64,000 bases of DNA from Natribaculum luteum (GTDB taxonomy: Archaea; Halobacteriota; Halobacteria; Halobacteriales; Natrialbaceae): contig NZ_CP095397.1 of NCBI RefSeq assembly GCF_023008545.1, positions 1,674,001-1,738,000 of the forward strand. The letters run 5' to 3'. Positions within the stretch are counted from its first letter, which is position 1. Each line of letters begins with the position of its first letter. Shown here one piece after another: positions 1-64,000 of the stretch. The position numbers and the translations under genes were made by a program. Below the pieces are notes generated by a model. That model ran no database searches, was not told the DNA's origin, and worked only from the letters and a program-made list of their open reading frames with translations.

Positions 1-1691
1 GCCACGCGTTCGTCGCTATCGCCATCTTCGGCGCGCTGTTTTCCCCACCGGATCCGTTCACGCAGGTCATGTGGGCGATGCCGATGGCCATCCTCTACGT
101 CTTCAGTCTCGGCCTCGCGAAACTGGTGACCGATATGCGCCGTCGCGGTGCCGCCCAGTCTGCCGGCCGGGGAACCGCGTTCGTGAAACGGCGCATCCTC
201 CAGTTCGCCGCCGCCGTCGGCGTCACGTTCGCCGCCGCGTCGGCCTTCGTCAACCAGGGCGGCTTCGACCTCCTCGAGGACGACCTCTACCCCGTCCTTC
301 CCGAGTTCCTCCGGCCCGGCGGTCCGACGACCTTCGAGGCGCTCTCCGCCCAGTACGGGCTGCTCGGTGACCTCGCGGCCGGCCTCCTCTTCGCGCTGGG
401 TGTTGGCTTTCTCGTCTTGCTCGCCTACACCATTCGGGTCCTCCAGCAGCCGGTCTATCCCCGCGAGGCCGCGATTCGCACCGGCGATCCGGCCGAGATC
501 GACCTCGACGTCCTCGACGCCGACGGCATCCGGGTCGCCCCGCCGCAGGTCTTCCTCGAGATGAGCGAAGAGCAGGCCCTAGAACACGCCCGGCAGGCGA
601 TGTACGACGACGACCGGGAGAAAGCCCAGGCGATCCTCGACCGGTTCGACACGCTCCAGGGCCAGACCGACGGCGACGAGGACAGTGAGCGTGCGGCCTC
701 CGCGGGCGGGTCCCCGGCGGCCGATGCGGCGGACGAAGAGGAGGAAAGTCTACTCTCGAGTACCGCCGCCGGGATGATCGACCCGTTCACCGAAGACGAG
801 ACGACCGAGGAGGACATCGGTGGCTACGCCTACGACCTCGCGTTCATCTTCAACAGCCTCACGTCGAAGATGTTCCGCCTCGTGGGCCTGTTCATGGTCG
901 TCATGGGGGGGACGTTCTTCTGGCTGTACTCCGGCGGACTGGGATCGATCCTCATATTGTTCCTCGACCGGGTCCCCGATAGCGTCCTCGACGAGGTGGC
1001 CGTCCGCAACGACATCGATCCCGCGGCGATGACCCTCGACCAGCTCATCGACCAGCTCGACATCGTCATCGCGCTCCACCCGGTCGAGGTGCTGATCTTC
1101 GAGGTGAAGGTGAGCACGCTCGCCGCCGTCGTCGCCGTGTTACCGATGGTGCTGTACTACGCATGGCCCGCCGCCAAAGAGCGCGGACTCGTTTACGGCG
1201 ACCGTCGCACGTTCGTCGTCTGGGGTGGCTCGTTGCTCGCCGGCTTCGCCGTCGGCACGTACCTCGGCTTCTTCTGGATCGCACCGGCGGTCATCTCGTA
1301 TCTGGTCTCCGACGCGATCAGCAACGGGATGGTCGTCTCCTACCAGATCAAGAGCTTCTTCTGGCTCGTGATCTTCACCACCGTCGGCATCGGCTTCCTC
1401 ATGAACATCGTCGTCACGATGGCGCTGTTCCACGTCGGCGGCATCGTCTCCTACCGGTCGATGCTCGAGCGGTGGCGGCCCGTCGTCCTCGCCATCTTCG
1501 TCGTCGCGGCGTTTGCCAGCCCGAAAGGCGTCCTGACGATGCTCGTCTTCGCGCTCCCGATCGCCGTCGCGTACCTTATCGGACTCGTCGTCCTCTACGT
1601 GCTCACCGGCGGCGGTCGGCTCTTTGGCGGCGGTGGCGGCAGCAGCGCCGAACCCGAGCCCGACTCGGACGCAGGGTCCGTCGCAGAGTGA
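1..1691 (+). CDS. tatC: Twin-arginine translocase TatC, double-domain haloarchaeal type (5' end outside window)
   Basis: Integral membrane core of the Tat pathway, which exports folded proteins and is the main export route in haloarchaea. The frame is open from base 3, before the first in-window ATG at 69, so the gene begins upstream. The first residues (PPDPFTQVMWAMP) match the end of a TatC domain, just before its last membrane helix. An acidic, low-complexity linker follows (about residues 195-250 counted from the ATG at 69), then a second set of hydrophobic helices. This fits the haloarchaeal TatCt form, in which two TatC-like domains are fused. The tail is Gly-rich and acidic. The stop codon TGA is also the left end of a family A palindrome. 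The family call is firm; domain 1 cannot be judged because it lies outside the window. Confidence 0.92.
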   Translation, partial: HAFVAIAIFGALFSPPDPFTQVMWAMPMAILYVFSLGLAKLVTDMRRRGAAQSAGRGTAFVKRRILQFAAAVGVTFAAASAFVNQGGFDLLEDDLYPVLPEFLRPGGPTTFEALSAQYGLLGDLAAGLLFALGVGFLVLLAYTIRVLQQPVYPREAAIRTGDPAEIDLDVLDADGIRVAPPQVFLEMSEEQALEHARQAMYDDDREKAQAILDRFDTLQGQTDGDEDSERAASAGGSPAADAADEEEESLLSSTAAGMIDPFTEDETTEEDIGGYAYDLAFIFNSLTSKMFRLVGLFMVVMGGTFFWLYSGGLGSILILFLDRVPDSVLDEVAVRNDIDPAAMTLDQLIDQLDIVIALHPVEVLIFEVKVSTLAAVVAVLPMVLYYAWPAAKERGLVYGDRRTFVVWGGSLLAGFAVGTYLGFFWIAPAVISYLVSDAISNGMVVSYQIKSFFWLVIFTTVGIGFLMNIVVTMALFHVGGIVSYRSMLERWRPVVLAIFVVAAFASPKGVLTMLVFALPIAVAYLIGLVVLYVLTGGGRLFGGGGGSSAEPEPDSDAGSVAE

Positions 1692-1775
1692 TAACGACGG
1701 CTGTGACTGGGTACCGACGCAACCGCACGACGGGTCGCGGTTGCGGCGGTAACGGCTCACAGCTATCGTTACGAG
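1689..1775 (+). repeat. Family A palindromic repeat, copy A1
   Basis: About 85 bp, near-identical to the reverse complement of copies at 24106-24190 and 33465-33549. It starts with the tatC stop (TGA, 1689-1691) followed by TAACGACGGCTGTGACTGG, and ends with CTCACAGCTATCGTTACGA. The ends form an imperfect inverted repeat, and the inner part (GACGCAACCGC / GCGGTTGCGGC) can also pair. The right flank is CGA, where other copies have TGA. Confidence 0.85.
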
Positions 1776-1882
1776 GCTTCGAGACTCGAGGCGCGAGGAC
1801 GGTCGCCTCCGTCGCTCGATTGTACCGTCTCGACGTGGTATGGACCGACGGCTTAACGACGCTGCATGCGAACGAACCGACC

Positions 1883-2059
1883 ATGCCAAAGATTAGCGTC
1901 GAAATTCCACAGGAACTGCTCGACGACCTGGACGACCACGTCGGTGACGACGGCAAGTTCGTCAACAGAAGTGACGCGATCCGCGCCTCGATCAGAAAGA
2001 CGCTCGACATGTTAGACGAGATCGACGACCGTCACGGTCGCCTCGACGAGGAGGAGTGA
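1883..2059 (+). CDS. Ribbon-helix-helix (CopG/NikR-type) DNA-binding protein, 58 aa
   Basis: Small transcription factor of the ribbon-helix-helix fold. Residues 2-10 (PKISVEIPQ) form the beta strand that would contact DNA. The rest (ELLDDLDDHV, then FVNRSDAIRASIRKTLDML) gives the two helices with the usual NRSDAIR turn. The C-terminus is acidic. ATG 1883 is chosen because it yields exactly the RHH core; the longer open frame upstream runs through repeat A1. It lies between repeats A1 and B1, and its TGA stop is the left end of B1. The target is unknown. Proteins of this type often autoregulate. Confidence 0.8.
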   Translation: MPKISVEIPQELLDDLDDHVGDDGKFVNRSDAIRASIRKTLDMLDEIDDRHGRLDEEE

Positions 2060-2170
2060 TACTACTGGACAAAACGATTCACATATCGATTGCACTCGAA
2101 CGGCTGTCGCCAGCGGCGACGAGCCGTGAGACGCGATCGAGTGTTTATTGACTTTTGTCCGGCAGTATGA
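2057..2170 (+). repeat. Family B palindromic repeat, copy B1
   Basis: 114 bp element lying between the convergent RHH and rlmE genes. The left end is TGATACTACTGGACAA, whose TGA is the RHH stop codon; the right end is TTGTCCGGCAGTATGA. The outer arms form an inverted repeat. Inner arms around CGAACGGCT / AGCCGTGAGACGCGATCGAG also pair. TGA occurs as a direct repeat on both flanks. Homologous copies lie at 7391-7498 and 45903-46016. Confidence 0.85.
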
Positions 2171-2206
2171 GCCCCTCCGGCAGAATCAGATTGCCGTCCG
2201 GCAGAA
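2158..2206 (+). repeat. Cluster of family B right-end motifs
   Basis: The B1 right end (TCCGGCAGTATGA) is followed by two further copies of the same motif, TCCGGCAGAATCA and TCCGGCAGAAGCG, spaced 18-21 bp apart and ending next to the rlmE stop codon. They look like decayed element ends or successive insertions. Confidence 0.5.
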
Positions 2207-2210
2207 GCGC

Positions 2211-2990
2211 CTACGATCGGTCGAGCCGCTGGGCGAACCCGAAGTTCGGCTTGACGTCCTCGACGCGGACGGTCACGACGTCGCCTTCCTCGGTCGCCGG
2301 CACGAACAGCCGGAAGCCGTCGACCGAGGCGATGCCGTCGCCTTCGCTCCCGACGTCGACGATCTCGACCTCGAGTTCGTCGCCCTCCTGGACGGGCGCG
2401 GTGAGTCGGCCCTTGCCGATGAGGTAGATTTCGGACGACTCCTGGCGCGAGGCTTTCGGACTGGTCGCGCGGACGTACTGGAACTCCTCTTCGACGTCCG
2501 CCCGGAAGTCGTCGACGTCTGGCCCCTCGAAGACCTTCACGACGAAGTCGCCGTCGCTGTCGAGTAACTCGAGTGCGGTCTCGAAGGCCTGGCGGGCGAG
2601 GTGCAGCGACCGGGCCTGGTCGAGGGAGTACTCGCCGGACATGTTCGGGGCCATGTCCGAGACGACGCAGTCGACCTCGCCGCCCGCGGCGTCGACGACG
2701 CGATCCCTGGTCCGTTCCTGGGTCATGTCGCCGCGGATCGTCTCGACCCGGTCGTCGTGCTCGGGGAGTGGCTTGATCCGCTGGAGGTCGACACCGATCA
2801 CTTTCCCCTGTGGACCGACCTTCTCGGCGGCGACCTGGAGCCACCCGCCGGGGGCGGCCCCGAGGTCGACGACGGTGTCGCCACGAGAGACGACGTTCTC
2901 GAGGTCGTCGAGTTGCTTCAGTTTGTAGGCCGCCCGGGAGCGGTACCCCTCCTGTTTGGCCTTGTTGTAGTAGTGGTCCTTTCGGCTCAT
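2211..2990 (-). CDS. rlmE: 23S rRNA 2'-O-ribose methyltransferase RlmE/FtsJ with C-terminal TRAM domain
   Basis: SAM-dependent methylation of a uridine ribose in the large-subunit rRNA. The first 190 residues or so form the RrmJ/FtsJ fold: an SAM site (VDLGAAPGGW) and the K-D-K-E catalytic set in YRSRAAYKLKQ, VVSDMAPN, VVKVFEG and SSEIYLIG. Residues about 200-259 are a TRAM RNA-binding domain (GDELEVEIVDVGSEGDGI), a fusion common in haloarchaeal homologues. The start MSRKDHYYNK at 2990 gives 259 aa and fits the family; the longer open frame upstream does not resemble the family. Divergent from pcn, with about 145 bp between them. Converges on the RHH gene across repeat B1. Confidence 0.93.
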   Translation of the reverse strand: MSRKDHYYNKAKQEGYRSRAAYKLKQLDDLENVVSRGDTVVDLGAAPGGWLQVAAEKVGPQGKVIGVDLQRIKPLPEHDDRVETIRGDMTQERTRDRVVDAAGGEVDCVVSDMAPNMSGEYSLDQARSLHLARQAFETALELLDSDGDFVVKVFEGPDVDDFRADVEEEFQYVRATSPKASRQESSEIYLIGKGRLTAPVQEGDELEVEIVDVGSEGDGIASVDGFRLFVPATEEGDVVTVRVEDVKPNFGFAQRLDRS

Positions 2991-3102
2991 TCGGTGTCTC
3001 GAGTAGCCGGTCGAGTCGGATACGCGTGTCGTTCGTCGACCGACAGCGCAGACCGGGCGACATCGAGAGCGGTGTCTTCTCATGACTCTCCGTAAAGGGT
3101 GG

Positions 3103-3111
3103 CTTTTTATG
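3103..3111 (+). promoter_or_regulatory. TATA-like box for pcn
   Basis: CTTTTTATG lies 25-33 bases before the PCNA start codon, with a purine-rich stretch (TAAAGGG) just upstream as a possible BRE. The spacing predicts a leaderless or nearly leaderless transcript. Confidence 0.55.
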
Positions 3112-3135
3112 CCGACCGTTCGTATCCCGATCCAT

Positions 3136-3879
3136 ATGTTCAAGGCCATCGTGAGCGCGGAAACGCTCTCCAGTGCGCTCGATTCCGTCAGCGTGCTGGT
3201 CGACGAGTGCAAGATCCACCTCGAGGAAGAGGGCCTCGCCATTCGCGCCGTCGACCCCGCGAACGTCGGGATGGTCGACCTCTCGCTCGACGCGGCTGCC
3301 TTCGAATCCTACGAGGCCGACGGCGGGCTCATCGGCGTCGACCTCTCCCGACTCGAGGACATCGCCGGCATGGCGGAATCGGGCCAGCTCATCCAGCTCG
3401 AACTCGACGAAGAGACCCGCAAGCTGCAGATCCAGATCGACGGTCTCGAGTACACGCTCGCGCTCATCGATCCGGACTCGATCCGACAGGAACCGGACAT
3501 TCCGGACCTCGATCTGCCCGCAGAGGTCGTCCTCGAGGGGAAGGACGTCAACCGGTCGGTGAAAGCCGCCGACATGGTCTCCGACCACATCGCCCTCGGC
3601 GTCGACGACACCGAGGAGTACTTCTACGTCGACGCGGAAGGCGACACCGACGACGTCCACCTCGAACTCACCGAGGCGGACCTGATCTCGCTGCAGGTCG
3701 GTCCCGCTCACTCGCTTTTCAGCCTCGACTACCTGAAGGACATGAACAAGGCCATCCCCTCGGATACCGAGGTCACGCTTGAACTCGGCGAGGAGTTCCC
3801 GATCAAGATGCACTTCGGCTTCGCCGAGGGCCAGGGCCAGGTCACGTACATGCTCGCTCCGCGGATCCAGAGCGACTGA
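3136..3879 (+). CDS. pcn: DNA polymerase sliding clamp (PCNA)
   Basis: Homotrimeric ring that tethers replicative polymerases, FEN1 and other PIP-box proteins to DNA. It is 247 residues long, the standard length. It starts [18 protein letters not shown] and contains the typical PCNA blocks [25 protein letters not shown], an interdomain connector around residues 118-130, and the C-terminal LAPRI, followed by acidic residues. The acidic surface is typical of halophiles. ATG 3136 is set by alignment to the family N-terminus and by the TATA-like box. Primase large subunit priL lies about 2.4 kb downstream on the same strand, with an opposite-strand hydrolase/MFS pair between them. Confidence 0.97.
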
Positions 3880-3953
3880 TCGCTCGATTCGGTCGGACGA
3901 TCCTCTCTTTTCGACGTTCTGCTGTCGCGTTCGTTTCGAACCCTCAGTTCCGA

Positions 3954-5264
3954 TTACCGACTCGAGACCGTCGCGACGGCGGCACGGCGGATCATTCCGA
4001 CGAGAATCGCGAAGACGGGCAGGACCAACAGCGCGCCGACGACGAACGGCGACCAGTAGACGGCCGCCGCGTACAGCGCCGCCATGATCGGCGGACCGAC
4101 GGTGCGACCGAGACTGCCCGCACCCTGGGTGACGCCGAACGCCCGTCCCTGGGTCTCCGCGCTGGCCGCCGTCGAGACGAGCGTCGTGAGGCCGACGCTC
4201 AACAGGCCGTTGCCGAGCGAGAGCAGCGGAAGCGCGAGCAGCAAGACGAGAAGCGGCGGCGTCAGAAACGAGACGGGTCTGATCGGGAGAAGGTCACCGA
4301 CGAGCGGCGAGAACGGCAACAGCGCGAGCGCCGCGGTGAGGGCGACGCTTCCCCCGAGGGCGATCCACGGAATCGGCACGCGCCGCGTGAGCCTGCCGAC
4401 GAGCACGCCCTGGACGAAGACGCCCCAGACGCCGACGTACGTCAGGAGCAACGCCGCCTGGCTCGCGTCGTAGCCGTAGGCGTCGGCGACGAACGGGATG
4501 AACATCACCTGGACGCCGGAGAACGCAAGCGAGAGCAGGAAGAAGGCGACGACGAGTCCCCGGAGTCGGTCGTCGCCCAGCGCGGTCGCGAACTGGCCGA
4601 CGACCGTCTCGCGCGGGCCCCGCGACCGAACCCGGTCGGGTTCCTCGAGGAACGTCGCTGCGAGCCCGAAACTGCAAAGCGAGAGCGCGGCAGCGGCGAA
4701 ACTCGGCACCGAGAACCGCGTCGTCGGAACGACGTCGGGCAACAGACCGTCGGCGGTCGTGACGACGGTATCGCTGGCGAAGAAGCCGCCGATCGCGGGC
4801 CCGAAGACGAACCCCAGACCGAAGGCCGCGCCGACGAGGCCGAGCGACTCCGCGCGGCGTGCTTCCGGCGTGACGTCCGCGACGTACGCCTGTGCGGCGG
4901 CGATGTTGCCGCCCATCGCCCCTGCGAGCAGTCGCGAGACGAACAACATCCAGACCGCACTCGCCAGGCCGAAGACTGTCCACGCGACAGCGCTGCCCGT
5001 GAGCGACAGCATGATCACCGGCCGTCGGCCGTGACGGTCCGACAGGCGACCGAGCAGCGGCGCGAAGACGAACTGCATGAGCGAGTACGACGCCGCGAGC
5101 AATCCGATGTAGACGTCGCTGACGCCGAAACTCCGTACGTAGTAGGGCAGGATCGGGATGATGACGCCAAAGCCCAGCAGGTCGACGAAGACGACGAGCA
5201 CGACCGTCGCGACCGCTCGCCGCGGACGGCCGACCGTCGCTGTTCCCGCCCTGGGCGTCGACAT
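3954..5264 (-). CDS. MFS transporter, DHA1 drug-efflux type, 436 aa
   Basis: Predicted proton-coupled 12-helix exporter of the major facilitator superfamily. The N-terminal half has the TetA/DHA1 signature: helix 1 with VDLLGFGVIIPILPYY, then the loop 2-3 motif GRLSDRHGRRPVI, and the later GPAIGGFF motif. The C-terminal half repeats the pattern, with weaker motifs. Substrate unknown. The start lies 20 bases downstream of the stop of the upstream alpha/beta hydrolase on the same strand, so the two are probably co-transcribed. The pair could act together on a xenobiotic or lipid-like compound, but nothing in the sequence proves that. Confidence 0.88.
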   Translation of the reverse strand: MSTPRAGTATVGRPRRAVATVVLVVFVDLLGFGVIIPILPYYVRSFGVSDVYIGLLAASYSLMQFVFAPLLGRLSDRHGRRPVIMLSLTGSAVAWTVFGLASAVWMLFVSRLLAGAMGGNIAAAQAYVADVTPEARRAESLGLVGAAFGLGFVFGPAIGGFFASDTVVTTADGLLPDVVPTTRFSVPSFAAAALSLCSFGLAATFLEEPDRVRSRGPRETVVGQFATALGDDRLRGLVVAFFLLSLAFSGVQVMFIPFVADAYGYDASQAALLLTYVGVWGVFVQGVLVGRLTRRVPIPWIALGGSVALTAALALLPFSPLVGDLLPIRPVSFLTPPLLVLLLALPLLSLGNGLLSVGLTTLVSTAASAETQGRAFGVTQGAGSLGRTVGPPIMAALYAAAVYWSPFVVGALLVLPVFAILVGMIRRAAVATVSSR

Positions 5265-5284
5265 CGGTTGCGCTCACCCGCGAG

Positions 5285-6145
5285 TCACGCGTGTTCGTCG
5301 AGAAACGAGCGGAACGTCTCGTTGACCCGGTCTGCCTGCTCGATGAAGAACAGGTGCGACCCACCCGCGAACGTCTCGAGGCGGCTGTCCGGAAGCTTCT
5401 CGTGGAGTAACCGCCCGTTCTCGACGGGGACGACGCGGTCGTCGGTCCCGTGGAGCACGAGTGTCGGCACGCGAATGCGCCGGAGCCGCTCGCTGACGTC
5501 GAAGTCGGCCACTGCAACAGCCTGTGCCTCCCGAGCCGGATCGTCTGCGTCCTGCTCGAGTCGCCACTCGATGATCCGGTCCATCAGGTGCGGGTTCCGG
5601 TTCGTGAACCGCTCGGTGAACGCGGGTCGCATCCGGTGACGGAGCGTCTCGCGTTCGTTCGCCCCCGCTGGAACGTCGAAGATCTGTTCCTGGGTCTCGT
5701 CGGGGACCGGTACCGCGTCAGGGCCGCCGTGGTTCGTACAACACAGCGTCAGCGTCTTCGCTCGATCGTACTCGAGGGCGTACTGCTGGGCGATCATCCC
5801 GCCCATGCTCGCGCCCACGACGTGGGCGTCGAAGACGCCGGCGTCGGCGAGGATGGTCTCGAGGTCGGCGGCGAGCCCCTCGATCGAGTAGCCGGCGAGC
5901 GTGGCGAGGACGAGCCTGCGGAGCCGTCCGGGGAGTTTGCGGACGACGACGTTCAGGCCGTCGTCCGAGCGGCCAGTTCCCCGGTTGTCGGGTGCGACGA
6001 CGTCGTACTCGTCGTCGACGGCCTCACGCTGCCAGCGCCACATCCAGCGCCCGTAGCCCAGCCCCTGGACGAAGACGACCGGGTCGCCGTCGGACTCGTC
6101 GCGCTCGTAGTAGATCGACACGCCGTCTCTGGTCGCCCGTGGCAT
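5285..6145 (-). CDS. Alpha/beta hydrolase, 286 aa
   Basis: Serine hydrolase of the alpha/beta fold; the substrate cannot be read from sequence. The oxyanion-hole region is VFVQGLGYG, the nucleophile elbow VVGASMGG (GxSxG), the catalytic acid likely in LHGTDDRVVP and the catalytic His in GGSHLFF near the C-terminus. The start MPRATRDGVSIYYE at 6145 is preferred over upstream in-frame codons because the fold begins there. It is the first gene of a probable two-gene unit with the MFS exporter and is divergent from priL. Confidence 0.88.
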   Translation of the reverse strand: MPRATRDGVSIYYERDESDGDPVVFVQGLGYGRWMWRWQREAVDDEYDVVAPDNRGTGRSDDGLNVVVRKLPGRLRRLVLATLAGYSIEGLAADLETILADAGVFDAHVVGASMGGMIAQQYALEYDRAKTLTLCCTNHGGPDAVPVPDETQEQIFDVPAGANERETLRHRMRPAFTERFTNRNPHLMDRIIEWRLEQDADDPAREAQAVAVADFDVSERLRRIRVPTLVLHGTDDRVVPVENGRLLHEKLPDSRLETFAGGSHLFFIEQADRVNETFRSFLDEHA

Positions 6146-6281
6146 ATCTCGACTGACGTGTCGGGGGTTCTTGAAATCGCCCGTTGCGACGGGAACCGCT
6201 CGCGGCTGGCGGTCGTCGGCCGATCGATGTCCGCGTGGCTGTCGATCCCGTCTATTTTCCGGAGCGACCGACAATCATCGC

Positions 6282-6288
6282 GTTTAAC
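6282..6288 (+). promoter_or_regulatory. TATA-like box for priL
   Basis: GTTTAAC about 26-32 bases before the priL ATG, inside the 168 bp divergent region shared with the hydrolase gene. Confidence 0.4.
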
Positions 6289-6313
6289 CCGTCCGAGCGA
6301 AATCCTAGGATCG

Positions 6314-7393
6314 ATGCAGCGACTGCACGCCCGATACCCGTTCCTCCAGGCTGCCCGCGAGTCGGTGGCGACGGAGGCGGTCGACCTCGCGACGGTCGTC
6401 GAGACCGACGACGCAGTCGTCGACCGCGCCCGCGAACGGGTTGTCGCCGCCGTCGAGGAGGGGGAGACGGGCGAACCGCGCCGGGACGTCCGCACCGAGT
6501 TACTCTCTTACCCCGTCGCGCGGGTCCTCGTCTCGCTCGTCGACCAGCCGGTCCTCGTCCGCAAGTACGCCCGTGCGGAGGCCGCGACGGCCTACGATCG
6601 GTTCACCGCCGATTTCGAGGACACGACCGAACTCAAGAGCGTCGAGAACACCGGCGTCGACCTCGAGACCCTGCTGGCCGAGTTCGACCTCGAGGGCGCG
6701 GTCTCCGAGACGGGCGAGGGCTACCGGATCGACGTCGGTGCGTACCTGCCGCTGGCGGCGGACCTGTGGGGCGACGAGTGGCGACTCGTCAACCGGGCAC
6801 TGGCGGACGGCGAGGTGCCCGTCTCGGAGGCCGAACTGCTGACGCTCTGCCGGGAGGCCGTCCGCGAGCGCGTCGAAGAAGGGTTGCCGTTCGACGTTCC
6901 CGACGCGATCGCGAGCGCACTCGAGTCCGAGGCCGCTGCGGTCCGGGAGGTCCTCTCGGATCTCGACCTCACTCGCGAGATCGACACGGTCGTCCCCGAG
7001 TTGTTCCCACCCTGTATGAAGGCCCTGCTCGACGACATCCAGAAGGGCGAACATCTGCCCCACCACTCCCGATTCGCGATCACGTCGTTTCTCACGAGCA
7101 TCGGAATGAGCACGGACGAGATCGTCGAACTCTACCGGGTCAACTCCTCCTTTGGCGAGGAAATGACCCGCTACCAGACCGACCACATAAGCGGGGAGAC
7201 GTCGCCGACGGAGTACTCGCCGCCGTCGTGTGCGACGATGCAGTCCTACGGCGACTGCGTCAACAAGGACGATCTCTGTGAGCGGATCGCCCACCCGATG
7301 GCCTACTACGAGCGGCGCATCGACGACACCGACGACGACGACCTCGAGGACTGGCGCGAGGCGCGGGCCGACGGGGAAGCCGAGGCGGACTGA
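6314..7393 (+). CDS. priL: DNA primase large subunit PriL
   Basis: Regulatory subunit of the archaeal/eukaryotic primase; with PriS it makes RNA primers. The protein is 359 residues. The N-terminal helical part (MQRLHARYPFLQAARE..., YPVARVLVSL) is followed by a C-terminal domain with four conserved cysteines, C234, C306, C315 and C322 (PPCMKALL, SCATM, GDC, DLC), which are the 4Fe-4S ligands of PriL. The segment HLPHHSRFAITSFLTSIGM is highly conserved in the family. The catalytic subunit PriS is not in this window. The TGA stop forms the left end of repeat B2. Confidence 0.95.
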   Translation: MQRLHARYPFLQAARESVATEAVDLATVVETDDAVVDRARERVVAAVEEGETGEPRRDVRTELLSYPVARVLVSLVDQPVLVRKYARAEAATAYDRFTADFEDTTELKSVENTGVDLETLLAEFDLEGAVSETGEGYRIDVGAYLPLAADLWGDEWRLVNRALADGEVPVSEAELLTLCREAVRERVEEGLPFDVPDAIASALESEAAAVREVLSDLDLTREIDTVVPELFPPCMKALLDDIQKGEHLPHHSRFAITSFLTSIGMSTDEIVELYRVNSSFGEEMTRYQTDHISGETSPTEYSPPSCATMQSYGDCVNKDDLCERIAHPMAYYERRIDDTDDDDLEDWREARADGEAEAD

Positions 7394-7498
7394 TACTACT
7401 GACAGAGTCACACATCGATCGCACTCGAACGGCTATCGCCAGCGTCGACGGGCCGTGAGACGCGATCGAGCGGTCAGTGACTGTTGTCCGGCAGTATG
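7391..7498 (+). repeat. Family B palindromic repeat, copy B2
   Basis: 108 bp between the convergent priL and GNAT genes. The left end TGATACTACTG contains the priL stop; the right end TGTTGTCCGGCAGTATG stops one base short of the GNAT stop codon. It is homologous to B1 and B3 along its full length (shared ATCGCACTCGAACGGCT and GAGACGCGATCGAG). The right flank is TGC rather than TGA. Confidence 0.85.
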
Positions 7499-7499
7499 C

Positions 7500-7988
7500 C
7501 TACAGGTCCAGTGTGTACACCACCTCCGTTCGTTCTTCGTCGCCGATCTCGACCGTTCCCTCGCCGCTCGCTTCGAACCCCAGTTCCTCGTAGAAGGCGC
7601 GGCCGCCGTCGTTCGACGCGAGGTCGATCGCTCGCATCCGCTCCATATTGAAGTCTTCCAGGTCCTCGCGCAGGCGCTCGTGGAGGGCGGTGCCGATCCC
7701 CGCTCGCTGGTTGTCGGGACGGACGTACATCCGCAAGACGTCGCCCTCGTCTCCCTGGACGACGCCGTGGGTGAAGCCGACGACCTCGTCGTCGCTCTCG
7801 GCGACGAGCACGGCAGTCCCGGGTTCCGAGAGGGCACGCTCGAGTTCGTCGTCGGCGTACCACTCGTCGACGGTCTCGTCGATCGTCTCCTCGTCGAGTT
7901 CGTCGTAAGTGTCGTGCCAGGCCTCGCGGGCGACCTCGCGGATCGCCTCGCGGTCGGCTGTGGTGGCCGGTCTGATCTCGATACTCAT
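7500..7988 (-). CDS. GNAT-family N-acetyltransferase, 162 aa
   Basis: Acetyl-CoA-dependent transferase of unknown acceptor. Shows the GNAT core: an N-terminal strand-helix (IEIRPATTADREAIREVA), motif A with acetyl-CoA binding LRMYVRPDNQRAGIGTALH (the Q/RxxGxG/A pyrophosphate loop), and motif B with YEELGFEASGE. The start ATG 7988 sits directly before the conserved IEIR strand. The nearest neighbours are unrelated informational genes, so the context gives no substrate. Confidence 0.9.
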   Translation of the reverse strand: MSIEIRPATTADREAIREVAREAWHDTYDELDEETIDETVDEWYADDELERALSEPGTAVLVAESDDEVVGFTHGVVQGDEGDVLRMYVRPDNQRAGIGTALHERLREDLEDFNMERMRAIDLASNDGGRAFYEELGFEASGEGTVEIGDEERTEVVYTLDL

Positions 7989-8139
7989 AGCGTGTGCTAC
8001 GGGGCCGGTTGACAAAGTTATGGTACCGACTCGAGGGGGACGATTCGACCGTCACACCGCCGGCTGTCTGCCAGTTCCGGCGCCCACGACCGGGTGGGGG
8101 CACCGAGGCTGGGGGAACCGAGGTGGGGTCAGCCGTCGG

Positions 8140-8436
8140 TCACTCCCTGACTTCGAACCCGCGTTTGCGCAGCAGGTCCGGAACCCTGTCGCGGTGGTCG
8201 CCCTGGAGTTCGATCCGTCCCTCGTCGACCGTTCCGCCGGTCCCAATCGATGATTTCAGCTCCGAGGCGACCGACTCGATCTCGGCTTTCGGGAGGTCGA
8301 AGCCCTCGACTATCGTCACCGGCTTTCCGTACCGCCGCGTCTCCGTGCGGATCGACAGGATCTGTTCTGCGGTCTCGAGGTCGCCGTGACTGTCGAGTTC
8401 GTCGAGCAGGTCGTCGAGTGGGTCGTCGTTGGACAC
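8140..8436 (-). CDS. eif1: Translation initiation factor aIF1 (SUI1 family)
   Basis: Small ribosome-binding factor that promotes fidelity of start-codon selection. The 98-residue protein has a flexible acidic N-terminus and the SUI1 fold, recognisable in RRYGKPVTIVEGFD, LKSSIGTGGTVDEGRIELQG and the closing helix VPDLLRKRGFE. The basic/glycine loop GTGGTV is the family hallmark. It is a single gene between the GNAT gene and uvrC, all on the minus strand; the 96-base gap from uvrC suggests its own promoter. Confidence 0.93.
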   Translation of the reverse strand: MSNDDPLDDLLDELDSHGDLETAEQILSIRTETRRYGKPVTIVEGFDLPKAEIESVASELKSSIGTGGTVDEGRIELQGDHRDRVPDLLRKRGFEVRE

Positions 8437-8532
8437 GTGCTAACAGAGGTGCTGCAAGAGCAAAGCCCTATCCAACCGTTGGTGGTTTGATAACATCTAT
8501 CGGTTGTCGGTCTTTCGGGACGAGCGGCTCTG

Positions 8533-10314
8533 CTACAGCCGATCCTTGACGGTTCGAGCCGTCTTCTCCCCGACGCCCGCGACGCTCTGGAGGTCCTCGA
8601 GGCTCGCCTCGCGGACGTTCTCGACGCTGCCGAAGCGACCGAGCAGTCGCTTTCGCGTTTCGGGCCCGATCCCGGGCACGTCGTCTAAGACCGTCTTCAC
8701 CTCGTCGCGGACCGTCTGGTGGTACTGGACCGCAAAGCGGTGGGCCTCGTCTCGAGCGCGTTGCAGGAGGTGCAGGTGCGGCGCGTCGCTCGGCCAGGCG
8801 TACTCGCGGTCGGGGGCGATCACGCGCTCTTCGGCCTTCGCGAGCGCGACGGCCGGGACGTCCCAGCCGACGTCCGCGAGGGCCTCCCGGGCCGCCTCGA
8901 GTTGCCCCTCGCCGCCGTCGATCAACAGCAGATCGGGGTCGGGTCGGTCGTCGCGGCCCTCGACGGCGCGGCGCGCGCGCCACTCGAGCAGGGCGCGCAT
9001 GTTGTCGTAGTCGTCGTTCTGGTCGGTCAGTTTCTTCCGTCGGTAGTCGCCTTTCTCGGCGCTGCCGTCGACGAAGGCGACGTCGCTCCCGACCGCCGAT
9101 TTCCCCTGGGCGTGGCTCACGTCGAAGCCCTCGATCCGCCGGACGGTTTCGAGTCCGAGGGCGTCAGCCAACATCCCACACTCGTCGCGACGACCGACGT
9201 TCCGCCGGGCGTTCTTCAGCGCGAGGTCGACGAGTTTCGCCTCCCGACCCGCACCGGGCACCCGGACGGCGACGCCTTCGGCCTCGAGCCAGGCCGCGAG
9301 CTCCTCGTCGTCGTGGCGTTCGGGAAGCAAGAGGGCGTCGGGGAGGTCGCGTTCGGCGTAGTACTGCACGACGAACGCCGCGAGCACCGCGGGGACACCC
9401 TCGTTCTCGCCGGCGGGCGCGCCGAGGCCGTGGCGGTCGCGTTCGACGAGTTTGCCGTCCTCGGCCCGCAGGCGGGCGACCGTCGCCTCGTCGCCTTCGA
9501 TCGCCACACCGAGGACGTCGACGGTCCGTTCGTCGCTTCGCGACTGGACCGCCTCGCCGCCCTCACCGTGGAAGGCCTCGACAGCCTCGAGTCGATCCCG
9601 GCGGTTCGCGGCGCGTTCGAAGTTTCGATCCTGTGCTGCGGCCTCCATCTCCCGGCGCAGCGGGTCCGCGAGGATGCCCGTCTCACCCTCGAAGAACCGC
9701 CGGACGCTCTCGACGTCCTCGCGGTAGCTCTCGGGGTCGATCTCGCCGGTACAGGGCGCGGTACACAGCCCCATCTCGTAGTCGAGACACGGCCGATCGC
9801 GACCGGCGTACTTGTGGTCTGAACAGCCACGGACGCCGTAGATCTCACGGAGGGCTTTCACGATCGTCTCGACCCGTCCTTTGTTCGTGAACGGGCCGTA
9901 GACCGTCGCGGCCTCGCTCGCGGTTCCACCGCTCGTATTCGAGGCGCTCCGCGTCTCGCCGTCCGGATCGCGAGTAATCTCGATCCGCGGCGCGTCGTGG
10001 TCCGTGAGCTGGACCATCGGGTACGACTTGTCGTCTTTTAGCCGGACGTTGTACCGGGGCTGGTGGCGCTTTATCAGATTCGCCTCGAGCAACAGCGCCT
10101 GCGTCTCGGTGTCGGTGACGGCGATCTCGAGGTCGTCTGCGCGCTCGACCATCCGGCGAATGCGCGCGCTTCGCGGGTCGGCGTACGAGCGCACTCGCGA
10201 GCGGAGGTCGACCGCCTTGCCGACGTAGAGGGTCGTCCCTTCGGCTCGAAACTGGTAGACCCCCGGCTCTCGCGGCAGTCCGCCCGCGCGCTCGCGCACC
10301 GCGTCGGCGTTCAT
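8533..10314 (-). CDS. uvrC: Excinuclease ABC subunit UvrC
   Basis: Dual nuclease of bacterial-type nucleotide excision repair, making both incisions around a lesion marked by UvrAB. The 593-residue protein has the N-terminal GIY-YIG nuclease (GVYQF..., [15 protein letters not shown]), a Cys-containing stretch near 145-165 ([19 protein letters not shown]), a UVR motif near residues 200-235, an RNase-H-like second nuclease core ([28 protein letters not shown]), and a C-terminal helix-hairpin-helix pair ([33 protein letters not shown]). Haloarchaea carry UvrABC by ancient transfer from bacteria. UvrA and UvrB are not in the window. Confidence 0.96.
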
Positions 10315-10379
10315 CGCCAGCCCATAGCCACCCGACGGATTTCAGCCTGACGTCGGCGGACCGTGCGTTGCTGCGTCGC

Positions 10380-12197
10380 CTACGGTCGGCCCAGGAGCCG
10401 CTCGCGAAGGCTCCGATCCGTCTCGCGCTCGGCGAGCAACACCGGGCAGTCGACCTCGTTGACGACGTCGAGGTGCAGCGACTCGGTCGCGAGTCGCGAG
10501 AGCAGCCCCCGCTCGGTCGCCCCGATCAGGATCATGCTGTGATCGGCCGCCTCGCGGGCGATCGCCCCCTCGACGTCGCCGGAGGTGTCGACCACGCGGT
10601 CGACGCCGTCGTCGAAGCCGTACTCGTCGGCCCAGTCGGCGAGGGCGACTTCGGCTTCCTCGCGCTCGTCGGGGTCGTCGACGACGTGCAAGAGCGTGAT
10701 TTCGGCACCGACGCTCGAGCGCAGCGCCCGTCCGACCTCGGCGCTCAGCTCCGAGTGCCCGTCGCACGCGGTCGGCAGGAGGATCCGCGAGACGTCGAGT
10801 TCGCCGTCGTTGAGCACGAGGAAGTCGGATGGAAGGTGGCGGGCCAGGTCGCTCAACGAGCGGTCGGTTCGCCCGGCAGCCCACAGTCGGTCGTCGTCCC
10901 AGCTGAGCACCACGAGATCCGCGCGCTTGCGTTCGGCGACGTCGAAGATCTCCTCGAACGAGCGGTGAGAGACAACGGTCGAGGTCTCACACTCGACGCC
11001 GTGTGCGTTCGCCATCTCGCGGGCTGTCTCGAGCAGTTCGTCGGACTCGGCGACGATCTGCGTGCTCTGACCGACGCCGTACCCACGAGACATCCGGTCT
11101 GGCACCTGGACGATGTGGACGACGTGGACGACGGCGTCGTCTCTCCCCGTCGCGAGCGTGCAGGCGAGGTCGACCAGGTGCGATTCGGTTCGCGGATTCG
11201 CGATCGGGACCAGAATGCGATACTGCTCGCCGTCAGTTGCGGGCATCTCGGCGGTATCGATCAACGGCACGTAGGACCGGCCAACCAGCCCGCCGAACAG
11301 CCACTCGCGGATCGAGAGCTGTCGCTCCGTCCCCCCGAACCGGGCGGACTCGAGTCGACGTTCCGTGGTCTGAAAGTAGTTGACGACCGTCAGGAGCAAG
11401 ACGCCGCCGATGGTGTTCCCGAGTAACACTGGCAGGACAAAGCCCGTCAGTCCGGTGACAAACGAGAAGTCGGTCTGGAAGACGAGGTACAGCATCTCCG
11501 AGAAAGAGACGACGACGTGGAACAGCCCCCCAAGCGGGATCGCGAGGAAAGCGAGGTAGACGACCACGAGCCGCGAGATGGTGTCTCGAGCGGCGTAATC
11601 GACCCAGACCACGCTCGCGACGATCAGGCCGGCGAACGCGGCCTTGAAAAACAGCGTCCAGCCGTCCGTCGCGACCCCCTTCTCGGCGACCTCGATCGCG
11701 ACCGCCGCTGCGTCCGGGGAGAACACGCCGCCCCACGCGAGGGCGGCCGCTCCGGCGGCACCACCGACGAAGTTTCCGGCCAGCACGACCGTCCAGTTGC
11801 GAAGCAACGCCGGAATACTGGCCAGTCGCTCCAGGGTGAGCGCGACGGGTGGGAGCGTATTTTCCGTGTACAGCTGGTAGCCACCGATGATGATGTAGAT
11901 GAACCCGAGCGGATACAGCAGGGCGCTCAACACCGGGTCACCGTTCGTCGACGCCTCCATCGAGACGTACAGCAAGACCGTGATCGTGATCGCGAAGCCG
12001 GCCGCGAGGCCGCTGAAGAACAGTTCGCGACTCCCCGAGGTGATCTCCTCGTCGGCGGCCGCCACGATCCGCTGGAACACCTCGTCGGACGAGAAGCGGT
12101 CGCGGACGACCGCGCCGACTGCCGGCGCACCGCTTCTCGACCGTTCGACCGCTTCGCGTACCGTCTCCTCCGGATCTTGCCGGTCAGAGTCGTCCAT
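10380..12197 (-). CDS. Formate/nitrite-type (FNT) channel fused to two UspA-like domains, 605 aa
   Basis: Residues about 50-320 form an FNT-family pentameric channel core with six membrane segments (blocks ELFFSGLAAGFAITIT, GGYQLYTENTLPPVAL, GNFVGG, VVNYFQTTERRLE). Residues about 335-465 and 470-590 resemble two universal-stress domains (YRILVPIAN..., ISRILLPTACDGHSE), which would lie in the cytoplasm. The nucleotide loop is degenerate in both: domain 2 has GATERG but lacks the distal GS. The permeant ion is unknown. A paralogue lacking the USP part lies at 60154-61137, next to a separate USP gene. The start MDDSDRQDPEETV matches the paralogue's N-terminus. Confidence 0.88.
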   Translation of the reverse strand: MDDSDRQDPEETVREAVERSRSGAPAVGAVVRDRFSSDEVFQRIVAAADEEITSGSRELFFSGLAAGFAITITVLLYVSMEASTNGDPVLSALLYPLGFIYIIIGGYQLYTENTLPPVALTLERLASIPALLRNWTVVLAGNFVGGAAGAAALAWGGVFSPDAAAVAIEVAEKGVATDGWTLFFKAAFAGLIVASVVWVDYAARDTISRLVVVYLAFLAIPLGGLFHVVVSFSEMLYLVFQTDFSFVTGLTGFVLPVLLGNTIGGVLLLTVVNYFQTTERRLESARFGGTERQLSIREWLFGGLVGRSYVPLIDTAEMPATDGEQYRILVPIANPRTESHLVDLACTLATGRDDAVVHVVHIVQVPDRMSRGYGVGQSTQIVAESDELLETAREMANAHGVECETSTVVSHRSFEEIFDVAERKRADLVVLSWDDDRLWAAGRTDRSLSDLARHLPSDFLVLNDGELDVSRILLPTACDGHSELSAEVGRALRSSVGAEITLLHVVDDPDEREEAEVALADWADEYGFDDGVDRVVDTSGDVEGAIAREAADHSMILIGATERGLLSRLATESLHLDVVNEVDCPVLLAERETDRSLRERLLGRP

Positions 12198-12379
12198 CGT
12201 CGCCGCTAGTCTCTAGGATGACTAATCGTTTGGCATCTCGTCGTCACGTCGGTCGTACGGGGAGTCGGCCGCCTGCTCGAGGCGACGGCAGTTCCGAAAG
12301 ACCGGACGATGTCGACGACGTGACGGTCAGCGCTGGACGACTCAGCAAGCTTCATAACGGTCACGACGTATCACAATTT

Positions 12380-13609
12380 ATGCGCGACAGTTTTGACGTG
12401 GTCATCGCTGGTGCCGGCCCCGCCGGCGCACAGTGTGCACGCGATCTTGCTGCGAGGGGCTACGACGTCGCCGTCCTAGAGACAGAGCCGGAAGACGAGT
12501 TCCCACGTCAGAGCAACAAGTCGACTGCCGGGACGTTCCCATCGATGATGGCTGCCTTCGGGATTCCGGACGACGTCGTGATGAACTTCACCGACAGCGT
12601 CGTGATCGAATCTCCCAACGAGTACTTCGTCCAGGAGCAGGCCGGTGCCGTCCTCGAGTTCGCCGACTTCAAGAACTTCCTGGTCGAGGAGGGCCGGAAA
12701 CACGGTGCCGAGTACCGGTTCGATGCCCGCGTCTCGAGTCCCGTGATGGAAGGCGGCGATCTCGTCGGAGTGCAGTACGACGGGTCCGAAGAGGTCTACG
12801 CCGACGTCGTCATCGACGCGACCGGTCCGGCCGCCCCGCTCGCGAAAGCCCTCGGCGTGAGTGACCTGACACGCGAGAAACAGGCGATCGGTCTCGAGTA
12901 CGAACTCGAGGGGGTGACGGTCGACCAGCAGGGGTATGCGGACCTGACGGACGCGATGATGCTTCGACTGGACCACGACCTCGCGCCCGGCGGCTACTCC
13001 TGGATCTTCCACACTGGCGACGACACGGCGAAAGTCGGCGTCTGCTACATCCAGAACGAGAGTTACCAGCGACACGTCGAGGCGAACCGCACTATCGACG
13101 GCTACCTCCAGTACTGGATCGACACCGACCCACGATTCGAGAACGCGACACGACTCGAGGGCAAACAGCACCGTGGCTCCGCACACATCCAGCGTCCCGG
13201 AAGCCTGAGTACAGACAACTTCATGGCGATCGGCGATACGGTCCCGACGATCGATCCCCTCTGGGGCGAGGGGATTCACAAGGGTATGCGCTCTGCGCGT
13301 GCCGCCGCGGTCACCGTCGACCACTGTCTCACTCCCGACGAACCGGATACGTCTGCCGAGAACATCTCCCTGTATGACGACCTCTGGCACAGAGACGTTG
13401 CCCCGCTTATGGATGCCCGGCTGTCGATGACCCAACTGCTGTATCTCGCCCCCAACGACCGGTACGACACCCTGCTTCGGGATCTGAACCGACTCGACCG
13501 GGAGACGCTGAGCAAGGCAAACAGCGGCAACAAACTCGCGATCTCGAAGCTACTGCACCTCGAGGACCTCCCGTTGCTCGCGGAGTTCGCCAAACACCGA
13601 TTCTCATAA
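12380..13609 (+). CDS. Geranylgeranyl-reductase-family flavoprotein, 409 aa
   Basis: FAD-dependent oxidoreductase of the family that saturates isoprenoid chains or hydroxylates quinone-like substrates. The N-terminus has the Rossmann dinucleotide motif (VVIAGAGPAGAQCARDLAARG), with an acidic residue ending strand 2 (VAVLE). The second FAD motif is NFMAIGDTVPTIDPLWGEGI near residue 280. A C-terminal helical part follows. ATG 12380 is chosen because it opens directly into the flavin motif and lies about 26 bases after a TATA-like CTTCATAAC (12350-12358). Possible roles are archaeal lipid or menaquinone/carotenoid modification; the exact substrate is not readable. Converges with the membrane protein gene, 8 bases away. 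Confidence 0.85.
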   Translation: MRDSFDVVIAGAGPAGAQCARDLAARGYDVAVLETEPEDEFPRQSNKSTAGTFPSMMAAFGIPDDVVMNFTDSVVIESPNEYFVQEQAGAVLEFADFKNFLVEEGRKHGAEYRFDARVSSPVMEGGDLVGVQYDGSEEVYADVVIDATGPAAPLAKALGVSDLTREKQAIGLEYELEGVTVDQQGYADLTDAMMLRLDHDLAPGGYSWIFHTGDDTAKVGVCYIQNESYQRHVEANRTIDGYLQYWIDTDPRFENATRLEGKQHRGSAHIQRPGSLSTDNFMAIGDTVPTIDPLWGEGIHKGMRSARAAAVTVDHCLTPDEPDTSAENISLYDDLWHRDVAPLMDARLSMTQLLYLAPNDRYDTLLRDLNRLDRETLSKANSGNKLAISKLLHLEDLPLLAEFAKHRFS

Positions 13610-13617
13610 GCCGTCGC

Positions 13618-14025
13618 TCATTCGCCGGCGTCGACGTACAGATAGACGGCACAGACGGCGAGTACGGCCTCGGCGACTTTCGTCACGACCGCGAACGGGT
13701 TGAGGTTACCCTCCATGTAGAACGCCTCGACGCCCCAGCCCTGCACCGGGAAGAGCGCGAGGATGGTGACGATCGCGTACAGCGCCGCGACGAGAAACAG
13801 TGGTCGCCGCCAGTACCGGGTCAGGTACAGGATCGCCCCGCCGATGAATCCGAGACCGTTGAGGATAAAGAGGATCCCCAGCATCTGGCTGAACTGGATG
13901 GCGTTCATCGACGCCACCAGGTGCACGACGCCGGTCACGATCGCCATGAGAACGGCGACGTAGCCGATCGGGTTCGATGGGCGATCGAACAACTGTTCTG
14001 TGCCAGTCGCGTGTTCTGTGCTCAT
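13618..14025 (-). CDS. Four-helix membrane protein, 135 aa
   Basis: I do not recognise a functional family. The protein is mostly hydrophobic with four predicted membrane segments: about residues 22-42 (YVAVLMAIVTGVVHLVAS), 46-66 (LGILFILNGLGFIGGAIL), 72-92 (PLFLVAALYAIVTILALF) and 110-130 (VVTKVAEAVLAVCAVYLYV). The layout resembles small haloarchaeal membrane proteins with conserved HLVA and NGLGF motifs. The start MSTEHATG at 14025 is chosen over longer upstream frames, which lack membrane character. Single gene. Confidence 0.7.
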   Translation of the reverse strand: MSTEHATGTEQLFDRPSNPIGYVAVLMAIVTGVVHLVASMNAIQFSQMLGILFILNGLGFIGGAILYLTRYWRRPLFLVAALYAIVTILALFPVQGWGVEAFYMEGNLNPFAVVTKVAEAVLAVCAVYLYVDAGE

Positions 14026-14217
14026 ACTCGAGACGTGTATCAGTGACAACAAAAACCGTCTGGTACGCCCCTCGAAAGTACCGGAGAGAGCCGCGTTCGA
14101 GTCACTTCTCGTGGCTGGCTTCGCCCCCGTTTGGCTCCCCGGTACGATTGCGATTCGACGCGTGGCGTCGACGTTCGACGCGGTAGATACTCCTCGGTCG
14201 ATCCACAACGTCTCGCC

Positions 14218-14487
14218 ATGAGCGACTCGACCGTACAGTGTTGGCTCGTCGAACGGACGTTCGACGACCGGAACCTCGTGACGATCGTCTACGCGACGCC
14301 GGACGGACGCCGGTACCAGCAGCGAGAGCGGTCGGCGACGGCGCTGCGAACCGGTTCGCCGGTCACCGCCGCCGCCGAGATCCCGGCGGACGAACTCGAG
14401 GCGGTCCCCGACGAGGAGACCCGCGAGCGCTACGCGACCGAGGCCGAACGGGTCGCAGCGCAGTACGATCCCGACGATCGTATTTAA
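14218..14487 (+). CDS. Hypothetical haloarchaeal protein, 89 aa
   Basis: Small acidic protein with no recognised domain. The N-terminal half reads like a beta-rich segment (STVQCWLVERTFDDRNLVTIVYATPDGRRYQQRERS) and the C-terminal half like helices (DEETRERYATEAERVAAQ). It ends 63 bases before the ABC transporter ATPase on the same strand and could be co-transcribed, though a TATA-like stretch in the gap argues for separate transcription. Function not assigned. Confidence 0.65.
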   Translation: MSDSTVQCWLVERTFDDRNLVTIVYATPDGRRYQQRERSATALRTGSPVTAAAEIPADELEAVPDEETRERYATEAERVAAQYDPDDRI

Positions 14488-14550
14488 ACCCAGGCCGATC
14501 TTCGACGACCAGTGACAAACCTTATCGGTTGACACGGAGTCCACACACCT

Positions 14551-15471
14551 ATGTCGGCGATAACGGTCGACGGGTTGACCAAGGTCTACGGATCGACGGT
14601 CGCACTCGACGACCTCTCCTTCGACGTCCGCGAGGGCGAAGTGTTCGGCTTTCTCGGGCCGAACGGCGCGGGGAAGTCGACCACGATCAACGTCTTGCTC
14701 GACTTCGTCCGCCCGACCGCTGGCGAGGCGCGCGTCCTCGGACTCGACGCACACCGCTCGAGTCGCGAGATCCGCCAGCGGACCGGCGTCCTCCCCGAGG
14801 GATTCCAGACGTACGGCCGACTGACCGGCCGCCAGCACCTCGAGTTCGCCATCGAGTCGAAAGGCGTCGACGACGACCCCGACGACCTGCTCGAGCGAGT
14901 CGGCATCCTCGACGCCGCCGACCGCAAGGCGGGTGGCTACTCGAAAGGGATGGCCCAGCGGCTCATGCTCGCGATGGCGCTGGTCGGCGAGCCCGACCTG
15001 CTCATCCTGGACGAGCCCTCGACCGGCCTCGACCCGAACGGCGCACGCGAGATGCGCGAGATCGTCCGCGAGGAGAACGCCCGAGGCGCGACGGTCTTCT
15101 TCTCGAGTCACATCCTGGGGCAGGTCGAGGCCGTCTGTGACCGGGTCGGCATCCTCCGGGAGGGGGAGATGGTCGCCGTCGACACCGTCACCGGGCTACG
15201 CGAGTCCGTCGGCGGCGGGACGACCCTGCGCGTGACCGTCGACCGGATCGACGACGGTGCTGTCGCGGCCGTGCGCTCGCTGCCCGACGTCGGTGCCGTC
15301 TCCGTCGAAGACGACGAGGAGCCGACGATCGTCGTCACCTGCGACGGCTCGAAGACCGCCGTCCTCGAGGCACTCGAGAGCAACGGCCTCGACGTACGCG
15401 ACTTCTCGACCGAGGAGGCCTCGCTCGACGAGGTGTTTCACTCGTACACGAAAGAGGAGGTGTCGGTATGA
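14551..15471 (+). CDS. ABC-2 type exporter ATP-binding protein, 306 aa
   Basis: ATPase of an ABC exporter of the NosF/DrrA type. Walker A is GPNGAGKST (near residue 38), the signature region YSKGMAQRL replaces the classic LSGGQ as in NosF/DrrA-type ATPases, Walker B is LLILDEPSTGLDP, and the H-loop is SSHIL. A C-terminal extension after residue 215 is usual for ABC-2 partners. The last four bases (ATGA) overlap the start of the permease gene, indicating translational coupling. The cargo is unknown. Confidence 0.94.
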   Translation: MSAITVDGLTKVYGSTVALDDLSFDVREGEVFGFLGPNGAGKSTTINVLLDFVRPTAGEARVLGLDAHRSSREIRQRTGVLPEGFQTYGRLTGRQHLEFAIESKGVDDDPDDLLERVGILDAADRKAGGYSKGMAQRLMLAMALVGEPDLLILDEPSTGLDPNGAREMREIVREENARGATVFFSSHILGQVEAVCDRVGILREGEMVAVDTVTGLRESVGGGTTLRVTVDRIDDGAVAAVRSLPDVGAVSVEDDEEPTIVVTCDGSKTAVLEALESNGLDVRDFSTEEASLDEVFHSYTKEEVSV

Positions 15472-16352
15472 GTTCGCTCTCGCTCGACAGCGTCCGTGCA
15501 ATCGCCAAGAAGGACTTCCAGGACGCCGCCCGCTCGAAGGTGCTGTGGCTGTTGACGCTCCTGTTCGTCGCCTTCCTCGGCGGTATGGCGTTCCTGTTCG
15601 TCTGGCTCGACGACCTGTTCGCCCGGCAACCCGCCGCCCAGCAGGGAGCCGAGATCGCCGCGATCGATTTGATCTTCTTCCTCCAGACGCCCGTCGCGCT
15701 GTTGATCCCGCTGATCGGACTGCTCGTCGGCTACAAGGCGCTGGCCGGCGAGGTCGACTCCGGAAGCGCGAAGATCCTCTTCTCGCTGCCTCACTCGAGG
15801 CTCGACGCTATCGTCGGAAAATTCATCGGGCGGACGCTCGTGCTGTGGACGTCGTTTTTCGCCGGCCTCCTCGTCGCGGTGGTCGTCGTCGTCGCCCTCT
15901 ACGACGAGTTCAATATCGGACACATCCTCGTGTTCACCCTCCTCTCGTTGCTGTTCGGTGCCGTCTACGTCGGCCTTGGCGTCGCGATCTCTGCACTGAC
16001 GAAGTCCACAACCAAGGCCGCCGCTGCCGTCGTCGGCGTCTTCTTTTTCTTCTCGTTCGTCTTCGACCGGTTCAGGGACGTGGTGTACTATCTGCTCGAG
16101 GGGCAGGTCATCCCCGCCTTCGGCACCCGGCCACCCAACTGGTATCTCTTCTATCCGCGACTCAGTCCCGGCGGTTCCTACGGTGCCGCGCTCGCCGGAT
16201 TGCTCCCCGAGGTCAACCCGCTCCAGAATCTCTTCCCGCAGGGAGAGATCCCGTTTTACTTCTCGAAGTGGGTCGCGGTCGTGATCCTGATCCTGTGGAT
16301 CGTCGTCCCGCTGGGCCTCAGTTACCTGCGGTTCGAACAGCTCGACCTCTAG
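15468..16352 (+). CDS. ABC-2 type exporter permease, 294 aa
   Basis: Membrane partner of the preceding ATPase. A cytoplasmic N-terminal helix (SVRAIAKKDFQDAARSK) is followed by six membrane segments. The characteristic ABC-2 sequence around residues 80-115 (LIGLLVGYKALAGEVDSGS..., LFSLPHSRLDAIVGKF) resembles NosY/GldF-type permeases. A larger loop between helices 5 and 6 holds VIPAFGTRPPNWYLFYP. Its start overlaps the ATPase stop by four bases. The pair is complete as a half-transporter and would work as a dimer. Confidence 0.9.
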   Translation: MSSLSLDSVRAIAKKDFQDAARSKVLWLLTLLFVAFLGGMAFLFVWLDDLFARQPAAQQGAEIAAIDLIFFLQTPVALLIPLIGLLVGYKALAGEVDSGSAKILFSLPHSRLDAIVGKFIGRTLVLWTSFFAGLLVAVVVVVALYDEFNIGHILVFTLLSLLFGAVYVGLGVAISALTKSTTKAAAAVVGVFFFFSFVFDRFRDVVYYLLEGQVIPAFGTRPPNWYLFYPRLSPGGSYGAALAGLLPEVNPLQNLFPQGEIPFYFSKWVAVVILILWIVVPLGLSYLRFEQLDL

Positions 16353-16415
16353 TCCGGGCAACTCGCGGCCGTGTTCCGGGGATCGCTTTAGAGCCCTCGT
16401 CCCGTATCTCCGCTC

Positions 16416-17351
16416 GTGACCCGGTGTATCTTCTACGGCGGCAAGGGTGGCGTCGGCAAGACGACCTGCGCGGCGGCCACCGGACTTGGACTCGCCGACG
16501 AGGGCCACGAGACGCTCGTCGTCTCGACCGACCCGGCACACTCGCTCGCCGACGCGTTCGAGACCGATCTCGGCCCGGACCCGATCGAACTCCGGTCTGG
16601 ACTCTCGGCCATCGAGATCGACCCCGAGGCGCGTGCCGACCGCTACGAGCGGATCGCGCGGGCGCTGGCCGCCGACCTTCGCTCGGCGGGGATTCGCCTC
16701 GAGGACGCGGACGTCGAACGACTCTTCGCCTCGGGGGCCCCGGCGGGGAGCGACGAACTGGCCGCGCTCGATCTGCTCGTCGAGTACGTCGACGCCGACC
16801 GCTGGGACGTCGTCGTCTTCGACACGGCACCGACGGGACACACCCTGCGGCTGTTCGACCTCCCCGAGGTGATGGGACTTGCCCTCGAGACGACCCGCTC
16901 GCTGCGCGGCCAGGTTCGCCGGATCGGCAACTCGGCGCGACAGATGATGTTCGGACCGCTCGCCTACGCCGGCGGTCGCGACGACGAGGAGGGACTCGAG
17001 AACCTCCAGGCGCGGATGAAGCGTGCCCACGACATCCTGACCGATCCCGAGCGGACGGAGTTTCGGGTCGTTCTGATCCCCGAGACGATGGCCATCGCCG
17101 AGTCCGAACGCCTCGTCGAGCGCCTGCGCGAGGCCGGCGTCCCCGTCCGGACGCTCGTCGTCAACCGCGTCCTCGAGGACGCCGCGGAGTGCTGTTCGCG
17201 CTGTCAGTCGCGCCAGCGTCGCCACGAGCGACGCCTCGCGGAGATCCGCGAGACGTTTCCCGACCTCGAGGTCGTCACCGTCCCCGAGACCGAAGACGAG
17301 GTCCACGGGCTCGAGACGCTGTCGCCGATCGCTGACCGCCTGTCCGGCTGA
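16416..17351 (+). CDS. arsA: ArsA/Get3 (TRC40) family ATPase, 311 aa
   Basis: Dimeric deviant-Walker P-loop ATPase. The P-loop is GGKGGVGKTT at residues 8-17, switch I is STDPAHSLADAF, and the Walker-B/switch II region is FDTAPTGHTLRLF. A cysteine pair (CCSRC, near residues 255-259) fits the zinc-binding CxxC of Get3-type proteins rather than an arsenite pump subunit. The length corresponds to one ATPase domain. The start is GTG 16416, because the P-loop must be close to the N-terminus. No arsenical resistance genes adjoin it, so a tail-anchored-protein or general targeting role is as likely as arsenite efflux. Confidence 0.9.
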   Translation: MTRCIFYGGKGGVGKTTCAAATGLGLADEGHETLVVSTDPAHSLADAFETDLGPDPIELRSGLSAIEIDPEARADRYERIARALAADLRSAGIRLEDADVERLFASGAPAGSDELAALDLLVEYVDADRWDVVVFDTAPTGHTLRLFDLPEVMGLALETTRSLRGQVRRIGNSARQMMFGPLAYAGGRDDEEGLENLQARMKRAHDILTDPERTEFRVVLIPETMAIAESERLVERLREAGVPVRTLVVNRVLEDAAECCSRCQSRQRRHERRLAEIRETFPDLEVVTVPETEDEVHGLETLSPIADRLSG

Positions 17352-17388
17352 CCGGCCGCTCTCGACGCGTTCGATCCCTTCCGGGCCG

Positions 17389-19533
<2,145 letters not shown>

Positions 19534-19563
19534 TTACCCGTCTGGCTCCCTACTGTCCCGTAG

Positions 19564-20427
19564 ATGGCAGACGAGTTCGGGCTGGTAGACCTCGAGCAAG
19601 CCGACACCCCCGGCGACGAGTGGGAAGAGATCGACGTCTCCGATACGGAGGCGGATCGCATCGCCCGCAAGCGCGACCGGGAGTTCGAACAGTTCGAAGA
19701 GCGGATCAAGGACGCAGACCAGTTCAAGGTCGAACAGTCGGTGTTCGACGACGCGACGTTCGCGGCGCTGTACAAGCTCGTCCAGGACGGCCACGTCGAG
19801 GCCTTCGGCGGGCCGATCTCCACGGGCAAGGAGGCCAACGTCTACCACGCGCTCGGCGACGACCGCGAGGTCGCCGTCAAGATCTACCGGATCAACGCCT
19901 CGAACTTCCGGCAGATGCGCGACTACCTCGAGGGCGACCCCCGCTTCGAGGGGCTCGGCGGAAAGAAAAAAGACGTCGTCCTCGCGTGGGTCAAGAAGGA
20001 ACTCGCGAACCTGGAACGAGCCCAGCGTGCGGGCGTTCGCGTCCCGGAACCGATCGCTGCAGAGCGTAACGTCCTCGTGATGGAGTACATCGGCAACGAG
20101 GAGGGGCGGGCGAAGCGGCTGGGCGAGGTCCACGTCGAGAACCCCCAGACCGCCTACGAGGTGCTCCGGGAGTACATGCGCCGGCTCTACTCGGCCGGGC
20201 TGATCCACGGCGACCTGAGCGAGTACAACGTCGTCTTCCACGAGGGCCAACTCGTCGTGATCGACCTCGGGCAGGCGGTGACGGTCCACCACCCCAACAG
20301 TCGCGACTTCCTGGAGCGGGACTGCCGGAACGTGGCGAACTTCTTCTCGAGGCAGGGACTGGACGTAAGCGGCGAGGAGTTACTCGAGTTCGTCACGAGC
20401 CCCGACCCCGATCCCTCTCGCGACTGA
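19564..20427 (+). CDS. rio1: RIO-type serine/threonine protein kinase Rio1
   Basis: Atypical kinase/ATPase involved in late maturation of the small ribosomal subunit. The RIO fold is clear in 287 residues: the nucleotide loop GGPISTGKEANVYHAL, the lysine in VAVKIYR, the Rio1-type FRQMRDYLEGDPRF segment, the catalytic loop HGDLSEYNVV and the metal-binding VIDLGQAV. The acidic N-terminal region (about 60 residues) is typical of halophilic Rio1. In many archaea rio1 sits beside the KH-domain (Dim2-like) gene; here that gene is 4 kb further on at 24411. Divergent from ligA. Confidence 0.95.
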   Translation: MADEFGLVDLEQADTPGDEWEEIDVSDTEADRIARKRDREFEQFEERIKDADQFKVEQSVFDDATFAALYKLVQDGHVEAFGGPISTGKEANVYHALGDDREVAVKIYRINASNFRQMRDYLEGDPRFEGLGGKKKDVVLAWVKKELANLERAQRAGVRVPEPIAAERNVLVMEYIGNEEGRAKRLGEVHVENPQTAYEVLREYMRRLYSAGLIHGDLSEYNVVFHEGQLVVIDLGQAVTVHHPNSRDFLERDCRNVANFFSRQGLDVSGEELLEFVTSPDPDPSRD

Positions 20428-20493
20428 CTGCTCTCGCGACGGCGATCGAGAGTTCTCGAGTCCTCGCGTCGGAGTTGCGTCGCGATCGGTCGA

Positions 20494-20724
20494 CTAGACG
20501 CCCCAGGAGATGTGATCCCAGGCGCGCTCGTAGACGTAGTAGGTCCCCGTCTTCAGGAGGTTCGTCGCGAGGCCGATGCTCACGGCGTCGCCCGTACTTC
20601 CCGTCACCAGCCACGCGACGGCGACGGTGATCACCACCATGAACGCCCGGTACAGCACTGTCTTGACGAGTGCCCGGGTCCGCTCCTGGTGGGGGGAGCG
20701 CGTGAGGAGCCGTGTAACGACCAT
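20494..20724 (-). CDS. DUF2061 small membrane protein, 76 aa
   Basis: Predicted two-helix membrane protein. The sequence pattern KTVLYRAFMVVITVAVAWLVTG followed by ATNLLKTGTYYVYERAWD matches the DUF2061 family, whose hallmark is a YR...N(L)xKT..YY.HE/YER.W arrangement. Function unknown. Single gene on the minus strand at the start of the block separating rio1 from the KH-domain gene. An AT-rich stretch (AATAATTAATAATGG, about 20747-20761) just upstream on its coding side is a plausible promoter. Confidence 0.8.
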   Translation of the reverse strand: MVVTRLLTRSPHQERTRALVKTVLYRAFMVVITVAVAWLVTGSTGDAVSIGLATNLLKTGTYYVYERAWDHISWGV

Positions 20725-21026
20725 GGTATCGATACAACGCCGATCAAATAATTAATAATGGTTTATTGTACGGCTCAGTAAACCGATACTGGTTACGACT
20801 TGCATGATCGGCGGGCGTCGCCCTCGGTTGCCGAAACGTTCTTTGGATCGGCACGCCGACGTCAACTCGATGACGTCCGCTCTCCGGTGGCGCTGGCACG
20901 CCGTCTCGAGAGCGGACAGTGTCGTCGCCGCGCACGACGCGGCCTAACCCGGCGGGCGCGACGGCGATGCTCCCTCGTTCTCGCGTGAATCGCCTTCCAG
21001 CCACTGCTTCGAGACGCTTCCCCAGT
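20725..21026. other. Intergenic region between the DUF2061 and trpS genes
   Basis: About 302 bases with no convincing gene. It holds an AT-rich segment near 20745-20765, probably the promoter of the minus-strand DUF2061 gene. Open frames here lack family-like sequence. Confidence 0.5.
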
Positions 21027-22220
21027 ATGACTGACACCGAATCCACGACCGAATCGCACGCGACCGACGCCGACTTCACCGTCACGCCCTACGCCGTTGC
21101 CGGCGAGGTCGACTACGAGAAACTGCTCGAGCGCTTCGGTGCCGACCCGCTGACCGACGAGCAGGTCGCTCGCTTCCCCGATCACCCGCTGGTCCGCCGT
21201 CGGACCTTCTACGCCGGCCGGGACGTCGACCGGTACCTCGAGGCGGCCGAGTCCGGCGACCCCCACGCGGTCGTCACCGGGCGCGGCCCCTCGGGCCCGA
21301 TGCACCTCGGGCACGTCCTCCCGCTGTATCTCGCGAGACGACTCCAGCGGGAGACGGGGGCGACGGTCTACGTCCCGCTCTCGGACGACGAGAAGTTCCT
21401 CGCGAAAGACCAGTCGTTCGAGGCGATCGGCGAGCACGCACGCGAGAACCTCCGTGACGTCCTCGCGGTGGGCTTCGACCCCGAACGGACCCGGATCGTC
21501 GTCGACACGGCCGACGCGGACGTCGTCTACCCGATCGCCGTTCGGCTCGCGAACCACCTCACGCCGGCGACCGTCGAGGCGGTCTACGGCGAGACGGACA
21601 CCGTCGGTCTGCAGTTCTACCCGGCCGTACAGGCGACCCACCTCCTGCTCCCCCAGCTCGTGGCGGGCCGTCAGCCCACCCTCGTCCCCATCGCAGTCGA
21701 CCAGGATCCCCACGTCCGGGTCTGTCGCGACGTCGCGGCGAAGGAGGCGCTGCCGGTCGAGAAACCGGGTGCGCTACTCGGACGCTTCCTCCCGAGCCTC
21801 GAGGGTCCGGGCAAGATGAGTTCGTCCGGCGACGCCCCGTCGATCGAACTCACCGACGACCCCGAGACCGTCGCCGAGACGATCCGCCGTCACGCCTACA
21901 CCGGCGGCCGGGCCAGCCTCGAGGAACACCGCGAACGCGGCGGTGATCCGACCGTCGACGTCCCGTTCCAGTACCTGCGATTCTTCTTCGAACCCGACGA
22001 CGACGACCTCGAGCGCATCGCCGCCGACTACCGCGAAGGCGACCTCCTCAGCGGCGAACTGAAGGAACTCGCCATCGAGCGGATCACCGACTTCCTGGCC
22101 GACCACCAGCGCCGCCGGGCCGACCTCGGCGACCTCGCTGTCGAACTCGAACCCTACCGGCTCACCGACGACGAACGGCGGCGGGCACTCGAGACGGCGG
22201 GAGTTCCTCGAGTCCCCTGA
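21027..22220 (+). CDS. trpS: Tryptophanyl-tRNA synthetase, archaeal type
   Basis: Class I aminoacyl-tRNA synthetase charging tRNA-Trp. The HIGH-type motif is PMHLGHVLPL in the typical context RGPSGPMHLGH, and the KMSKS-type motif is GKMSSSGDAPSI. The active-site segment VPIAVDQDPHVRVCRDVA is characteristic of the archaeal/eukaryotic TrpRS branch. The N-terminal part contains FTVTPYAVAGEVDYEKLLERFG, the usual archaeal TrpRS entry. ATG 21027 gives 397 aa; the earlier in-frame start adds residues without family resemblance. It lies inside the mixed block between rio1 and the KH gene. Confidence 0.92.
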   Translation: MTDTESTTESHATDADFTVTPYAVAGEVDYEKLLERFGADPLTDEQVARFPDHPLVRRRTFYAGRDVDRYLEAAESGDPHAVVTGRGPSGPMHLGHVLPLYLARRLQRETGATVYVPLSDDEKFLAKDQSFEAIGEHARENLRDVLAVGFDPERTRIVVDTADADVVYPIAVRLANHLTPATVEAVYGETDTVGLQFYPAVQATHLLLPQLVAGRQPTLVPIAVDQDPHVRVCRDVAAKEALPVEKPGALLGRFLPSLEGPGKMSSSGDAPSIELTDDPETVAETIRRHAYTGGRASLEEHRERGGDPTVDVPFQYLRFFFEPDDDDLERIAADYREGDLLSGELKELAIERITDFLADHQRRRADLGDLAVELEPYRLTDDERRRALETAGVPRVP

Positions 22221-22279
22221 CCCCGTCCGAACCCGCGATCGCCAGAACGCTCTTGTGTCTCGCCGACGCGCGAGGAACC

Positions 22280-22786
22280 ATGCACGTCGGAATCGTCGCG
22301 GACACTCACGACAACGTCGAGGCGGCCAGAGCGGCGACGGACGTCTTCGAGGAGGAAGGCGTCGAGGTGATCGTCCACTGTGGCGACTTCGTCGCCCCGC
22401 CGGTGATCGACGCCTTCGAGGGCTTCGAACTCCACGGCGTCCTCGGCAACAACGACGGCGAGATCGCGGGTCTCGAGGCCGCGTTCGACGCACTCGGGAC
22501 CGGAAGCGAACTCCACGGCCGGTTCGCCGACCTCGAGTTCGACGGCCTCTCGATGGCGGTCCTCCACGGGGAATCGCTCGCGGAAGTGCGCGCGCTCGCC
22601 GACGGAGAAACGTACGACTACGTCTGTTACGGGCACCACCACGAGCGCGAACACGAGACCGACGGACGGACGACGGTCGTCAACCCCGGTGCACACTTCC
22701 CGACCGTTCCGGCCGACCACCGGACCGTCGCGATTCTCGATACGCTGTCGGAGTCGGTCCGGTTCCGGTCTGTCCTCGAGGAGTAG
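22280..22786 (+). CDS. YfcE/MJ0936-type metallophosphoesterase, 168 aa
   Basis: Two-metal phosphodiesterase of the calcineurin-like fold. Metal and catalytic motifs are in order: GIVADTHDN (DxH), VIVHCGDF (GD), GVLGNNDGE (GNND), LHGE (H) and YGHHHERE (GHxH), followed by VVNPGAHFP. Family members act on cyclic nucleotides or phosphodiesters in vitro; the physiological substrate is unknown. ATG 22280 places the metal motif at residue 8. The C-terminal block DHRTVAILDTLSESVRFRSV is duplicated, with mostly synonymous changes, in the remnant at 24222-24305. Confidence 0.92.
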   Translation: MHVGIVADTHDNVEAARAATDVFEEEGVEVIVHCGDFVAPPVIDAFEGFELHGVLGNNDGEIAGLEAAFDALGTGSELHGRFADLEFDGLSMAVLHGESLAEVRALADGETYDYVCYGHHHEREHETDGRTTVVNPGAHFPTVPADHRTVAILDTLSESVRFRSVLEE

Positions 22787-23000
22787 CGGGGGTGGACTCT
22801 TCTCGGCGCGTTCCGACGGCACGCGATCCGGGTGACGGAAACGCGGACCAGGCGAGGTCGGCCACGTGATATTGTACAAGAAGTACATAACTGTATCCGG
22901 TAATATTCCGTAACGCGCTCTAAACTGGCCCGAAAGCTTACTCATATTCGTTTCTACCGGGGTAGTTTTGTTCTACTCGAGCTATACTGCTATCGTCAGT

Positions 23001-24005
23001 ATGATCACCAGCGTTCTGGAGCGTATCAAGGCGAATCTCGTCCCTGCAGTCGTCCTCGCGATCGTCGTCGGACTCGTGAGCGGACAGTTCCTCGGGCCCG
23101 GCGTCGAGAGCGCCCTGAAGGCGGCTGTCGTGCCGATTCTCTTTCTGATGGTCTACCCGATGATGATCAACCTCGACCTGCGAGAGCTGTTGAAGATCCG
23201 TCGGCACGCGGGGCTGGTCGGTGCGAGCCTCGTCCTGAACTTCGGGCTCGCACCGATCGTGGCCGTCGGACTTGCCCGGCTGTTCTTCGCCGGGGACCCC
23301 CACTACGCCGTCGGTCTGTACTTCATCGCGCTGATCCCGACCTCGGGGATGACCGCCGCCTGGACCGGACTGGCGGGCGGGGATCTCGAGGGCGCGCTCG
23401 TGGCGATGTCGGTCAATCTCCTCGCGGCCGTGGCGATCCTGCCGGCGTATCTGTCGGTGCTGGTCGGCGCGGACGTCGGGTTCGAGCCGGCGGCGCTGTA
23501 CAGACAGCTCGCGATGATCATCGTGCTCCCGATGGTTGCCGGGGCTGTCACCAGGTGGGGGCTGCTCCGCCAGTACGGATCGGACGGATTCAGGCGACTC
23601 AAACCGACGTTCGGCGGACTGAGCTCTTTCGGGGTCGTGACGATCGTGTTCGTCGCGATGGCGATGCGATCAGAGAGCATCCTCGCCGACCCGATCGCGT
23701 CGTTCGCCGTGATCGTTCCGCTGGTCGTCTTCTACGCCATCGTCCTCGGGGCCGGTTCGGTCGTCGGTCGCCGCCTGTTTGACTCCTCGCGAGCCGTCTC
23801 CCTCGTCTACGCGACGAACATGCGCAACCTCTCGATCGCACTCGCGATCGCCGCAGCACCGGGGTTTCCGCCGGTCGAGGCGGTGCTGCCGATCGCGCTC
23901 GCGTACCTCCTCCAGCCGCCCCTCGGGGCGGCGTACATGCAGTATCGTCGCGACGTCGTCGACGACGGGCGCTCGGTCCGGGACGTGATCGCCACGCTGC
24001 GCTGA
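23001..24005 (+). CDS. Bile acid:sodium symporter (SBF/ACR3-type) family transporter, 334 aa
   Basis: Predicted 10-helix secondary transporter. Typical family regions are LIPTSGMTAAWTGLAGGD near residue 110, corresponding to the first crossover motif, and LVYATNMRNLSIALAIA near residue 275, corresponding to the second. The latter resembles ACR3-type exporters and SBF proteins more than animal bile-acid carriers. The cysteine implicated in arsenite transport by ACR3 is not apparent. The substrate is unknown and no arsenic genes adjoin it. ATG 23001 (MITSVLERIKANLVPAVV) is preferred to the upstream ATG at 22968. Confidence 0.82.
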   Translation: MITSVLERIKANLVPAVVLAIVVGLVSGQFLGPGVESALKAAVVPILFLMVYPMMINLDLRELLKIRRHAGLVGASLVLNFGLAPIVAVGLARLFFAGDPHYAVGLYFIALIPTSGMTAAWTGLAGGDLEGALVAMSVNLLAAVAILPAYLSVLVGADVGFEPAALYRQLAMIIVLPMVAGAVTRWGLLRQYGSDGFRRLKPTFGGLSSFGVVTIVFVAMAMRSESILADPIASFAVIVPLVVFYAIVLGAGSVVGRRLFDSSRAVSLVYATNMRNLSIALAIAAAPGFPPVEAVLPIALAYLLQPPLGAAYMQYRRDVVDDGRSVRDVIATLR

Positions 24006-24105
24006 CGGACTCGGATCTGCCCCGTTTTTGATCGCCGACAGCGTCCGTGAACGACCCGCACAAGTACATGGAGGCGTGATCGCCCGTGCGATCGGTCGCG
24101 GCTTC

Positions 24106-24190
24106 ATAACGATAGCTGTGAGTCGTTACCGCCGCAACCGCGAACCGTCTTGCGGTTGCGTCGGTAACCAGTCACAGCCATCATTATCAC
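24106..24190 (-). repeat. Family A palindromic repeat, copy A2
   Basis: 85 bp, nearly identical to A3 and to the reverse complement of A1. Read on the minus strand it runs TGATAATGATGGCTGTGACTGG ... GCTATCGTTATGA. TGA flanks both sides as a direct repeat. It is not attached to the stop codon of any intact gene. Confidence 0.88.
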
Positions 24191-24221
24191 ACCAGGGGAG
24201 GCGTCCGGCTGCTCGGGGATG

Positions 24222-24305
24222 CCGACCGACGATCGGACCGTCGCGATTCTCGACACGCTGTCGGAGTCGGTCCGGTTTCGGTCCGTCCTCGAGACCGACG
24301 CGTGA
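24222..24305 (+). pseudogene. Remnant of a second metallophosphoesterase gene (C-terminal 27 codons)
   Basis: The frame reads PTDDRTVAILDTLSESVRFR followed by SVLETDA and a TGA stop. About 66 bases (24228-24293) match 22715-22780, the end of the intact phosphodiesterase gene, at roughly 60 positions by eye. The differences are mostly synonymous (GAT/GAC, TTC/TTT, TCT/TCC), which suggests a paralogue or a foreign allele that diverged under selection before being lost, rather than a fresh duplication. Repeat A2 ends only 31 bases upstream. Confidence 0.75.
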
Positions 24306-24410
24306 CGAGTGGCGTCCCAGATCTCGCTCGTAGCCGCCTGCTAGCGCGCCACAGCCCGAGCGTCGAGTGCGGACCAAGGCCTTAAACTGGCTGAGCCAGT
24401 ACTCGAGTAC

Positions 24411-24968
24411 ATGCAACACGTGAAGATTCCGCAGGACCGCGTCGGGGCCCTCATCGGCGAGGGCGGCGAGACGATGCGCGAGATCGAGGCGGAAGCTGAA
24501 GTGCGACTCGACATCGATTCTGAGAACGGTTCCGTCGCCGTCGAGACCGTCGGCGACCCCGTTCGCGGCCTCAAGGGTCCCGAGATCGTCCGCGCGATCG
24601 GACGTGGGTTCCCGCCAGAAGAAGCGCTGCGGCTGCTCGAGGACGACATGATGCTGTTCGACGTCGTCGACATCGACGCCGCTTCGCGCAACAAAAACGA
24701 CATGAAACGACAGAAGGGCCGGCTGATCGGCGAGGGTGGCCGCACTCGCGAACTCATGGAAGAGCTCTCGGGAGCCTCGGTCGTCATCTACGGCTCGACG
24801 CTGGGGATCATCGGCACGCCGCCGCAGGTCGACGCCGTCCGCAGCGCCGCCGAGATGCTGCTCGACGGGGCTCCCCACGGCGCGGTCTACTCGTTCCTCG
24901 AAGAGAAACACAACGAGATGAAACACCAGGGGATGCAGTACCACCGCTTCCCCGGCGGCAACTCGTAG
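24411..24968 (+). CDS. KH-domain RNA-binding protein, Dim2/Krr1/Pno1-like, 185 aa
   Basis: Archaeal homologue of Dim2/Pno1, involved in small-subunit rRNA maturation and able to bind aIF2alpha in some archaea. Two KH domains are visible: residues 1-65 (IPQDRVGALIGEGGETMREIE, a GxxG-type loop) and about 85-160 (KRQKGRLIGEGGRTRELMEE). The C-terminus is EKHNEMKHQGMQYHRFPGG. A TATA-like CTTAAACT lies 23-30 bases before the ATG, fitting a leaderless transcript. In other archaea it is typically adjacent to rio1; here about 4 kb of other genes separate them. Confidence 0.93.
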   Translation: MQHVKIPQDRVGALIGEGGETMREIEAEAEVRLDIDSENGSVAVETVGDPVRGLKGPEIVRAIGRGFPPEEALRLLEDDMMLFDVVDIDAASRNKNDMKRQKGRLIGEGGRTRELMEELSGASVVIYGSTLGIIGTPPQVDAVRSAAEMLLDGAPHGAVYSFLEEKHNEMKHQGMQYHRFPGGNS

Positions 24969-25039
24969 TCCGCCTCACACTGTCTCGACTCGAATCGTCT
25001 CTCTGCGCCCCGGTCCTCGACGACGTGCCGTTTTTCCAG

Positions 25040-25047
25040 TATAAATA
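25040..25047 (+). promoter_or_regulatory. Possible distal TATA box upstream of the thermosome gene
   Basis: TATAAATA, about 110 bases before the thermosome ATG and just after a T-run (25031-25035) that may terminate the KH-gene transcript. It is a candidate second start, in addition to the proximal box at 25122-25129. Confidence 0.35.
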
Positions 25048-25121
25048 ACCGGTCGACGATCGATCTCTCTCGAGTCGACGACGGCCGTGTGCGGCGATTC
25101 GTCTCTCCAGACACCAAAAAA

Positions 25122-25129
25122 TTTATATA
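25122..25129 (+). promoter_or_regulatory. TATA box of the thermosome gene
   Basis: TTTATATA, preceded by the A-rich CCAAAAAA (a BRE-like purine stretch). It ends 26 bases before the ATG, so the transcript should be leaderless or nearly so. It is the strongest TATA match in the window, as expected for a highly expressed chaperonin. Confidence 0.75.
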
Positions 25130-25155
25130 GAATAGCAATCAATCTCTCTCTTACA

Positions 25156-26844
<1,689 letters not shown>

Positions 26845-26907
26845 GATCGGCCGCTACCAGACTGCCCGACTGCCGTACTCGCCGACCGTTCGTTCTCGAT
26901 CGATTCG

Positions 26908-26913
26908 TTTTTT
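26908..26913 (+). terminator. Candidate terminator T-run after the thermosome gene
   Basis: Six consecutive T residues about 64 bases after the stop codon, in an otherwise GC-rich region. Archaeal termination typically occurs at such U-runs. No strong hairpin is evident. Confidence 0.4.
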
Positions 26914-27007
26914 CGACCCGCTGTCTCCGACTCGAGCGTCGACGTCGCGACGCGAGCACGACTCGGTATTCAGATAAACTAAGTGCTCGGCCGCAATATT
27001 CGCCAGC

Positions 27008-28000
27008 ATGAAGACGCTACTTCTGGACAGCGACGACGTTGACGAGAACACTCGGATGGCGGACGTCATCCAGGCGATCGAGGACGCCTTCGCCGCCTAC
27101 GAGCACGGCAACGCACAGATGCCGGCGAAGTCCTACATCGAACTGCCCCAGTACAACGGCGACTTCCGGTCGATGCCCGCGTACCTGGACGCGGGCGAGT
27201 GGGACGCCGCGGGGCTGAAATGGGTCAACGTCCACCCGGACAACCCCGCCGACCACGACCTCCCGACGGTGATGGGGACGATGATCTACTCCGATCCCGA
27301 GACGGCGTTCCCGCTCGCGATCATCGACGGGACGGCGCTGACGATGAAACGGACCGGTGCCGCCGCCGCGGTCGCCACCGACCACCTCGCCGTCGAGGAC
27401 GCCCGGAGTCTGGGGATCGTCGGTGCCGGCGTCCAGTCGTACACGCAACTCGAGGCCATCGCCGAGGTCCGACCGATCGAGGAGGTCGTCGTCAGCGACG
27501 TCGACGACGAGCGCGTCCAGCGGTTCGTCGACGCCTACGGCGACGAGTTCGACGTCCGCGGCGGGTCGATCGCCGAGGCAGGCCACTGCGACGTCCTCTC
27601 GACGGTGACGCCCGTCGAAGACCCCATCGTCAGTCCGGACGACGTCGGCGAACACACCCACGTCAACGCGATGGGTGCCGACGCCGAGGGCAAACACGAA
27701 CTCGCCGACGATCTCCTCCTCGGGGCGACGGTCGTCATCGACGACCACGAGCAGTGTACCCACTCCGGCGAGATCAACGTCCCCTACGCCGAGGGCGTCC
27801 TCACCGACGAGGACATCGACGCCGAAATCGGCGAGATCGTCGTCGGCGAGCGCGAGGGCCGCACGGCCGAGACCGGCGTCACCGTCTTCGACTCGACCGG
27901 GCTGGCGATCCAGGACGTCGCCGCCGCCCACGTCGTCTACGCCCAGGCCGCAGACGAAGGTAACGGCTCGCCGTTCGATCTCGTCGGCGTCGACGAGTAA
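27008..28000 (+). CDS. Ornithine cyclodeaminase / alanine dehydrogenase family protein, 330 aa
   Basis: NAD(P)-dependent enzyme of the OCD/mu-crystallin family; members act as ornithine cyclodeaminase, archaeal alanine dehydrogenase or imine reductases. The substrate-side N-terminal part (MADVIQAIEDAFAAYEHGNAQMPAKSYIELP) is followed by the Rossmann motif SLGIVGAGVQSYTQLEA and then VVVSDVDDERVQRF. The catalytic-region segments MKRTGAAAAVATDHLAV and NAMGADAEGKHEL (the family aspartate) are present. Specificity within the family cannot be decided from sequence. A single transcription unit, with a TATA-like GATAAACTAA about 26-35 bases before the ATG. Confidence 0.92.
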   Translation: MKTLLLDSDDVDENTRMADVIQAIEDAFAAYEHGNAQMPAKSYIELPQYNGDFRSMPAYLDAGEWDAAGLKWVNVHPDNPADHDLPTVMGTMIYSDPETAFPLAIIDGTALTMKRTGAAAAVATDHLAVEDARSLGIVGAGVQSYTQLEAIAEVRPIEEVVVSDVDDERVQRFVDAYGDEFDVRGGSIAEAGHCDVLSTVTPVEDPIVSPDDVGEHTHVNAMGADAEGKHELADDLLLGATVVIDDHEQCTHSGEINVPYAEGVLTDEDIDAEIGEIVVGEREGRTAETGVTVFDSTGLAIQDVAAAHVVYAQAADEGNGSPFDLVGVDE

Positions 28001-28011
28001 CGCCTTTCTCC

Positions 28012-28776
28012 TTACCGGTCGCGGATTCGACGCGCGATCGACCCTGTCATCTCGAGTTCGCCGCAGTACTGGTAGATCGCCTCGCCTTCTGGCTCCGGCA
28101 GCCCGTTGGCCTCGAGGAGCGTGTTCTCGTGGATCGTCACCGCGGCGGGCTGGAGTGGCCACGGCGCGTGGGCGATTTCGGCGGTCAACACGCTCCCGTC
28201 TCGAGGTGCGTAGAAGCGACGACGCGCGGTAAGCCAGTGTTCGAGCGAGCCGGGTTCGGCGTGGGAGACCGGTCCGTCGGGTCGGTACGTCGCCGAAAAC
28301 CGGGCGAGGTCGTCGGCGTCGGGGCGCGAACTCGAGAACGCGACGCGGCCGTCGGTACCCGCGACGTGCATCCGGGCGCGGTACACCGGCAGTCGGGTCG
28401 TCCGGCCGATCGCGCTCGCGACGAACGCGCTTCCGACTTCGACGTCGAAGAAGAACAGTCCCGCGTCGTCCCCGTATCGGACGTAGGTTCGGACGTTGAG
28501 TTCCGGAAACGCGAGCCGAAACATTGCGGGCGACCCGCGGACGCCGACTCGAGCGAGGACGAACGGCAGGACGCTCACCCACGCGGTCCCGTCGTACGTG
28601 TCGAGCTCGAGCGGCTCCGGCACGTGTGGTCGCAGCCGATCGGGATCGACGGGCCAGTGTGCGAACAGCCCGTCTCGCCACGTCATCGCGAAGAGGTGTG
28701 GAGTTCGCGGCGTCGCCGACGGTCGTGCCCTCGATCGCCAGCGTTCGATCCGCGGTCGTTCTCGCGTGGAGGTCAT
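28012..28776 (-). CDS. DUF2071 (YqjF-like) protein, 254 aa
   Basis: Member of the DUF2071 family, of unknown biochemical role, with a fold related to acetoacetate decarboxylase. Family features are MTWRDGLFAHWPVDPDRLRPHVPEPLELD near the N-terminus, then AWVSVLPFVL, ELNVRTYVRY, GLFFFDVEV and HWLTARRRFYA. ATG 28776 overlaps the stop of the small membrane protein gene upstream (ATGA), indicating coupled translation. Converges with the OCD-family gene, 11 bases apart. Confidence 0.88.
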   Translation of the reverse strand: MTSTRERPRIERWRSRARPSATPRTPHLFAMTWRDGLFAHWPVDPDRLRPHVPEPLELDTYDGTAWVSVLPFVLARVGVRGSPAMFRLAFPELNVRTYVRYGDDAGLFFFDVEVGSAFVASAIGRTTRLPVYRARMHVAGTDGRVAFSSSRPDADDLARFSATYRPDGPVSHAEPGSLEHWLTARRRFYAPRDGSVLTAEIAHAPWPLQPAAVTIHENTLLEANGLPEPEGEAIYQYCGELEMTGSIARRIRDR

Positions 28777-28997
28777 TCTGTGCCCGGGCTTCGAGTGAGT
28801 GCGTCGAGGAGCTTGCCGAGCAGCCAGAGCGCGACGAGAAACGGCAGCATGGGCAACAGAACGAGGATCATGCCGAGCAGGATGCTCCACCCGATAACGT
28901 CCATCTCGACGTTCGGCCGGCCGCTGTACGACGGAGTGACCGTACGCAACGCTCGCTTCGCCTTCGACTCGTCCTCGTCGGCATCCGCGCGGCTCAT
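28773..28997 (-). CDS. Small haloarchaeal membrane protein, 74 aa
   Basis: One strong C-terminal hydrophobic stretch (about residues 35-60, VIGWSILLGMILVLLPMLPFLVALWLLGKLLDAL) is preceded by a conserved-looking soluble segment (RTVTPSYSGRPNVEMD). I have seen this arrangement in haloarchaeal hypothetical proteins but cannot name a function. It precedes and overlaps the DUF2071 gene by four bases, so the two form a translationally coupled pair. The start MSRADADEDESK at 28997 is preferred to the longer frame. Confidence 0.72.
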   Translation of the reverse strand: MSRADADEDESKAKRALRTVTPSYSGRPNVEMDVIGWSILLGMILVLLPMLPFLVALWLLGKLLDALTRSPGTE

Positions 28998-29095
28998 ACT
29001 GGTGTCCACGGCGAACGCGGCAATAAAGGACACAGGCGTCTGTCAGGTGCTGTGAACGCCGGACGGGGCGGCGTCCCGAGCCGAAACGCGACGAC

Positions 29096-31936
29096 CTACT
29101 CGAGGTGGATCGCCGGACGGAACGGCTGGGCGTGACGGGCCTTGTCGGCGGGGTCGACTGGGTCGCCGTCCTCGGCGTAGACCTCGACGTCGGCGTCGAA
29201 CTCGTCGGCGAGGAACGAGGCGGCGTCTTCGTACACCGTCATCTCGTCGATCTCCGCGAGCGTCTCCAGGCTCTCCTCGTCGCGTTCGCGGACGAACGAG
29301 ACGAGGTCGCCGACGAGCTGGTTGACGGCGTCGCCTTTCTCGCGCAGCTGTTCGTCTTGCATGACCTCGCCCATCACCTGTCCCTGATTCGGGCCGACGT
29401 CGACGACCGTCTCGAAGACGTCGCGCTTCCAGTCGGCGGCCGCGTAGACCCGGATCGTCTCGGGATCGGTGTCGGTCACGTCGACGATGTCGCGAACGTC
29501 CTCGACGAGGTCCTCGACGAGGTCCTCCTCGGCGATCACGGCCGGATCGTCGAACTCGGGGACCGGCTCGGGCCACGGGACGTCCTCGGCGGGCTCGCCC
29601 GTCAGCCGCTCGTGGAGTTCGTTCGCCATGAACGGCACGAACGGGGCCAGCAGGCGCAGCCGCGTCTCGAGGACCGTCCGCAGGGTCCAGCGCGCGCCGG
29701 GGCGCTCGAGGTCGGCGCGTCGTCGGTACCACTTCAGGAACTCCTCGAACCGGTAGAACGCGGTCTGGCTCGCCTTCCGGGTCTCGAAGCGGTCCATCGC
29801 CGCCGTCGCCTCCCGGACAGTCTCCTGGAGGTTCGCGAGCAGCCAGCGGTCGACCCGTTCTAGCTCGCGTTCGCCTTCCGGTCCGTCGATGATCTCGACC
29901 GCGCGGTTCCAGAACCGCTCTAGCTGGTCGCGAGTCGCGCCTACTTCTTCGGCGCGCCAGTCGTAGTCCTGCCACGGCTCGGAGCTGTTGAGCAGGAAAA
30001 AGCGGACGGTGTCCGCGCCGTACTCCGAGATGGCCTCGTCGGGCAGGACGACGTGGCCCTTCGAGGAGCTCATCTTCTCGCCCTCGAGCAGCCCCATACC
30101 CATGACGGTGATCCCCTCGGGCCACTTCGGCTCGGAGAAGAGTTCGGCGTGGTGGTAGAGGAAGAACGTGAGGTGGTTCGAGATCAGGTCGTTGCCCGAA
30201 CACCGATAGTCGACGGGGTACCAGTAGTCCCACTCCTCGCGCAACTCGAGTGCGCGCTCGTTCGGGTCGTCCACGGCGTCCGTGCCGTAGAACAGCGTGT
30301 CGAAGAACGCCCGGTCCATCTCCTCCGGCGGGACGTCCTGCAGCCGGTGGGCGATGGTGTAGTAGGACATGTAGATCGTCGAGTCCGAGAGGGGCTCGAT
30401 GACGAACTCGTCGTCCCACGGCAGGCGCGTTCCCAGCCCGTAGTTGCGGATGCAGGGCCACTCCTCGAGCCACTCGATGGTGTGGTCGTACTGCTCGCGG
30501 GTGTTCTCGGGGATGGCGTCGAGCCGGTCGACGGCGCGGTGAGTCTTCTCGCGCCACTCCTCGTCGTTGTACCGCAGGAACCACGTCTCCTGTTCGGCGA
30601 CCTCGACGTCGCCACCGCAGCGACAGACGACCTCCTCGGCGAAGTCGTACATCACGTCGAACGCGCCCCGTTGCTGGTAGTGGGCCTTGAGTTCGTCGCG
30701 GACGTCCTCGATCACCTCGCCGGCGAACTCGCCGTACTCCTCGATCAACTCGCCCTGGTGGAACTCGCGGTTGTACAGCTCCTGGGTCGCCTCCTCGAGT
30801 GCGGGGTCGCTCGAGGAGTCGACGTCGTGGTCGGAGACGGCGTCTCTCGCGGGGTACTCGCCGTAGCCCTCGATGGTGAGGATCGCGCGGGGCTCGATCG
30901 CCCGCACCTCGTCGGGATCGACGCCGAATTCGGCCAGGTCGTCGGCGCGCGCTTTCGCCTCCTCGAGTGCGACCCAGTCGTCGGGCGAGTGGGCGGGCAC
31001 GGACATGACGACGCCCGTCGCGTTGTCGGTGTCCACGAAGTCGGCGGGGACGACGACGATCTCCTCGTCGGTGACGGGGTTCGTGACGCGCTCACCGACC
31101 AGTTCCGTTCCCTCGAACGTTTCGACGACCTCGACGTCGCGAGCCTGCAGGTCGAACTTCTCGGTCGCCTCGACGGAGACGACCCACTCCTCGCCATCGA
31201 CGACCGCGCGGGCGTACTCCGCCTCGGGGTCGACGTAGGCGTTGGTGACACCTCGGACCGTCTCGGGGCGCAGCGTCGCCATCGGGTAGACCGTCTCGCC
31301 GTCGCTGAACTTGATCAGCGTGTACTCCTGGAACTCCGCGTCTTCGCCCTCGAGCAGGTCGTGGGTCGTGACAGGCTGTTGCTCGTTGGTACAGTAGTTG
31401 ACCGGGTGCAGTCCCTTCTCGAGCAGTCCGCGCTCTCGTAAGCTCTCGTACTGCCAGGTGATGAACTTCGAGTACCGTTCGTCGTTGGTCGTAAACTCTC
31501 GTCGCCAGTCGATCGACAGTCCCAGCTGGCGCATCCCCTTCTTGTAGTGTTCCTCGATGAAGTGACGGGCGAAGCCCATCGGCGTCTCGAGGTCCTCCAG
31601 GGTCTCCTCGGGGACGTTGTAGGTGTCTCGCAGGACCGAGAGCTGTTCTTCCTCGCCTTTCTTTAACCGCTCGACCGCGCCGATGATCGGCGTTCCGGTG
31701 ACGTGCCAGGCGATCGGGAAGAGGACGTTGTCGCCCTGCTGGCGGCGATATCGTGCGTAGACGTCGGGAACGGTGTACGTGCGGGCGTGGCCGATGTGCA
31801 TCCCACCGCTCGGATATGGGTAAGGCACCGTCACGAACGTCGCGTCGTCTCGCTCGTCGGGGTCGGCCTCGTACCGCCCCGACTCGGCCCAGCGGTCGCG
31901 CCACTCGGCCTCGAGTTCCTGCGGGTCGTAACTCAT
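29096..31936 (-). CDS. leuS: Leucyl-tRNA synthetase, archaeal type
   Basis: Class I synthetase charging tRNA-Leu, 946 residues. The HIGH motif is SGGMHIGHARTYTVPD near residue 45, and the KMSKS motif is GEKMSSSKGHVVLPDEAI near 615. The CP1 editing domain lies between (for example VTNAYVDPEAEYA, VMSVPAHSPDDWVALEEAK). The anticodon-binding helical domain follows at about 680-800, then an archaeal-type C-terminal domain. ATG 31936 (MSYDPQELEAEWRDRW) begins at the conserved LeuRS N-terminus; the longer frame upstream does not. On the minus strand a CCTTTTACC stretch about 30 bases upstream could be its TATA-like box. Confidence 0.97.
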   Translation of the reverse strand: MSYDPQELEAEWRDRWAESGRYEADPDERDDATFVTVPYPYPSGGMHIGHARTYTVPDVYARYRRQQGDNVLFPIAWHVTGTPIIGAVERLKKGEEEQLSVLRDTYNVPEETLEDLETPMGFARHFIEEHYKKGMRQLGLSIDWRREFTTNDERYSKFITWQYESLRERGLLEKGLHPVNYCTNEQQPVTTHDLLEGEDAEFQEYTLIKFSDGETVYPMATLRPETVRGVTNAYVDPEAEYARAVVDGEEWVVSVEATEKFDLQARDVEVVETFEGTELVGERVTNPVTDEEIVVVPADFVDTDNATGVVMSVPAHSPDDWVALEEAKARADDLAEFGVDPDEVRAIEPRAILTIEGYGEYPARDAVSDHDVDSSSDPALEEATQELYNREFHQGELIEEYGEFAGEVIEDVRDELKAHYQQRGAFDVMYDFAEEVVCRCGGDVEVAEQETWFLRYNDEEWREKTHRAVDRLDAIPENTREQYDHTIEWLEEWPCIRNYGLGTRLPWDDEFVIEPLSDSTIYMSYYTIAHRLQDVPPEEMDRAFFDTLFYGTDAVDDPNERALELREEWDYWYPVDYRCSGNDLISNHLTFFLYHHAELFSEPKWPEGITVMGMGLLEGEKMSSSKGHVVLPDEAISEYGADTVRFFLLNSSEPWQDYDWRAEEVGATRDQLERFWNRAVEIIDGPEGERELERVDRWLLANLQETVREATAAMDRFETRKASQTAFYRFEEFLKWYRRRADLERPGARWTLRTVLETRLRLLAPFVPFMANELHERLTGEPAEDVPWPEPVPEFDDPAVIAEEDLVEDLVEDVRDIVDVTDTDPETIRVYAAADWKRDVFETVVDVGPNQGQVMGEVMQDEQLREKGDAVNQLVGDLVSFVRERDEESLETLAEIDEMTVYEDAASFLADEFDADVEVYAEDGDPVDPADKARHAQPFRPAIHLE

Positions 31937-32400
31937 GTCCCCCACTAGTTCGGGGTGGGGTAAAAGGACTACCACATTGACTGACTGGACCTGTAAAATC
32001 GCCGCTTCGTCCGCTATCTCACATCGAACCGATCTCCAGGTTCTCTATACATTACGGAAATCCATTACAAACAGTTGTGTTGCTACCCACCGAAATACGG
32101 GTACAAGCAGCCTTGTTCCGACGCTCGACGCGAGTCTATCGTCGGCCTGCTTTCCCAACCCCTGTCTCATCCATGCCAGATTCCCCCGACATGGACGACA
32201 GATCCCCGGCAGCGGAGCACGCGCGGACGACGTCGTCGAGACGGCGTTCTCGATCCGTCGCGCGACAAAGCGACGCACCTGACGGTGCTACTCGAGGCCT
32301 TCGAGCGGGAGAAGTGACGGAACCGGGCTGTCGGGCTCGATCCCTCTCGTATCGAGAGCGAACCGGCCGAGCATCATCGATGCGAACTGCCGATCAGTCG
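31937..32400. other. 464 bp intergenic region, possible decayed small gene
   Basis: No intact convincing gene. Bases 32174-32317 have coding-like stretches split between frames: MPDSPDMDDRSPAAEHAR in one and DPSRDKATHLTVLLEAFERE in another, ending at a TGA (32315-32317). A relatively AT-rich stretch occurs at 32040-32100. It could be a frameshifted remnant; the evidence is weak. Confidence 0.35.
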
Positions 32401-32751
32401 TCACTCGTCGAGCACAGCACACCCGCTCTCGAGGACGCCGTAGGCTTCCTCGAAGACCGCTCCACGGTCGACGACGCCGTACTCCTCGAGTTTCGGCAGG
32501 TGGCGGTGGCGGAGCGTCACGTGCACCTGCCGGGGCTCGCTGCACCCTTCCCCGATCGACGTCCCCCGTTCGTACTCGAGGACGCGACTCGCGAGTTCCG
32601 TTTCGGCGATCGGTCCGTCTGTCGATCGCAACGCCGCCAGGACGAGACAACGGCGAGCGTCGGAGAGGGCGTCGAAGAGGCGGGGGAGTTCTGGTGCGAC
32701 TGATCTGCTGGGCTCTTCAACGTCGATCGTCGACCCGGTGTCACTACTCAT
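32401..32751 (-). CDS. Small winged-helix regulator-like protein (DUF7344 type), 116 aa
   Basis: Haloarchaeal small protein with a helix-turn-helix-like core: LPRLFDALSDARRCLVLAAL, then PIAETELASRVLEYE, then the highly characteristic RQVHVTLRHRHLPKLEEYGVVD, as in a large haloarchaeal family of predicted DNA-binding proteins. The likely role is transcription control; the target is unknown. ATG 32751 is chosen over the in-frame TTG at 32778 because a TATA-like CTTATTTG (minus strand, 32777-32784) lies about 26-33 bases upstream and would exclude the longer start. Single gene. Confidence 0.78.
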   Translation of the reverse strand: MSSDTGSTIDVEEPSRSVAPELPRLFDALSDARRCLVLAALRSTDGPIAETELASRVLEYERGTSIGEGCSEPRQVHVTLRHRHLPKLEEYGVVDRGAVFEEAYGVLESGCAVLDE

Positions 32752-32857
32752 GGTAATGACCCGTCGACGTTTGGTCAAATAAGCCCCCTCCCTAATTTCT
32801 TAGTGTATTTTCATTTATGTGTATTGAACAATATGTTTACCTCGTCGGGCGAAGTCG

Positions 32858-32962
32858 CACGTCGATCACACGCGACGGCCGTCAGCGACGAGCCGTGGGC
32901 CCGTGATCGAGTGGGCACTGGCCGTCGTCCGACCGTCTCACAACGGCGGCTGTGACTGGTTG
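32858..32962 (+). repeat. Degenerate family B copy (B4) joined to half of a family A element
   Basis: Bases 32858-32935 align loosely with the interior and right part of family B (CGTCGATCACACGCGA, GACGAGCCGTG, GTGATCGAG, CACTGGCCGTCGTCCG). They are directly followed by AACGGCGGCTGTGACTGGTT, which matches the left end of family A. The composite ends at the stop codon (TGA on the minus strand) of the Hsp20 gene. It appears to be two decayed elements side by side. Confidence 0.5.
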
Positions 32963-33385
32963 TCAGTCGATGTCGATCTGCGTCGCGTCCTCACCGCCGG
33001 CCTCTTTCGGCAGTCGGACCGTCAACACGCCGTTCTGGTACGACGCCGATACCTCGTCTTCGGCGACCGGCTCTGGCAGTCGGATCCGCCGGCTCACCGA
33101 CCGCTGGGTTCGCTCGCGACGGATGTACCGCCCCCCTTCGTACTCGTCGGCCTCCTCGCGGGTCGCTTCGAGTCGAAGTGACCCCTCCGAGAGCGTCAGC
33201 TCGATGTCGTCGGTATCGTATCCCGGCAGGTCGGCCGTGACGACGTACTCGTCGTCTGCATCGGCGACGTCGACGTCGACGTCGCCTGGAACCGGGAGGC
33301 CGGTTCCGCGAGTCATCCCCTCTTCGACCTGGCGACTGACGCGGTCGAGCACTTCCTCGAGTTCCTCGAACGGATTGCGTCGCAT
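32963..33385 (-). CDS. Small heat shock protein, Hsp20/alpha-crystallin family, 140 aa
   Basis: ATP-independent holdase chaperone. The N-terminal helix (MRRNPFEELEEVLDRVSRQVEEG) precedes the alpha-crystallin domain (DVDVADADDEYVVTADLPGYDTDDIELTLSEGSL). The family signature is near residue 120 (YQNGVLTVRLPK, the A-x-x-x-n-GvL motif), and the C-terminus is short and acidic. ATG 33385 is chosen because it starts at the family N-terminus. Repeat A3 separates it from bcp upstream. No heat-shock operator could be identified. Confidence 0.93.
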   Translation of the reverse strand: MRRNPFEELEEVLDRVSRQVEEGMTRGTGLPVPGDVDVDVADADDEYVVTADLPGYDTDDIELTLSEGSLRLEATREEADEYEGGRYIRRERTQRSVSRRIRLPEPVAEDEVSASYQNGVLTVRLPKEAGGEDATQIDID

Positions 33386-33464
33386 ACGTCGGGATACGCC
33401 GTCGACCGGGATAAATTCTGCCCGGCAATGGTGGACAAAACGACTCGAGCGGAAAGCGGCCGTC

Positions 33465-33549
33465 ATAACGATAGCTGTGAGTCGTTACCGCCGCAACCGC
33501 GACCCGTCTTGCGGTTGTGTCGGCACCCAGTCACAGCCATCAGTATCAC
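33465..33549 (-). repeat. Family A palindromic repeat, copy A3
   Basis: 85 bp between bcp and the Hsp20 gene, differing from A2 at only a handful of positions. Read on the minus strand it begins with the bcp stop codon (TGATACTGATGGCTGTGACTGG) and ends CGTTATGA, so TGA flanks both sides. Confidence 0.88.
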
Positions 33550-34004
33550 TCCTCGGGGAGCGACACCAGCCCGTCCTCGAGGGCGTCGAGTAACACCTCG
33601 CGAGCGTGGCCGTCGGGATCGACCCGCTCGTAGACGGTCTGCACCTCGCCGTCTGCGAGGACGAACGTCGTCCGCGCGGCCGCGTCGTCCCGGCGGTCGA
33701 CGTCGAACGACTCGACGAGATCCCCGCTGGGATCGGCGAGCAGGTCGAACTCGAGTCCCTCCGCGTCGCAGAACTCCCGGTGTGACGCCACGTCGTCGGT
33801 CGACACGCCGTAGACGTCGACGCCCGCATCGCGGTAGGTCTCGAGTTCGCGGTCGAACTGGCGCGCCTCGGTCGTACACCCCGGCGTCGCGTCTCGCGGG
33901 TAGAAGTACAGCACCGTCGGTTCGTCGAACGTGAGTCGCACCTCCTCGCCGGCCTGGTTTCGGGCGGTCACGGTCGGTGCGGGCTCTCCCTCGGAACGTG
34001 GCAT
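33546..34004 (-). CDS. bcp: Thioredoxin-dependent peroxiredoxin, Bcp/PrxQ type
   Basis: Thiol peroxidase reducing hydrogen peroxide and organic hydroperoxides. The active site is FYPRDATPGCTTEARQF, with the peroxidatic Cys in the TPGC motif. The resolving Cys five residues later (present in E. coli Bcp) is absent, and a second Cys occurs at HREFCDAEG, so resolution must differ or use an external thiol. The 152-residue length is standard. The TGA stop is the left end of repeat A3. It follows pheA on the same strand with a 44-base gap and may be co-transcribed with it. Confidence 0.92.
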   Translation of the reverse strand: MPRSEGEPAPTVTARNQAGEEVRLTFDEPTVLYFYPRDATPGCTTEARQFDRELETYRDAGVDVYGVSTDDVASHREFCDAEGLEFDLLADPSGDLVESFDVDRRDDAAARTTFVLADGEVQTVYERVDPDGHAREVLLDALEDGLVSLPEE

Positions 34005-34048
34005 AGTCGGTGCTACCCGGATCCGACGGAAACCGTTTGCGGTGGTGG

Positions 34049-34855
34049 TTACTCGACGACGTGTTCGGTGTCGTAGGACCCGAGTCGACGCACCCACCCG
34101 TTCTCCGCTATCTCCTCGAGGTCGGCGATCGCCGCCTGCGTCCGCTCCTCGTAGAGCCCCGCGGCGACGTCCATGTGGAAGACGTAGTCGCCCAGCCGTG
34201 CGCCGCTCGGACGGGACTCGACGCGCGTGAGGTTGATGTCCCGGTCGGCGAAGGGGACGAGCAACTCGAGCAAGAGCCCGGGGTAGTTCGCGTTGGGGTA
34301 GACGACGAGCGAGGTCTTCCCGCCGGCTTCGGAGCGTTCGTCGGCCGGTGCGAGCGCGAAAAACCGGGTCGCGTTCGAGGTCTGGTCCTGGATGTCCTCG
34401 GCGAGTACGCGCAGGTCGCCGCCGGCGTTGTCCGGGTGGCCGATTCCCGCCACCGTCGGATCCTCCCTGGCGCGTTCGACCCCCTGTGCCGTACTCGCGA
34501 CGGCCTCGAGCGTGGCCTCGGGGTACTCGGACTCGAGGTAGGACCGACACTGCGCGAGCGCCTGCGAGTGGCTGGCGACCGTCTCGAACGCGGGCCCCTG
34601 TGCGAGCAGCGCGTGTCTGATCGGCGTGACGATCTCGCGGACGACGGCGACGTCGTACTCGGCGACGGCGTCTAAGCTCTCGGTGACGCTCCCCTCGATG
34701 CTGTTCTCGACGGGGATAACGCCACGATCGTATTCGCCGCTCGCGACGGCGTCGACGATCGCGGTGACCGACTGGCGAAAGTCGATCTCGTCGGCCACTG
34801 CCCGCGCCGCTCGGTGGGAGTACGTTCCCTCGGGTCCGAGGGTGACTGCTGTCAT
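34049..34855 (-). CDS. pheA: Prephenate dehydratase
   Basis: Converts prephenate to phenylpyruvate in phenylalanine synthesis. The catalytic domain (MTAVTLGPEGTYSHRAA, VIPVENSIEGSV, then TRF in SNATRFFAL) is followed by a C-terminal ACT domain (TSLVVYPNANYPGLLLELL), with the ESRP Phe-binding motif seen as RVESRPSGA. The 268-residue stand-alone enzyme lacks a chorismate mutase domain, as usual in archaea. The ACT domain implies feedback control by phenylalanine. It is upstream of bcp on the same strand. Confidence 0.95.
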   Translation of the reverse strand: MTAVTLGPEGTYSHRAARAVADEIDFRQSVTAIVDAVASGEYDRGVIPVENSIEGSVTESLDAVAEYDVAVVREIVTPIRHALLAQGPAFETVASHSQALAQCRSYLESEYPEATLEAVASTAQGVERAREDPTVAGIGHPDNAGGDLRVLAEDIQDQTSNATRFFALAPADERSEAGGKTSLVVYPNANYPGLLLELLVPFADRDINLTRVESRPSGARLGDYVFHMDVAAGLYEERTQAAIADLEEIAENGWVRRLGSYDTEHVVE

Positions 34856-34978
34856 GTGTCATTCCGTAGCTGGTTGAGAGGCAAAAACGCGTCGAGAGTG
34901 GCAGATCGTGCGCAACCCAGTGCTGACGCTGGGGGCTGTCCGGATCGCGTCGTAGAGAAAAGCACCGATGAACGCAAC

Positions 34979-35287
34979 CTACTCGTCGAGGTGTTCGATA
35001 CCCTTCTTCGAGACGTTCGCCTCGGTGATGTCGTCCGGCATCCAGTCTGGTTTGTCGTCCGGTGCAGTCTCCTCCCAGGCCCAGCCGTCGTAGATGTGAA
35101 CCTTGTCGGTTCCCTTCTCGCGGAGCCTGAGTTCGGTCTTCTCTGCGTCGTCTTCGCTTGGCGCGGGCTCGAGACGTCGAGCCGCCTTCAGTGCTGCCTG
35201 TCTCGGGGTGTTCCCCGAGAAGACGCTCGACTCTTCGCCACTCGAGCTTCGCAGTGCGAAGTTTCGTTTACCATCTTCACGTACCAT
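34979..35287 (-). CDS. MC1-family non-histone chromosomal protein, 102 aa
   Basis: DNA-bending architectural protein. The sequence aligns along its length with methanogen MC1: KRNFALRSSSGEESSVFSG, then TPRQAALKAARRLEP, then TELRLREKGTDKVHIYDGW and PDWMPDDITEANVSKKGIEHL. Acidic substitutions are numerous, as expected in a halophile. The start MVREDGKRNFALR at 35287 matches the family; an upstream extension in the same frame does not. A TATA-like CTTTATGT on the minus strand (about 35322-35330) lies about 35-43 bases upstream. The family assignment is by pattern recognition and looks strong. Confidence 0.87.
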   Translation of the reverse strand: MVREDGKRNFALRSSSGEESSVFSGNTPRQAALKAARRLEPAPSEDDAEKTELRLREKGTDKVHIYDGWAWEETAPDDKPDWMPDDITEANVSKKGIEHLDE

Positions 35288-35479
35288 GGTTTTGGCCCTC
35301 CATGGCAAACCAGCACAGGGTCCGACATAAAGATATCCCCGAAAATCGACCGCCAGCGTCGGTATCTTTAAGTACGTTCGCCTCGCCACCTTTCAGCAAC
35401 ACTGCTAGCCGCGGGCCGATTCGACGTTGGTTCTCCGACCTGTGTGACGTGAACTCACTCGCCGTGGCGTAGAAAACAC

Positions 35480-35488
35480 TTAAGTATA
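35480..35488 (+). promoter_or_regulatory. TATA-like box for the AbrB-like gene
   Basis: TTAAGTATA, 33-41 bases before the ATG at 35521, predicting a short leader of about 5-12 bases. Confidence 0.55.
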
Positions 35489-35520
35489 TCCTACGGCGAA
35501 GTTCGTGGTAGAATCCCGCG

Positions 35521-35718
35521 ATGGTACGGAAAAAGAAGTTGAGTCCAAGCGGTGCGAAAGACGAAGACGGCAACTATCACAACGTTCACCTCAATCTCCA
35601 CGAGGACGAACTCGCAGTCGCGGGCATGGATATCGGTGACGAAGTCTTCGTCCGCGTCCGGGACGGCAAGATCATCATCCAGAAAGCCGACGAAGAGGAT
35701 GTAGAACACGAATTCTGA
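35521..35718 (+). CDS. Small AbrB/SpoVT-like protein, 65 aa
   Basis: A basic N-terminus (MVRKKKLSPSGAKDEDGNYHNVHLNLHEDEL) leads into a swapped-hairpin-like core: LHEDELAVAGMDIGDEVFVRVRDGKIIIQ. The IGDEVxVRVxDGxIIIxK pattern is typical of AbrB-type and related small DNA-binding proteins. The C-terminus is acidic. The role is probably DNA binding, but this is inferred from the motif only; it could be a stand-alone antitoxin-like or housekeeping protein, and no toxin gene adjoins it. Divergent from the MC1 gene. Confidence 0.72.
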   Translation: MVRKKKLSPSGAKDEDGNYHNVHLNLHEDELAVAGMDIGDEVFVRVRDGKIIIQKADEEDVEHEF

Positions 35719-35778
35719 GTTGACCTGCGACCGGCGACCGTCAGGTATCTTTCGCTCGCTTCGCGCCGTGAGCCCCGC

Positions 35779-36579
35779 TCACAACGACTCGACGAACTTC
35801 GTTATCGCTCGATCGAACCGCGCGGGTACCTCGAGAGACGGGCAGTGTCCACACTCCTCTATGACCTCGAAGTCGGCGTTTGGGAGGCGTTCGGCGACGT
35901 CCTCGACGGCCGCGACGGTTCGCCACTTCTCGTCCGCGCCGGCGACGACGAGCGTCGGCACGTCGATCCCCGGAAGCACGTCGCGGTAGTCTCGCATCGT
36001 GTAATCGAAAACGATCGCGCTCTTGATCGGCGGCGGCGTACGCGAGAGTTCGTCGAACACGAGCGACCGCGTCTCGCCCGCAGGCGGTTCGGCGAACGCG
36101 GACTCGACGAGTTGCTCGATCGAACTGTCGTAATCCGTCTGGACGAGTTCGAGCAACCCCGTCAGTCGCGCCAGATCGGTGCTCCCGTGCGGATACTCGT
36201 CCCACTCGAACGCTGACGCCGACATGTCGACGACCACCTGCCCTCGCACCCGTTCCGTTCCGAACCGGTCGAGGTACTCCCAGGCGACGTGTGCACCCAT
36301 CGACCACCCGACGAGAACGACGTCGTCGAGTGCTCGCTGCTCGAGAAACGAGTTCAGGTCGCGGGCGTACTGGGGTACCGTGTGTCCGAGGTCCGTCTTC
36401 GACGATCGGCCGTGTCCCCTGAAGTCGAGTGCGATCGGCCGGTAGTCCGCCGACAGGTTCGCCAACTGGGGCTCGAAGAACCGAAGACCGGCCATCACTC
36501 CGTGCAAGAGGACGATCGGATCCCCCGTTCCCTCGTCTTCGAAGTAGAGGTCCGCCCCGTTACACTGTACGTACGGCAT
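35779..36579 (-). CDS. Alpha/beta hydrolase, 266 aa
   Basis: Second alpha/beta hydrolase of the window, resembling esterases, chloroperoxidases and 3-oxoadipate enol-lactonase-like enzymes. The oxyanion-hole motif is VLLHGVMAG, the nucleophile elbow VGWSMGAH (GxSxG), the acid in VVAGADEKW and the catalytic His in EECGHCPSLE. ATG 36579 (MPYVQCNGADLYFEDEGTG) is preferred over the adjacent GTG one codon upstream. Divergent from the BBE-type oxidase across an AT-rich region. Substrate unknown. Confidence 0.88.
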   Translation of the reverse strand: MPYVQCNGADLYFEDEGTGDPIVLLHGVMAGLRFFEPQLANLSADYRPIALDFRGHGRSSKTDLGHTVPQYARDLNSFLEQRALDDVVLVGWSMGAHVAWEYLDRFGTERVRGQVVVDMSASAFEWDEYPHGSTDLARLTGLLELVQTDYDSSIEQLVESAFAEPPAGETRSLVFDELSRTPPPIKSAIVFDYTMRDYRDVLPGIDVPTLVVAGADEKWRTVAAVEDVAERLPNADFEVIEECGHCPSLEVPARFDRAITKFVESL

Positions 36580-36732
36580 CACAGCCTCTCTCGCGCTCCC
36601 GCGGCAAGAACCTGTGCGACGGCAAACTGGACAGTCTCCGCGATCGACAGCGAGACGGCTCTCCTCGTCGAGGCGGCTTCATCTCGCTACGTATCAACCT
36701 ATTGTCTGCATAGTACAGAAATCTTATTCAAC

Positions 36733-36746
36733 TATTTAATATATAG
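36733..36746 (+). promoter_or_regulatory. AT-rich TATA region before the BBE-type oxidase
   Basis: TATTTAATATATAG is the most AT-rich stretch of the divergent region. Its centre lies about 48 bases before ATG 36789 and only 13 bases before the in-frame ATG at 36753. That favours 36789 as the real start, with a leader of about 20-25 bases. Confidence 0.6.
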
Positions 36747-36788
36747 TAATTTATGTCTGCTCGCGGCGAACTAACATCGGGGATCACC

Positions 36789-38195
36789 ATGGCGACTCAC
36801 GCAACCCCGGTAGACGGTAGTACAGTCAGCGACCTCGAGTCACGCACCCGGGGCGACGTGCTCCAGCGCGGCGACGACGGGTACGACGACGCTCGAGCGG
36901 TCTGGAACGGCATGATCGATCGCCGACCAGCGGTCGTCGTTCGGTGCGCCGGCGTCGCCGACGTCGTCGCGGCGGTCGAGTTCGCCCGCGAGCACGACCT
37001 GCTGGTCTCGGTGAAAGGCGCTGGCCACAACATCGCCGGCAACGCCGTCTGCGACGACGGCCTCACGATCGATCTCTCGGCCATGCGGTCGGTTCGCGTC
37101 GACCCCGAGGCGAAGACGGCCCGCGTCGAACCCGGTGCGACGCTCGCAGACGTCGATCACGAGACGCAGGCGTTCGGCCTCGCGACGCCCCTCGGGATCA
37201 ACTCGACGACGGGCGTCGCCGGGCTCACGCTGGGCGGCGGCTTCGGCTGGCTCACCCGAAAGTACGGGATGACGGTCGATAACCTGCGTTCCGTGGATCT
37301 CGTGACGGCTGACGGCGACCTCGCCCACGCGAGCGAGACGGAGAACCCCGACCTGTTCTGGGGGATCCGCGGCGGGAGTGGCAACTTCGGGATCGTCACC
37401 TCTTTCGAGTTCGACCTCCACGAGGTCGGCCCCGACGTGCTCGCGGGGCTCGTCGTCTACCCGCACGACGCGGCTCGCGACGTCGTTCGACACGTCCGGG
37501 ACGTCAACGAGGACGCACCCGACGAGATGGCGGTCTGGGTGGTGCTCCGGAAGGCCCCGCCGCTCCCCTTCCTCCCCGAGGAGGTCCACGGAACTACCGT
37601 GACCGTCGTCGTCCCGTTCTACGCGGGTGACGTGGCGGACGGTGAGCGCCACCTCGAGCCCGTGCGCGAGTTCGACGAGCCGATCGCGGACGTCGTCGAA
37701 CCACAGCCGTACGAGGGGTTCCAGCAGGCGTTCGACCCGCTGCTCGAGCCAGGCGCGCGCAACTACTGGAAGTCGCACAACTTCACCGAACTCACGGACG
37801 AGGCGATCGATACGGCGATCGAGTACGCAAAGAACCTCCCCACGCCCCAGACGGAGATCTTCTTCGGACAGGTCGGCGGCGCGATGGCCCGCGTCCCACC
37901 GGACGCGACCGCGTACCCCCACCGCGACGCGGCCTACGCGATGAACGTCCACACCCGGTGGGAAGACCCCGCTGACGACGAGGCCTGCGTCTCGTGGGCC
38001 CGGGAGTTCTACGACGAGATGGCCCAGTACGCGACCGGCGGCGTGTACGTGAACTTCATCAGCGAAGACGCAGGCGAGGAGCGGCGCGGCTACGGTCAGA
38101 ACTACGACCGTCTGGCCGAGATCAAGGCGGAGTACGATCCGGCGAACCTGTTCCGGATGAATCAGAACGTCGAGCCGAAAGCGCCGTCGCCGTGA
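36789..38195 (+). CDS. FAD-linked oxidoreductase, berberine-bridge (BBE)/PCMH type, 468 aa
   Basis: Flavin oxidase or dehydrogenase of the PCMH fold. The FAD domain shows VVVRCAGVADVVAAVEFAREH, then VSVKGAGHNIAGNAVCDDGLTIDL, where the His is the usual covalent FAD attachment site, and GVAGLTLGGGFGWLTRKYG. The second attachment cysteine of bicovalent members is not seen; the region has GINSTTG. The C-terminus has the BBE motif region RGYGQNYDRLAEIKAEYDPANLFRMNQN. Members oxidise sugars, alkaloid-like compounds or other alcohols; no substrate can be inferred here. The start choice depends on the TATA position; ATG 36753 is the alternative. Confidence 0.88.
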   Translation: MATHATPVDGSTVSDLESRTRGDVLQRGDDGYDDARAVWNGMIDRRPAVVVRCAGVADVVAAVEFAREHDLLVSVKGAGHNIAGNAVCDDGLTIDLSAMRSVRVDPEAKTARVEPGATLADVDHETQAFGLATPLGINSTTGVAGLTLGGGFGWLTRKYGMTVDNLRSVDLVTADGDLAHASETENPDLFWGIRGGSGNFGIVTSFEFDLHEVGPDVLAGLVVYPHDAARDVVRHVRDVNEDAPDEMAVWVVLRKAPPLPFLPEEVHGTTVTVVVPFYAGDVADGERHLEPVREFDEPIADVVEPQPYEGFQQAFDPLLEPGARNYWKSHNFTELTDEAIDTAIEYAKNLPTPQTEIFFGQVGGAMARVPPDATAYPHRDAAYAMNVHTRWEDPADDEACVSWAREFYDEMAQYATGGVYVNFISEDAGEERRGYGQNYDRLAEIKAEYDPANLFRMNQNVEPKAPSP

Positions 38196-38244
38196 CGACC
38201 TTCCGCGGCGTTCGCCGTGGCTGCCTCGCTGCAACCGCGCGCGA

Positions 38245-40008
38245 TCAGCGAAGCGCCTCGAGGTCGAACTCGAACGCGGCGACGGGCACCTCGAGGTCGT
38301 GTTCGACGAGCACCTTCGGGTGGACCTCGCCGATCACGCCGACCTCCTCGCCATCGATCACGACGGCGGCGGTACGGCCGTCGATGAACGTCGGGTGCTC
38401 CGTCGGGGGCGTCTCGAGGTCGACCTCGAAGTTCCGCGCGAGCGCCTGCAGGCTGGCCTTGGCGTCCTCGTAGGCGGCGTCGTGGTGGGCGAGGACCGCC
38501 CCGACGCTGCGGCGTTCCGCGACCTTCGTGTTCTCGCTCTCGTCGACGTGGGCCGCGAAGCCGATCTCGGCGAGGTTCTGCGGGTACGCCCGGTGGGTGT
38601 TGTTCTCGAGGACCATCAAGAGCGACGGGAGGACCCAGGTCCGGAGCATGGTGTAGTCCTCGCTGTAGGGCTCTTTGATCGTCGCCGGTTCGCCCGCGCC
38701 GTAGGCGTCGTCGCCCGCCTCGAGGTCGAGGCGCTCGTAGTTCTCCGCCTCGCTGATCATGTGGAAGTTCAGCAGGTCCTCGAAGCCGAGGCCGACGAGT
38801 TGCGTCCGCGCGGCGTCCTCGAGCCGGCTGCGCTCGTGGCGGCCGCCGACGGTGCCCACGTCGGGATACTTCGGCTCGAGTTCGTTGAAGCCGTAGGCGC
38901 GCCCGAGGTCGTCGATCACGTCGACGGAGTGGAGGACGTCGACGCGGTACGGCGGGATCGTCACCTCGTAGACGACCTCCCCTGCCTCGTTCTCACCGCT
39001 CGTCGCCTCGAGTCCCGCACGCTCGGCGAGGTCGATCACCTCATCCGGGTCGAGGTCGATCCCGAGGACCGTCTCGACGCGGTCGTGGGAGACGGTCTTG
39101 GTCTTCGTCGAGAGGTCGGGACGGACGAGTTCCTCGTCCGGATACTCGACCGTCACCTCCTCGATCGTCGCCCCGCGGGCGGCCAGCGCGTAGCAGACGA
39201 CGTTCAGCATCTTGTCGATCGTCCACTGGTCGGTGCCGGTCATCTCGACGAACAGCTCCCGGGAGTCGGTCGACACCTCGGTCCGGCGGCCGTTGATCAC
39301 CGGCGGGAACGAGAACAGCCCGAGGTCGTCGTAGATCGCCGGATAGCGGTCGTAATCGCGCACGAGATCGGCGTACTTCTCGCCGGTCTGGTGGTTCTCT
39401 AGGACCTCCGCCGGCGTCATCTCCTGGTCCGAATCGAGCGGAACGAACCGGTCGCCGTCGGGGTCGACGCCGACGTAGCGGATCGTCGGCTCGCCCTCCG
39501 TGGCGGGACCGTCTCGCGGCCCGTCGCCACTCGACCGATCCGATGCGCGTAGCGCATCGCGCCCCTTCAGCATCGTCAGGTCGTGGATCCCGATCGCCCC
39601 TTTCGCGCGCTGGCGGCCCATCGTCGCGTGCAGTTTCTCCTGTAGCTGGATGAGCGAGTCCAGGGCGTCCTCGTCGAGGTCGACGCCCCGAATCACGGCA
39701 CCCGTGACGTACGGCCGTTCGTCGGGGACCGAGTCGTCGACCTCGATCGTCCACTCCGGCGAATTCGTCGACGGCACGGAGACGCCGCGGACGTCGCCGT
39801 ACTGGTAACGCAGCGACCGGGCGACCCCCTCCACCGAGAGCCGGTCGAGCCGGTCGGGGGCGAACTCGAGTTCGAACGTCCCCTCCTCGGTTCGGCCCTC
39901 GAACTCGAGGCCGAGCCCGAACAGGTCGTCGATCAGTTCGTCGTCGCTTTTCTCCTCGTGGCCGGTCAGCTCGCGTAGTTCGTCGGGGTCGACGTCGACC
40001 GTTGGCAT
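38245..40008 (-). CDS. pheT: Phenylalanyl-tRNA synthetase beta subunit
   Basis: Editing and tRNA-binding subunit of the heterotetrameric class II synthetase, archaeal/eukaryotic type (587 residues). The N-terminus MPTVDVDPDELRELTGHEE, the B3/B4-type segments around 95-260 (VTGAVIRGVDLDEDALDSLIQLQEKLHATMGR, FPPVINGRRTEVST), the B5 domain (LGIDLDPDEVIDLAERAGLE) and the C-terminal class-II-like fold (RLEDAARTQLVGLGFEDLLNF) are recognisable. Its ATG overlaps the pheS stop (TGATG), so translation is coupled. Confidence 0.95.
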   Translation of the reverse strand: MPTVDVDPDELRELTGHEEKSDDELIDDLFGLGLEFEGRTEEGTFELEFAPDRLDRLSVEGVARSLRYQYGDVRGVSVPSTNSPEWTIEVDDSVPDERPYVTGAVIRGVDLDEDALDSLIQLQEKLHATMGRQRAKGAIGIHDLTMLKGRDALRASDRSSGDGPRDGPATEGEPTIRYVGVDPDGDRFVPLDSDQEMTPAEVLENHQTGEKYADLVRDYDRYPAIYDDLGLFSFPPVINGRRTEVSTDSRELFVEMTGTDQWTIDKMLNVVCYALAARGATIEEVTVEYPDEELVRPDLSTKTKTVSHDRVETVLGIDLDPDEVIDLAERAGLEATSGENEAGEVVYEVTIPPYRVDVLHSVDVIDDLGRAYGFNELEPKYPDVGTVGGRHERSRLEDAARTQLVGLGFEDLLNFHMISEAENYERLDLEAGDDAYGAGEPATIKEPYSEDYTMLRTWVLPSLLMVLENNTHRAYPQNLAEIGFAAHVDESENTKVAERRSVGAVLAHHDAAYEDAKASLQALARNFEVDLETPPTEHPTFIDGRTAAVVIDGEEVGVIGEVHPKVLVEHDLEVPVAAFEFDLEALR

Positions 40009-41522
40009 CAGTAGGTCACCTCCGTATCCCGCAGCAGCTGTAGGTCACACAGCGTTCCGTGGATGTCGCGAATGTCCTCGAAACCGTACATCAGCATGAG
40101 CAGCCGTTCGAGAGCGAGCCCCCAGGCCATCACGTCACAGTCCACCCCGAGGGGCTCGAGCATCTCCGGCCGGAAGATCCCGGAGTTGCCGATCTCGACG
40201 AGTTCGCCGGTCGTCGGGTGCGTCCCGAAGAGTTCGAACGACGGCTCCGTGTAGGGGTTGTAGTGGGGTTTGAACTCGATGTCCGTGATCCCGAACTGGG
40301 CGTAGAACTCCTCGAAGGTGCCCATCAGGTCCCGGACCGAGAGGTCCTCGGCCATCACCCAGCCTTCGATCTGGAAGAACTCGAGCAGGTGCGTCGGGTC
40401 GAGCGTGTCGTTTCGGTACACCTTCTCGACGCTGAAAAAGCGCTGGGGCGGCTCTAGCTCGCCGATCTCCTCGCCCGAGAGGTAGCGCGCCGACAGCGAG
40501 GTGGTGTGGCCACGCAGCGCGAGCGCGCGGGCGAAGTCCTCGTCCCAGGGGGAGTGGTACCCCTCGCCGTCCTCGCCGACGCCCTCGCGGTGGGCGCGCT
40601 CGACGCGCTCGACGAGGTCCGCCGGAAGGTGGTCGATCTCGGTCGGGTTCTCGAGGGCGAATCGGTCCCAGTGGGTGCGCGCGGGGTGGTCCTGGGGCAT
40701 GAACAGGCAGTCGTTGATCCAGAAGTCCGCGTCGACGTGGGGGCCTTCCATCTCCTGGAAGCCCATCCCGACCAGCACGTCTTTGACCCGTTCGGCGGTC
40801 TGGCGCAGGATGTGGACCTTGCCGCCGTCGACGCGCTCCGCGTCGGCCTCGACGTTGTACTCGGCGAACTCGACGTCCTCCCACTCGCCGCTCGTGAGCA
40901 GTTCGGGCGTCACCTGGCCGACCGTCTCGGCGGTCTCGATGCCCGCCATCAGCTCCGTGACGCCTCGCTCGGTCAGCGTCACCTCGCGGACGGTCGTCTC
41001 GCGGCGCTCGACGAGGTCGCGGCGCTCGAGTTGGTCCACGACGTCGTCGCCGAGGCCGCTCGCGTCGTCGCTCTCGGCGAGGGCCGCCAGCGCCTCCGCC
41101 TCTGGGTCGGCGTCCGGGTCGGCGTCCGGATCGGCGGTGATCTCGCCGCTCTCGATCGCGCCGTACCCCTTCCGGGCGTAGTTCGACAGCGCGATGTCGA
41201 CCTGCGGCCCCTCGAGACCCGACGCGCCGATGACCTGTCCCATCGGCGCGGGGTCGTCGTCTGCGCCGGCCGCGACGGCGGCCTCGTAGAGGCGCACTTC
41301 GGGGAGTCCCTCGTCGACGTACTCGCGCCCCTCGTCGGTCTGTACCGTGGTTTCGTCGACTCGCTCGTCTACGGCAACCAGCCCCTTCTCCTCGAGTTCG
41401 AACGCCGCCCCGGTGACGGTCTCGGGCGGAAGGTCGGTCGCCGCAGCGAGGTCGTCGACGGACTGTGCCTCGTCTGCGCTTGCGGTCTCGACGACCGCAG
41501 CCTGTGCGTGTGGCAGTTGCAT
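40008..41522 (-). CDS. pheS: Phenylalanyl-tRNA synthetase alpha subunit
   Basis: Catalytic subunit. Class II motifs are visible: motif 1 around KVHILRQTAERVKDVLVGMGFQEMEGPHVDADFWINDCLF, motif 2 with RYLSGEEIGELEPPQRFFSVEKVYRND, and motif 3 in VMAWGLALERLLMLMYG. The N-terminal 240 or so residues hold winged-helix units as in archaeal/eukaryotic PheS, with an acidic low-complexity stretch (DPDADPDADPEAEALAALAE) near 130-150. The start MQLPHAQAAVVE at 41522 fits. It is the first gene of the pheS-pheT operon. Confidence 0.95.
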   Translation of the reverse strand: MQLPHAQAAVVETASADEAQSVDDLAAATDLPPETVTGAAFELEEKGLVAVDERVDETTVQTDEGREYVDEGLPEVRLYEAAVAAGADDDPAPMGQVIGASGLEGPQVDIALSNYARKGYGAIESGEITADPDADPDADPEAEALAALAESDDASGLGDDVVDQLERRDLVERRETTVREVTLTERGVTELMAGIETAETVGQVTPELLTSGEWEDVEFAEYNVEADAERVDGGKVHILRQTAERVKDVLVGMGFQEMEGPHVDADFWINDCLFMPQDHPARTHWDRFALENPTEIDHLPADLVERVERAHREGVGEDGEGYHSPWDEDFARALALRGHTTSLSARYLSGEEIGELEPPQRFFSVEKVYRNDTLDPTHLLEFFQIEGWVMAEDLSVRDLMGTFEEFYAQFGITDIEFKPHYNPYTEPSFELFGTHPTTGELVEIGNSGIFRPEMLEPLGVDCDVMAWGLALERLLMLMYGFEDIRDIHGTLCDLQLLRDTEVTY

Positions 41523-41931
41523 TCGCTTACTCCAATGGCTGTGGGTCGATCAGTTAGCGGTTCCGATACCACCGGAAACGATTCGAGGGCCGAGCGAACG
41601 GCGAGTCCGACCCGCGACGTCTCCGGCGATCGATTCGGCGTGGACGGTTTCGCTGCGAACGCCCGGTGTGGGCGCTCGCGGGTCCACCGGCCCGGTTTAC
41701 CGGGCGAAGAAGAAACCGAACCCCGACGGGAGATGTAGCTCTCGAGCGACACGCCGGCTGTGGGGTTCGGGTGCCATGTGCGAACGGTTGGAACGCTGTG
41801 TAAAAAGCGTTGCGCGTCCGCCGCTTGCACTGTTCAGATTGCACGCTCGCTGGCGTTCGGTGGAGTGATACGAGTGAGAACACCACGAAAGGCCGTAGAT
41901 TTTTCCCTTCCAAGGTCGTATGTGACAGTGT
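41523..41931. other. Intergenic region between pheS and the DUF5786 gene
   Basis: 409 bases containing two divergent promoters. No open frame here shows family-like sequence, and I find no repeat matching families A-C. A TGTAAAAAGCG stretch near 41799-41809 is the only AT-rich patch of note. Confidence 0.5.
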
Positions 41932-42105
41932 ATGGGATTCGGAAGTTACGACGAATCCGAGCAACAGGACATCGACGCCGATTTTGACGACGACGACGCG
42001 GTGCAGTCCGAAGAAAACTCCCACCGGGGCACGATCGAGTTCGAAAACGGGGCCTCGAGCGACGAACTGATCGACCGCCTCAAAGAGATCAAAGACGAGG
42101 AGTGA
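41932..42105 (+). CDS. DUF5786 family small acidic protein, 57 aa
   Basis: Very acidic haloarchaeal micro-protein beginning MGFGSYDESEQQ and ending SSDELIDRLKEIKDEE, a pattern I recognise from a conserved haloarchaeal family (DUF5786). The middle is a string of aspartates; the C-terminal helix is amphipathic. No function is known. Its TGA stop overlaps the ATG of the DUF99 gene (TGATG), so the two are translationally coupled. Confidence 0.85.
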   Translation: MGFGSYDESEQQDIDADFDDDDAVQSEENSHRGTIEFENGASSDELIDRLKEIKDEE

Positions 42106-42677
42106 TGAAGCCCGGCGTCCGGGCGCTGGGTATCGCCGAGTCCTATCGCGCCGAGCGGAGTACGCTGTCGGCCGCAGTCGTCCGGGCGGATCGCGTCGTC
42201 GACGGGCTCTCGTTTACATCCTGTACCGTCGGCGGCACGGACGCGACAGACGCCGTCGGTTCGCTCGTCGATCGCACGCTTCGCGAAGACGTTCGGTACG
42301 TCTTCCTCGGGGCCGTCGCCCCCGCGTGGTACAACGTTCTCGATATTTCGACGATCCACCAGCGCGCCGACCGTCCCGTTGTCGCCGTCACCTTCGAGGC
42401 GAGCGACGGTCTCGAGACCGGCATCCGCGAGGCGTTCTCGGGCGACGAACTCGAGGAGCGCCTCGCGCTGTACCGGTCGCTGCCGCCTCGCCGGGAGGTA
42501 AGCGTCGGCGAACGGCCCGACGAGACGGTGTACGTGCGCGCGGTCGGCCTCGAGTCGAGCGAGACGGCCGACGTCGTCCGCGCGTTCACGCCCGAGGGTG
42601 GGCGTCCGGAACCGCTTCGGGTCGCCAGACTCGCTGCGCGGGCGGGCGACGCGTACCGTCGCGATCTCGAGGGCTGA
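42105..42677 (+). CDS. DUF99 family protein, 190 aa (endonuclease-V-like fold)
   Basis: Archaeal DUF99 family, which is related in fold to endonuclease V and may act on nucleic acid. Typical segments are MKPGVRALGIAESY, the FTSCTVGGTDATDAV region and YVFLGAVAPAWYNVLDISTIHQ, then RPVVAVTFEAS and a C-terminal helix. The biochemical activity is not established. ATG 42105 overlaps the preceding stop. The TGA stop at 42675 is the left end of repeat C1. It lies next to a uracil-DNA glycosylase gene, which is compatible with a DNA repair theme but does not prove one. Confidence 0.87.
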   Translation: MKPGVRALGIAESYRAERSTLSAAVVRADRVVDGLSFTSCTVGGTDATDAVGSLVDRTLREDVRYVFLGAVAPAWYNVLDISTIHQRADRPVVAVTFEASDGLETGIREAFSGDELEERLALYRSLPPRREVSVGERPDETVYVRAVGLESSETADVVRAFTPEGGRPEPLRVARLAARAGDAYRRDLEG

Positions 42678-42754
42678 TACGGTCTGCCGTCCCTGTTTTC
42701 CGCAGCGTCCCGTCGGGCGGTCGCTGCGGGACGGACGGACAGCGGTCCGCATGA
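42675..42754 (+). repeat. Family C palindromic repeat, copy C1
   Basis: 80 bp. The left end TGATACGGTCTGCCGTCC contains the DUF99 stop codon; the right end is GGACAGCGGTCCGCATGA. Inner arms CCGCAGCG / CGCTGCGG pair. TGA flanks both sides as a direct repeat. Homologous to C2 at 61150-61235. Confidence 0.85.
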
Positions 42755-42806
42755 GGCCGTCGCCTCGACCCGAAACACGTAGTAGCGACCCGACGGAGAC
42801 GCCACT

Positions 42807-43403
42807 ATGGGAGAGATGGACGGCCTCTGTGTCACCGACTGCACCCGGTGTCCGGCGCTGGTCGACTCGCGAAGTCAGATCGTCAACGGAACCGGCCCCG
42901 ACGACGCCGACCTCTTGTTCGTCGGCGAAGGACCTGGCGCACAGGAAGACAGCCAGGGCGAACCGTTCGTCGGCCGCAGCGGCTCCGTGCTCGACGACGA
43001 GTTGCTGGTGGCGGGACTCGAGCGCGAGGCCGTCCGGATCACCAACTGCGTGCGCTGTCGACCGCCCGAGAACCGCGATCCGACCGCCGACGAACTCGAG
43101 AACTGTCGCGGCTACCTCCTTCGGGAGATCGATCTCGTCGATCCGGAGGTGATCGTCACCCTCGGGAAGGTGCCGACCGAACATCTGCTCGGTCGATCGG
43201 TCGCGGTGACGAAAGAGGCCGGCTCGATCGAGGAGGTTCGACTCGGCGAGCGATCTCGACGGGTGCTGATCTGCGTGCACCCGGCGGCGACGCTGTACGA
43301 TCGGAGCCAGCGGGACACCTTCGAGTCGGCCATCCGGACGGCGGCGGACCTCGCCGGCGTCGACGACTCTGGGAGCGGCCAGACGCGACTCGACGGGTTC
43401 TGA
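42807..43403 (+). CDS. udg: Uracil-DNA glycosylase, family 4 (4Fe-4S type), 198 aa
   Basis: Removes uracil from deaminated DNA in base excision repair. Motif A is FVGEGPGAQEDSQGEPFVG and motif B is CVHPAATLYD near residue 155. Cysteines expected to hold an iron-sulfur cluster occur as CTDCTRC near the N-terminus, and further conserved cysteines lie in TNCVRCRPPENRD and ENCRGY. The length and motifs fit family 4 better than family 5. The stop is followed by TGATACGGTCGGCAG-like sequence, a fragment of a family C left end. Confidence 0.92.
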   Translation: MGEMDGLCVTDCTRCPALVDSRSQIVNGTGPDDADLLFVGEGPGAQEDSQGEPFVGRSGSVLDDELLVAGLEREAVRITNCVRCRPPENRDPTADELENCRGYLLREIDLVDPEVIVTLGKVPTEHLLGRSVAVTKEAGSIEEVRLGERSRRVLICVHPAATLYDRSQRDTFESAIRTAADLAGVDDSGSGQTRLDGF

Positions 43404-43416
43404 TACGGTCGGCAGA
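43401..43416 (+). repeat. Truncated family C left end
   Basis: TGATACGGTCGGCAGA at the udg stop codon resembles the first 15 bases of C1 and C2 (TGATACGGTCTGC). No matching right arm follows before the next gene. Confidence 0.45.
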
Positions 43417-43430
43417 CGCGGACCCGCCAC

Positions 43431-43694
43431 TTACCGGTCGCGGAATCGCTCCAGCGCGCTCGAGCGGCGCGTCTCCTCTCGGCCGAGCCGTCTCCGGATC
43501 CACGCTCGCGGCCCGCCGATCCGGCGGACGAGATACGAGGGGAGAAACAGCGCGACGGCTCCGAGCAGGAGGAAGCCGATCCCCGCCACGGGCTGGCCAG
43601 TCCGGAGGAAGTCGACGCCGACGACGAACATCGGCCCCGCCATCGACAGCCCGACCGCAGTCTCGAGCATCCAGAGGATGCCTGGACCCTTCAT
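43431..43694 (-). CDS. Small two-helix membrane protein, 87 aa
   Basis: I do not recognise a named function. Residues about 8-28 (WMLETAVGLSMAGPMFVVGV) and 34-56 (QPVAGIGFLLLGAVALFLPSYLV) are two predicted membrane helices. The C-terminus is positively charged (RRIGGPRAWIRRRLGREETRR), predicted cytoplasmic by the positive-inside rule. Similar proteins are common among haloarchaeal hypotheticals. Converges with udg, 27 bases apart. Single gene. Confidence 0.68.
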   Translation of the reverse strand: MKGPGILWMLETAVGLSMAGPMFVVGVDFLRTGQPVAGIGFLLLGAVALFLPSYLVRRIGGPRAWIRRRLGREETRRSSALERFRDR

Positions 43695-43851
43695 TCGGAC
43701 GGCTCTACGGGCGGCGGGGTTTTAGCGTCGGGGATTCACCGGCGATTGACGAATCGCTCGCGTTCGCCCTTCCGGACGCCGCGAGCGTCCACGAGTCGCG
43801 GTTCTTTCTCCAAGGGCAACGCACTTGCCCCCCCGTCCCCCACGCTCTCAC

Positions 43852-44514
43852 ATGAGTACGACCACGTCCGCACCGGAGGAGACGCTCGCCGAGGTCGTCG
43901 TCGTCGACTACGGGCTCGGGAACCTCCGCAGCGTCACGCGCGGACTCGAGCGCGCCGGTGCCGCCGTCGAGATCACCGACGACCCCGACGCATTCGACGC
44001 GGCCGACGGCGTCGTCCTGCCCGGCGTCGGTGCGTTCCGCGAGGGCGTCGAGAACGCCGACCCGATCCGCGAAGATCTGCTCGCGGTCGCCGACCGCGGC
44101 CAGCCGCTCTTTGGCATCTGTCTCGGCATGCAGATGCTGCTCACCTCGAGCGAGGAGGGCGAGACCGACGGCGACGCGGCCGTCGAGGGACTCGCCCTCG
44201 TTCCCGGAACCAACGTGCGCTTCTCGGAGGGCCAGAAGGTCCCCCACATGGGCTGGAACGAGCTGTCGGTCGAGCGCGAACACCCGCTCGTCGAGGGCGT
44301 CGACGGCCGGTACGCCTACTTCGTCCACTCCTACTACGCCGAACCCGACGACGACGCGGCGACGGTCGCGACCACCGACTACGGCCGCGAGTTCCCCTCC
44401 GTCGTCGCCAACGAGGCGGGCAACGTCTTCGGCACCCAGTTCCACCCCGAGAAGAGCGGCGAGACGGGGCTCCAGATCCTGCGGAACTTCGTCCAGTTCT
44501 GTGCGGACCAGTAG
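43852..44514 (+). CDS. hisH: Imidazole glycerol phosphate synthase glutaminase subunit HisH
   Basis: Class I glutamine amidotransferase that feeds ammonia to HisF in histidine synthesis. The N-terminal strand VVVDYGLGNLRSV, VLPGVGAF, the nucleophile Cys in FGICLGMQML, VPHMGWNEL and the His/Glu pair in GTQFHPEKSG are all present. ATG 43852 adds a short tail of about 15 residues before the core. HisF is not in the window, so the his genes are dispersed here. Followed after 63 bases by the Nudix gene. Confidence 0.95.
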   Translation: MSTTTSAPEETLAEVVVVDYGLGNLRSVTRGLERAGAAVEITDDPDAFDAADGVVLPGVGAFREGVENADPIREDLLAVADRGQPLFGICLGMQMLLTSSEEGETDGDAAVEGLALVPGTNVRFSEGQKVPHMGWNELSVEREHPLVEGVDGRYAYFVHSYYAEPDDDAATVATTDYGREFPSVVANEAGNVFGTQFHPEKSGETGLQILRNFVQFCADQ

Positions 44515-44577
44515 GCTCGCTCGAGTGCGAACCACGAGGGCCGTACCACTTTGTCCGATCGCGACGTACGACCGAGC

Positions 44578-44973
44578 ATGGAGACCCGTCGAGCACTCGC
44601 GACGGACGCGGTGATCCCCCTCGAGGGGGAGGTCCTGCTCCTCGAGCGTGACCACCCCCCGTTCGAGGGACACTGGGTGTTGCCGGGCGGACTGGTCGAA
44701 CGCGACGAGACCGCTCGCGAGGCGTGTACGCGGGAGGTCGAAGAGGAGGTCGGCCTCGAGGTCGACGTCCGCGAGTTCGTCGGCCTCTACGACGACCCCG
44801 ACCGGGACGACCGCGGGAACGTGAGCGCGGCGTACCGCTGTGACCCGCAGGGTGAGGCGGACCCCGAACCTCGCGAGGAGGCACGCCGCGTGGCGACGTT
44901 CGATCCTGCGGACTTGCCGGCGATGGGATTCGACCACGAACGGATCGTCCGGGACGCGTTCGCAGAGCTATGA
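44578..44973 (+). CDS. Nudix hydrolase, 131 aa
   Basis: Pyrophosphohydrolase of nucleoside diphosphate-linked compounds. The Nudix box is complete: GGLVERDETAREACTREVEE followed by EVGL, fitting GX5EX7REUXEEXGU. It resembles ADP-ribose/8-oxo-dGTP-type members with VLPGGLVE. ATG 44578 is used rather than the in-frame TTG at 44551. The last four bases (ATGA) overlap the DUF1152 gene, so the two form a coupled pair. The substrate is unknown. Confidence 0.9.
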   Translation: METRRALATDAVIPLEGEVLLLERDHPPFEGHWVLPGGLVERDETAREACTREVEEEVGLEVDVREFVGLYDDPDRDDRGNVSAAYRCDPQGEADPEPREEARRVATFDPADLPAMGFDHERIVRDAFAEL

Positions 44974-45905
44974 ACGGCGTCGAATCGCTCGAGGACTGCT
45001 TCGAGTACGACGCGGCACTCGTCTTCGGCATCGGCGGCAGCGGCGACGTCGTGGGGAGCGTCCCGACGGCGCGTCTGCTCGAGGCACACGGCCTCGACGT
45101 CTTGCTGGGCGGCGTCGCGTGGGAGCCCGTGCCGAAAGACGACCGCCCGGGTCCCCGAAGTTTCGACGAGGTGGCCGCCCTCGAGCGGGTCAGCGAGTCG
45201 GTCGGCCTCGCGACCGGCGAGACCAGGACTCACGACGGCCTCGAGTTCTCGGAGACTGCGGTCGCCCGCCACCTCGGGGAGGAGGTCGCGCTCGTCGACA
45301 TCAGCGACGGCGTCGAGACGATGACCGGAGGGATCGACGACGCCTGCGACCGCCTGGGGATCGACCTCGTCGTCGGCGTCGACGCCGGCGGCGACGTACT
45401 CGCCCGTGGCGACGAACCCGGCGTCCGGAGCCCGGTGACCGACGGGCTCGGACTCGTCGCACTCGAGAAACTCCAGGTCGACGCCTGCCTGGGCGTCGTC
45501 GGCTACGGGAGCGACGGCGAACTCGCTCCCGAGGAACTCGAGGCGGGCATTTCCCGCGCCGCCGACTGCGACGGGTTGCTCGGCGCGTGGGGAATCACCC
45601 GACGCGTCCGGGACGAACTCGAGGACCTGCTCGCTCACGTCGAGACGGAGGCGAGTCGCGTCCCCGTCGAAGCCGCACGCGGCGAGTACGGCGACCGGAC
45701 GATCCGCGGCGGCGAGGTCTCGTTGCGGGCCGTGCCGGCGAGTGCAGTGACGTTCTACTTCGAGCCGTCGGCCGTCGCGGCGACCTCGCAGATCGCCGCC
45801 CGCGTCAGGGGGACCGAGAGCCTCGAGGCAGCGGCAGACGCGCTGCGAGAACTCGGCCTGCAGACGGAGTTCGAGACCGAGCAGCGACGACTCGACTCGT
45901 CCTGA
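44970..45905 (+). CDS. DUF1152 family protein, 311 aa
   Basis: Archaeal DUF1152 family. The N-terminus has a Gly-rich loop (ALVFGIGGSGDVVGSVPTARLLE), and further conserved segments are GVAWEPVPKDDRPGPR, VDISDGVETM, LVVGVDAGGDVLARG and GYGSDGEL. The aspartate- and glycine-rich motifs suggest nucleotide or sugar-phosphate binding, but no activity is known. Coupled to the upstream Nudix gene, which hints at a shared nucleotide-related substrate. The TGA stop is the left end of repeat B3. Confidence 0.88.
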   Translation: MNGVESLEDCFEYDAALVFGIGGSGDVVGSVPTARLLEAHGLDVLLGGVAWEPVPKDDRPGPRSFDEVAALERVSESVGLATGETRTHDGLEFSETAVARHLGEEVALVDISDGVETMTGGIDDACDRLGIDLVVGVDAGGDVLARGDEPGVRSPVTDGLGLVALEKLQVDACLGVVGYGSDGELAPEELEAGISRAADCDGLLGAWGITRRVRDELEDLLAHVETEASRVPVEAARGEYGDRTIRGGEVSLRAVPASAVTFYFEPSAVAATSQIAARVRGTESLEAAADALRELGLQTEFETEQRRLDSS

Positions 45906-46016
45906 TACTGCCGGACAACACGGTGCAGCCGTCGATCGCACGCGAGACGCCGTCGCCAGCGGCGGCAGCCGTCGAGACGCGATCGAGGATTCACTGACTG
46001 TTGTCCGGTAGTATGA
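45903..46016 (+). repeat. Family B palindromic repeat, copy B3
   Basis: 114 bp, the best-paired family B copy. The left end is TGATACTGCCGGACAACA (its TGA is the DUF1152 stop) and the right end TGTTGTCCGGTAGTATGA. The 16-base outer arms pair with one mismatch, and TGA flanks both sides as a direct repeat. Confidence 0.9.
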
Positions 46017-46117
46017 AATCGCTGGCTCGCTCGAGTGTGTGGCGCGTTCGGACGGAGACGTCAGCAGTGAGAACGTTCAACAGAATTATGTAATGGTGTG
46101 TTGTCATATAACAGAGA

Positions 46118-48157
46118 ATGTCTGCCGACACCGCGTATCCGAACGACCATCCGCTCGATCCGCTGACGCCGGCGGAGATCGAGCGTGCTCGAGCGACCGT
46201 CGATGGCGCAGCGACGCTGAGCGACGACGCCCGGTTCGTCGAGATCACCCTCGCGGAACCGCCGAAGGAAGCGCTTCGCGCGTTCGAGGACGGCGGCGAC
46301 AGTCCGGATCGACGGGCTCGAGTGGTCGTCAGGGACAAGGAAGACCACGCATCGTACGAGGGAGTCGTCTCGCTCGACGACGAGGAACTCCTCGAGTGGG
46401 ACGAGATCGACCGCGGTCAGCCGCGGATGATCGGCGAGGAGTTCGTCGAGGTCGAAGAGGTCGTCACCGACCATCCGGAGTTTCGCGAGGCGGTGCGACG
46501 ACGCGGAGCAGATCCGGACCTCGCGATCGTGACCGCCTGGTCTGCCGGCTACGACTTCGTCCCCGAGGACGTCGGTCGTGACAGGCGACTCGCCCACGGG
46601 ATCGCCTGGGTGCACGGCGATCCCGACGACGAGGGGGCCGAGGCGTACAACCGGCCGCTCTCGGGAATCCACGCGTGGGTCGACCTCGACGACCGCGAGG
46701 TGGTCAAGGTCGTCGACACCGGTCCGAAGAGCACCGACGTCGTAGCCGACCGGGAGACGCGTTACTACCGGGAGGAAAAGCGCGAGCTTCGCGACGACCT
46801 CCGGCCGTACAACGTCGTCCAGCCCGAGGGGCCGAGCTGGGAGGTCGACGGACACACCGTCGAGTGGCAAAACTGGCACGTCCGCGTCGGCTTCAACCAC
46901 CGCGAAGGCCTGGTCCTCTACGACGTCACGTACGACGACGACGGAACCGAGCGTTCGATCCTCCGGCGGGCCTCGTGGCCCGAGGTCGTCACGGCGTACA
47001 ACGATCCCGACCCGGACCACGACTGGAAGGCACCGTTCGACGTCGGAGAGTACGGCATCGGCCGGCTCGCGAACTCCCTGACGGAAGGCTGTGACTGTCT
47101 CGGCTACATGCACTACTGGGACGCCGTCCTCAACGACGGCGACGGGGAGCCACAGGTGATCCCGAACGCGATCTGTCTCCACGAGGAAGACTACGGCACC
47201 CTCTGGAAACACCACGACTGGCGCGTCGACGACGACGAGGTCCGGCGAAATCGTCGACTGGTGATCTCCTTCATCTCGACGATCGGGAACTACGACTTCG
47301 CGTTCTACTGGTACTTCTACCAGGACGGAAGCATCGAGGGACAGGTGCGACTCACCGGCTGCAACGCGACCGGACTGCTGGAACCCGACGACGGCGAGAC
47401 GGGGTACGCCGAGACGATCGGGTCAAGTCACAAGTCGATGCTCCACCAGCACGTGTTCAACTGCCGACTCGACTTCGAACTCGACGGACCGACCAACACC
47501 GTCCGCGAGGTGAACCTCCGTGAGGTGCCCTACGGTCCCGACGGCTACGATCCCACGCCCCACGGCGACGCCGACCGAATGCACCTGAACCCACACGGCA
47601 ACGCCGCGTACGTCGAGCGAACGCGCTTCGAGCGCGAGTCTGAAGCCCAGCGGCTGACCGATCCCCACGCCGGCCGCTACTGGGAGATCGTCAACGAGGA
47701 CGTCCACAACGACGCGACGGGCGAACCGGTCGGCTACCGGCTCCGACAGAAGGCCGGGTCGAACACCACGTTCCCGATGCAACCCGGCTCGTCGAACGCC
47801 GAACGGGCCGGCTTCGCGACGAAACACCTCTGGGTCACGCAGTACGACGACGACGAGATCTACCCCGCGGGTGACTATCCCAACCAGAACCCCGGCGGCG
47901 AGGGACTTCCCGCGTGGACCGACGCCGATCGATCGATCGCAGACGAGGACGTCGTCGTCTGGTACAACCTCTGTCAGACCCACGTCAGCGTCCCCGAGGA
48001 CTGGCCGGTGCTCCCCGTGAAGATGCTCTCGTTCAAACTCGAGCCGGCGGGGTTCTTCGAGGAGAACCCCGCGATCGACGTGCCGCCGGAACACGCGATC
48101 AAGGACGTCGAGAAGTGGAAGACGGAGAACCAGGAGTCGATCGACGTCGACGACTAG
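46118..48157 (+). CDS. Copper-containing primary amine oxidase, 679 aa
   Basis: Oxidatively deaminates primary amines to aldehyde, ammonia and hydrogen peroxide. The topaquinone cofactor forms from Tyr392 in the NYD motif (TIGNYDFAFYWYF). Copper ligands are His443 and His445 (LHQHVFN) and His622 (CQTHVSVPEDWPVLP). The catalytic-base region is FDVGEYGIGRLANSL, followed by CDCLGYMHYW. No signal peptide or Tat motif is visible at the N-terminus, so a cytoplasmic location is likely. Candidate substrates are tyramine, phenylethylamine or histamine, but none can be chosen from sequence. The promoter region lies between repeat B3 and ATG 46118. Confidence 0.95.
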   Translation: MSADTAYPNDHPLDPLTPAEIERARATVDGAATLSDDARFVEITLAEPPKEALRAFEDGGDSPDRRARVVVRDKEDHASYEGVVSLDDEELLEWDEIDRGQPRMIGEEFVEVEEVVTDHPEFREAVRRRGADPDLAIVTAWSAGYDFVPEDVGRDRRLAHGIAWVHGDPDDEGAEAYNRPLSGIHAWVDLDDREVVKVVDTGPKSTDVVADRETRYYREEKRELRDDLRPYNVVQPEGPSWEVDGHTVEWQNWHVRVGFNHREGLVLYDVTYDDDGTERSILRRASWPEVVTAYNDPDPDHDWKAPFDVGEYGIGRLANSLTEGCDCLGYMHYWDAVLNDGDGEPQVIPNAICLHEEDYGTLWKHHDWRVDDDEVRRNRRLVISFISTIGNYDFAFYWYFYQDGSIEGQVRLTGCNATGLLEPDDGETGYAETIGSSHKSMLHQHVFNCRLDFELDGPTNTVREVNLREVPYGPDGYDPTPHGDADRMHLNPHGNAAYVERTRFERESEAQRLTDPHAGRYWEIVNEDVHNDATGEPVGYRLRQKAGSNTTFPMQPGSSNAERAGFATKHLWVTQYDDDEIYPAGDYPNQNPGGEGLPAWTDADRSIADEDVVVWYNLCQTHVSVPEDWPVLPVKMLSFKLEPAGFFEENPAIDVPPEHAIKDVEKWKTENQESIDVDD

Positions 48158-48233
48158 TATTCCGTCACCGGTCGATCGATGCGCGGAACTGGACGACAGC
48201 GATCGATTCCGCGCGTCGATGCAGGCGGGACGA

Positions 48234-48692
48234 TCACAGAAACTCCCGCACGTCCGAGTACCACATGTCGTGGTAGTCGACGCGGCCGATCCGGCGGGCG
48301 ATCGCCACCGCCAGCGCGTGCCAGCAGAGGTCGGTCGGGTCGTCGGGATCCAAGTTGTACTCGCTGTCCTTGCACGTACAGCCCCGGCCTTCGACGACGT
48401 ACTCGTCCTCGTAGCCCACTACGACGGTGAAATCCCGGTAGACTTTCACCCGGCCCTCGGCGACGGCTTCGATGGCCGTCGCCCCGCGGTCGCCGTGCAG
48501 GCGGGTGATCCGCTCGACGATTTCCGGCGTGAGCTCTCCCGCTTCCTCGAGTCGGGCCTCCCACCGCTCGACCGGATTCGCCTCGGGCACGTCACCGAGT
48601 CCGTGCCGAACTGTAAAATCGGTTTGGTTGTTCAGTCGTTCGAAACCGAACTCCGTGGTGATCGGCAGACTGGGTACGTTTGGACGCCACAT
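48234..48692 (-). CDS. SWIM zinc-finger protein, 152 aa
   Basis: Haloarchaeal SWIM protein. The zinc motif CxCx(n)CxH is seen as CTCKDSEYNLDPDDPTDLCWH, near residues 103-124, just after VKVYRDFTVVVGYEDEYVVEGRG. The upstream segment contains helices (EEAGELTPEIVERITRLHGDRGATAIEAV). SWIM domains bind nucleic acid or mediate protein contacts, for example in Rad51-paralogue complexes. The partner is unknown here. Converges with the amine oxidase gene. Confidence 0.88.
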   Translation of the reverse strand: MWRPNVPSLPITTEFGFERLNNQTDFTVRHGLGDVPEANPVERWEARLEEAGELTPEIVERITRLHGDRGATAIEAVAEGRVKVYRDFTVVVGYEDEYVVEGRGCTCKDSEYNLDPDDPTDLCWHALAVAIARRIGRVDYHDMWYSDVREFL

Positions 48693-48814
48693 CGGTCGCG
48701 TGCATGGCTCTCGACACCGTCCCGCCGACGAGCACGTGTGAGCGAACCGACCAGTAATACATTATTACTCACCGATCTCCCTACCGACTTCTACGCTGTC
48801 CCAGTAAGGCTCAA

Positions 48815-48822
48815 CTTTTATA
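48815..48822 (+). promoter_or_regulatory. TATA-like box for the winged-helix gene
   Basis: CTTTTATA, 27-34 bases before ATG 48849, predicting a leaderless transcript and supporting that start over the long open frame upstream. Confidence 0.6.
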
Positions 48823-48848
48823 CTGCTGGGAGTTTTCGATTCGTAACG

Positions 48849-49142
48849 ATGGCCGACACTGACGGGGAGGAAATAGAGGACCTGCCGCCGAGTGCGAAAC
48901 TGGTGTTCAAGGTACTCGAATACGACGGCCCGCTGACGCAGAAACAGATCGTCGAAGAGTCGATGTTGTCCGCCCGAACCGTACGATACGCACTCGAGCG
49001 GCTCGAAGGAATCGGTATCGTCGACGAGGACATCTACTTCGCCGACGCTCGACAGAGTCTCTACCGACTGACAGAACCGGTGACTGCAGACGGTGGCGTC
49101 GACGACTCGCAAGCGAGCGAAGACGCCTGCTGTGCCGAGTAA
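48849..49142 (+). CDS. Winged helix-turn-helix protein (MarR/TrmB-like), 97 aa
   Basis: Single wHTH domain: LPPSAKLVFKVLEYDGPLTQKQIVEE is helix 1-2, SMLSARTVRYALERLEGIGIVDED is the recognition helix and start of the wing, followed by IYFADARQSLYRLTE. Resembles small haloarchaeal MarR/TrmB-like regulators lacking a ligand domain. The C-terminal tail is acidic and ends in CCAE. ATG 48849 is set by the TATA box and the domain. A possible regulator of the membrane protein gene 56 bases downstream. Confidence 0.83.
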   Translation: MADTDGEEIEDLPPSAKLVFKVLEYDGPLTQKQIVEESMLSARTVRYALERLEGIGIVDEDIYFADARQSLYRLTEPVTADGGVDDSQASEDACCAE

Positions 49143-49197
49143 CACGGCCCTGATCCGACAACGGCACAATTATTTTTCGGTGCGAACGAGTCAGTAC

Positions 49198-49602
49198 ATG
49201 GATACGGAGTCGATCCCGCGCTGGGGATGGCTACTCGGGAGCCTCTTTGCCGCGTCGATCCTCGCCCAGCTCGTCAATCTTCTCGTATTGTTCCCTCTGG
49301 GACTGCCCGAGGCCTACCAGGTCGTCACGATGATCGCCGCGATGTCGCCCGTGCTCATCTACGTCGGCGTCTGGTACGACGAGGACCGCCAGCACTACTG
49401 GGAGTACTCGAGGCTGCGCATCGCTGGCGACGTTTCGTTTGTCGTCCTGGGGGCAGTCCTCGGGTCGTCGATGATCCTCGTGGCGATCGTCGATACTGGA
49501 CTCCCGCTGCTGCTCAGGGACGTCCTCGCCATGGGTGGCGGCTTCCTCGCCGCCTGGGGGCTGTTCTGGTGGCGAAACCCCGGTCTGTACCGTCGAGAGT
49601 AG
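49198..49602 (+). CDS. Four-helix membrane protein, 134 aa
   Basis: No named family recognised. Predicted membrane segments are about residues 9-29 (WGWLLGSLFAASILAQLVNLL), 40-60 (YQVVTMIAAMSPVLIYVGVWY), 78-98 (DVSFVVLGAVLGSSMILVAIV) and 105-125 (RDVLAMGGGFLAAWGLFWW). The loop WYDEDRQHYWEYSRLR is conserved-looking and aromatic-rich. An AT-rich stretch (AATTATTTTT, about 49167-49176) precedes the ATG by about 22-31 bases, so it probably has its own promoter. Confidence 0.68.
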   Translation: MDTESIPRWGWLLGSLFAASILAQLVNLLVLFPLGLPEAYQVVTMIAAMSPVLIYVGVWYDEDRQHYWEYSRLRIAGDVSFVVLGAVLGSSMILVAIVDTGLPLLLRDVLAMGGGFLAAWGLFWWRNPGLYRRE

Positions 49603-49668
49603 CCCGGAGTACATAATGATGATTCATTAGGTTTATGTAGATCCGTTTCGTCGGTTGCGGTACCCACG

Positions 49669-50121
49669 ATGGCCACGAAAGTCGTCCTCGGCGTGATCGG
49701 CTCCGACGCACACGTCGTCGGTATCACGATCCTGGAACAGGCACTGGAGGCGAGCGGTTTCGACGTCGTCAACCTGGGCGTACAGACCTCCCAGGAGGAG
49801 TTCGTCGAGGCGGCGACCGCCCACGACGCCGACGCCGTCCTCGTCTCCTCGCTGTACGGCCACGCCAAACAGGACTGTGAGGGCTTTCACGAACGCCTCG
49901 CCGAGGCCGACCTCGACGTGGTAACCTACATCGGCGGCAACCTCGCGGTCGGTCAGGACGACTTCGAGGAGACCCGTCAGTTCTTCCGCGAACTGGGATT
50001 CGATCGCGTCTTCGACTCCGAGACCGACCCCGAAGACGCTATCCTCGCGCTCCAGAAAGACCTCGACATGCGCTCGAGCGAAGACGAGCGCGAACGCGAG
50101 CGCGTCAGCGCCGGGATGTAG
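49669..50121 (+). CDS. mamA: Methylaspartate (glutamate) mutase small subunit
   Basis: B12-binding component of glutamate mutase, which interconverts glutamate and 3-methylaspartate; in many haloarchaea this is part of the methylaspartate cycle for acetyl-CoA assimilation. The cobalamin motif DxHxxG is D13-H15-G18 (GSDAHVVG), followed by LVSSLYGHA and YIGGNLAVG, which matches the glutamate mutase S subunit more closely than methylmalonyl-CoA mutase. A charged C-terminal tail is added. The catalytic E subunit and other cycle genes do not follow; the next gene converges. An AT-rich stretch lies 25-60 bases upstream. Confidence 0.9.
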   Translation: MATKVVLGVIGSDAHVVGITILEQALEASGFDVVNLGVQTSQEEFVEAATAHDADAVLVSSLYGHAKQDCEGFHERLAEADLDVVTYIGGNLAVGQDDFEETRQFFRELGFDRVFDSETDPEDAILALQKDLDMRSSEDERERERVSAGM

Positions 50122-50238
50122 TCGAGGCGTTTTCGTCACGGCAGCGGACTTTTCGTGCGAACGGTGAGTGTCCGCTGTATCTTCACGCGCTGTGGCTCGT
50201 ACGTCGCCAAAAACGCCAAAACCTCTCGCTCGCGGTCG

Positions 50239-52119
50239 TCAGGAGGAGACGACGGTGATCGGATCCTTCCGATCGATCGCCCGCTCGAGTTCGTCGGCGA
50301 TCGCACTTCCGCGCGAGACCTGGATTTCGCCGCCGCGGCTGACCGTCGCGGTAAACAGGTAGTCGCCGCCGGCCTGCACCTCAACCGTCTCGCCGTGGCT
50401 GCCGTCGACGGGGATGACGATGTGTCGCGAGGTGATCTCGGGGGTGACGAGTTGTCCCTCGCGCTGGCCGCCGGGGCCACCCATGTCGGCACTCGCACTC
50501 GCACTCGCGTTCGCGTTCGTACCGTAGTGGGGGTTTTCGTCGTGCGTTCGGACGTCGATGTCGATTCCGAGTCGGTTCTCGATGTCGGTGATCCGGCCGC
50601 CGCCCTTGCCGATCACGCTCGAGATGTCGTCTTCGTCGACGTAGACGACGGCGCGGTCCTGGCTTTTGAGTTCGACGTCGACGTAGCCGCGGGCGACCGA
50701 GCGGATCTCGCGTTCGATCTCCTGTTTGGCGATGCGGTCGACGCCGGACTCGCGGCCCGGGCCGCCTTCCTCGTCGATCAGCGGGACGGTGACGACCTGG
50801 CGGTTGAAGGTGTAGATCTCGTAGGCGGGTTCGCCGGTCTGGAAGTCGGTGACGAGGATGACGGGGCGGGCGAGGTCCTCCTCGGTGAGTCCGGCGGGGA
50901 CTTTGACCTCCGTCTTGACGTCGTAGACCGTCGACACCTCGCCGGCCTCGATGTAGACGACGGTGTCGACGACCTGTGGGATCATGCCGAGTTCGACGCG
51001 ACCGACGAGGCGCTGGAGGGCGTCGATGGGGCGGGTGGCGTGGACGACGCCGATCATACCCACGCCCGCCAGTCGCATGTCCGCGAAGACCTCGAAGTCG
51101 TCGGTCTTGCGGACCTCGTCGTAGATGGTGTAGTCTGGCCGAACCATCAGCAGGGCGTCGGCGGTCTTCTCCATCTGGCCGCCCAGCGCGGTGTACTGGG
51201 TGATCTCGGGGCCGACCTGCAGGTCCCGGGGTTTCTCCATCGTCTTCACCGCGTAGTCGTGCGTCGAGAGATAGCGGGCGACCGACTGGGCGAACGTCGA
51301 CTTCCCGGCCCCCGGCGACCCCGAGATGAGAACGCCACGCTGGCGCTCTAACAGCCGACCCTTGAGTTCGTCGGCGTGTTCGTAGTCGTCGATGTCGGTC
51401 TGGGCGATCGGCTTGACGGCCGTGATCTCGATGCCGTCGGCGAAGGGCGGCCGGGCGATGGCGATCCGGTAATCCCGGAACTGGACGATCTTCATGCCCG
51501 GTTCGGAGAGTTCGATGAAGCCGCCGCTTGCCTCGCGTGCGCCGTCGACGACCTCGCGGGCGTACTCGTCCATCGTCTCCTCGTCGAGCGGTTCGTCGGC
51601 GATCTCCTCGTAGTGCATCTCGCCGAGTGCGCCGCGTTTTGCCATCGGGACGGCGTCGGTCTTTAAGTGGACGCTCATCGTCTCCTCGTCGAAGTACTCC
51701 TCGATCTGGAGCGTCCCGACCCGGCGAACCTCGGGGGAGATGTAGTCGACCTCGAGACCTTTCGCCTTCGCGACTTCGGCCTGGACGATGTCGCTGGTGA
51801 CGAAGGTGGCCCCGTACTCCTCGGCGAGGTCGCGGATGAGCGCGTCGATTTCGCCCTCCGAGGCGTGCCCGCGCTCGATCGCGCTGGGCCGTTCGCCGAC
51901 GTACTCGAGGTCGATCTCGCCGTCGTCTGCGAGTTCGGCCAGGCGCTGGAGTTCCGAGAGGCCGTCCCAGCCGCTGTCGAGGCCGTCGTTGGCCTGTGCT
52001 TCGAGTTCGGCGACGACGGCTTCTGGAACGCAGACGGTCGCGTCCTCGAATCGGCCGTCTTCGATCGCCGCTGAGACGCGGCCGTCGATGACCACGCTCG
52101 TGTCCGGCACGACGTTCAT
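50239..52119 (-). CDS. PIN-domain / PilT-like ATPase with KH domain, 626 aa
   Basis: Archaeal PINc-ATPase-KH protein. Residues 1-130 are a PIN nuclease-like domain (MNVVPDTSVVIDGRVSAAIED, VTSDIVQAEVA). The central part is a PilT/VirB11-type secretion-family ATPase, with Walker A GSPGAGKSTFAQSVARYL and the segment RPDYTIYDEVRKTDDFEVFADMRLAGVGM. Residues about 500-560 form a KH-like RNA-binding domain (AVVYVDEDDISSVIGKGGGRITDIE). A Gly/Ala/Ser stretch and a final acidic-basic domain follow. The family is widespread in archaea; a function in RNA processing or quality control is suspected but unproven. Divergent from hemAT. Confidence 0.9.
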   Translation of the reverse strand: MNVVPDTSVVIDGRVSAAIEDGRFEDATVCVPEAVVAELEAQANDGLDSGWDGLSELQRLAELADDGEIDLEYVGERPSAIERGHASEGEIDALIRDLAEEYGATFVTSDIVQAEVAKAKGLEVDYISPEVRRVGTLQIEEYFDEETMSVHLKTDAVPMAKRGALGEMHYEEIADEPLDEETMDEYAREVVDGAREASGGFIELSEPGMKIVQFRDYRIAIARPPFADGIEITAVKPIAQTDIDDYEHADELKGRLLERQRGVLISGSPGAGKSTFAQSVARYLSTHDYAVKTMEKPRDLQVGPEITQYTALGGQMEKTADALLMVRPDYTIYDEVRKTDDFEVFADMRLAGVGMIGVVHATRPIDALQRLVGRVELGMIPQVVDTVVYIEAGEVSTVYDVKTEVKVPAGLTEEDLARPVILVTDFQTGEPAYEIYTFNRQVVTVPLIDEEGGPGRESGVDRIAKQEIEREIRSVARGYVDVELKSQDRAVVYVDEDDISSVIGKGGGRITDIENRLGIDIDVRTHDENPHYGTNANASASASADMGGPGGQREGQLVTPEITSRHIVIPVDGSHGETVEVQAGGDYLFTATVSRGGEIQVSRGSAIADELERAIDRKDPITVVSS

Positions 52120-52204
52120 GTCCAGGAGTTAGTTGCGTGTCGGTATAAGGCTGCGGGAGCACGACTGCCCGACGCGACGCTACTCGATTGAGAACGTACA
52201 GGTA

Positions 52205-52212
52205 AACTTAAA
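52205..52212 (+). promoter_or_regulatory. TATA-like box for the HemAT gene
   Basis: AACTTAAA, 24-31 bases before ATG 52236, which supports 52236 (MDPERKFG) rather than the upstream in-frame ATG at 52218. Confidence 0.5.
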
Positions 52213-52235
52213 CAAGAATGGGAACATGTCCCCCT

Positions 52236-53894
52236 ATGGATCCGGAACGCAAGTTCGGTCGCGGGGGATTGAACCCGTTTCTCGACGTCGACGACCTCGT
52301 CGACGACATCGGACTCGACGAGGACGAAGTCGACTGGCGAAAGGAGTTCATCGGGTTCGACGCCGAAGACGAGCGCCGGCTCTCGGAACTCGAGCCCATG
52401 CTCCGCGAACGCCGCCACCAGATCGCCGAGGACTTCTACGACAACCTGACTGCCCACGAGCAGACCCGAGAGGTCATCGAACGGTCGCCGAAAGACGTCG
52501 AGCAACTCAAACAGACCCAGCAGGCCTACCTCGTCTCGCTCGCCACCGGGGGCTACGATCTGGAGTACTTCAAAGACCGGGCGCGGATCGGCAAGCTCCA
52601 CGAGATGATCGACATGCCCCTGAAACACTACGTGGGGCAGTACGGCGTCTACTACGATCTTCTTCTTTCGGAGATGAACAACCGCGTCCAAGAGCAGGTC
52701 ACCGACGCGATCGAGGCGTGGGCCGACCGTCGCGACGACCTGCAATCGGACGAACGCGGTGGCGGCGTCCTCGACGCGATCGGCTTCGGCGGGAGCAGCG
52801 ACGAAGAGACTGACGAACAGGCGGAACTCGACGACCTGCTCGAGGAGGCGATCCAGGAGGCAGTCCAGGACGGCGTCCGGGACGTGCTGTCGCTTTTGCG
52901 CATCATCAACCTCGACCTGCAGGTCGCCGCCGACACGTACGTCGACGCCTACAACCAGCGTCTCGAGCGCGCCATCGATCGGCGCGACCAGCTGGCCCAC
53001 GAGGTCGAATCCGACGTCAAAGCGCCAATCGAGGAGCTGTACGACGCCAGCCAGGCGGTCGCGAACCGCGCGGAGACGATCAGCGAGTTGACCGAACAGC
53101 AGGCCGACGACGTCGGCCGGGCGGCGACGGAACTCTCGGACGTGAGCGCCGCGGTCGAGGAGGTCGCGTCCGTCGCCGACGAGGTCAATCGCACGAGCGA
53201 ACAGACGGAAGAACTGGCCGCAAGCGGTGCCGAGTCCGCCGACGAAGCGCTGTCGGCGCTCGAGGACATCGACGACGCGACCGACCGCGTCAGTTCGGCC
53301 GCGACCGACCTCGAGGAGCGGACCGACGAGATCGACGCCGTCGTCGAGCGCATCGACGACCTCGCCAAACGGACGAAGGTACTCGCGACGAACGCGAACA
53401 TCGAGGCGTCGCGTTCCGCCGGGGGCAGCGACACGCTCGGGGTCATCGCGGAGGAGGTCATGTCGTTCTCCGAACGGGCACGACAGGACCTGGAGGTGAT
53501 CGAGGAGGTCGTCGAGGAGGTTCGACAGGGCGCCGTCGAGACGGTCGAGACGATGGACGAAACCGTCGAACTCGTCGACGACGGCACCGACCGCGTCCGG
53601 GCGACGGTCGACGACCTCGACGCGATTCACGAGTCCGCCCAGGCGACGGCAAGCGGGATGGAAGACGTCGCCGCGGCGACGGACCAGCAAGCCGAGAGCG
53701 TCGAGGTGATCGCGACGACGGTCGAGGACGTCGCAGAGGCGGCCGACCACGTCGCGGGCGAGGCGGAAGCCGTCGCCGCCGCGAGCGAAGAGCAGACGGC
53801 GAACGTCAGGGAGGTGGTTCGCTCGGTCACCCGCCTCACCGAGACGGAGTCGTTCGAGGAGGAGCCGCCGTACAAGCAGGTACAACAACTGTAG
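52236..53894 (+). CDS. hemAT: HemAT-like globin-coupled transducer, 552 aa
   Basis: Soluble oxygen sensor. Residues about 15-190 form the sensor globin: WRKEFIGFDAEDERRLSEL, then YLVSLATGGYDLEYFKDRARIGKLHEMIDM, with the proximal haem His at about residue 122. There is no transmembrane segment. A helical linker leads into a coiled-coil signalling domain with the usual heptads (VEEVASVADEVNRTSEQTEELA). The hairpin tip differs from the CheA/CheW-binding consensus: EASRSAGGSDTLGVIAEEV replaces the usual E-RAGE-G-GFAVVA sequence at the same length. Signalling may therefore go to something other than the canonical CheA-CheW complex. The overall family call is secure. Confidence 0.93.
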   Translation: MDPERKFGRGGLNPFLDVDDLVDDIGLDEDEVDWRKEFIGFDAEDERRLSELEPMLRERRHQIAEDFYDNLTAHEQTREVIERSPKDVEQLKQTQQAYLVSLATGGYDLEYFKDRARIGKLHEMIDMPLKHYVGQYGVYYDLLLSEMNNRVQEQVTDAIEAWADRRDDLQSDERGGGVLDAIGFGGSSDEETDEQAELDDLLEEAIQEAVQDGVRDVLSLLRIINLDLQVAADTYVDAYNQRLERAIDRRDQLAHEVESDVKAPIEELYDASQAVANRAETISELTEQQADDVGRAATELSDVSAAVEEVASVADEVNRTSEQTEELAASGAESADEALSALEDIDDATDRVSSAATDLEERTDEIDAVVERIDDLAKRTKVLATNANIEASRSAGGSDTLGVIAEEVMSFSERARQDLEVIEEVVEEVRQGAVETVETMDETVELVDDGTDRVRATVDDLDAIHESAQATASGMEDVAAATDQQAESVEVIATTVEDVAEAADHVAGEAEAVAAASEEQTANVREVVRSVTRLTETESFEEEPPYKQVQQL

Positions 53895-53964
53895 CCGGCC
53901 GTCCCCGTTCTCTCTCCGTCTCGCTGCCGATGGGATCAACTCGGTGGAACCGGTATCGACCCCC

Positions 53965-55080
53965 ATGACGGTACTCGAGTTGACGCGCGAGCTCGTTTCG
54001 ATCCCGAGTCACGACGACGAGACGGCCGTCGGCGACGCCCTCGAGTCGTGGCTCCGCCGCGAGACGGACGCCGACGTGACCCGCGACGCGGCCGGCAACG
54101 TGATCGCCCGGAAGGGCGCAGGCGAGAGCCTGGCGCTCGTTGGCCACCACGACGTGGTCGCGCCGGACGGGATGCAGGTCGCCGACGACGGGTCGTACGT
54201 CCTCGAGAAGCGTGATGGCCGGATCTACGGGCGTGGGGCGGCGGACATGAAAGGTGCACTGGCAGCCGCCGCCGTCGCGTTCCGGGACGCCGAGGAGCCG
54301 CCCACCTCGAGCGACCGATCCGGCCAGCTCGTCTTCGCGAGTTTCGTCGGCGAGGAGGTCGGCGGCGTCGGTGCCAGACACGCGATCGACGAGGGCTTCG
54401 TGCCCGCCTACGCCGTCGTCGGCGAGGGGTCGACGAACTACTCGAGACCGGACGTCACCGACGTCGTCGTCGCCCACAAGGGACGGCGGGGGAGCACGAT
54501 CACCGCCACCGGGACCGCCGCCCACGCCAGCGAACCCGAGGCGGGCGAGAACGCCATCTACCGGGCGGCTGACGCCGTCGACGCCGTTCGCGATCTCGAG
54601 GCACCCGCGGTCGAGGTCGCAGGCGAGCGACTCGAGGGGAGCGTCGTCGTCACCGAGATCGAGGGCGGATCGGCGATGAACGTCGTCCCCGACGGCTGTA
54701 CCATCACGGTCGACGAGCGGACCGTCCCAGGTGAGCGCGCGCCACTCGAGCGCGTCGAGGCCGAGGGCGTCGAGTGGACCGTCGACCAGGACCTGCCGCC
54801 GATGCGGTGTGACGACGAGGCGTTCGCCGAGTTCGTCCTCGAGGCGGCTTCCGCGACCCAGGCCGGCGAGCCACAACTGGTGACGAAACCGCACGCGACC
54901 GACGCCGGCTGGCTCTCGGCGGCCGGCACCGAGTGTGTGATCTACGGGCCGTCGGAGCCGGGCGAGGCCCACACGAGCGACGAGAGCGTCTCGATCGACG
55001 TCCTCGAGCGCTGTTACCGGACCTATCGAACGATCGCCGAGCGCTGGCTCCAGTCGCGAGCCGGCGGCCGTACTCTCTGA
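53965..55080 (+). CDS. M20-family amidohydrolase (ArgE/DapE/LysK-like), 371 aa
   Basis: Dinuclear zinc enzyme removing acyl groups from amino acids, or a carboxypeptidase. Metal-binding segments are GHHDVV (HxD), YGRGAADMKGALAAA (D), SFVGEEVGGVGA (EE) and VVGEGSTNY (E-like position); the final His is likely in GPSEPGEAHTSDE. It resembles the [LysW]-lysine/ornithine hydrolase and acetylornithine deacetylase groups; no lysine or arginine synthesis genes adjoin it, so the substrate is uncertain. ATG 53965 (MTVLELTRELVSIPSHDDET) is the family start, preferred over the upstream in-frame start at 53944. Confidence 0.88.
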   Translation: MTVLELTRELVSIPSHDDETAVGDALESWLRRETDADVTRDAAGNVIARKGAGESLALVGHHDVVAPDGMQVADDGSYVLEKRDGRIYGRGAADMKGALAAAAVAFRDAEEPPTSSDRSGQLVFASFVGEEVGGVGARHAIDEGFVPAYAVVGEGSTNYSRPDVTDVVVAHKGRRGSTITATGTAAHASEPEAGENAIYRAADAVDAVRDLEAPAVEVAGERLEGSVVVTEIEGGSAMNVVPDGCTITVDERTVPGERAPLERVEAEGVEWTVDQDLPPMRCDDEAFAEFVLEAASATQAGEPQLVTKPHATDAGWLSAAGTECVIYGPSEPGEAHTSDESVSIDVLERCYRTYRTIAERWLQSRAGGRTL

Positions 55081-55147
55081 CCCGGTTCGCGCTCGTCGCT
55101 CTCCGGAACCACGAGGTTGATAGGTCCTCCCGAGGTATTTCGATTCG

Positions 55148-56674
55148 ATGGCGACCGATCAGACTTCGGCGACGGAGTCAGACACCTACGAACAGCTCGA
55201 ACGACGGGTCGAACGCATCTCCAACGTCGGCAACGCCGCCGGCGTCCTGCGGTGGGACCAGGAGGTCGTGATGCCCGACGAGGGGACGCCCGCACGCGCG
55301 AAACAGCTCTCGACGCTCTCGTCGATCAGTCACGAACTGCTAACGGCCGACGAGACCGGCGAGTTGCTCGAGGACCTCGAGGCTGCCGACGTCGACGACG
55401 AACGGGCGGCCGTCGTCCGTGAGGTTCGCCGGCAGTACGACCGGGAGACGAGCGTCCCGCAGGAGCTCGTCGAGGAACTCTCGGAGACGACCGCGAACGC
55501 CCACCCCGTGTGGAAGCAGGCGCGGGAGGAAGACGACTTCGAGGCGTTCGCGCCGACGCTCGAGAAGCTGGTCGAACTCAAACGCGAGTACGCCGAGTAC
55601 GTCGACCCCGACGAGGACCCCTACGCCGTGCTCTTCGCCGAGTACGAGCCGTACCTCGACCTCGAGACGGCAGAACGGGTCCTCGAGCGACTGCGCGACG
55701 AACTCGTGGCGCTGATCGAGGCGATCTCGGAGAGCGACGCCGACCTCGAGACCGACGCCTTCGCCGGCGAGTTCGACGCCGATACGCAGGAGGAACTCTG
55801 CCGTGACGCCCTCGACGCGCTGGGGTACGACTGGGACCGCGGCCGACTGGACACCGCCCCACACCCGTTCTCCACGGGAACGCAGTTCGACGCCCGCGTC
55901 ACGACTCGATTCGACGAGTCGGATCTGCTGGGCTCGATCACCTCGACGATCCACGAGTTCGGCCACGCGAACTACACGCTCGGCCTGCCCGACGAACACT
56001 ACGGGACGCCGCTGGGAGAGGCCCGCGACCTCACGGTCCACGAGTCACAGTCGCGTCTCTGGGAGAACCACGTCGGCCGCACGAAGGCGTTCTGGGAGTA
56101 CTTCCTCCCCGTCGCCCGCGAGCGGTTCCCCGCCCTCGAGGACGTCACGCCCGAGGAGGCCTACGAGGCCGCAAATCAGGTCTACGACGACAACCTCATT
56201 CGCGTCGAGGCGGACGAACTGACCTACCACCTCCACATCGTGATCCGCTTCGAGATCGAACGCGACCTGATCGCGGGCGACCTCGCGGTCGAAGACGTTC
56301 CCGAGGCGTGGAACGACAAGTACGAGGAGTATCTGGGCGTGCGCCCCGAGACGGACGCCGAGGGCTGTCTGCAGGACATCCACTGGTCGCACGGAAGCTT
56401 CGGCTACTTCCCGACGTACTCGCTTGGCTCCGTCCTCGCCGCCCAGCTGTACGCCGCCGCCGAGGACGAACTCGGCGAGATCGACGACGACGTTCGCGAG
56501 GGCGAGGTCGACCAACTCAACGCCTGGCTCCGCGAGAACGTCCACACACACGGCAAACGGTACACGACGCCCGACCTGGTCGAGGAGGCCACCGGCGAGG
56601 AGTACACCGCCGACTACTTCCTCGAGTATGCGAAGTCGAAGTACGGCGAACTGTACGACCTCGAGGAGTACTGA
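55148..56674 (+). CDS. Carboxypeptidase Taq-type metallopeptidase (M32), 508 aa
   Basis: Cobalt- or zinc-dependent carboxypeptidase releasing C-terminal residues with broad specificity. Motifs match the M32 family: the catalytic HEFGH in STIHEFGHANYTLGLP, SQSRLWENHVGR, then DELTYHLHIVIRFEIERDLIAGDLAVEDVPEAWNDKYEEYLGV and DIHWSHGSFGYFPTYSLGSVLAAQLY. It has the standard full length. It follows the M20 gene by 67 bases on the same strand; the two could be read as a short peptide-salvage unit. No export signal, so it is probably cytoplasmic. Confidence 0.95.
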   Translation: MATDQTSATESDTYEQLERRVERISNVGNAAGVLRWDQEVVMPDEGTPARAKQLSTLSSISHELLTADETGELLEDLEAADVDDERAAVVREVRRQYDRETSVPQELVEELSETTANAHPVWKQAREEDDFEAFAPTLEKLVELKREYAEYVDPDEDPYAVLFAEYEPYLDLETAERVLERLRDELVALIEAISESDADLETDAFAGEFDADTQEELCRDALDALGYDWDRGRLDTAPHPFSTGTQFDARVTTRFDESDLLGSITSTIHEFGHANYTLGLPDEHYGTPLGEARDLTVHESQSRLWENHVGRTKAFWEYFLPVARERFPALEDVTPEEAYEAANQVYDDNLIRVEADELTYHLHIVIRFEIERDLIAGDLAVEDVPEAWNDKYEEYLGVRPETDAEGCLQDIHWSHGSFGYFPTYSLGSVLAAQLYAAAEDELGEIDDDVREGEVDQLNAWLRENVHTHGKRYTTPDLVEEATGEEYTADYFLEYAKSKYGELYDLEEY

Positions 56675-56699
56675 CCGTCGTCGACGCGACTCGAGGCGA

Positions 56700-57173
56700 T
56701 CAGGACCTGGTGCGCCGGAAGCGAACTTCGAGCACGCCGTTGTGAAACACGACCCTGGTCGCCTCGGACGACCACCGCGGAACACCGACGCGGCCGATCA
56801 CGACGTCGTCCTCGGTGATCACGAGTTCGCTCGTTCGCGGATCGATACCGGCGGACAGGTCGTCCTCGCTCGCACCCGGAAGGTCGGCGACGACGACGAA
56901 CTCGTCGTCGGCGAGTCGGGTGTCGATCAGGTACTCCCCGGACGTCGACTCGCGACGGTTCTCGATGCGCTCGCGTCGCGGGTTTCGCACCGTCTCGTCG
57001 GCGGTCGTCCGGCCGAGGGCCTCGTCCGACGTACTGCTCACATTCACCTCGATCAGACTATCGAGCAGATTCGACAGCGGCCACAATCCCACGGTCAGTC
57101 GGAACCCACGCTGTCGCTCGTCGGTCGCTTCAGTCTCTCGCTCGCTCTCGTCTTCTCCACTCACGGTGTTCAC
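56700..57173 (-). CDS. Hsp20-like protein resembling GvpH, about 157 aa
   Basis: Alpha-crystallin-type domain in the C-terminal half (YLIDTRLADDEFVVVADLPGASEDDLSAGIDP..., VVFHNGVLEVRFRR). It is preceded by an acidic N-terminus and a GFRLTVGLWPLSNLLDSLIEV segment reminiscent of gas-vesicle accessory protein GvpH. The domain is a holdase fold; no gas vesicle cluster occurs in the window. No ATG is available at the expected N-terminus. GTG at 57173 (reading VNTVSGEDES) or GTG at 57164 is likely; both give similar lengths. Converges with the M32 gene, 25 bases apart. Confidence 0.75.
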   Translation of the reverse strand: MNTVSGEDESERETEATDERQRGFRLTVGLWPLSNLLDSLIEVNVSSTSDEALGRTTADETVRNPRRERIENRRESTSGEYLIDTRLADDEFVVVADLPGASEDDLSAGIDPRTSELVITEDDVVIGRVGVPRWSSEATRVVFHNGVLEVRFRRTRS

Positions 57174-57291
57174 CTCGGGCGTTCGGTCGTCGACCCGAAT
57201 CTGTGACAACTGGTAGCACTCGAGCACAGATAAAGAGGTGGGCCGACGACGGGCCGAAACACCGAACCCCTTCGAAGTCGATGGCACGCGC

Positions 57292-58035
57292 ATGGCATCC
57301 AAGAGCCGACTCGACGGAGCGACGACGATCGTCACCGGTGCGAGTTCGGGTATCGGCGCGGCGACCTGCCGTGCGCTCGCTGCCGAAGGTGCGAACGTGG
57401 TCCTCGCAGCACGCAGCGAGGATCGACTCGAGGAGTTCGCGGCCGAACTCGAGTCCGAGCACGGCGTCGAGACGCTCGTCGTGCCGACCGACGTTCGCGA
57501 GGCGGAGCAAGTCGACGCCCTCGTCGCCGAGACGGTCGACGTCTTCGGCGGACTCGACGTGCTGGTGAACAACGCGGGGCTCGCTCGCGGGAGCGACGTC
57601 GAGGAACTCTCGACCGACGACTACCGGACGATGCAGGATACCAACGTCGACGGCGTCTTCTACGCGACGCGGGCGGCGATTCCCCACGTTCGCGAACGCG
57701 GGGGGCACCTGATCTTCGTCGGGAGCTTCGCGGGCCAGTATCCCCGGCCGTTTAATCCCGTCTACGCCGCCACGAAGTGGTGGGTCCGCGGGTTCGCAAA
57801 GAGCGTGGCGGCACAGGTCGGTGAGGACGACGTCGGCGTGACCGTGGTGAACCCCTCGGAGGTGCGCTCGGAGTTCGGCAGTTACGACGGCGATCCGTTC
57901 GCCGAGCGCTTCGAGGAGGGAGAGGTGACCGAACCCGAGGAGGTCGCCGAGGCGATCGCCTTCGCGGCGACGCGCGACCACTCTTCGGTCAGCGAACTCG
58001 ACCTCTACCGTCGGGACAAGCTCAGCGGGTTCTGA
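57292..58035 (+). CDS. Short-chain dehydrogenase/reductase (classical SDR), 247 aa
   Basis: NAD(P)-dependent oxidoreductase. The cofactor loop is TGASSGIGAATCRALA, the conserved NNAG is VLVNNAGLA, and the catalytic Ser (FVGSFAGQYPRP) and YxxxK (YAATKWW) are present. The segment after strand 2 (VLAARSEDRLEE) has R at the position that favours NADP. Specificity is unknown. ATG 57292 (MASKSRLDGATTIVTG) opens directly before the cofactor loop. Divergent from the GvpH-like gene. Confidence 0.93.
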   Translation: MASKSRLDGATTIVTGASSGIGAATCRALAAEGANVVLAARSEDRLEEFAAELESEHGVETLVVPTDVREAEQVDALVAETVDVFGGLDVLVNNAGLARGSDVEELSTDDYRTMQDTNVDGVFYATRAAIPHVRERGGHLIFVGSFAGQYPRPFNPVYAATKWWVRGFAKSVAAQVGEDDVGVTVVNPSEVRSEFGSYDGDPFAERFEEGEVTEPEEVAEAIAFAATRDHSSVSELDLYRRDKLSGF

Positions 58036-58156
58036 CTGCTGTCTCCTGGCCGAATTCGGCGGCGTCGGTGCGACTGCACCGTCGCTCGACACTTAAAACG
58101 AGGGTTGATGTGCCGGGCGTAGACTCTCGTCTCGAGCGCACCTCTTCTCGAATCCA

Positions 58157-58630
58157 ATGCGAATTTCGATACCCGGAGTTCCCGGCATCTACTACGACAC
58201 GGACGCCAGATCGACCGTGCTGACGGCCGCGCTGACGGCTGCGGGCAGACGCGCGCCGAAACCACACGGGTACGCCGTCCAGGTGCTGCCGTACCTGTGG
58301 TCGTTCGACGTCGATCTGCGGGAGGTTCCGTCCGATCACCCACTGCAGTACCTCCACCCGGAGGGCGCACGGAGCATCGACCAGCTCACGCGCGACCAGC
58401 TTCGGGCGGACGTCGGTCCCGAACTCGACCGCGTCCTCCGGCTCGTCTGGGCGGTCAACGAGGAGACCGAGACGGCACTCGAGCGGCTGGTGGGGATCCG
58501 CGAGTCCGAGGAGGGAGTCATCATCGAGATCGAAGACGAGGTGCTCGAGGGTGAGGAACTCGACGCCGAGTCGGGCGCGGTCGGACCCGCCGAACTCGGG
58601 GCGGACGACGACTCCGAGACGCCGGAGTGA
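58157..58630 (+). CDS. Conserved-looking haloarchaeal hypothetical protein, 157 aa
   Basis: Not recognised. The N-terminal half (MRISIPGVPGIYYDTDARSTVLTAALTAAG, then YAVQVLPYLWSFDVDLREVPSDHPLQYLHPEG) seems folded, and the middle is helical (RDQLRADVGPELDRVLRLVWAVNEETETALERL). The C-terminal 40 residues are very acidic (EEGVIIEIEDEVLEGEELDAESG), probably disordered or a halophilic extension. It precedes the BtuF-like gene by 50 bases on the same strand. No domain or function assigned. Confidence 0.7.
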   Translation: MRISIPGVPGIYYDTDARSTVLTAALTAAGRRAPKPHGYAVQVLPYLWSFDVDLREVPSDHPLQYLHPEGARSIDQLTRDQLRADVGPELDRVLRLVWAVNEETETALERLVGIRESEEGVIIEIEDEVLEGEELDAESGAVGPAELGADDDSETPE

Positions 58631-58680
58631 GAACGAACACCGACGCGACTCCTTTTGACGATCCGGCCCCTACGTCGAGT

Positions 58681-59601
58681 ATGCGAATCGTCACGACCCT
58701 TCCGTCGGCCACCGAGATCGTCTGCGCGCTCGGATTCGAGCCGGTCGGCGTCTCCCACGAGTGTGACTACCCGCCCGAGGTCGACTCGATCCCCGCGGTC
58801 ACGCGCTCGCGGATCGACGCCGACGCCTCGAGTGGCGAGATCGACCGGCAGGTGCTCGAGGTCGCCGACGAGGGGGTCTACGACGTCGACGTCGAGACCC
58901 TCGCGGAACTCGACCCGGACCTGATCGTCACCCAGGGGATGTGTGACGTCTGTGCGGTCGACGAGGCGGTCGTCGAGCGCGCGGTCGACGAAATCGACGC
59001 CGATCCCGAGGTCGTGACGACGGATCCGCACACGGTAGCGGACGTCCTGGGCGACGTCGAGCGGATCGGTAGGGCGGCGGGACGCGAACGCTGTGCGAAA
59101 GACGTCGTCTCGAACCTCAGAACGCGGATCCAGGCGGTTCGCGAGCGGACCGAACGCGTCGACGACCGGCCACGGACCGTGATCTTCGACTGGACGGATC
59201 CCGTGATGGTCGCCGGCCACTGGATTCCCGAACTCGTCGCGGCGGCCGGCGGCGAGTACGGCATGGCAGATCCCGCCGACCGGTCGACGCCCCGCGAGTG
59301 GGCGGACGTCCTCGAGTACGACCCCGAGGTGGTGATCGTCGCCCCCTGCGGGTTCGACCTCGAGCAGACCGCGGCGAACCTCGCGGACCTCACCGATCGC
59401 GAGGGGTGGGCCGACCTCACCGCGGTCCGTGAGGGGAGAGCGTGGGCGATGGACGGCCACCACTACGTGAACCGTCCCGGCCCCCGGATCGTCGACACTC
59501 TCGAGTCGCTCGCGCCGATCGTCCACCCCGAGCGCTTCGACGCACCGGAAGCGGACGTCGCCGTCCCGCTCGCGGACCTCGAGGGACGGGTAGAGGTGTG
59601 A
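58681..59601 (+). CDS. Cobalamin-binding (BtuF-like) ABC-type binding protein without signal peptide, 306 aa
   Basis: Class III periplasmic-binding-protein fold related to BtuF. The N-terminus is MRIVTTLPSATEIVCALGFEPVGVSHECDYPPEV, then ELDPDLIVTQGMCDVCAVDE, VIFDWTDPVMVAGHWIPELVAAAGG and VVIVAPCGFDLEQT. There is no lipobox or Tat signal, so it is probably cytoplasmic, as in a haloarchaeal group annotated as cobalamin-binding. The CxxC (CDVC) and several other cysteines could bind metal. Its role may be corrinoid handling; this is inferred. Its TGA stop overlaps the JAMM gene's GTG start. Confidence 0.82.
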   Translation: MRIVTTLPSATEIVCALGFEPVGVSHECDYPPEVDSIPAVTRSRIDADASSGEIDRQVLEVADEGVYDVDVETLAELDPDLIVTQGMCDVCAVDEAVVERAVDEIDADPEVVTTDPHTVADVLGDVERIGRAAGRERCAKDVVSNLRTRIQAVRERTERVDDRPRTVIFDWTDPVMVAGHWIPELVAAAGGEYGMADPADRSTPREWADVLEYDPEVVIVAPCGFDLEQTAANLADLTDREGWADLTAVREGRAWAMDGHHYVNRPGPRIVDTLESLAPIVHPERFDAPEADVAVPLADLEGRVEV

Positions 59602-60008
59602 TCGTCCTTCCCGAGTCGATCCGCGAGGCGATCGTCGAGGACGCTCGCGAGGGGACGCCACGGGAGATCTGTGGCGTCCTCGGCGGCGCGTTCGGCGAGC
59701 AGCGAAGCCGCGTCGACTCGCGGTACCCGGCGACGAACGCGGCCGAAACCCCGCGGACGCGGTACCTGATCGACCCGGAAGAACAACTCGAGATCTTCGA
59801 GCGACTCGAGGATCGCGGCGAGGAGATCGTCGGTTTCTACCACTCCCACCCGAACGGTCCGGCAGGGCCCAGCGCGACCGACGCCGAGGCGGCGGCGTGG
59901 CCAGATCGATCGTACCTGATCGTCTCGCTGGTGCCGACGCTCGAGGTCGGTTCGTGGCGCTGGCGTGGGGACGGCGCGTTCGACCGGGAACGCGTCGCGT
60001 ACCGCTGA
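59598..60008 (+). CDS. JAMM/MPN+ metalloprotease, deSAMPylase candidate, 136 aa
   Basis: Zinc metallopeptidase with the complete JAMM motif: Glu23 (PREICGVL), then H82-S-H84-P and S92-x-x-D95 in HSHPNGPAGPSATD. This is the size and motif layout of HvJAMM1 of Haloferax, which removes ubiquitin-like SAMP proteins from conjugates. The start is GTG 59598, overlapping the previous stop by GTGA, so it is translationally coupled to the BtuF-like gene. The SAMP-activating E1 homologue UbaA lies about 1.7 kb away on the opposite strand, consistent with a role in SAMP chemistry. Confidence 0.88.
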   Translation: MIVLPESIREAIVEDAREGTPREICGVLGGAFGEQRSRVDSRYPATNAAETPRTRYLIDPEEQLEIFERLEDRGEEIVGFYHSHPNGPAGPSATDAEAAAWPDRSYLIVSLVPTLEVGSWRWRGDGAFDRERVAYR

Positions 60009-60120
60009 CCCCGCGATCCGAATCTCACCAATTCACAGGAACAGCTCTATTAATGAATATACGTGTGGTTTATCATATGTATAGGGGACAAAACACGTCA
60101 AAATTGGGTGCAAGCAGGAA

Positions 60121-60130
60121 GATTTTTATC
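60121..60130 (+). promoter_or_regulatory. TATA-like box for the second FNT gene
   Basis: GATTTTTATC, 24-33 bases before ATG 60154, in an AT-rich 145-base gap after the JAMM gene. Predicts a leaderless transcript. Confidence 0.55.
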
Positions 60131-60153
60131 TAGTGGGTCGGTAGCCGAACACG

Positions 60154-61137
60154 ATGACCGACCGCGAGCCAGCGGAGTCTATCCGCGAGAGCGTCGAACG
60201 ATCTCGACACGGTGCGCCCGCCGCCGGTGCGGTCGTCCGCGACCGTTTCGAGACCGACGAGGTGTTCCAGCGGATCCTCGCCGCCGCAGACGAAGAGATC
60301 GACACCGGCGTCCGCGAGCTGTTCTTCAGCGGGCTCGCGGCCGGGTTCGCGATCACGATCACGTACCTCCTGTACGCGTCGCTGACCGCAAGCACCGACG
60401 CCCATCCGATTCTGAGCGCGATCCTCTACCCGCTGGGGTTCGTCTACATCATTCTCGGCGGCTACCAGCTGTACACCGAGAACACGCTCCCACCGGTGGC
60501 GCTCGTCCTCGAGCGGCTGGCGAGTCTGCCGGCGCTGCTTCGCATCTGGGCGATCGTTCTGGTCGGCAACTTCGCTGGCGGGACGCTGGGTGCGCTCGTC
60601 CTCGCCACGACTGGCGTGTTCGACCCGGCGGCGGCGACGGCCGCCACCGAGATCGCGACGAAAGGCGTCGAGACGCCGTTCTGGGACCTCTTCTTCAAGG
60701 CGAGCTTCGCCGGCCTGATCGTCGCCGGCGTCGTCTGGGTCGACTTCGCCTCCAGGGATACGATCTCGCGACTCCTGCTGGTGTACGTCGCCTTCCTCGC
60801 GATCCCCTTCGGCAACCTGTTTCACGTCGTCGTCTCCTTTACCGAGTTGATGTACCTCGTCTTCAGCGGGCAGCCGGTGCTCGTGACCGGGCTGGTCGGG
60901 TTCGTCCTGCCCGTGTTGCTCGGCAACACCCTCGGTGGCGTCTTGCTCGTGACGGTCGTCAACTACTTCCAGACGACCGAACGACGACTCGAGGTCGCCC
61001 GCAAGGGCGGTCTCGAGCGGCAACTGACCTACCGCGAGTGGGTGTTCGGCGGCTACGCCGGCCGGTCGTACGTCCCGGTGATCGCGACCGACGAGGCCGA
61101 CCTCCCCGACGAGCCGGAGTTCTCGAACGACGACTGA
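60154..61137 (+). CDS. Formate/nitrite-type (FNT) channel, 327 aa, paralogue without USP domains
   Basis: Six-helix FNT-family channel, closely similar to residues 1-320 of the fusion protein at 10380-12197: both share RSRxGAPAxGAVVRDRF-like N-termini and the blocks ELFFSGLAAGFAITIT, GGYQLYTENTLPPVAL and VVNYFQTTERRLE. It ends soon after the channel core, with a short acidic tail. The substrate (formate, nitrite, acetate or another small anion) is unknown. A separate UspA gene follows on the opposite strand, so the two partners that are fused elsewhere are separate here. Confidence 0.88.
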   Translation: MTDREPAESIRESVERSRHGAPAAGAVVRDRFETDEVFQRILAAADEEIDTGVRELFFSGLAAGFAITITYLLYASLTASTDAHPILSAILYPLGFVYIILGGYQLYTENTLPPVALVLERLASLPALLRIWAIVLVGNFAGGTLGALVLATTGVFDPAAATAATEIATKGVETPFWDLFFKASFAGLIVAGVVWVDFASRDTISRLLLVYVAFLAIPFGNLFHVVVSFTELMYLVFSGQPVLVTGLVGFVLPVLLGNTLGGVLLVTVVNYFQTTERRLEVARKGGLERQLTYREWVFGGYAGRSYVPVIATDEADLPDEPEFSNDD

Positions 61138-61149
61138 TAACGACTGTCG

Positions 61150-61235
61150 TGATACGGTCTGCTGTCCCTCGTTTCCGCAGCGACCGCCCGACGGGACGCG
61201 GTCGCTGCGGGACGGACGGACAGCGGTCCGTATGA
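61150..61235 (+). repeat. Family C palindromic repeat, copy C2
   Basis: 86 bp. The left end is TGATACGGTCTGCTGTCC and the right end GGACAGCGGTCCGTATGA; the inner arms CCGCAGCGACCGC / GCGGTCGCTGCGG pair perfectly over 13 bases. TGA flanks both sides. It begins 13 bases after the FNT stop codon; the bases between (TGATAACGACTGTCG) resemble a family A left end. Confidence 0.88.
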
Positions 61236-61275
61236 GTCGTTCCGGCGGTCACCGACATCGTTCGAGACGCGACGA

Positions 61276-61680
61276 TCACCTGACGACCGTCACTGGACAG
61301 TTCGCTCGCCGGACGATCGTCTCGGCGACGCTGCCGAGCAACAGTCGCGTCGCGCCGGTCCGTCCCCGGCTTCCGACGACGATCGCGTCGACGTCGTGGT
61401 CGTCGGCGTACGCGATGACGGCCTTCGCCGGGTGGCCGTTTGTCGTGTCCGTCTCGACGCTGCGACCGTATTCGTCTGCGATCTTCTGTGCCTCGTCGAA
61501 GACGTCGTCGGCGCGCTCGAGGGCGAGGTCGTACGGATCTGTTCCAGTGTCGAGTGGAAACTCGACCACTTCGGGGACGTGGACCACCTGGATCGTCGCG
61601 CCGGGGAACGTCTCGAGGGCGTACTCGAGTGCGTGGTGCGATTGCGACGAGCCGTCCATGGCGACGAGTATGCGTTCCAT
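61276..61680 (-). CDS. Universal stress protein (UspA family), 134 aa
   Basis: Single-domain USP with an intact nucleotide loop: the N-terminal strand MERILVAMDGSSQSHHALEYAL and the ATP-binding motif VVGSRGRTGATRLLLGSVAE (G-x2-G-x9-G-S). ATP binding and dimerisation are therefore likely, unlike the degenerate domains in the fusion gene. The role is usually a stress or energy sensor. Converges with the neighbouring FNT gene across repeat C2. Confidence 0.93.
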   Translation of the reverse strand: MERILVAMDGSSQSHHALEYALETFPGATIQVVHVPEVVEFPLDTGTDPYDLALERADDVFDEAQKIADEYGRSVETDTTNGHPAKAVIAYADDHDVDAIVVGSRGRTGATRLLLGSVAETIVRRANCPVTVVR

Positions 61681-61715
61681 CCCCGGTCCTTACGGCAGAG
61701 CAGGTAAAAACGGTA

Positions 61716-62540
61716 TCAGTCTGCGGCGATCGAACAGACGCCCTCGTACTCGACGTCGTGGACCGACTCGATCGCGGGGTCGTCACCACAGACCGGACAG
61801 CCGGGATTCTTCCGGACTTCGACGGTCTCGAAGGTCATCCCCATCGCGTCGTACATCAGCAGTCGTCCCTCGAGCAACTCGCCCGTGCCGATCAGGTACT
61901 TGACGACCTCGGTCGCCTGGACGCAGCCGACGGTGCCGGGCAGGACGCCGAGCACGCCCGTCGTGGCGCAGTCCGGAACGGTGCCGGGTTCGGGCGCTTC
62001 GGGGAAGATACACCGGTAACAGGGCCCGTCGCCGTCGTTAGTGAACGTCGTGACCTGCCCCTCGAAGCGGTAGATGGCGCCGTGAGAGAGCGGGATGCCC
62101 GAGAGCGTACAGTAGTCGTTCAGCAGGTACCGCGTCGCGAAGTTGTCGCTGGCGTCTACGACGACGTCGTAGCCCTCGAGCAGGCCGGCGACGTTGTCGG
62201 CGGTCAGGCGCGTCTCGTGGGTTCGAACGTCGACGTCGGGGTTCAGTTTGCGGACGTAGTCGGCGGCGCTGTCGACTTTCGGCCGGCCGACGTCGTCGTC
62301 GCCGTGGACGATCTGGCGCTGGAGGTTCGAGCGTTCGACGTCGTCGTCGTCGACGATCCCCAGCCGTCCGACGCCCGCAGCGGCGAGATACTGGATGGCC
62401 GGCGAGCCCAGACCGCCCGCGCCGACGACCACGACCGATCCGTCGAGCAGTCGCTTTTGCCCTTCGGGGCCGACCTCGTCCATGATGACGTGTCTCGAGT
62501 AGCGATCGAGCTGGGTCGCGTCGAGGCGCAGGTCGCTCAT
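61716..62540 (-). CDS. ubaA: SAMP-activating E1-like enzyme UbaA (MoeB/ThiF family), 274 aa
   Basis: Adenylates and thiolates ubiquitin-like SAMP proteins, needed for protein conjugation, molybdopterin synthesis and tRNA thiolation in haloarchaea. The adenylation site has GAGGLGSPAIQYLAAAG and the Arg finger region RSNLQRQIVH. The likely catalytic Cys is C191 in VPDCATTGVLG, and the zinc site uses C174-x-x-C177 and CPVCG near the C-terminus. ATG 62540 (MSDLRLDATQLDRYSRHVIM) is the family start. It has no rhodanese domain, as expected for this clade. It lies near the JAMM peptidase gene. Confidence 0.94.
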   Translation of the reverse strand: MSDLRLDATQLDRYSRHVIMDEVGPEGQKRLLDGSVVVVGAGGLGSPAIQYLAAAGVGRLGIVDDDDVERSNLQRQIVHGDDDVGRPKVDSAADYVRKLNPDVDVRTHETRLTADNVAGLLEGYDVVVDASDNFATRYLLNDYCTLSGIPLSHGAIYRFEGQVTTFTNDGDGPCYRCIFPEAPEPGTVPDCATTGVLGVLPGTVGCVQATEVVKYLIGTGELLEGRLLMYDAMGMTFETVEVRKNPGCPVCGDDPAIESVHDVEYEGVCSIAAD

Positions 62541-62687
62541 AGACGACCCTTGGCGAGAGAACGAGAAAAGTTCGAGGGTCACTTTGTGCGTCGACTGTTC
62601 GAGCAGGTAGTGATTCGGCGTACTTGTCATGTGGTAACGAGTGCCACGACCCGACGATTTATTAGCTTGGTGTGCCATACCATCACT

Positions 62688-62873
62688 ATGGCATCCGCAC
62701 CCAACGGTGCCGACGACGACGTGTTCGACCAGTTTCTGACCGACCGCGGTCACAGCGTCGAACGAGTAGGGTGGGAGAAAGACTACAACAAAAAGCAATG
62801 TCCAGAGTGTGGCGGTCTTCACGACCTCTCCGCGACATCGTGTACCGTCTGTGGGTGGGACCCTCGAGAATAG
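62688..62873 (+). CDS. HVO_0416-type small zinc-finger protein, 61 aa
   Basis: Micro-protein with a paired CPxCG-type zinc ribbon, CPECG and CTVCG (KKQCPECGGLHDLSATSCTVCGWDP), preceded by VFDQFLTDRGHSVERVGWEKDYN. This sequence pattern belongs to a haloarchaeal family of small CPxCG zinc-finger proteins, members of which affect biofilm and motility phenotypes in Haloferax. The function here is unknown. Divergent from ubaA. Confidence 0.85.
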   Translation: MASAPNGADDDVFDQFLTDRGHSVERVGWEKDYNKKQCPECGGLHDLSATSCTVCGWDPRE

Positions 62874-62920
62874 CGCCTTCGTACCGCCGAGCTCGAGCGC
62901 CGTTCGCTCGAATCGATCCG

Positions 62921-62926
62921 TTTTTT
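62921..62926 (+). terminator. Candidate terminator T-run after the zinc-finger gene
   Basis: Six T residues about 50 bases after the stop of the gene at 62688-62873. Consistent with archaeal U-run termination. Confidence 0.4.
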
Positions 62927-63039
62927 GCCGCTGCCGCGTCGAACAGCGACGCCATCGCCAATTCCGGAGGTATTTTCCTCTTTGAACCGTCGATACAATT
63001 ATTACGTATTGTTTCCGTACAGGAACATGGAGAGACGAA

Positions 63040-63198
63040 ATGCCGGAATGCCAAAACTGCGGTTCATTCGTCACTGACGCGTACGCTCGTGTGTTCACCC
63101 CGCCCGGGGTCGAGAATCCCCGCGTCTGTCCAGAATGTGAAGACAAGATCCGTGACGGCGCGGAGATTCGCACCGCCCGCTCACCCCGAAGCAGTTGA
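63040..63198 (+). CDS. Small CxxC-CPxC zinc-finger protein, 52 aa
   Basis: Reads MPECQNCGSFVTDAYARVF, then TPPGVENPRVCPECEDKIRD and GAEIRTARSPRSS before a TGA. Two Cys pairs (CQNC and CPEC) form a likely zinc ribbon. I recognise this as a common haloarchaeal small zinc-finger protein (probably the DUF7563 type). An AT-rich stretch (ACAATTATTACGTATTG, about 62995-63011) lies about 30-45 bases upstream as a candidate promoter. The role may be nucleic-acid or protein binding. Confidence 0.8.
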   Translation: MPECQNCGSFVTDAYARVFTPPGVENPRVCPECEDKIRDGAEIRTARSPRSS

Positions 63199-63294
63199 TC
63201 GATCGAACGCGTCGACTCGCCGTCGATCGTCGGTCTCGATTTTCTCGCATGAAACCCACGTGACTTATAGGTGTCGCGGCCCAGTATGGGTATA

Positions 63295-64000
63295 ATGAGT
63301 ACCACGGAGACGCAGGTGACCCGGTTGTTCGGCGGCCCGGGAAGCGGGAAGACGACAGCACTCCTCGACCACGTCGAGGAGATCCTCGACCAGGAGGGCG
63401 TCACCTTCCGGGACATCCTCGTCGTCTCGTACACGCGAGCGGCAGCACAGGAGGTTCGCGAACGCCTCGCCGAACGGCTCGACGAGAGTCCGCGTGCACT
63501 ACAGGGAAACGTCTGTACGATGCACGCGAAAGCCTACGACCTGCTCGACCTCTCTCGGGGCGACGTCATCGGCGAGAAGGACAAAGAGGAGTTCTGCGAG
63601 GAGTACGGACTCGAATACGAAGACGAATACAGCGGTGCCGGCCGCCGGACGGCGCGATCGACGACGATCGGTAACAAGATCATCGCGACGAGTCAGTGGC
63701 TCCAGCGTACCCGCCGGGACGTCGCCGACTGGTACGACGTCCCCTTCCAGTGGGACGTCGAGGAGGTCCGCCTCCCGCCGGAGATCGACCCGAACGCCCA
63801 GGAGGGTAACAAGTACACGCCTACCTGGCCCTCCGACGACGACCGCATCGACGTCCCCGAGGCGATCCGCGCCTGGCGCTCCTACAAGGGCCGGGAGGGC
63901 AAGATCGGCTTCGCGGACATGTTAGAGCGGGTGAGACAGCGCTCGCTGGTCCCCAACGTCGACTACCTCGTGATCGACGAGTTTCAGGACATCACGACCC
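63295..64000 (+). CDS. UvrD/Rep-type superfamily 1 helicase, N-terminal part (3' end outside window)
   Basis: ATP-dependent DNA helicase. Walker A is FGGPGSGKTTALLDHV near residue 13, motif Ia is VVSYTRAAAQEVRERL, and motif II is in YLVIDEFQDITT, where the window ends. The insertion between motifs (ATSQWLQRTRRDVADWYD, GREGKIGFADMLER) fits haloarchaeal UvrD/PcrA-like proteins. ATG 63295 (MSTTETQVTRLFGG) is the natural start. At least 235 codons are in view; the rest lies beyond the window. Confidence 0.92.
   Translation, partial: MSTTETQVTRLFGGPGSGKTTALLDHVEEILDQEGVTFRDILVVSYTRAAAQEVRERLAERLDESPRALQGNVCTMHAKAYDLLDLSRGDVIGEKDKEEFCEEYGLEYEDEYSGAGRRTARSTTIGNKIIATSQWLQRTRRDVADWYDVPFQWDVEEVRLPPEIDPNAQEGNKYTPTWPSDDDRIDVPEAIRAWRSYKGREGKIGFADMLERVRQRSLVPNVDYLVIDEFQDITT

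Follow-up and report, generated by a model that had tools for sequence, protein, structure and literature searches.

At T6SS and Rhs loci, new DNA enters beside the conserved part of a gene and the old 3′ end is displaced downstream, where an extract of the study describing these loci calls it 'orphaned' (PMC5361080). An excerpt on homology-assisted illegitimate recombination presents this process as one from which variation among genomes arises (PMC2884548). Among haloarchaea, passages on Haloquadratum walsbyi describe deletion-coupled insertions, in which strain-specific stretches are taken up at fixed chromosomal places, and a legend in the supplement mentions insertions or deletions touching at most a few C-terminal residues; the same passages list MITE, PATE and SMR as categories of transposase-free repeats (PMC3119063). 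A literature search on haloarchaeal crossovers returned no paper matching all terms.

Here we describe a gene relic at positions 24222–24293 of a window of 64,000 nucleotides from Natribaculum luteum (the whole stretch of DNA that was analysed). We consider it likely that a phosphodiesterase gene left its tip here, still in its original place before a KH gene, and that transporter DNA came between the two genes, the end of the phosphodiesterase gene being duplicated. Read in this way, it is a record of the arrival of a transporter in a conserved archaeal gene neighbourhood and helps to order the events there.

The relic and its gene neighbourhood

The intact parent of the relic is a YfcE-type phosphodiesterase (metallophosphoesterase) gene at 22280–22786 (+ strand; Pfam PF12850, E 4.9e-34; NCBIfam TIGR00040 yfcE, 78.7 bits, above the cut-off of 56.25), with a tryptophan–tRNA ligase gene upstream of the locus. 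It is followed by extra DNA (22787–24103, +) that extends to a palindrome, has no equivalent between the phosphodiesterase and KH genes in 19 of 43 relatives and contains an SBF/ACR3-like transporter gene (23001–24005, +; Pfam PF01758, E 6e-28), whose best NCBIfam match, TIGR00832 acr3, scores 100.7 bits, below the cut-off of 282.8. Beyond the palindrome and the relic, a spacer (24294–24410, +) leads to a KH-domain RNA-processing protein gene (24411–24968, +; NCBIfam NF010329, E 4.7e-107; TIGR03665), likely the ancestral downstream neighbour, after which comes what we take to be the thermosome gene. The palindrome (24104–24190, +; 87 bp), repeat A2 of an earlier sequence-only reading of this DNA, is an inverted repeat dispersed in many copies through the genome: scoring 40 of 203 candidates gave at least 57 match rows over the two strands. 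It also has counterparts in 75 of the 125 family genomes, and as single-stranded DNA it forms a strong predicted hairpin (z -7.5). A search of Rfam at 22000–25200 found nothing, and a promoter and terminator scan based on a bacterial consensus gave one weak site of each kind.

The relic (+ strand) matches 22709–22780 (+) of the intact gene at 66 of 72 positions (92%, ungapped; repeat search and blastn), corresponding to gene positions 430–501 of 507. It is a 5′-truncated 3′ end in the same orientation as the KH gene and 117 bp upstream of it. When the relic was searched against its own genome, the gene tail scored 104 bits (E 3e-23) and the runner-up 38 bits (E 0.002), bearing out the sequence-only reading that the remnant of a phosphodiesterase gene begins at 24222. 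The distances given there, 31 bases to the palindromic repeat and about 1.4 kb to the intact gene, are also correct; the 66 copied bases it counted are the identities, the copied length being 72. The likeness ends after CTCGAG, 24294–24305 being no copy of the gene, and the last codons read LEE and a stop in the intact gene and LETDA and a stop in the relic. No upstream extension of the window relic was found above background, and nothing in a plasmid collection matched the relic peptide.

Gene order was compared across 43 Natrialbaceae genomes in which both genes lay on the fetched stretch, one locus being counted per genome; ten fetched genomes with the KH gene off the stretch (G019, G020, G023, G042, G082, G110, G115, G117 and loci L038 and L042) and seven distant bacterial hits (L044–L050) were excluded. 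The phosphodiesterase gene stands directly before the KH gene in 19 genomes (gap 25–247 bp), the insert-free order, while 18 have a PAC2-family gene (Pfam PF09754) and/or an unassigned gene dubbed MEM178 in between, among them G093, a genome of another genus that is considered below. Other DNA fills the gap in five (the two Natribaculum genomes, G118, G008 and Saliphagus), and the phosphodiesterase gene is inverted in one (G119). The intervals of three further lineages hold different genes, namely an archaeal ATPase (L091), a CoA-transferase III (L040/L094) and a 5′-nucleotidase (L043), so that the interval has received different DNA on several occasions.

The relic and spacer were aligned with 22 phosphodiesterase-end loci from the 19 direct-order genomes. 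Given its orientation, its distance from the KH gene and its alignment with the relatives' gene ends, the relic occupies the place of the gene's tip. Only the KH-proximal part of the spacer clearly matches the relatives, and the roughly 70 bp between the relic and the KH-proximal motif have no clear homology to their spacers, so that it is gene order, orientation and spacing that support the original placement of the relic. Most simply, what separates the relic from the intact gene would be the newcomer. No second full phosphodiesterase copy was found between the phosphodiesterase and KH genes in the 42 genomes with a delimited gap, 41 of which had gaps of >30 bp and were searched. Weak phosphodiesterase-like stretches passed a threshold of E 0.001 in Saliphagus (61%), G029 (68%) and G026 (70%), against none of 41 reversed-sequence decoys; in Saliphagus the gap gene is a 5′-nucleotidase with a weak metallophosphoesterase match, which may explain the hit.

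Age, decay and source of the relic

The nearest relative found, Natribaculum breve TRM20010, is 94.8% identical over 7 kb of this region and has the same relic, palindrome and transporter at the same place. The arrangement is therefore common to both Natribaculum species and predates their split. Between the two relics, 6 of 64 aligned bases differ in addition to an 8-bp deletion in the sister, compared with 53 of 429 in four neighbouring non-coding stretches (24/213, 12/98, 12/87 and 5/31), 6 of 117 in the stretch from relic to KH gene and 22 of 507 in the intact phosphodiesterase gene. Four relic changes can be dated to after the split and every one alters a residue; together with the deletion, these substitutions indicate the absence of coding constraint on the relic, as judged from two genomes only, and in this comparison the relic looks like spacer DNA rather than a conserved small gene. 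At one site (window 24248 in the relic and 22735 in the intact gene), both copies read ATT in the window and both read ATC in the sister, an agreement within each species that, at this single site, hints at a trace of gene conversion.

Other accounts of what the relic is, or was, have to be weighed against this pattern. A complete frame of 28 codons runs from an ATG at 24219 to a TGA at 24305 of the window and could be read as a functional small gene, but the frame is absent from the sister species, where TTG stands for ATG and the 8-bp deletion leads into a different downstream reading frame; with all post-split changes altering residues as well, the sister sequence largely refutes such a gene, and we regard its existence as scarcely credible. 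The relic might instead be the end of a separate, once-functional second gene, or of a resident allele displaced by a diverged donor, its differences from the intact gene having accumulated under selection. The six differences fall at codon positions 1, 1, 3, 3, 3 and 3 and change two residues (A>T and H>D), and the sequence-only reading had taken the excess of third-position changes to mean that the gene diverged while still functional. That conclusion is not supported. A third-position share of 4/6 is not significant under random placement (P = 0.10), and not every difference is due to the relic: at relic position 33, the relic's base also occurs in the sister's intact gene and in 36 of 50 other distinct ends, which places the change in the window's own gene. 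Parsimony dates the differences at sites 4, 12 and 57 to before the split, perhaps along with that at site 63, which falls in the deletion of the sister relic; 2/3 or 3/4 of these are third positions, a share that leans mildly towards a once-functional second gene, although the sites are too few to decide. A longer second copy in G093 also speaks for such a gene, whereas the nearest 3′ ends are local and the searched gaps hold no full second copy before the KH gene. All in all, we consider a formerly functional second gene or displaced allele rather unlikely, and the few third-position differences of so short a relic do not establish past function.

Comparison with 52 distinct phosphodiesterase 3′ ends supports a nearby source, with the two Natribaculum genes closest to the relic (6/72 differences each) and the next end at 11/72. 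The sequence-only reading had named a best match to the local gene, as expected of a recent simple duplication, as a finding that would refute it; the nearest ends are indeed the local ones, but the event was not recent, the sister relic lying at the same place. A rough expectation (half of the 12.4% of the non-coding stretches plus half of the 4.3% of the intact gene) gives about 8% relic–gene divergence since the split alone, and the differences counted are 6/72 for the window and 6/57 for the sister; by this sum, whose error is large, there is little scope for a donor that had diverged strongly. No foreign or long-functional second gene needs to be invoked for the relic, though one may have been its source, and 72 bases are too few to separate self-duplication from a donor close to the genus. 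Where the sequence-only reading proposed a past duplication or allele replacement, duplication or insertion is supported, and replacement by a donor near the genus may instead have occurred.

Origin of the insertion and a second case

The neighbour order of the relatives is directly seen, as are the relic's position, presence in both species, decay and similarity to the local gene, and the following course of events would account for them. In an ancestor of both Natribaculum species, transporter-bearing DNA would have separated the main part of the phosphodiesterase gene from the KH gene, with the last part of the phosphodiesterase gene being duplicated during the insertion. The upstream copy would have remained whole with slightly altered last codons, and the downstream copy would have been cut off and have decayed since. 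A whole gene, then new DNA, then a 5′-truncated tip at the original site is the geometry expected if recombination inside the gene at one end was combined with a non-homologous join at the other, or if a circular donor entered by a single crossover, and the joining may have followed either route. The transporter and the duplication would have come in one event, and the palindrome may be a bystander or a later arrival. As a mark of an insertion the relic is unremarkable, and its neighbours make it easier to read.

The donor of the inserted stretch was not found in 125 family genomes. The first 214 bases of the extra DNA have a lengthy match only in their own and the sister genome, with short hits of 43–45 query bases in two other family genomes. 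Outside the genus, the closest orthologue of the transporter in this set is 82% identical, and six more are at 62–66%; four of the latter were inspected (G071, G056, G016 and G080), and no phosphodiesterase or KH match was present near the transporter in stretches of 11–12 kb.

Of the 98 family genomes with any tail match, about half were opened; three of the 98, namely G093 and the two of Natribaculum, have two such matches. Downstream of the intact gene of G093, after about 7 kb of other DNA, lies a second copy in decay. It has an internal deletion, is 77% identical over 149 alignment columns and 93% over 82 bases, and continues into the sequence found after the gene in all three genus-mates compared. 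G093 is an independent second case in another genus, so that a like outcome arose at least twice. In both cases the last codons of the intact gene are unlike the commonest tail of the family, but the tail varies widely across the family, and the altered last codons are for this reason weak evidence.

The recurrence of the same geometry, independently in Natribaculum and G093, speaks for a further explanation. An element with its attachment site in the 3′ end of the gene might have integrated there site-specifically, restoring the gene by a tip of its own and pushing the original one downstream, with the integrase later lost. However, the duplicated stretches differ between the two cases (gene positions 430–501 in the window versus about 158–303 plus 406–487 in G093), the Natribaculum insert shows only the transporter, and the five predicted proteins of the G093 insert (L081, contig-strand 5400–12800) have no Pfam or PHROGs match, overlapping frames lying outside the scan. 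With neither a recombinase gene nor a fixed attachment core recognised in the Natribaculum insert or the five G093 proteins, we hold integration of this kind to be highly improbable. In a broader version, the phosphodiesterase end would be a recurrent entry point for DNA in the Natrialbaceae, with the tip duplicated so that the gene survives and perhaps an unrecognised recombinase targeting the tip; this, too, we consider very unlikely. Insertion of transporter-bearing DNA with duplication of the gene end is the reading that we favour.

The genome with the inverted phosphodiesterase gene, G119, belongs to another genus and has the same transporter directly before the KH gene, with no relic. 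In a tree of KH and thermosome genes (30 of 31 intended rows, G093 being dropped because its thermosome gene was cut off), G119 falls in a group of six with Natribaculum, G008 and Saliphagus (100/100). A phosphodiesterase DNA tree (30 rows, G122 being dropped as a partial match) separates G119 (L117), together with 25 other rows, from Natribaculum, G008 and Saliphagus (98/98), and the phosphodiesterase of G119 is possibly a replaced gene. As G119 groups with Natribaculum and has the transporter before the KH gene without a relic, the transporter may precede the relic at this locus, and the transporter and the duplication need not represent a single event.

Comparison with described systems

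The favoured reading resembles the T6SS and Rhs loci, as described in the extract cited above, in that new DNA lies beside the conserved part of a gene whose old 3′ end is left downstream (PMC5361080). What is displaced at those loci consists of retained immunity genes or the 3′ regions of toxins (PMC5361080), whereas at this archaeal locus the leftover is non-functional and the joining is conjectural. From the deletion-coupled insertions of Haloquadratum walsbyi, as presented in the passages on that species (PMC3119063), the locus differs in retaining a partial copy of the end of the gene. The palindrome at 24104–24190 resembles the MITE, PATE and SMR categories of those passages (PMC3119063) in being a short dispersed repeat; neither a target duplication nor a parent transposon was established for it.
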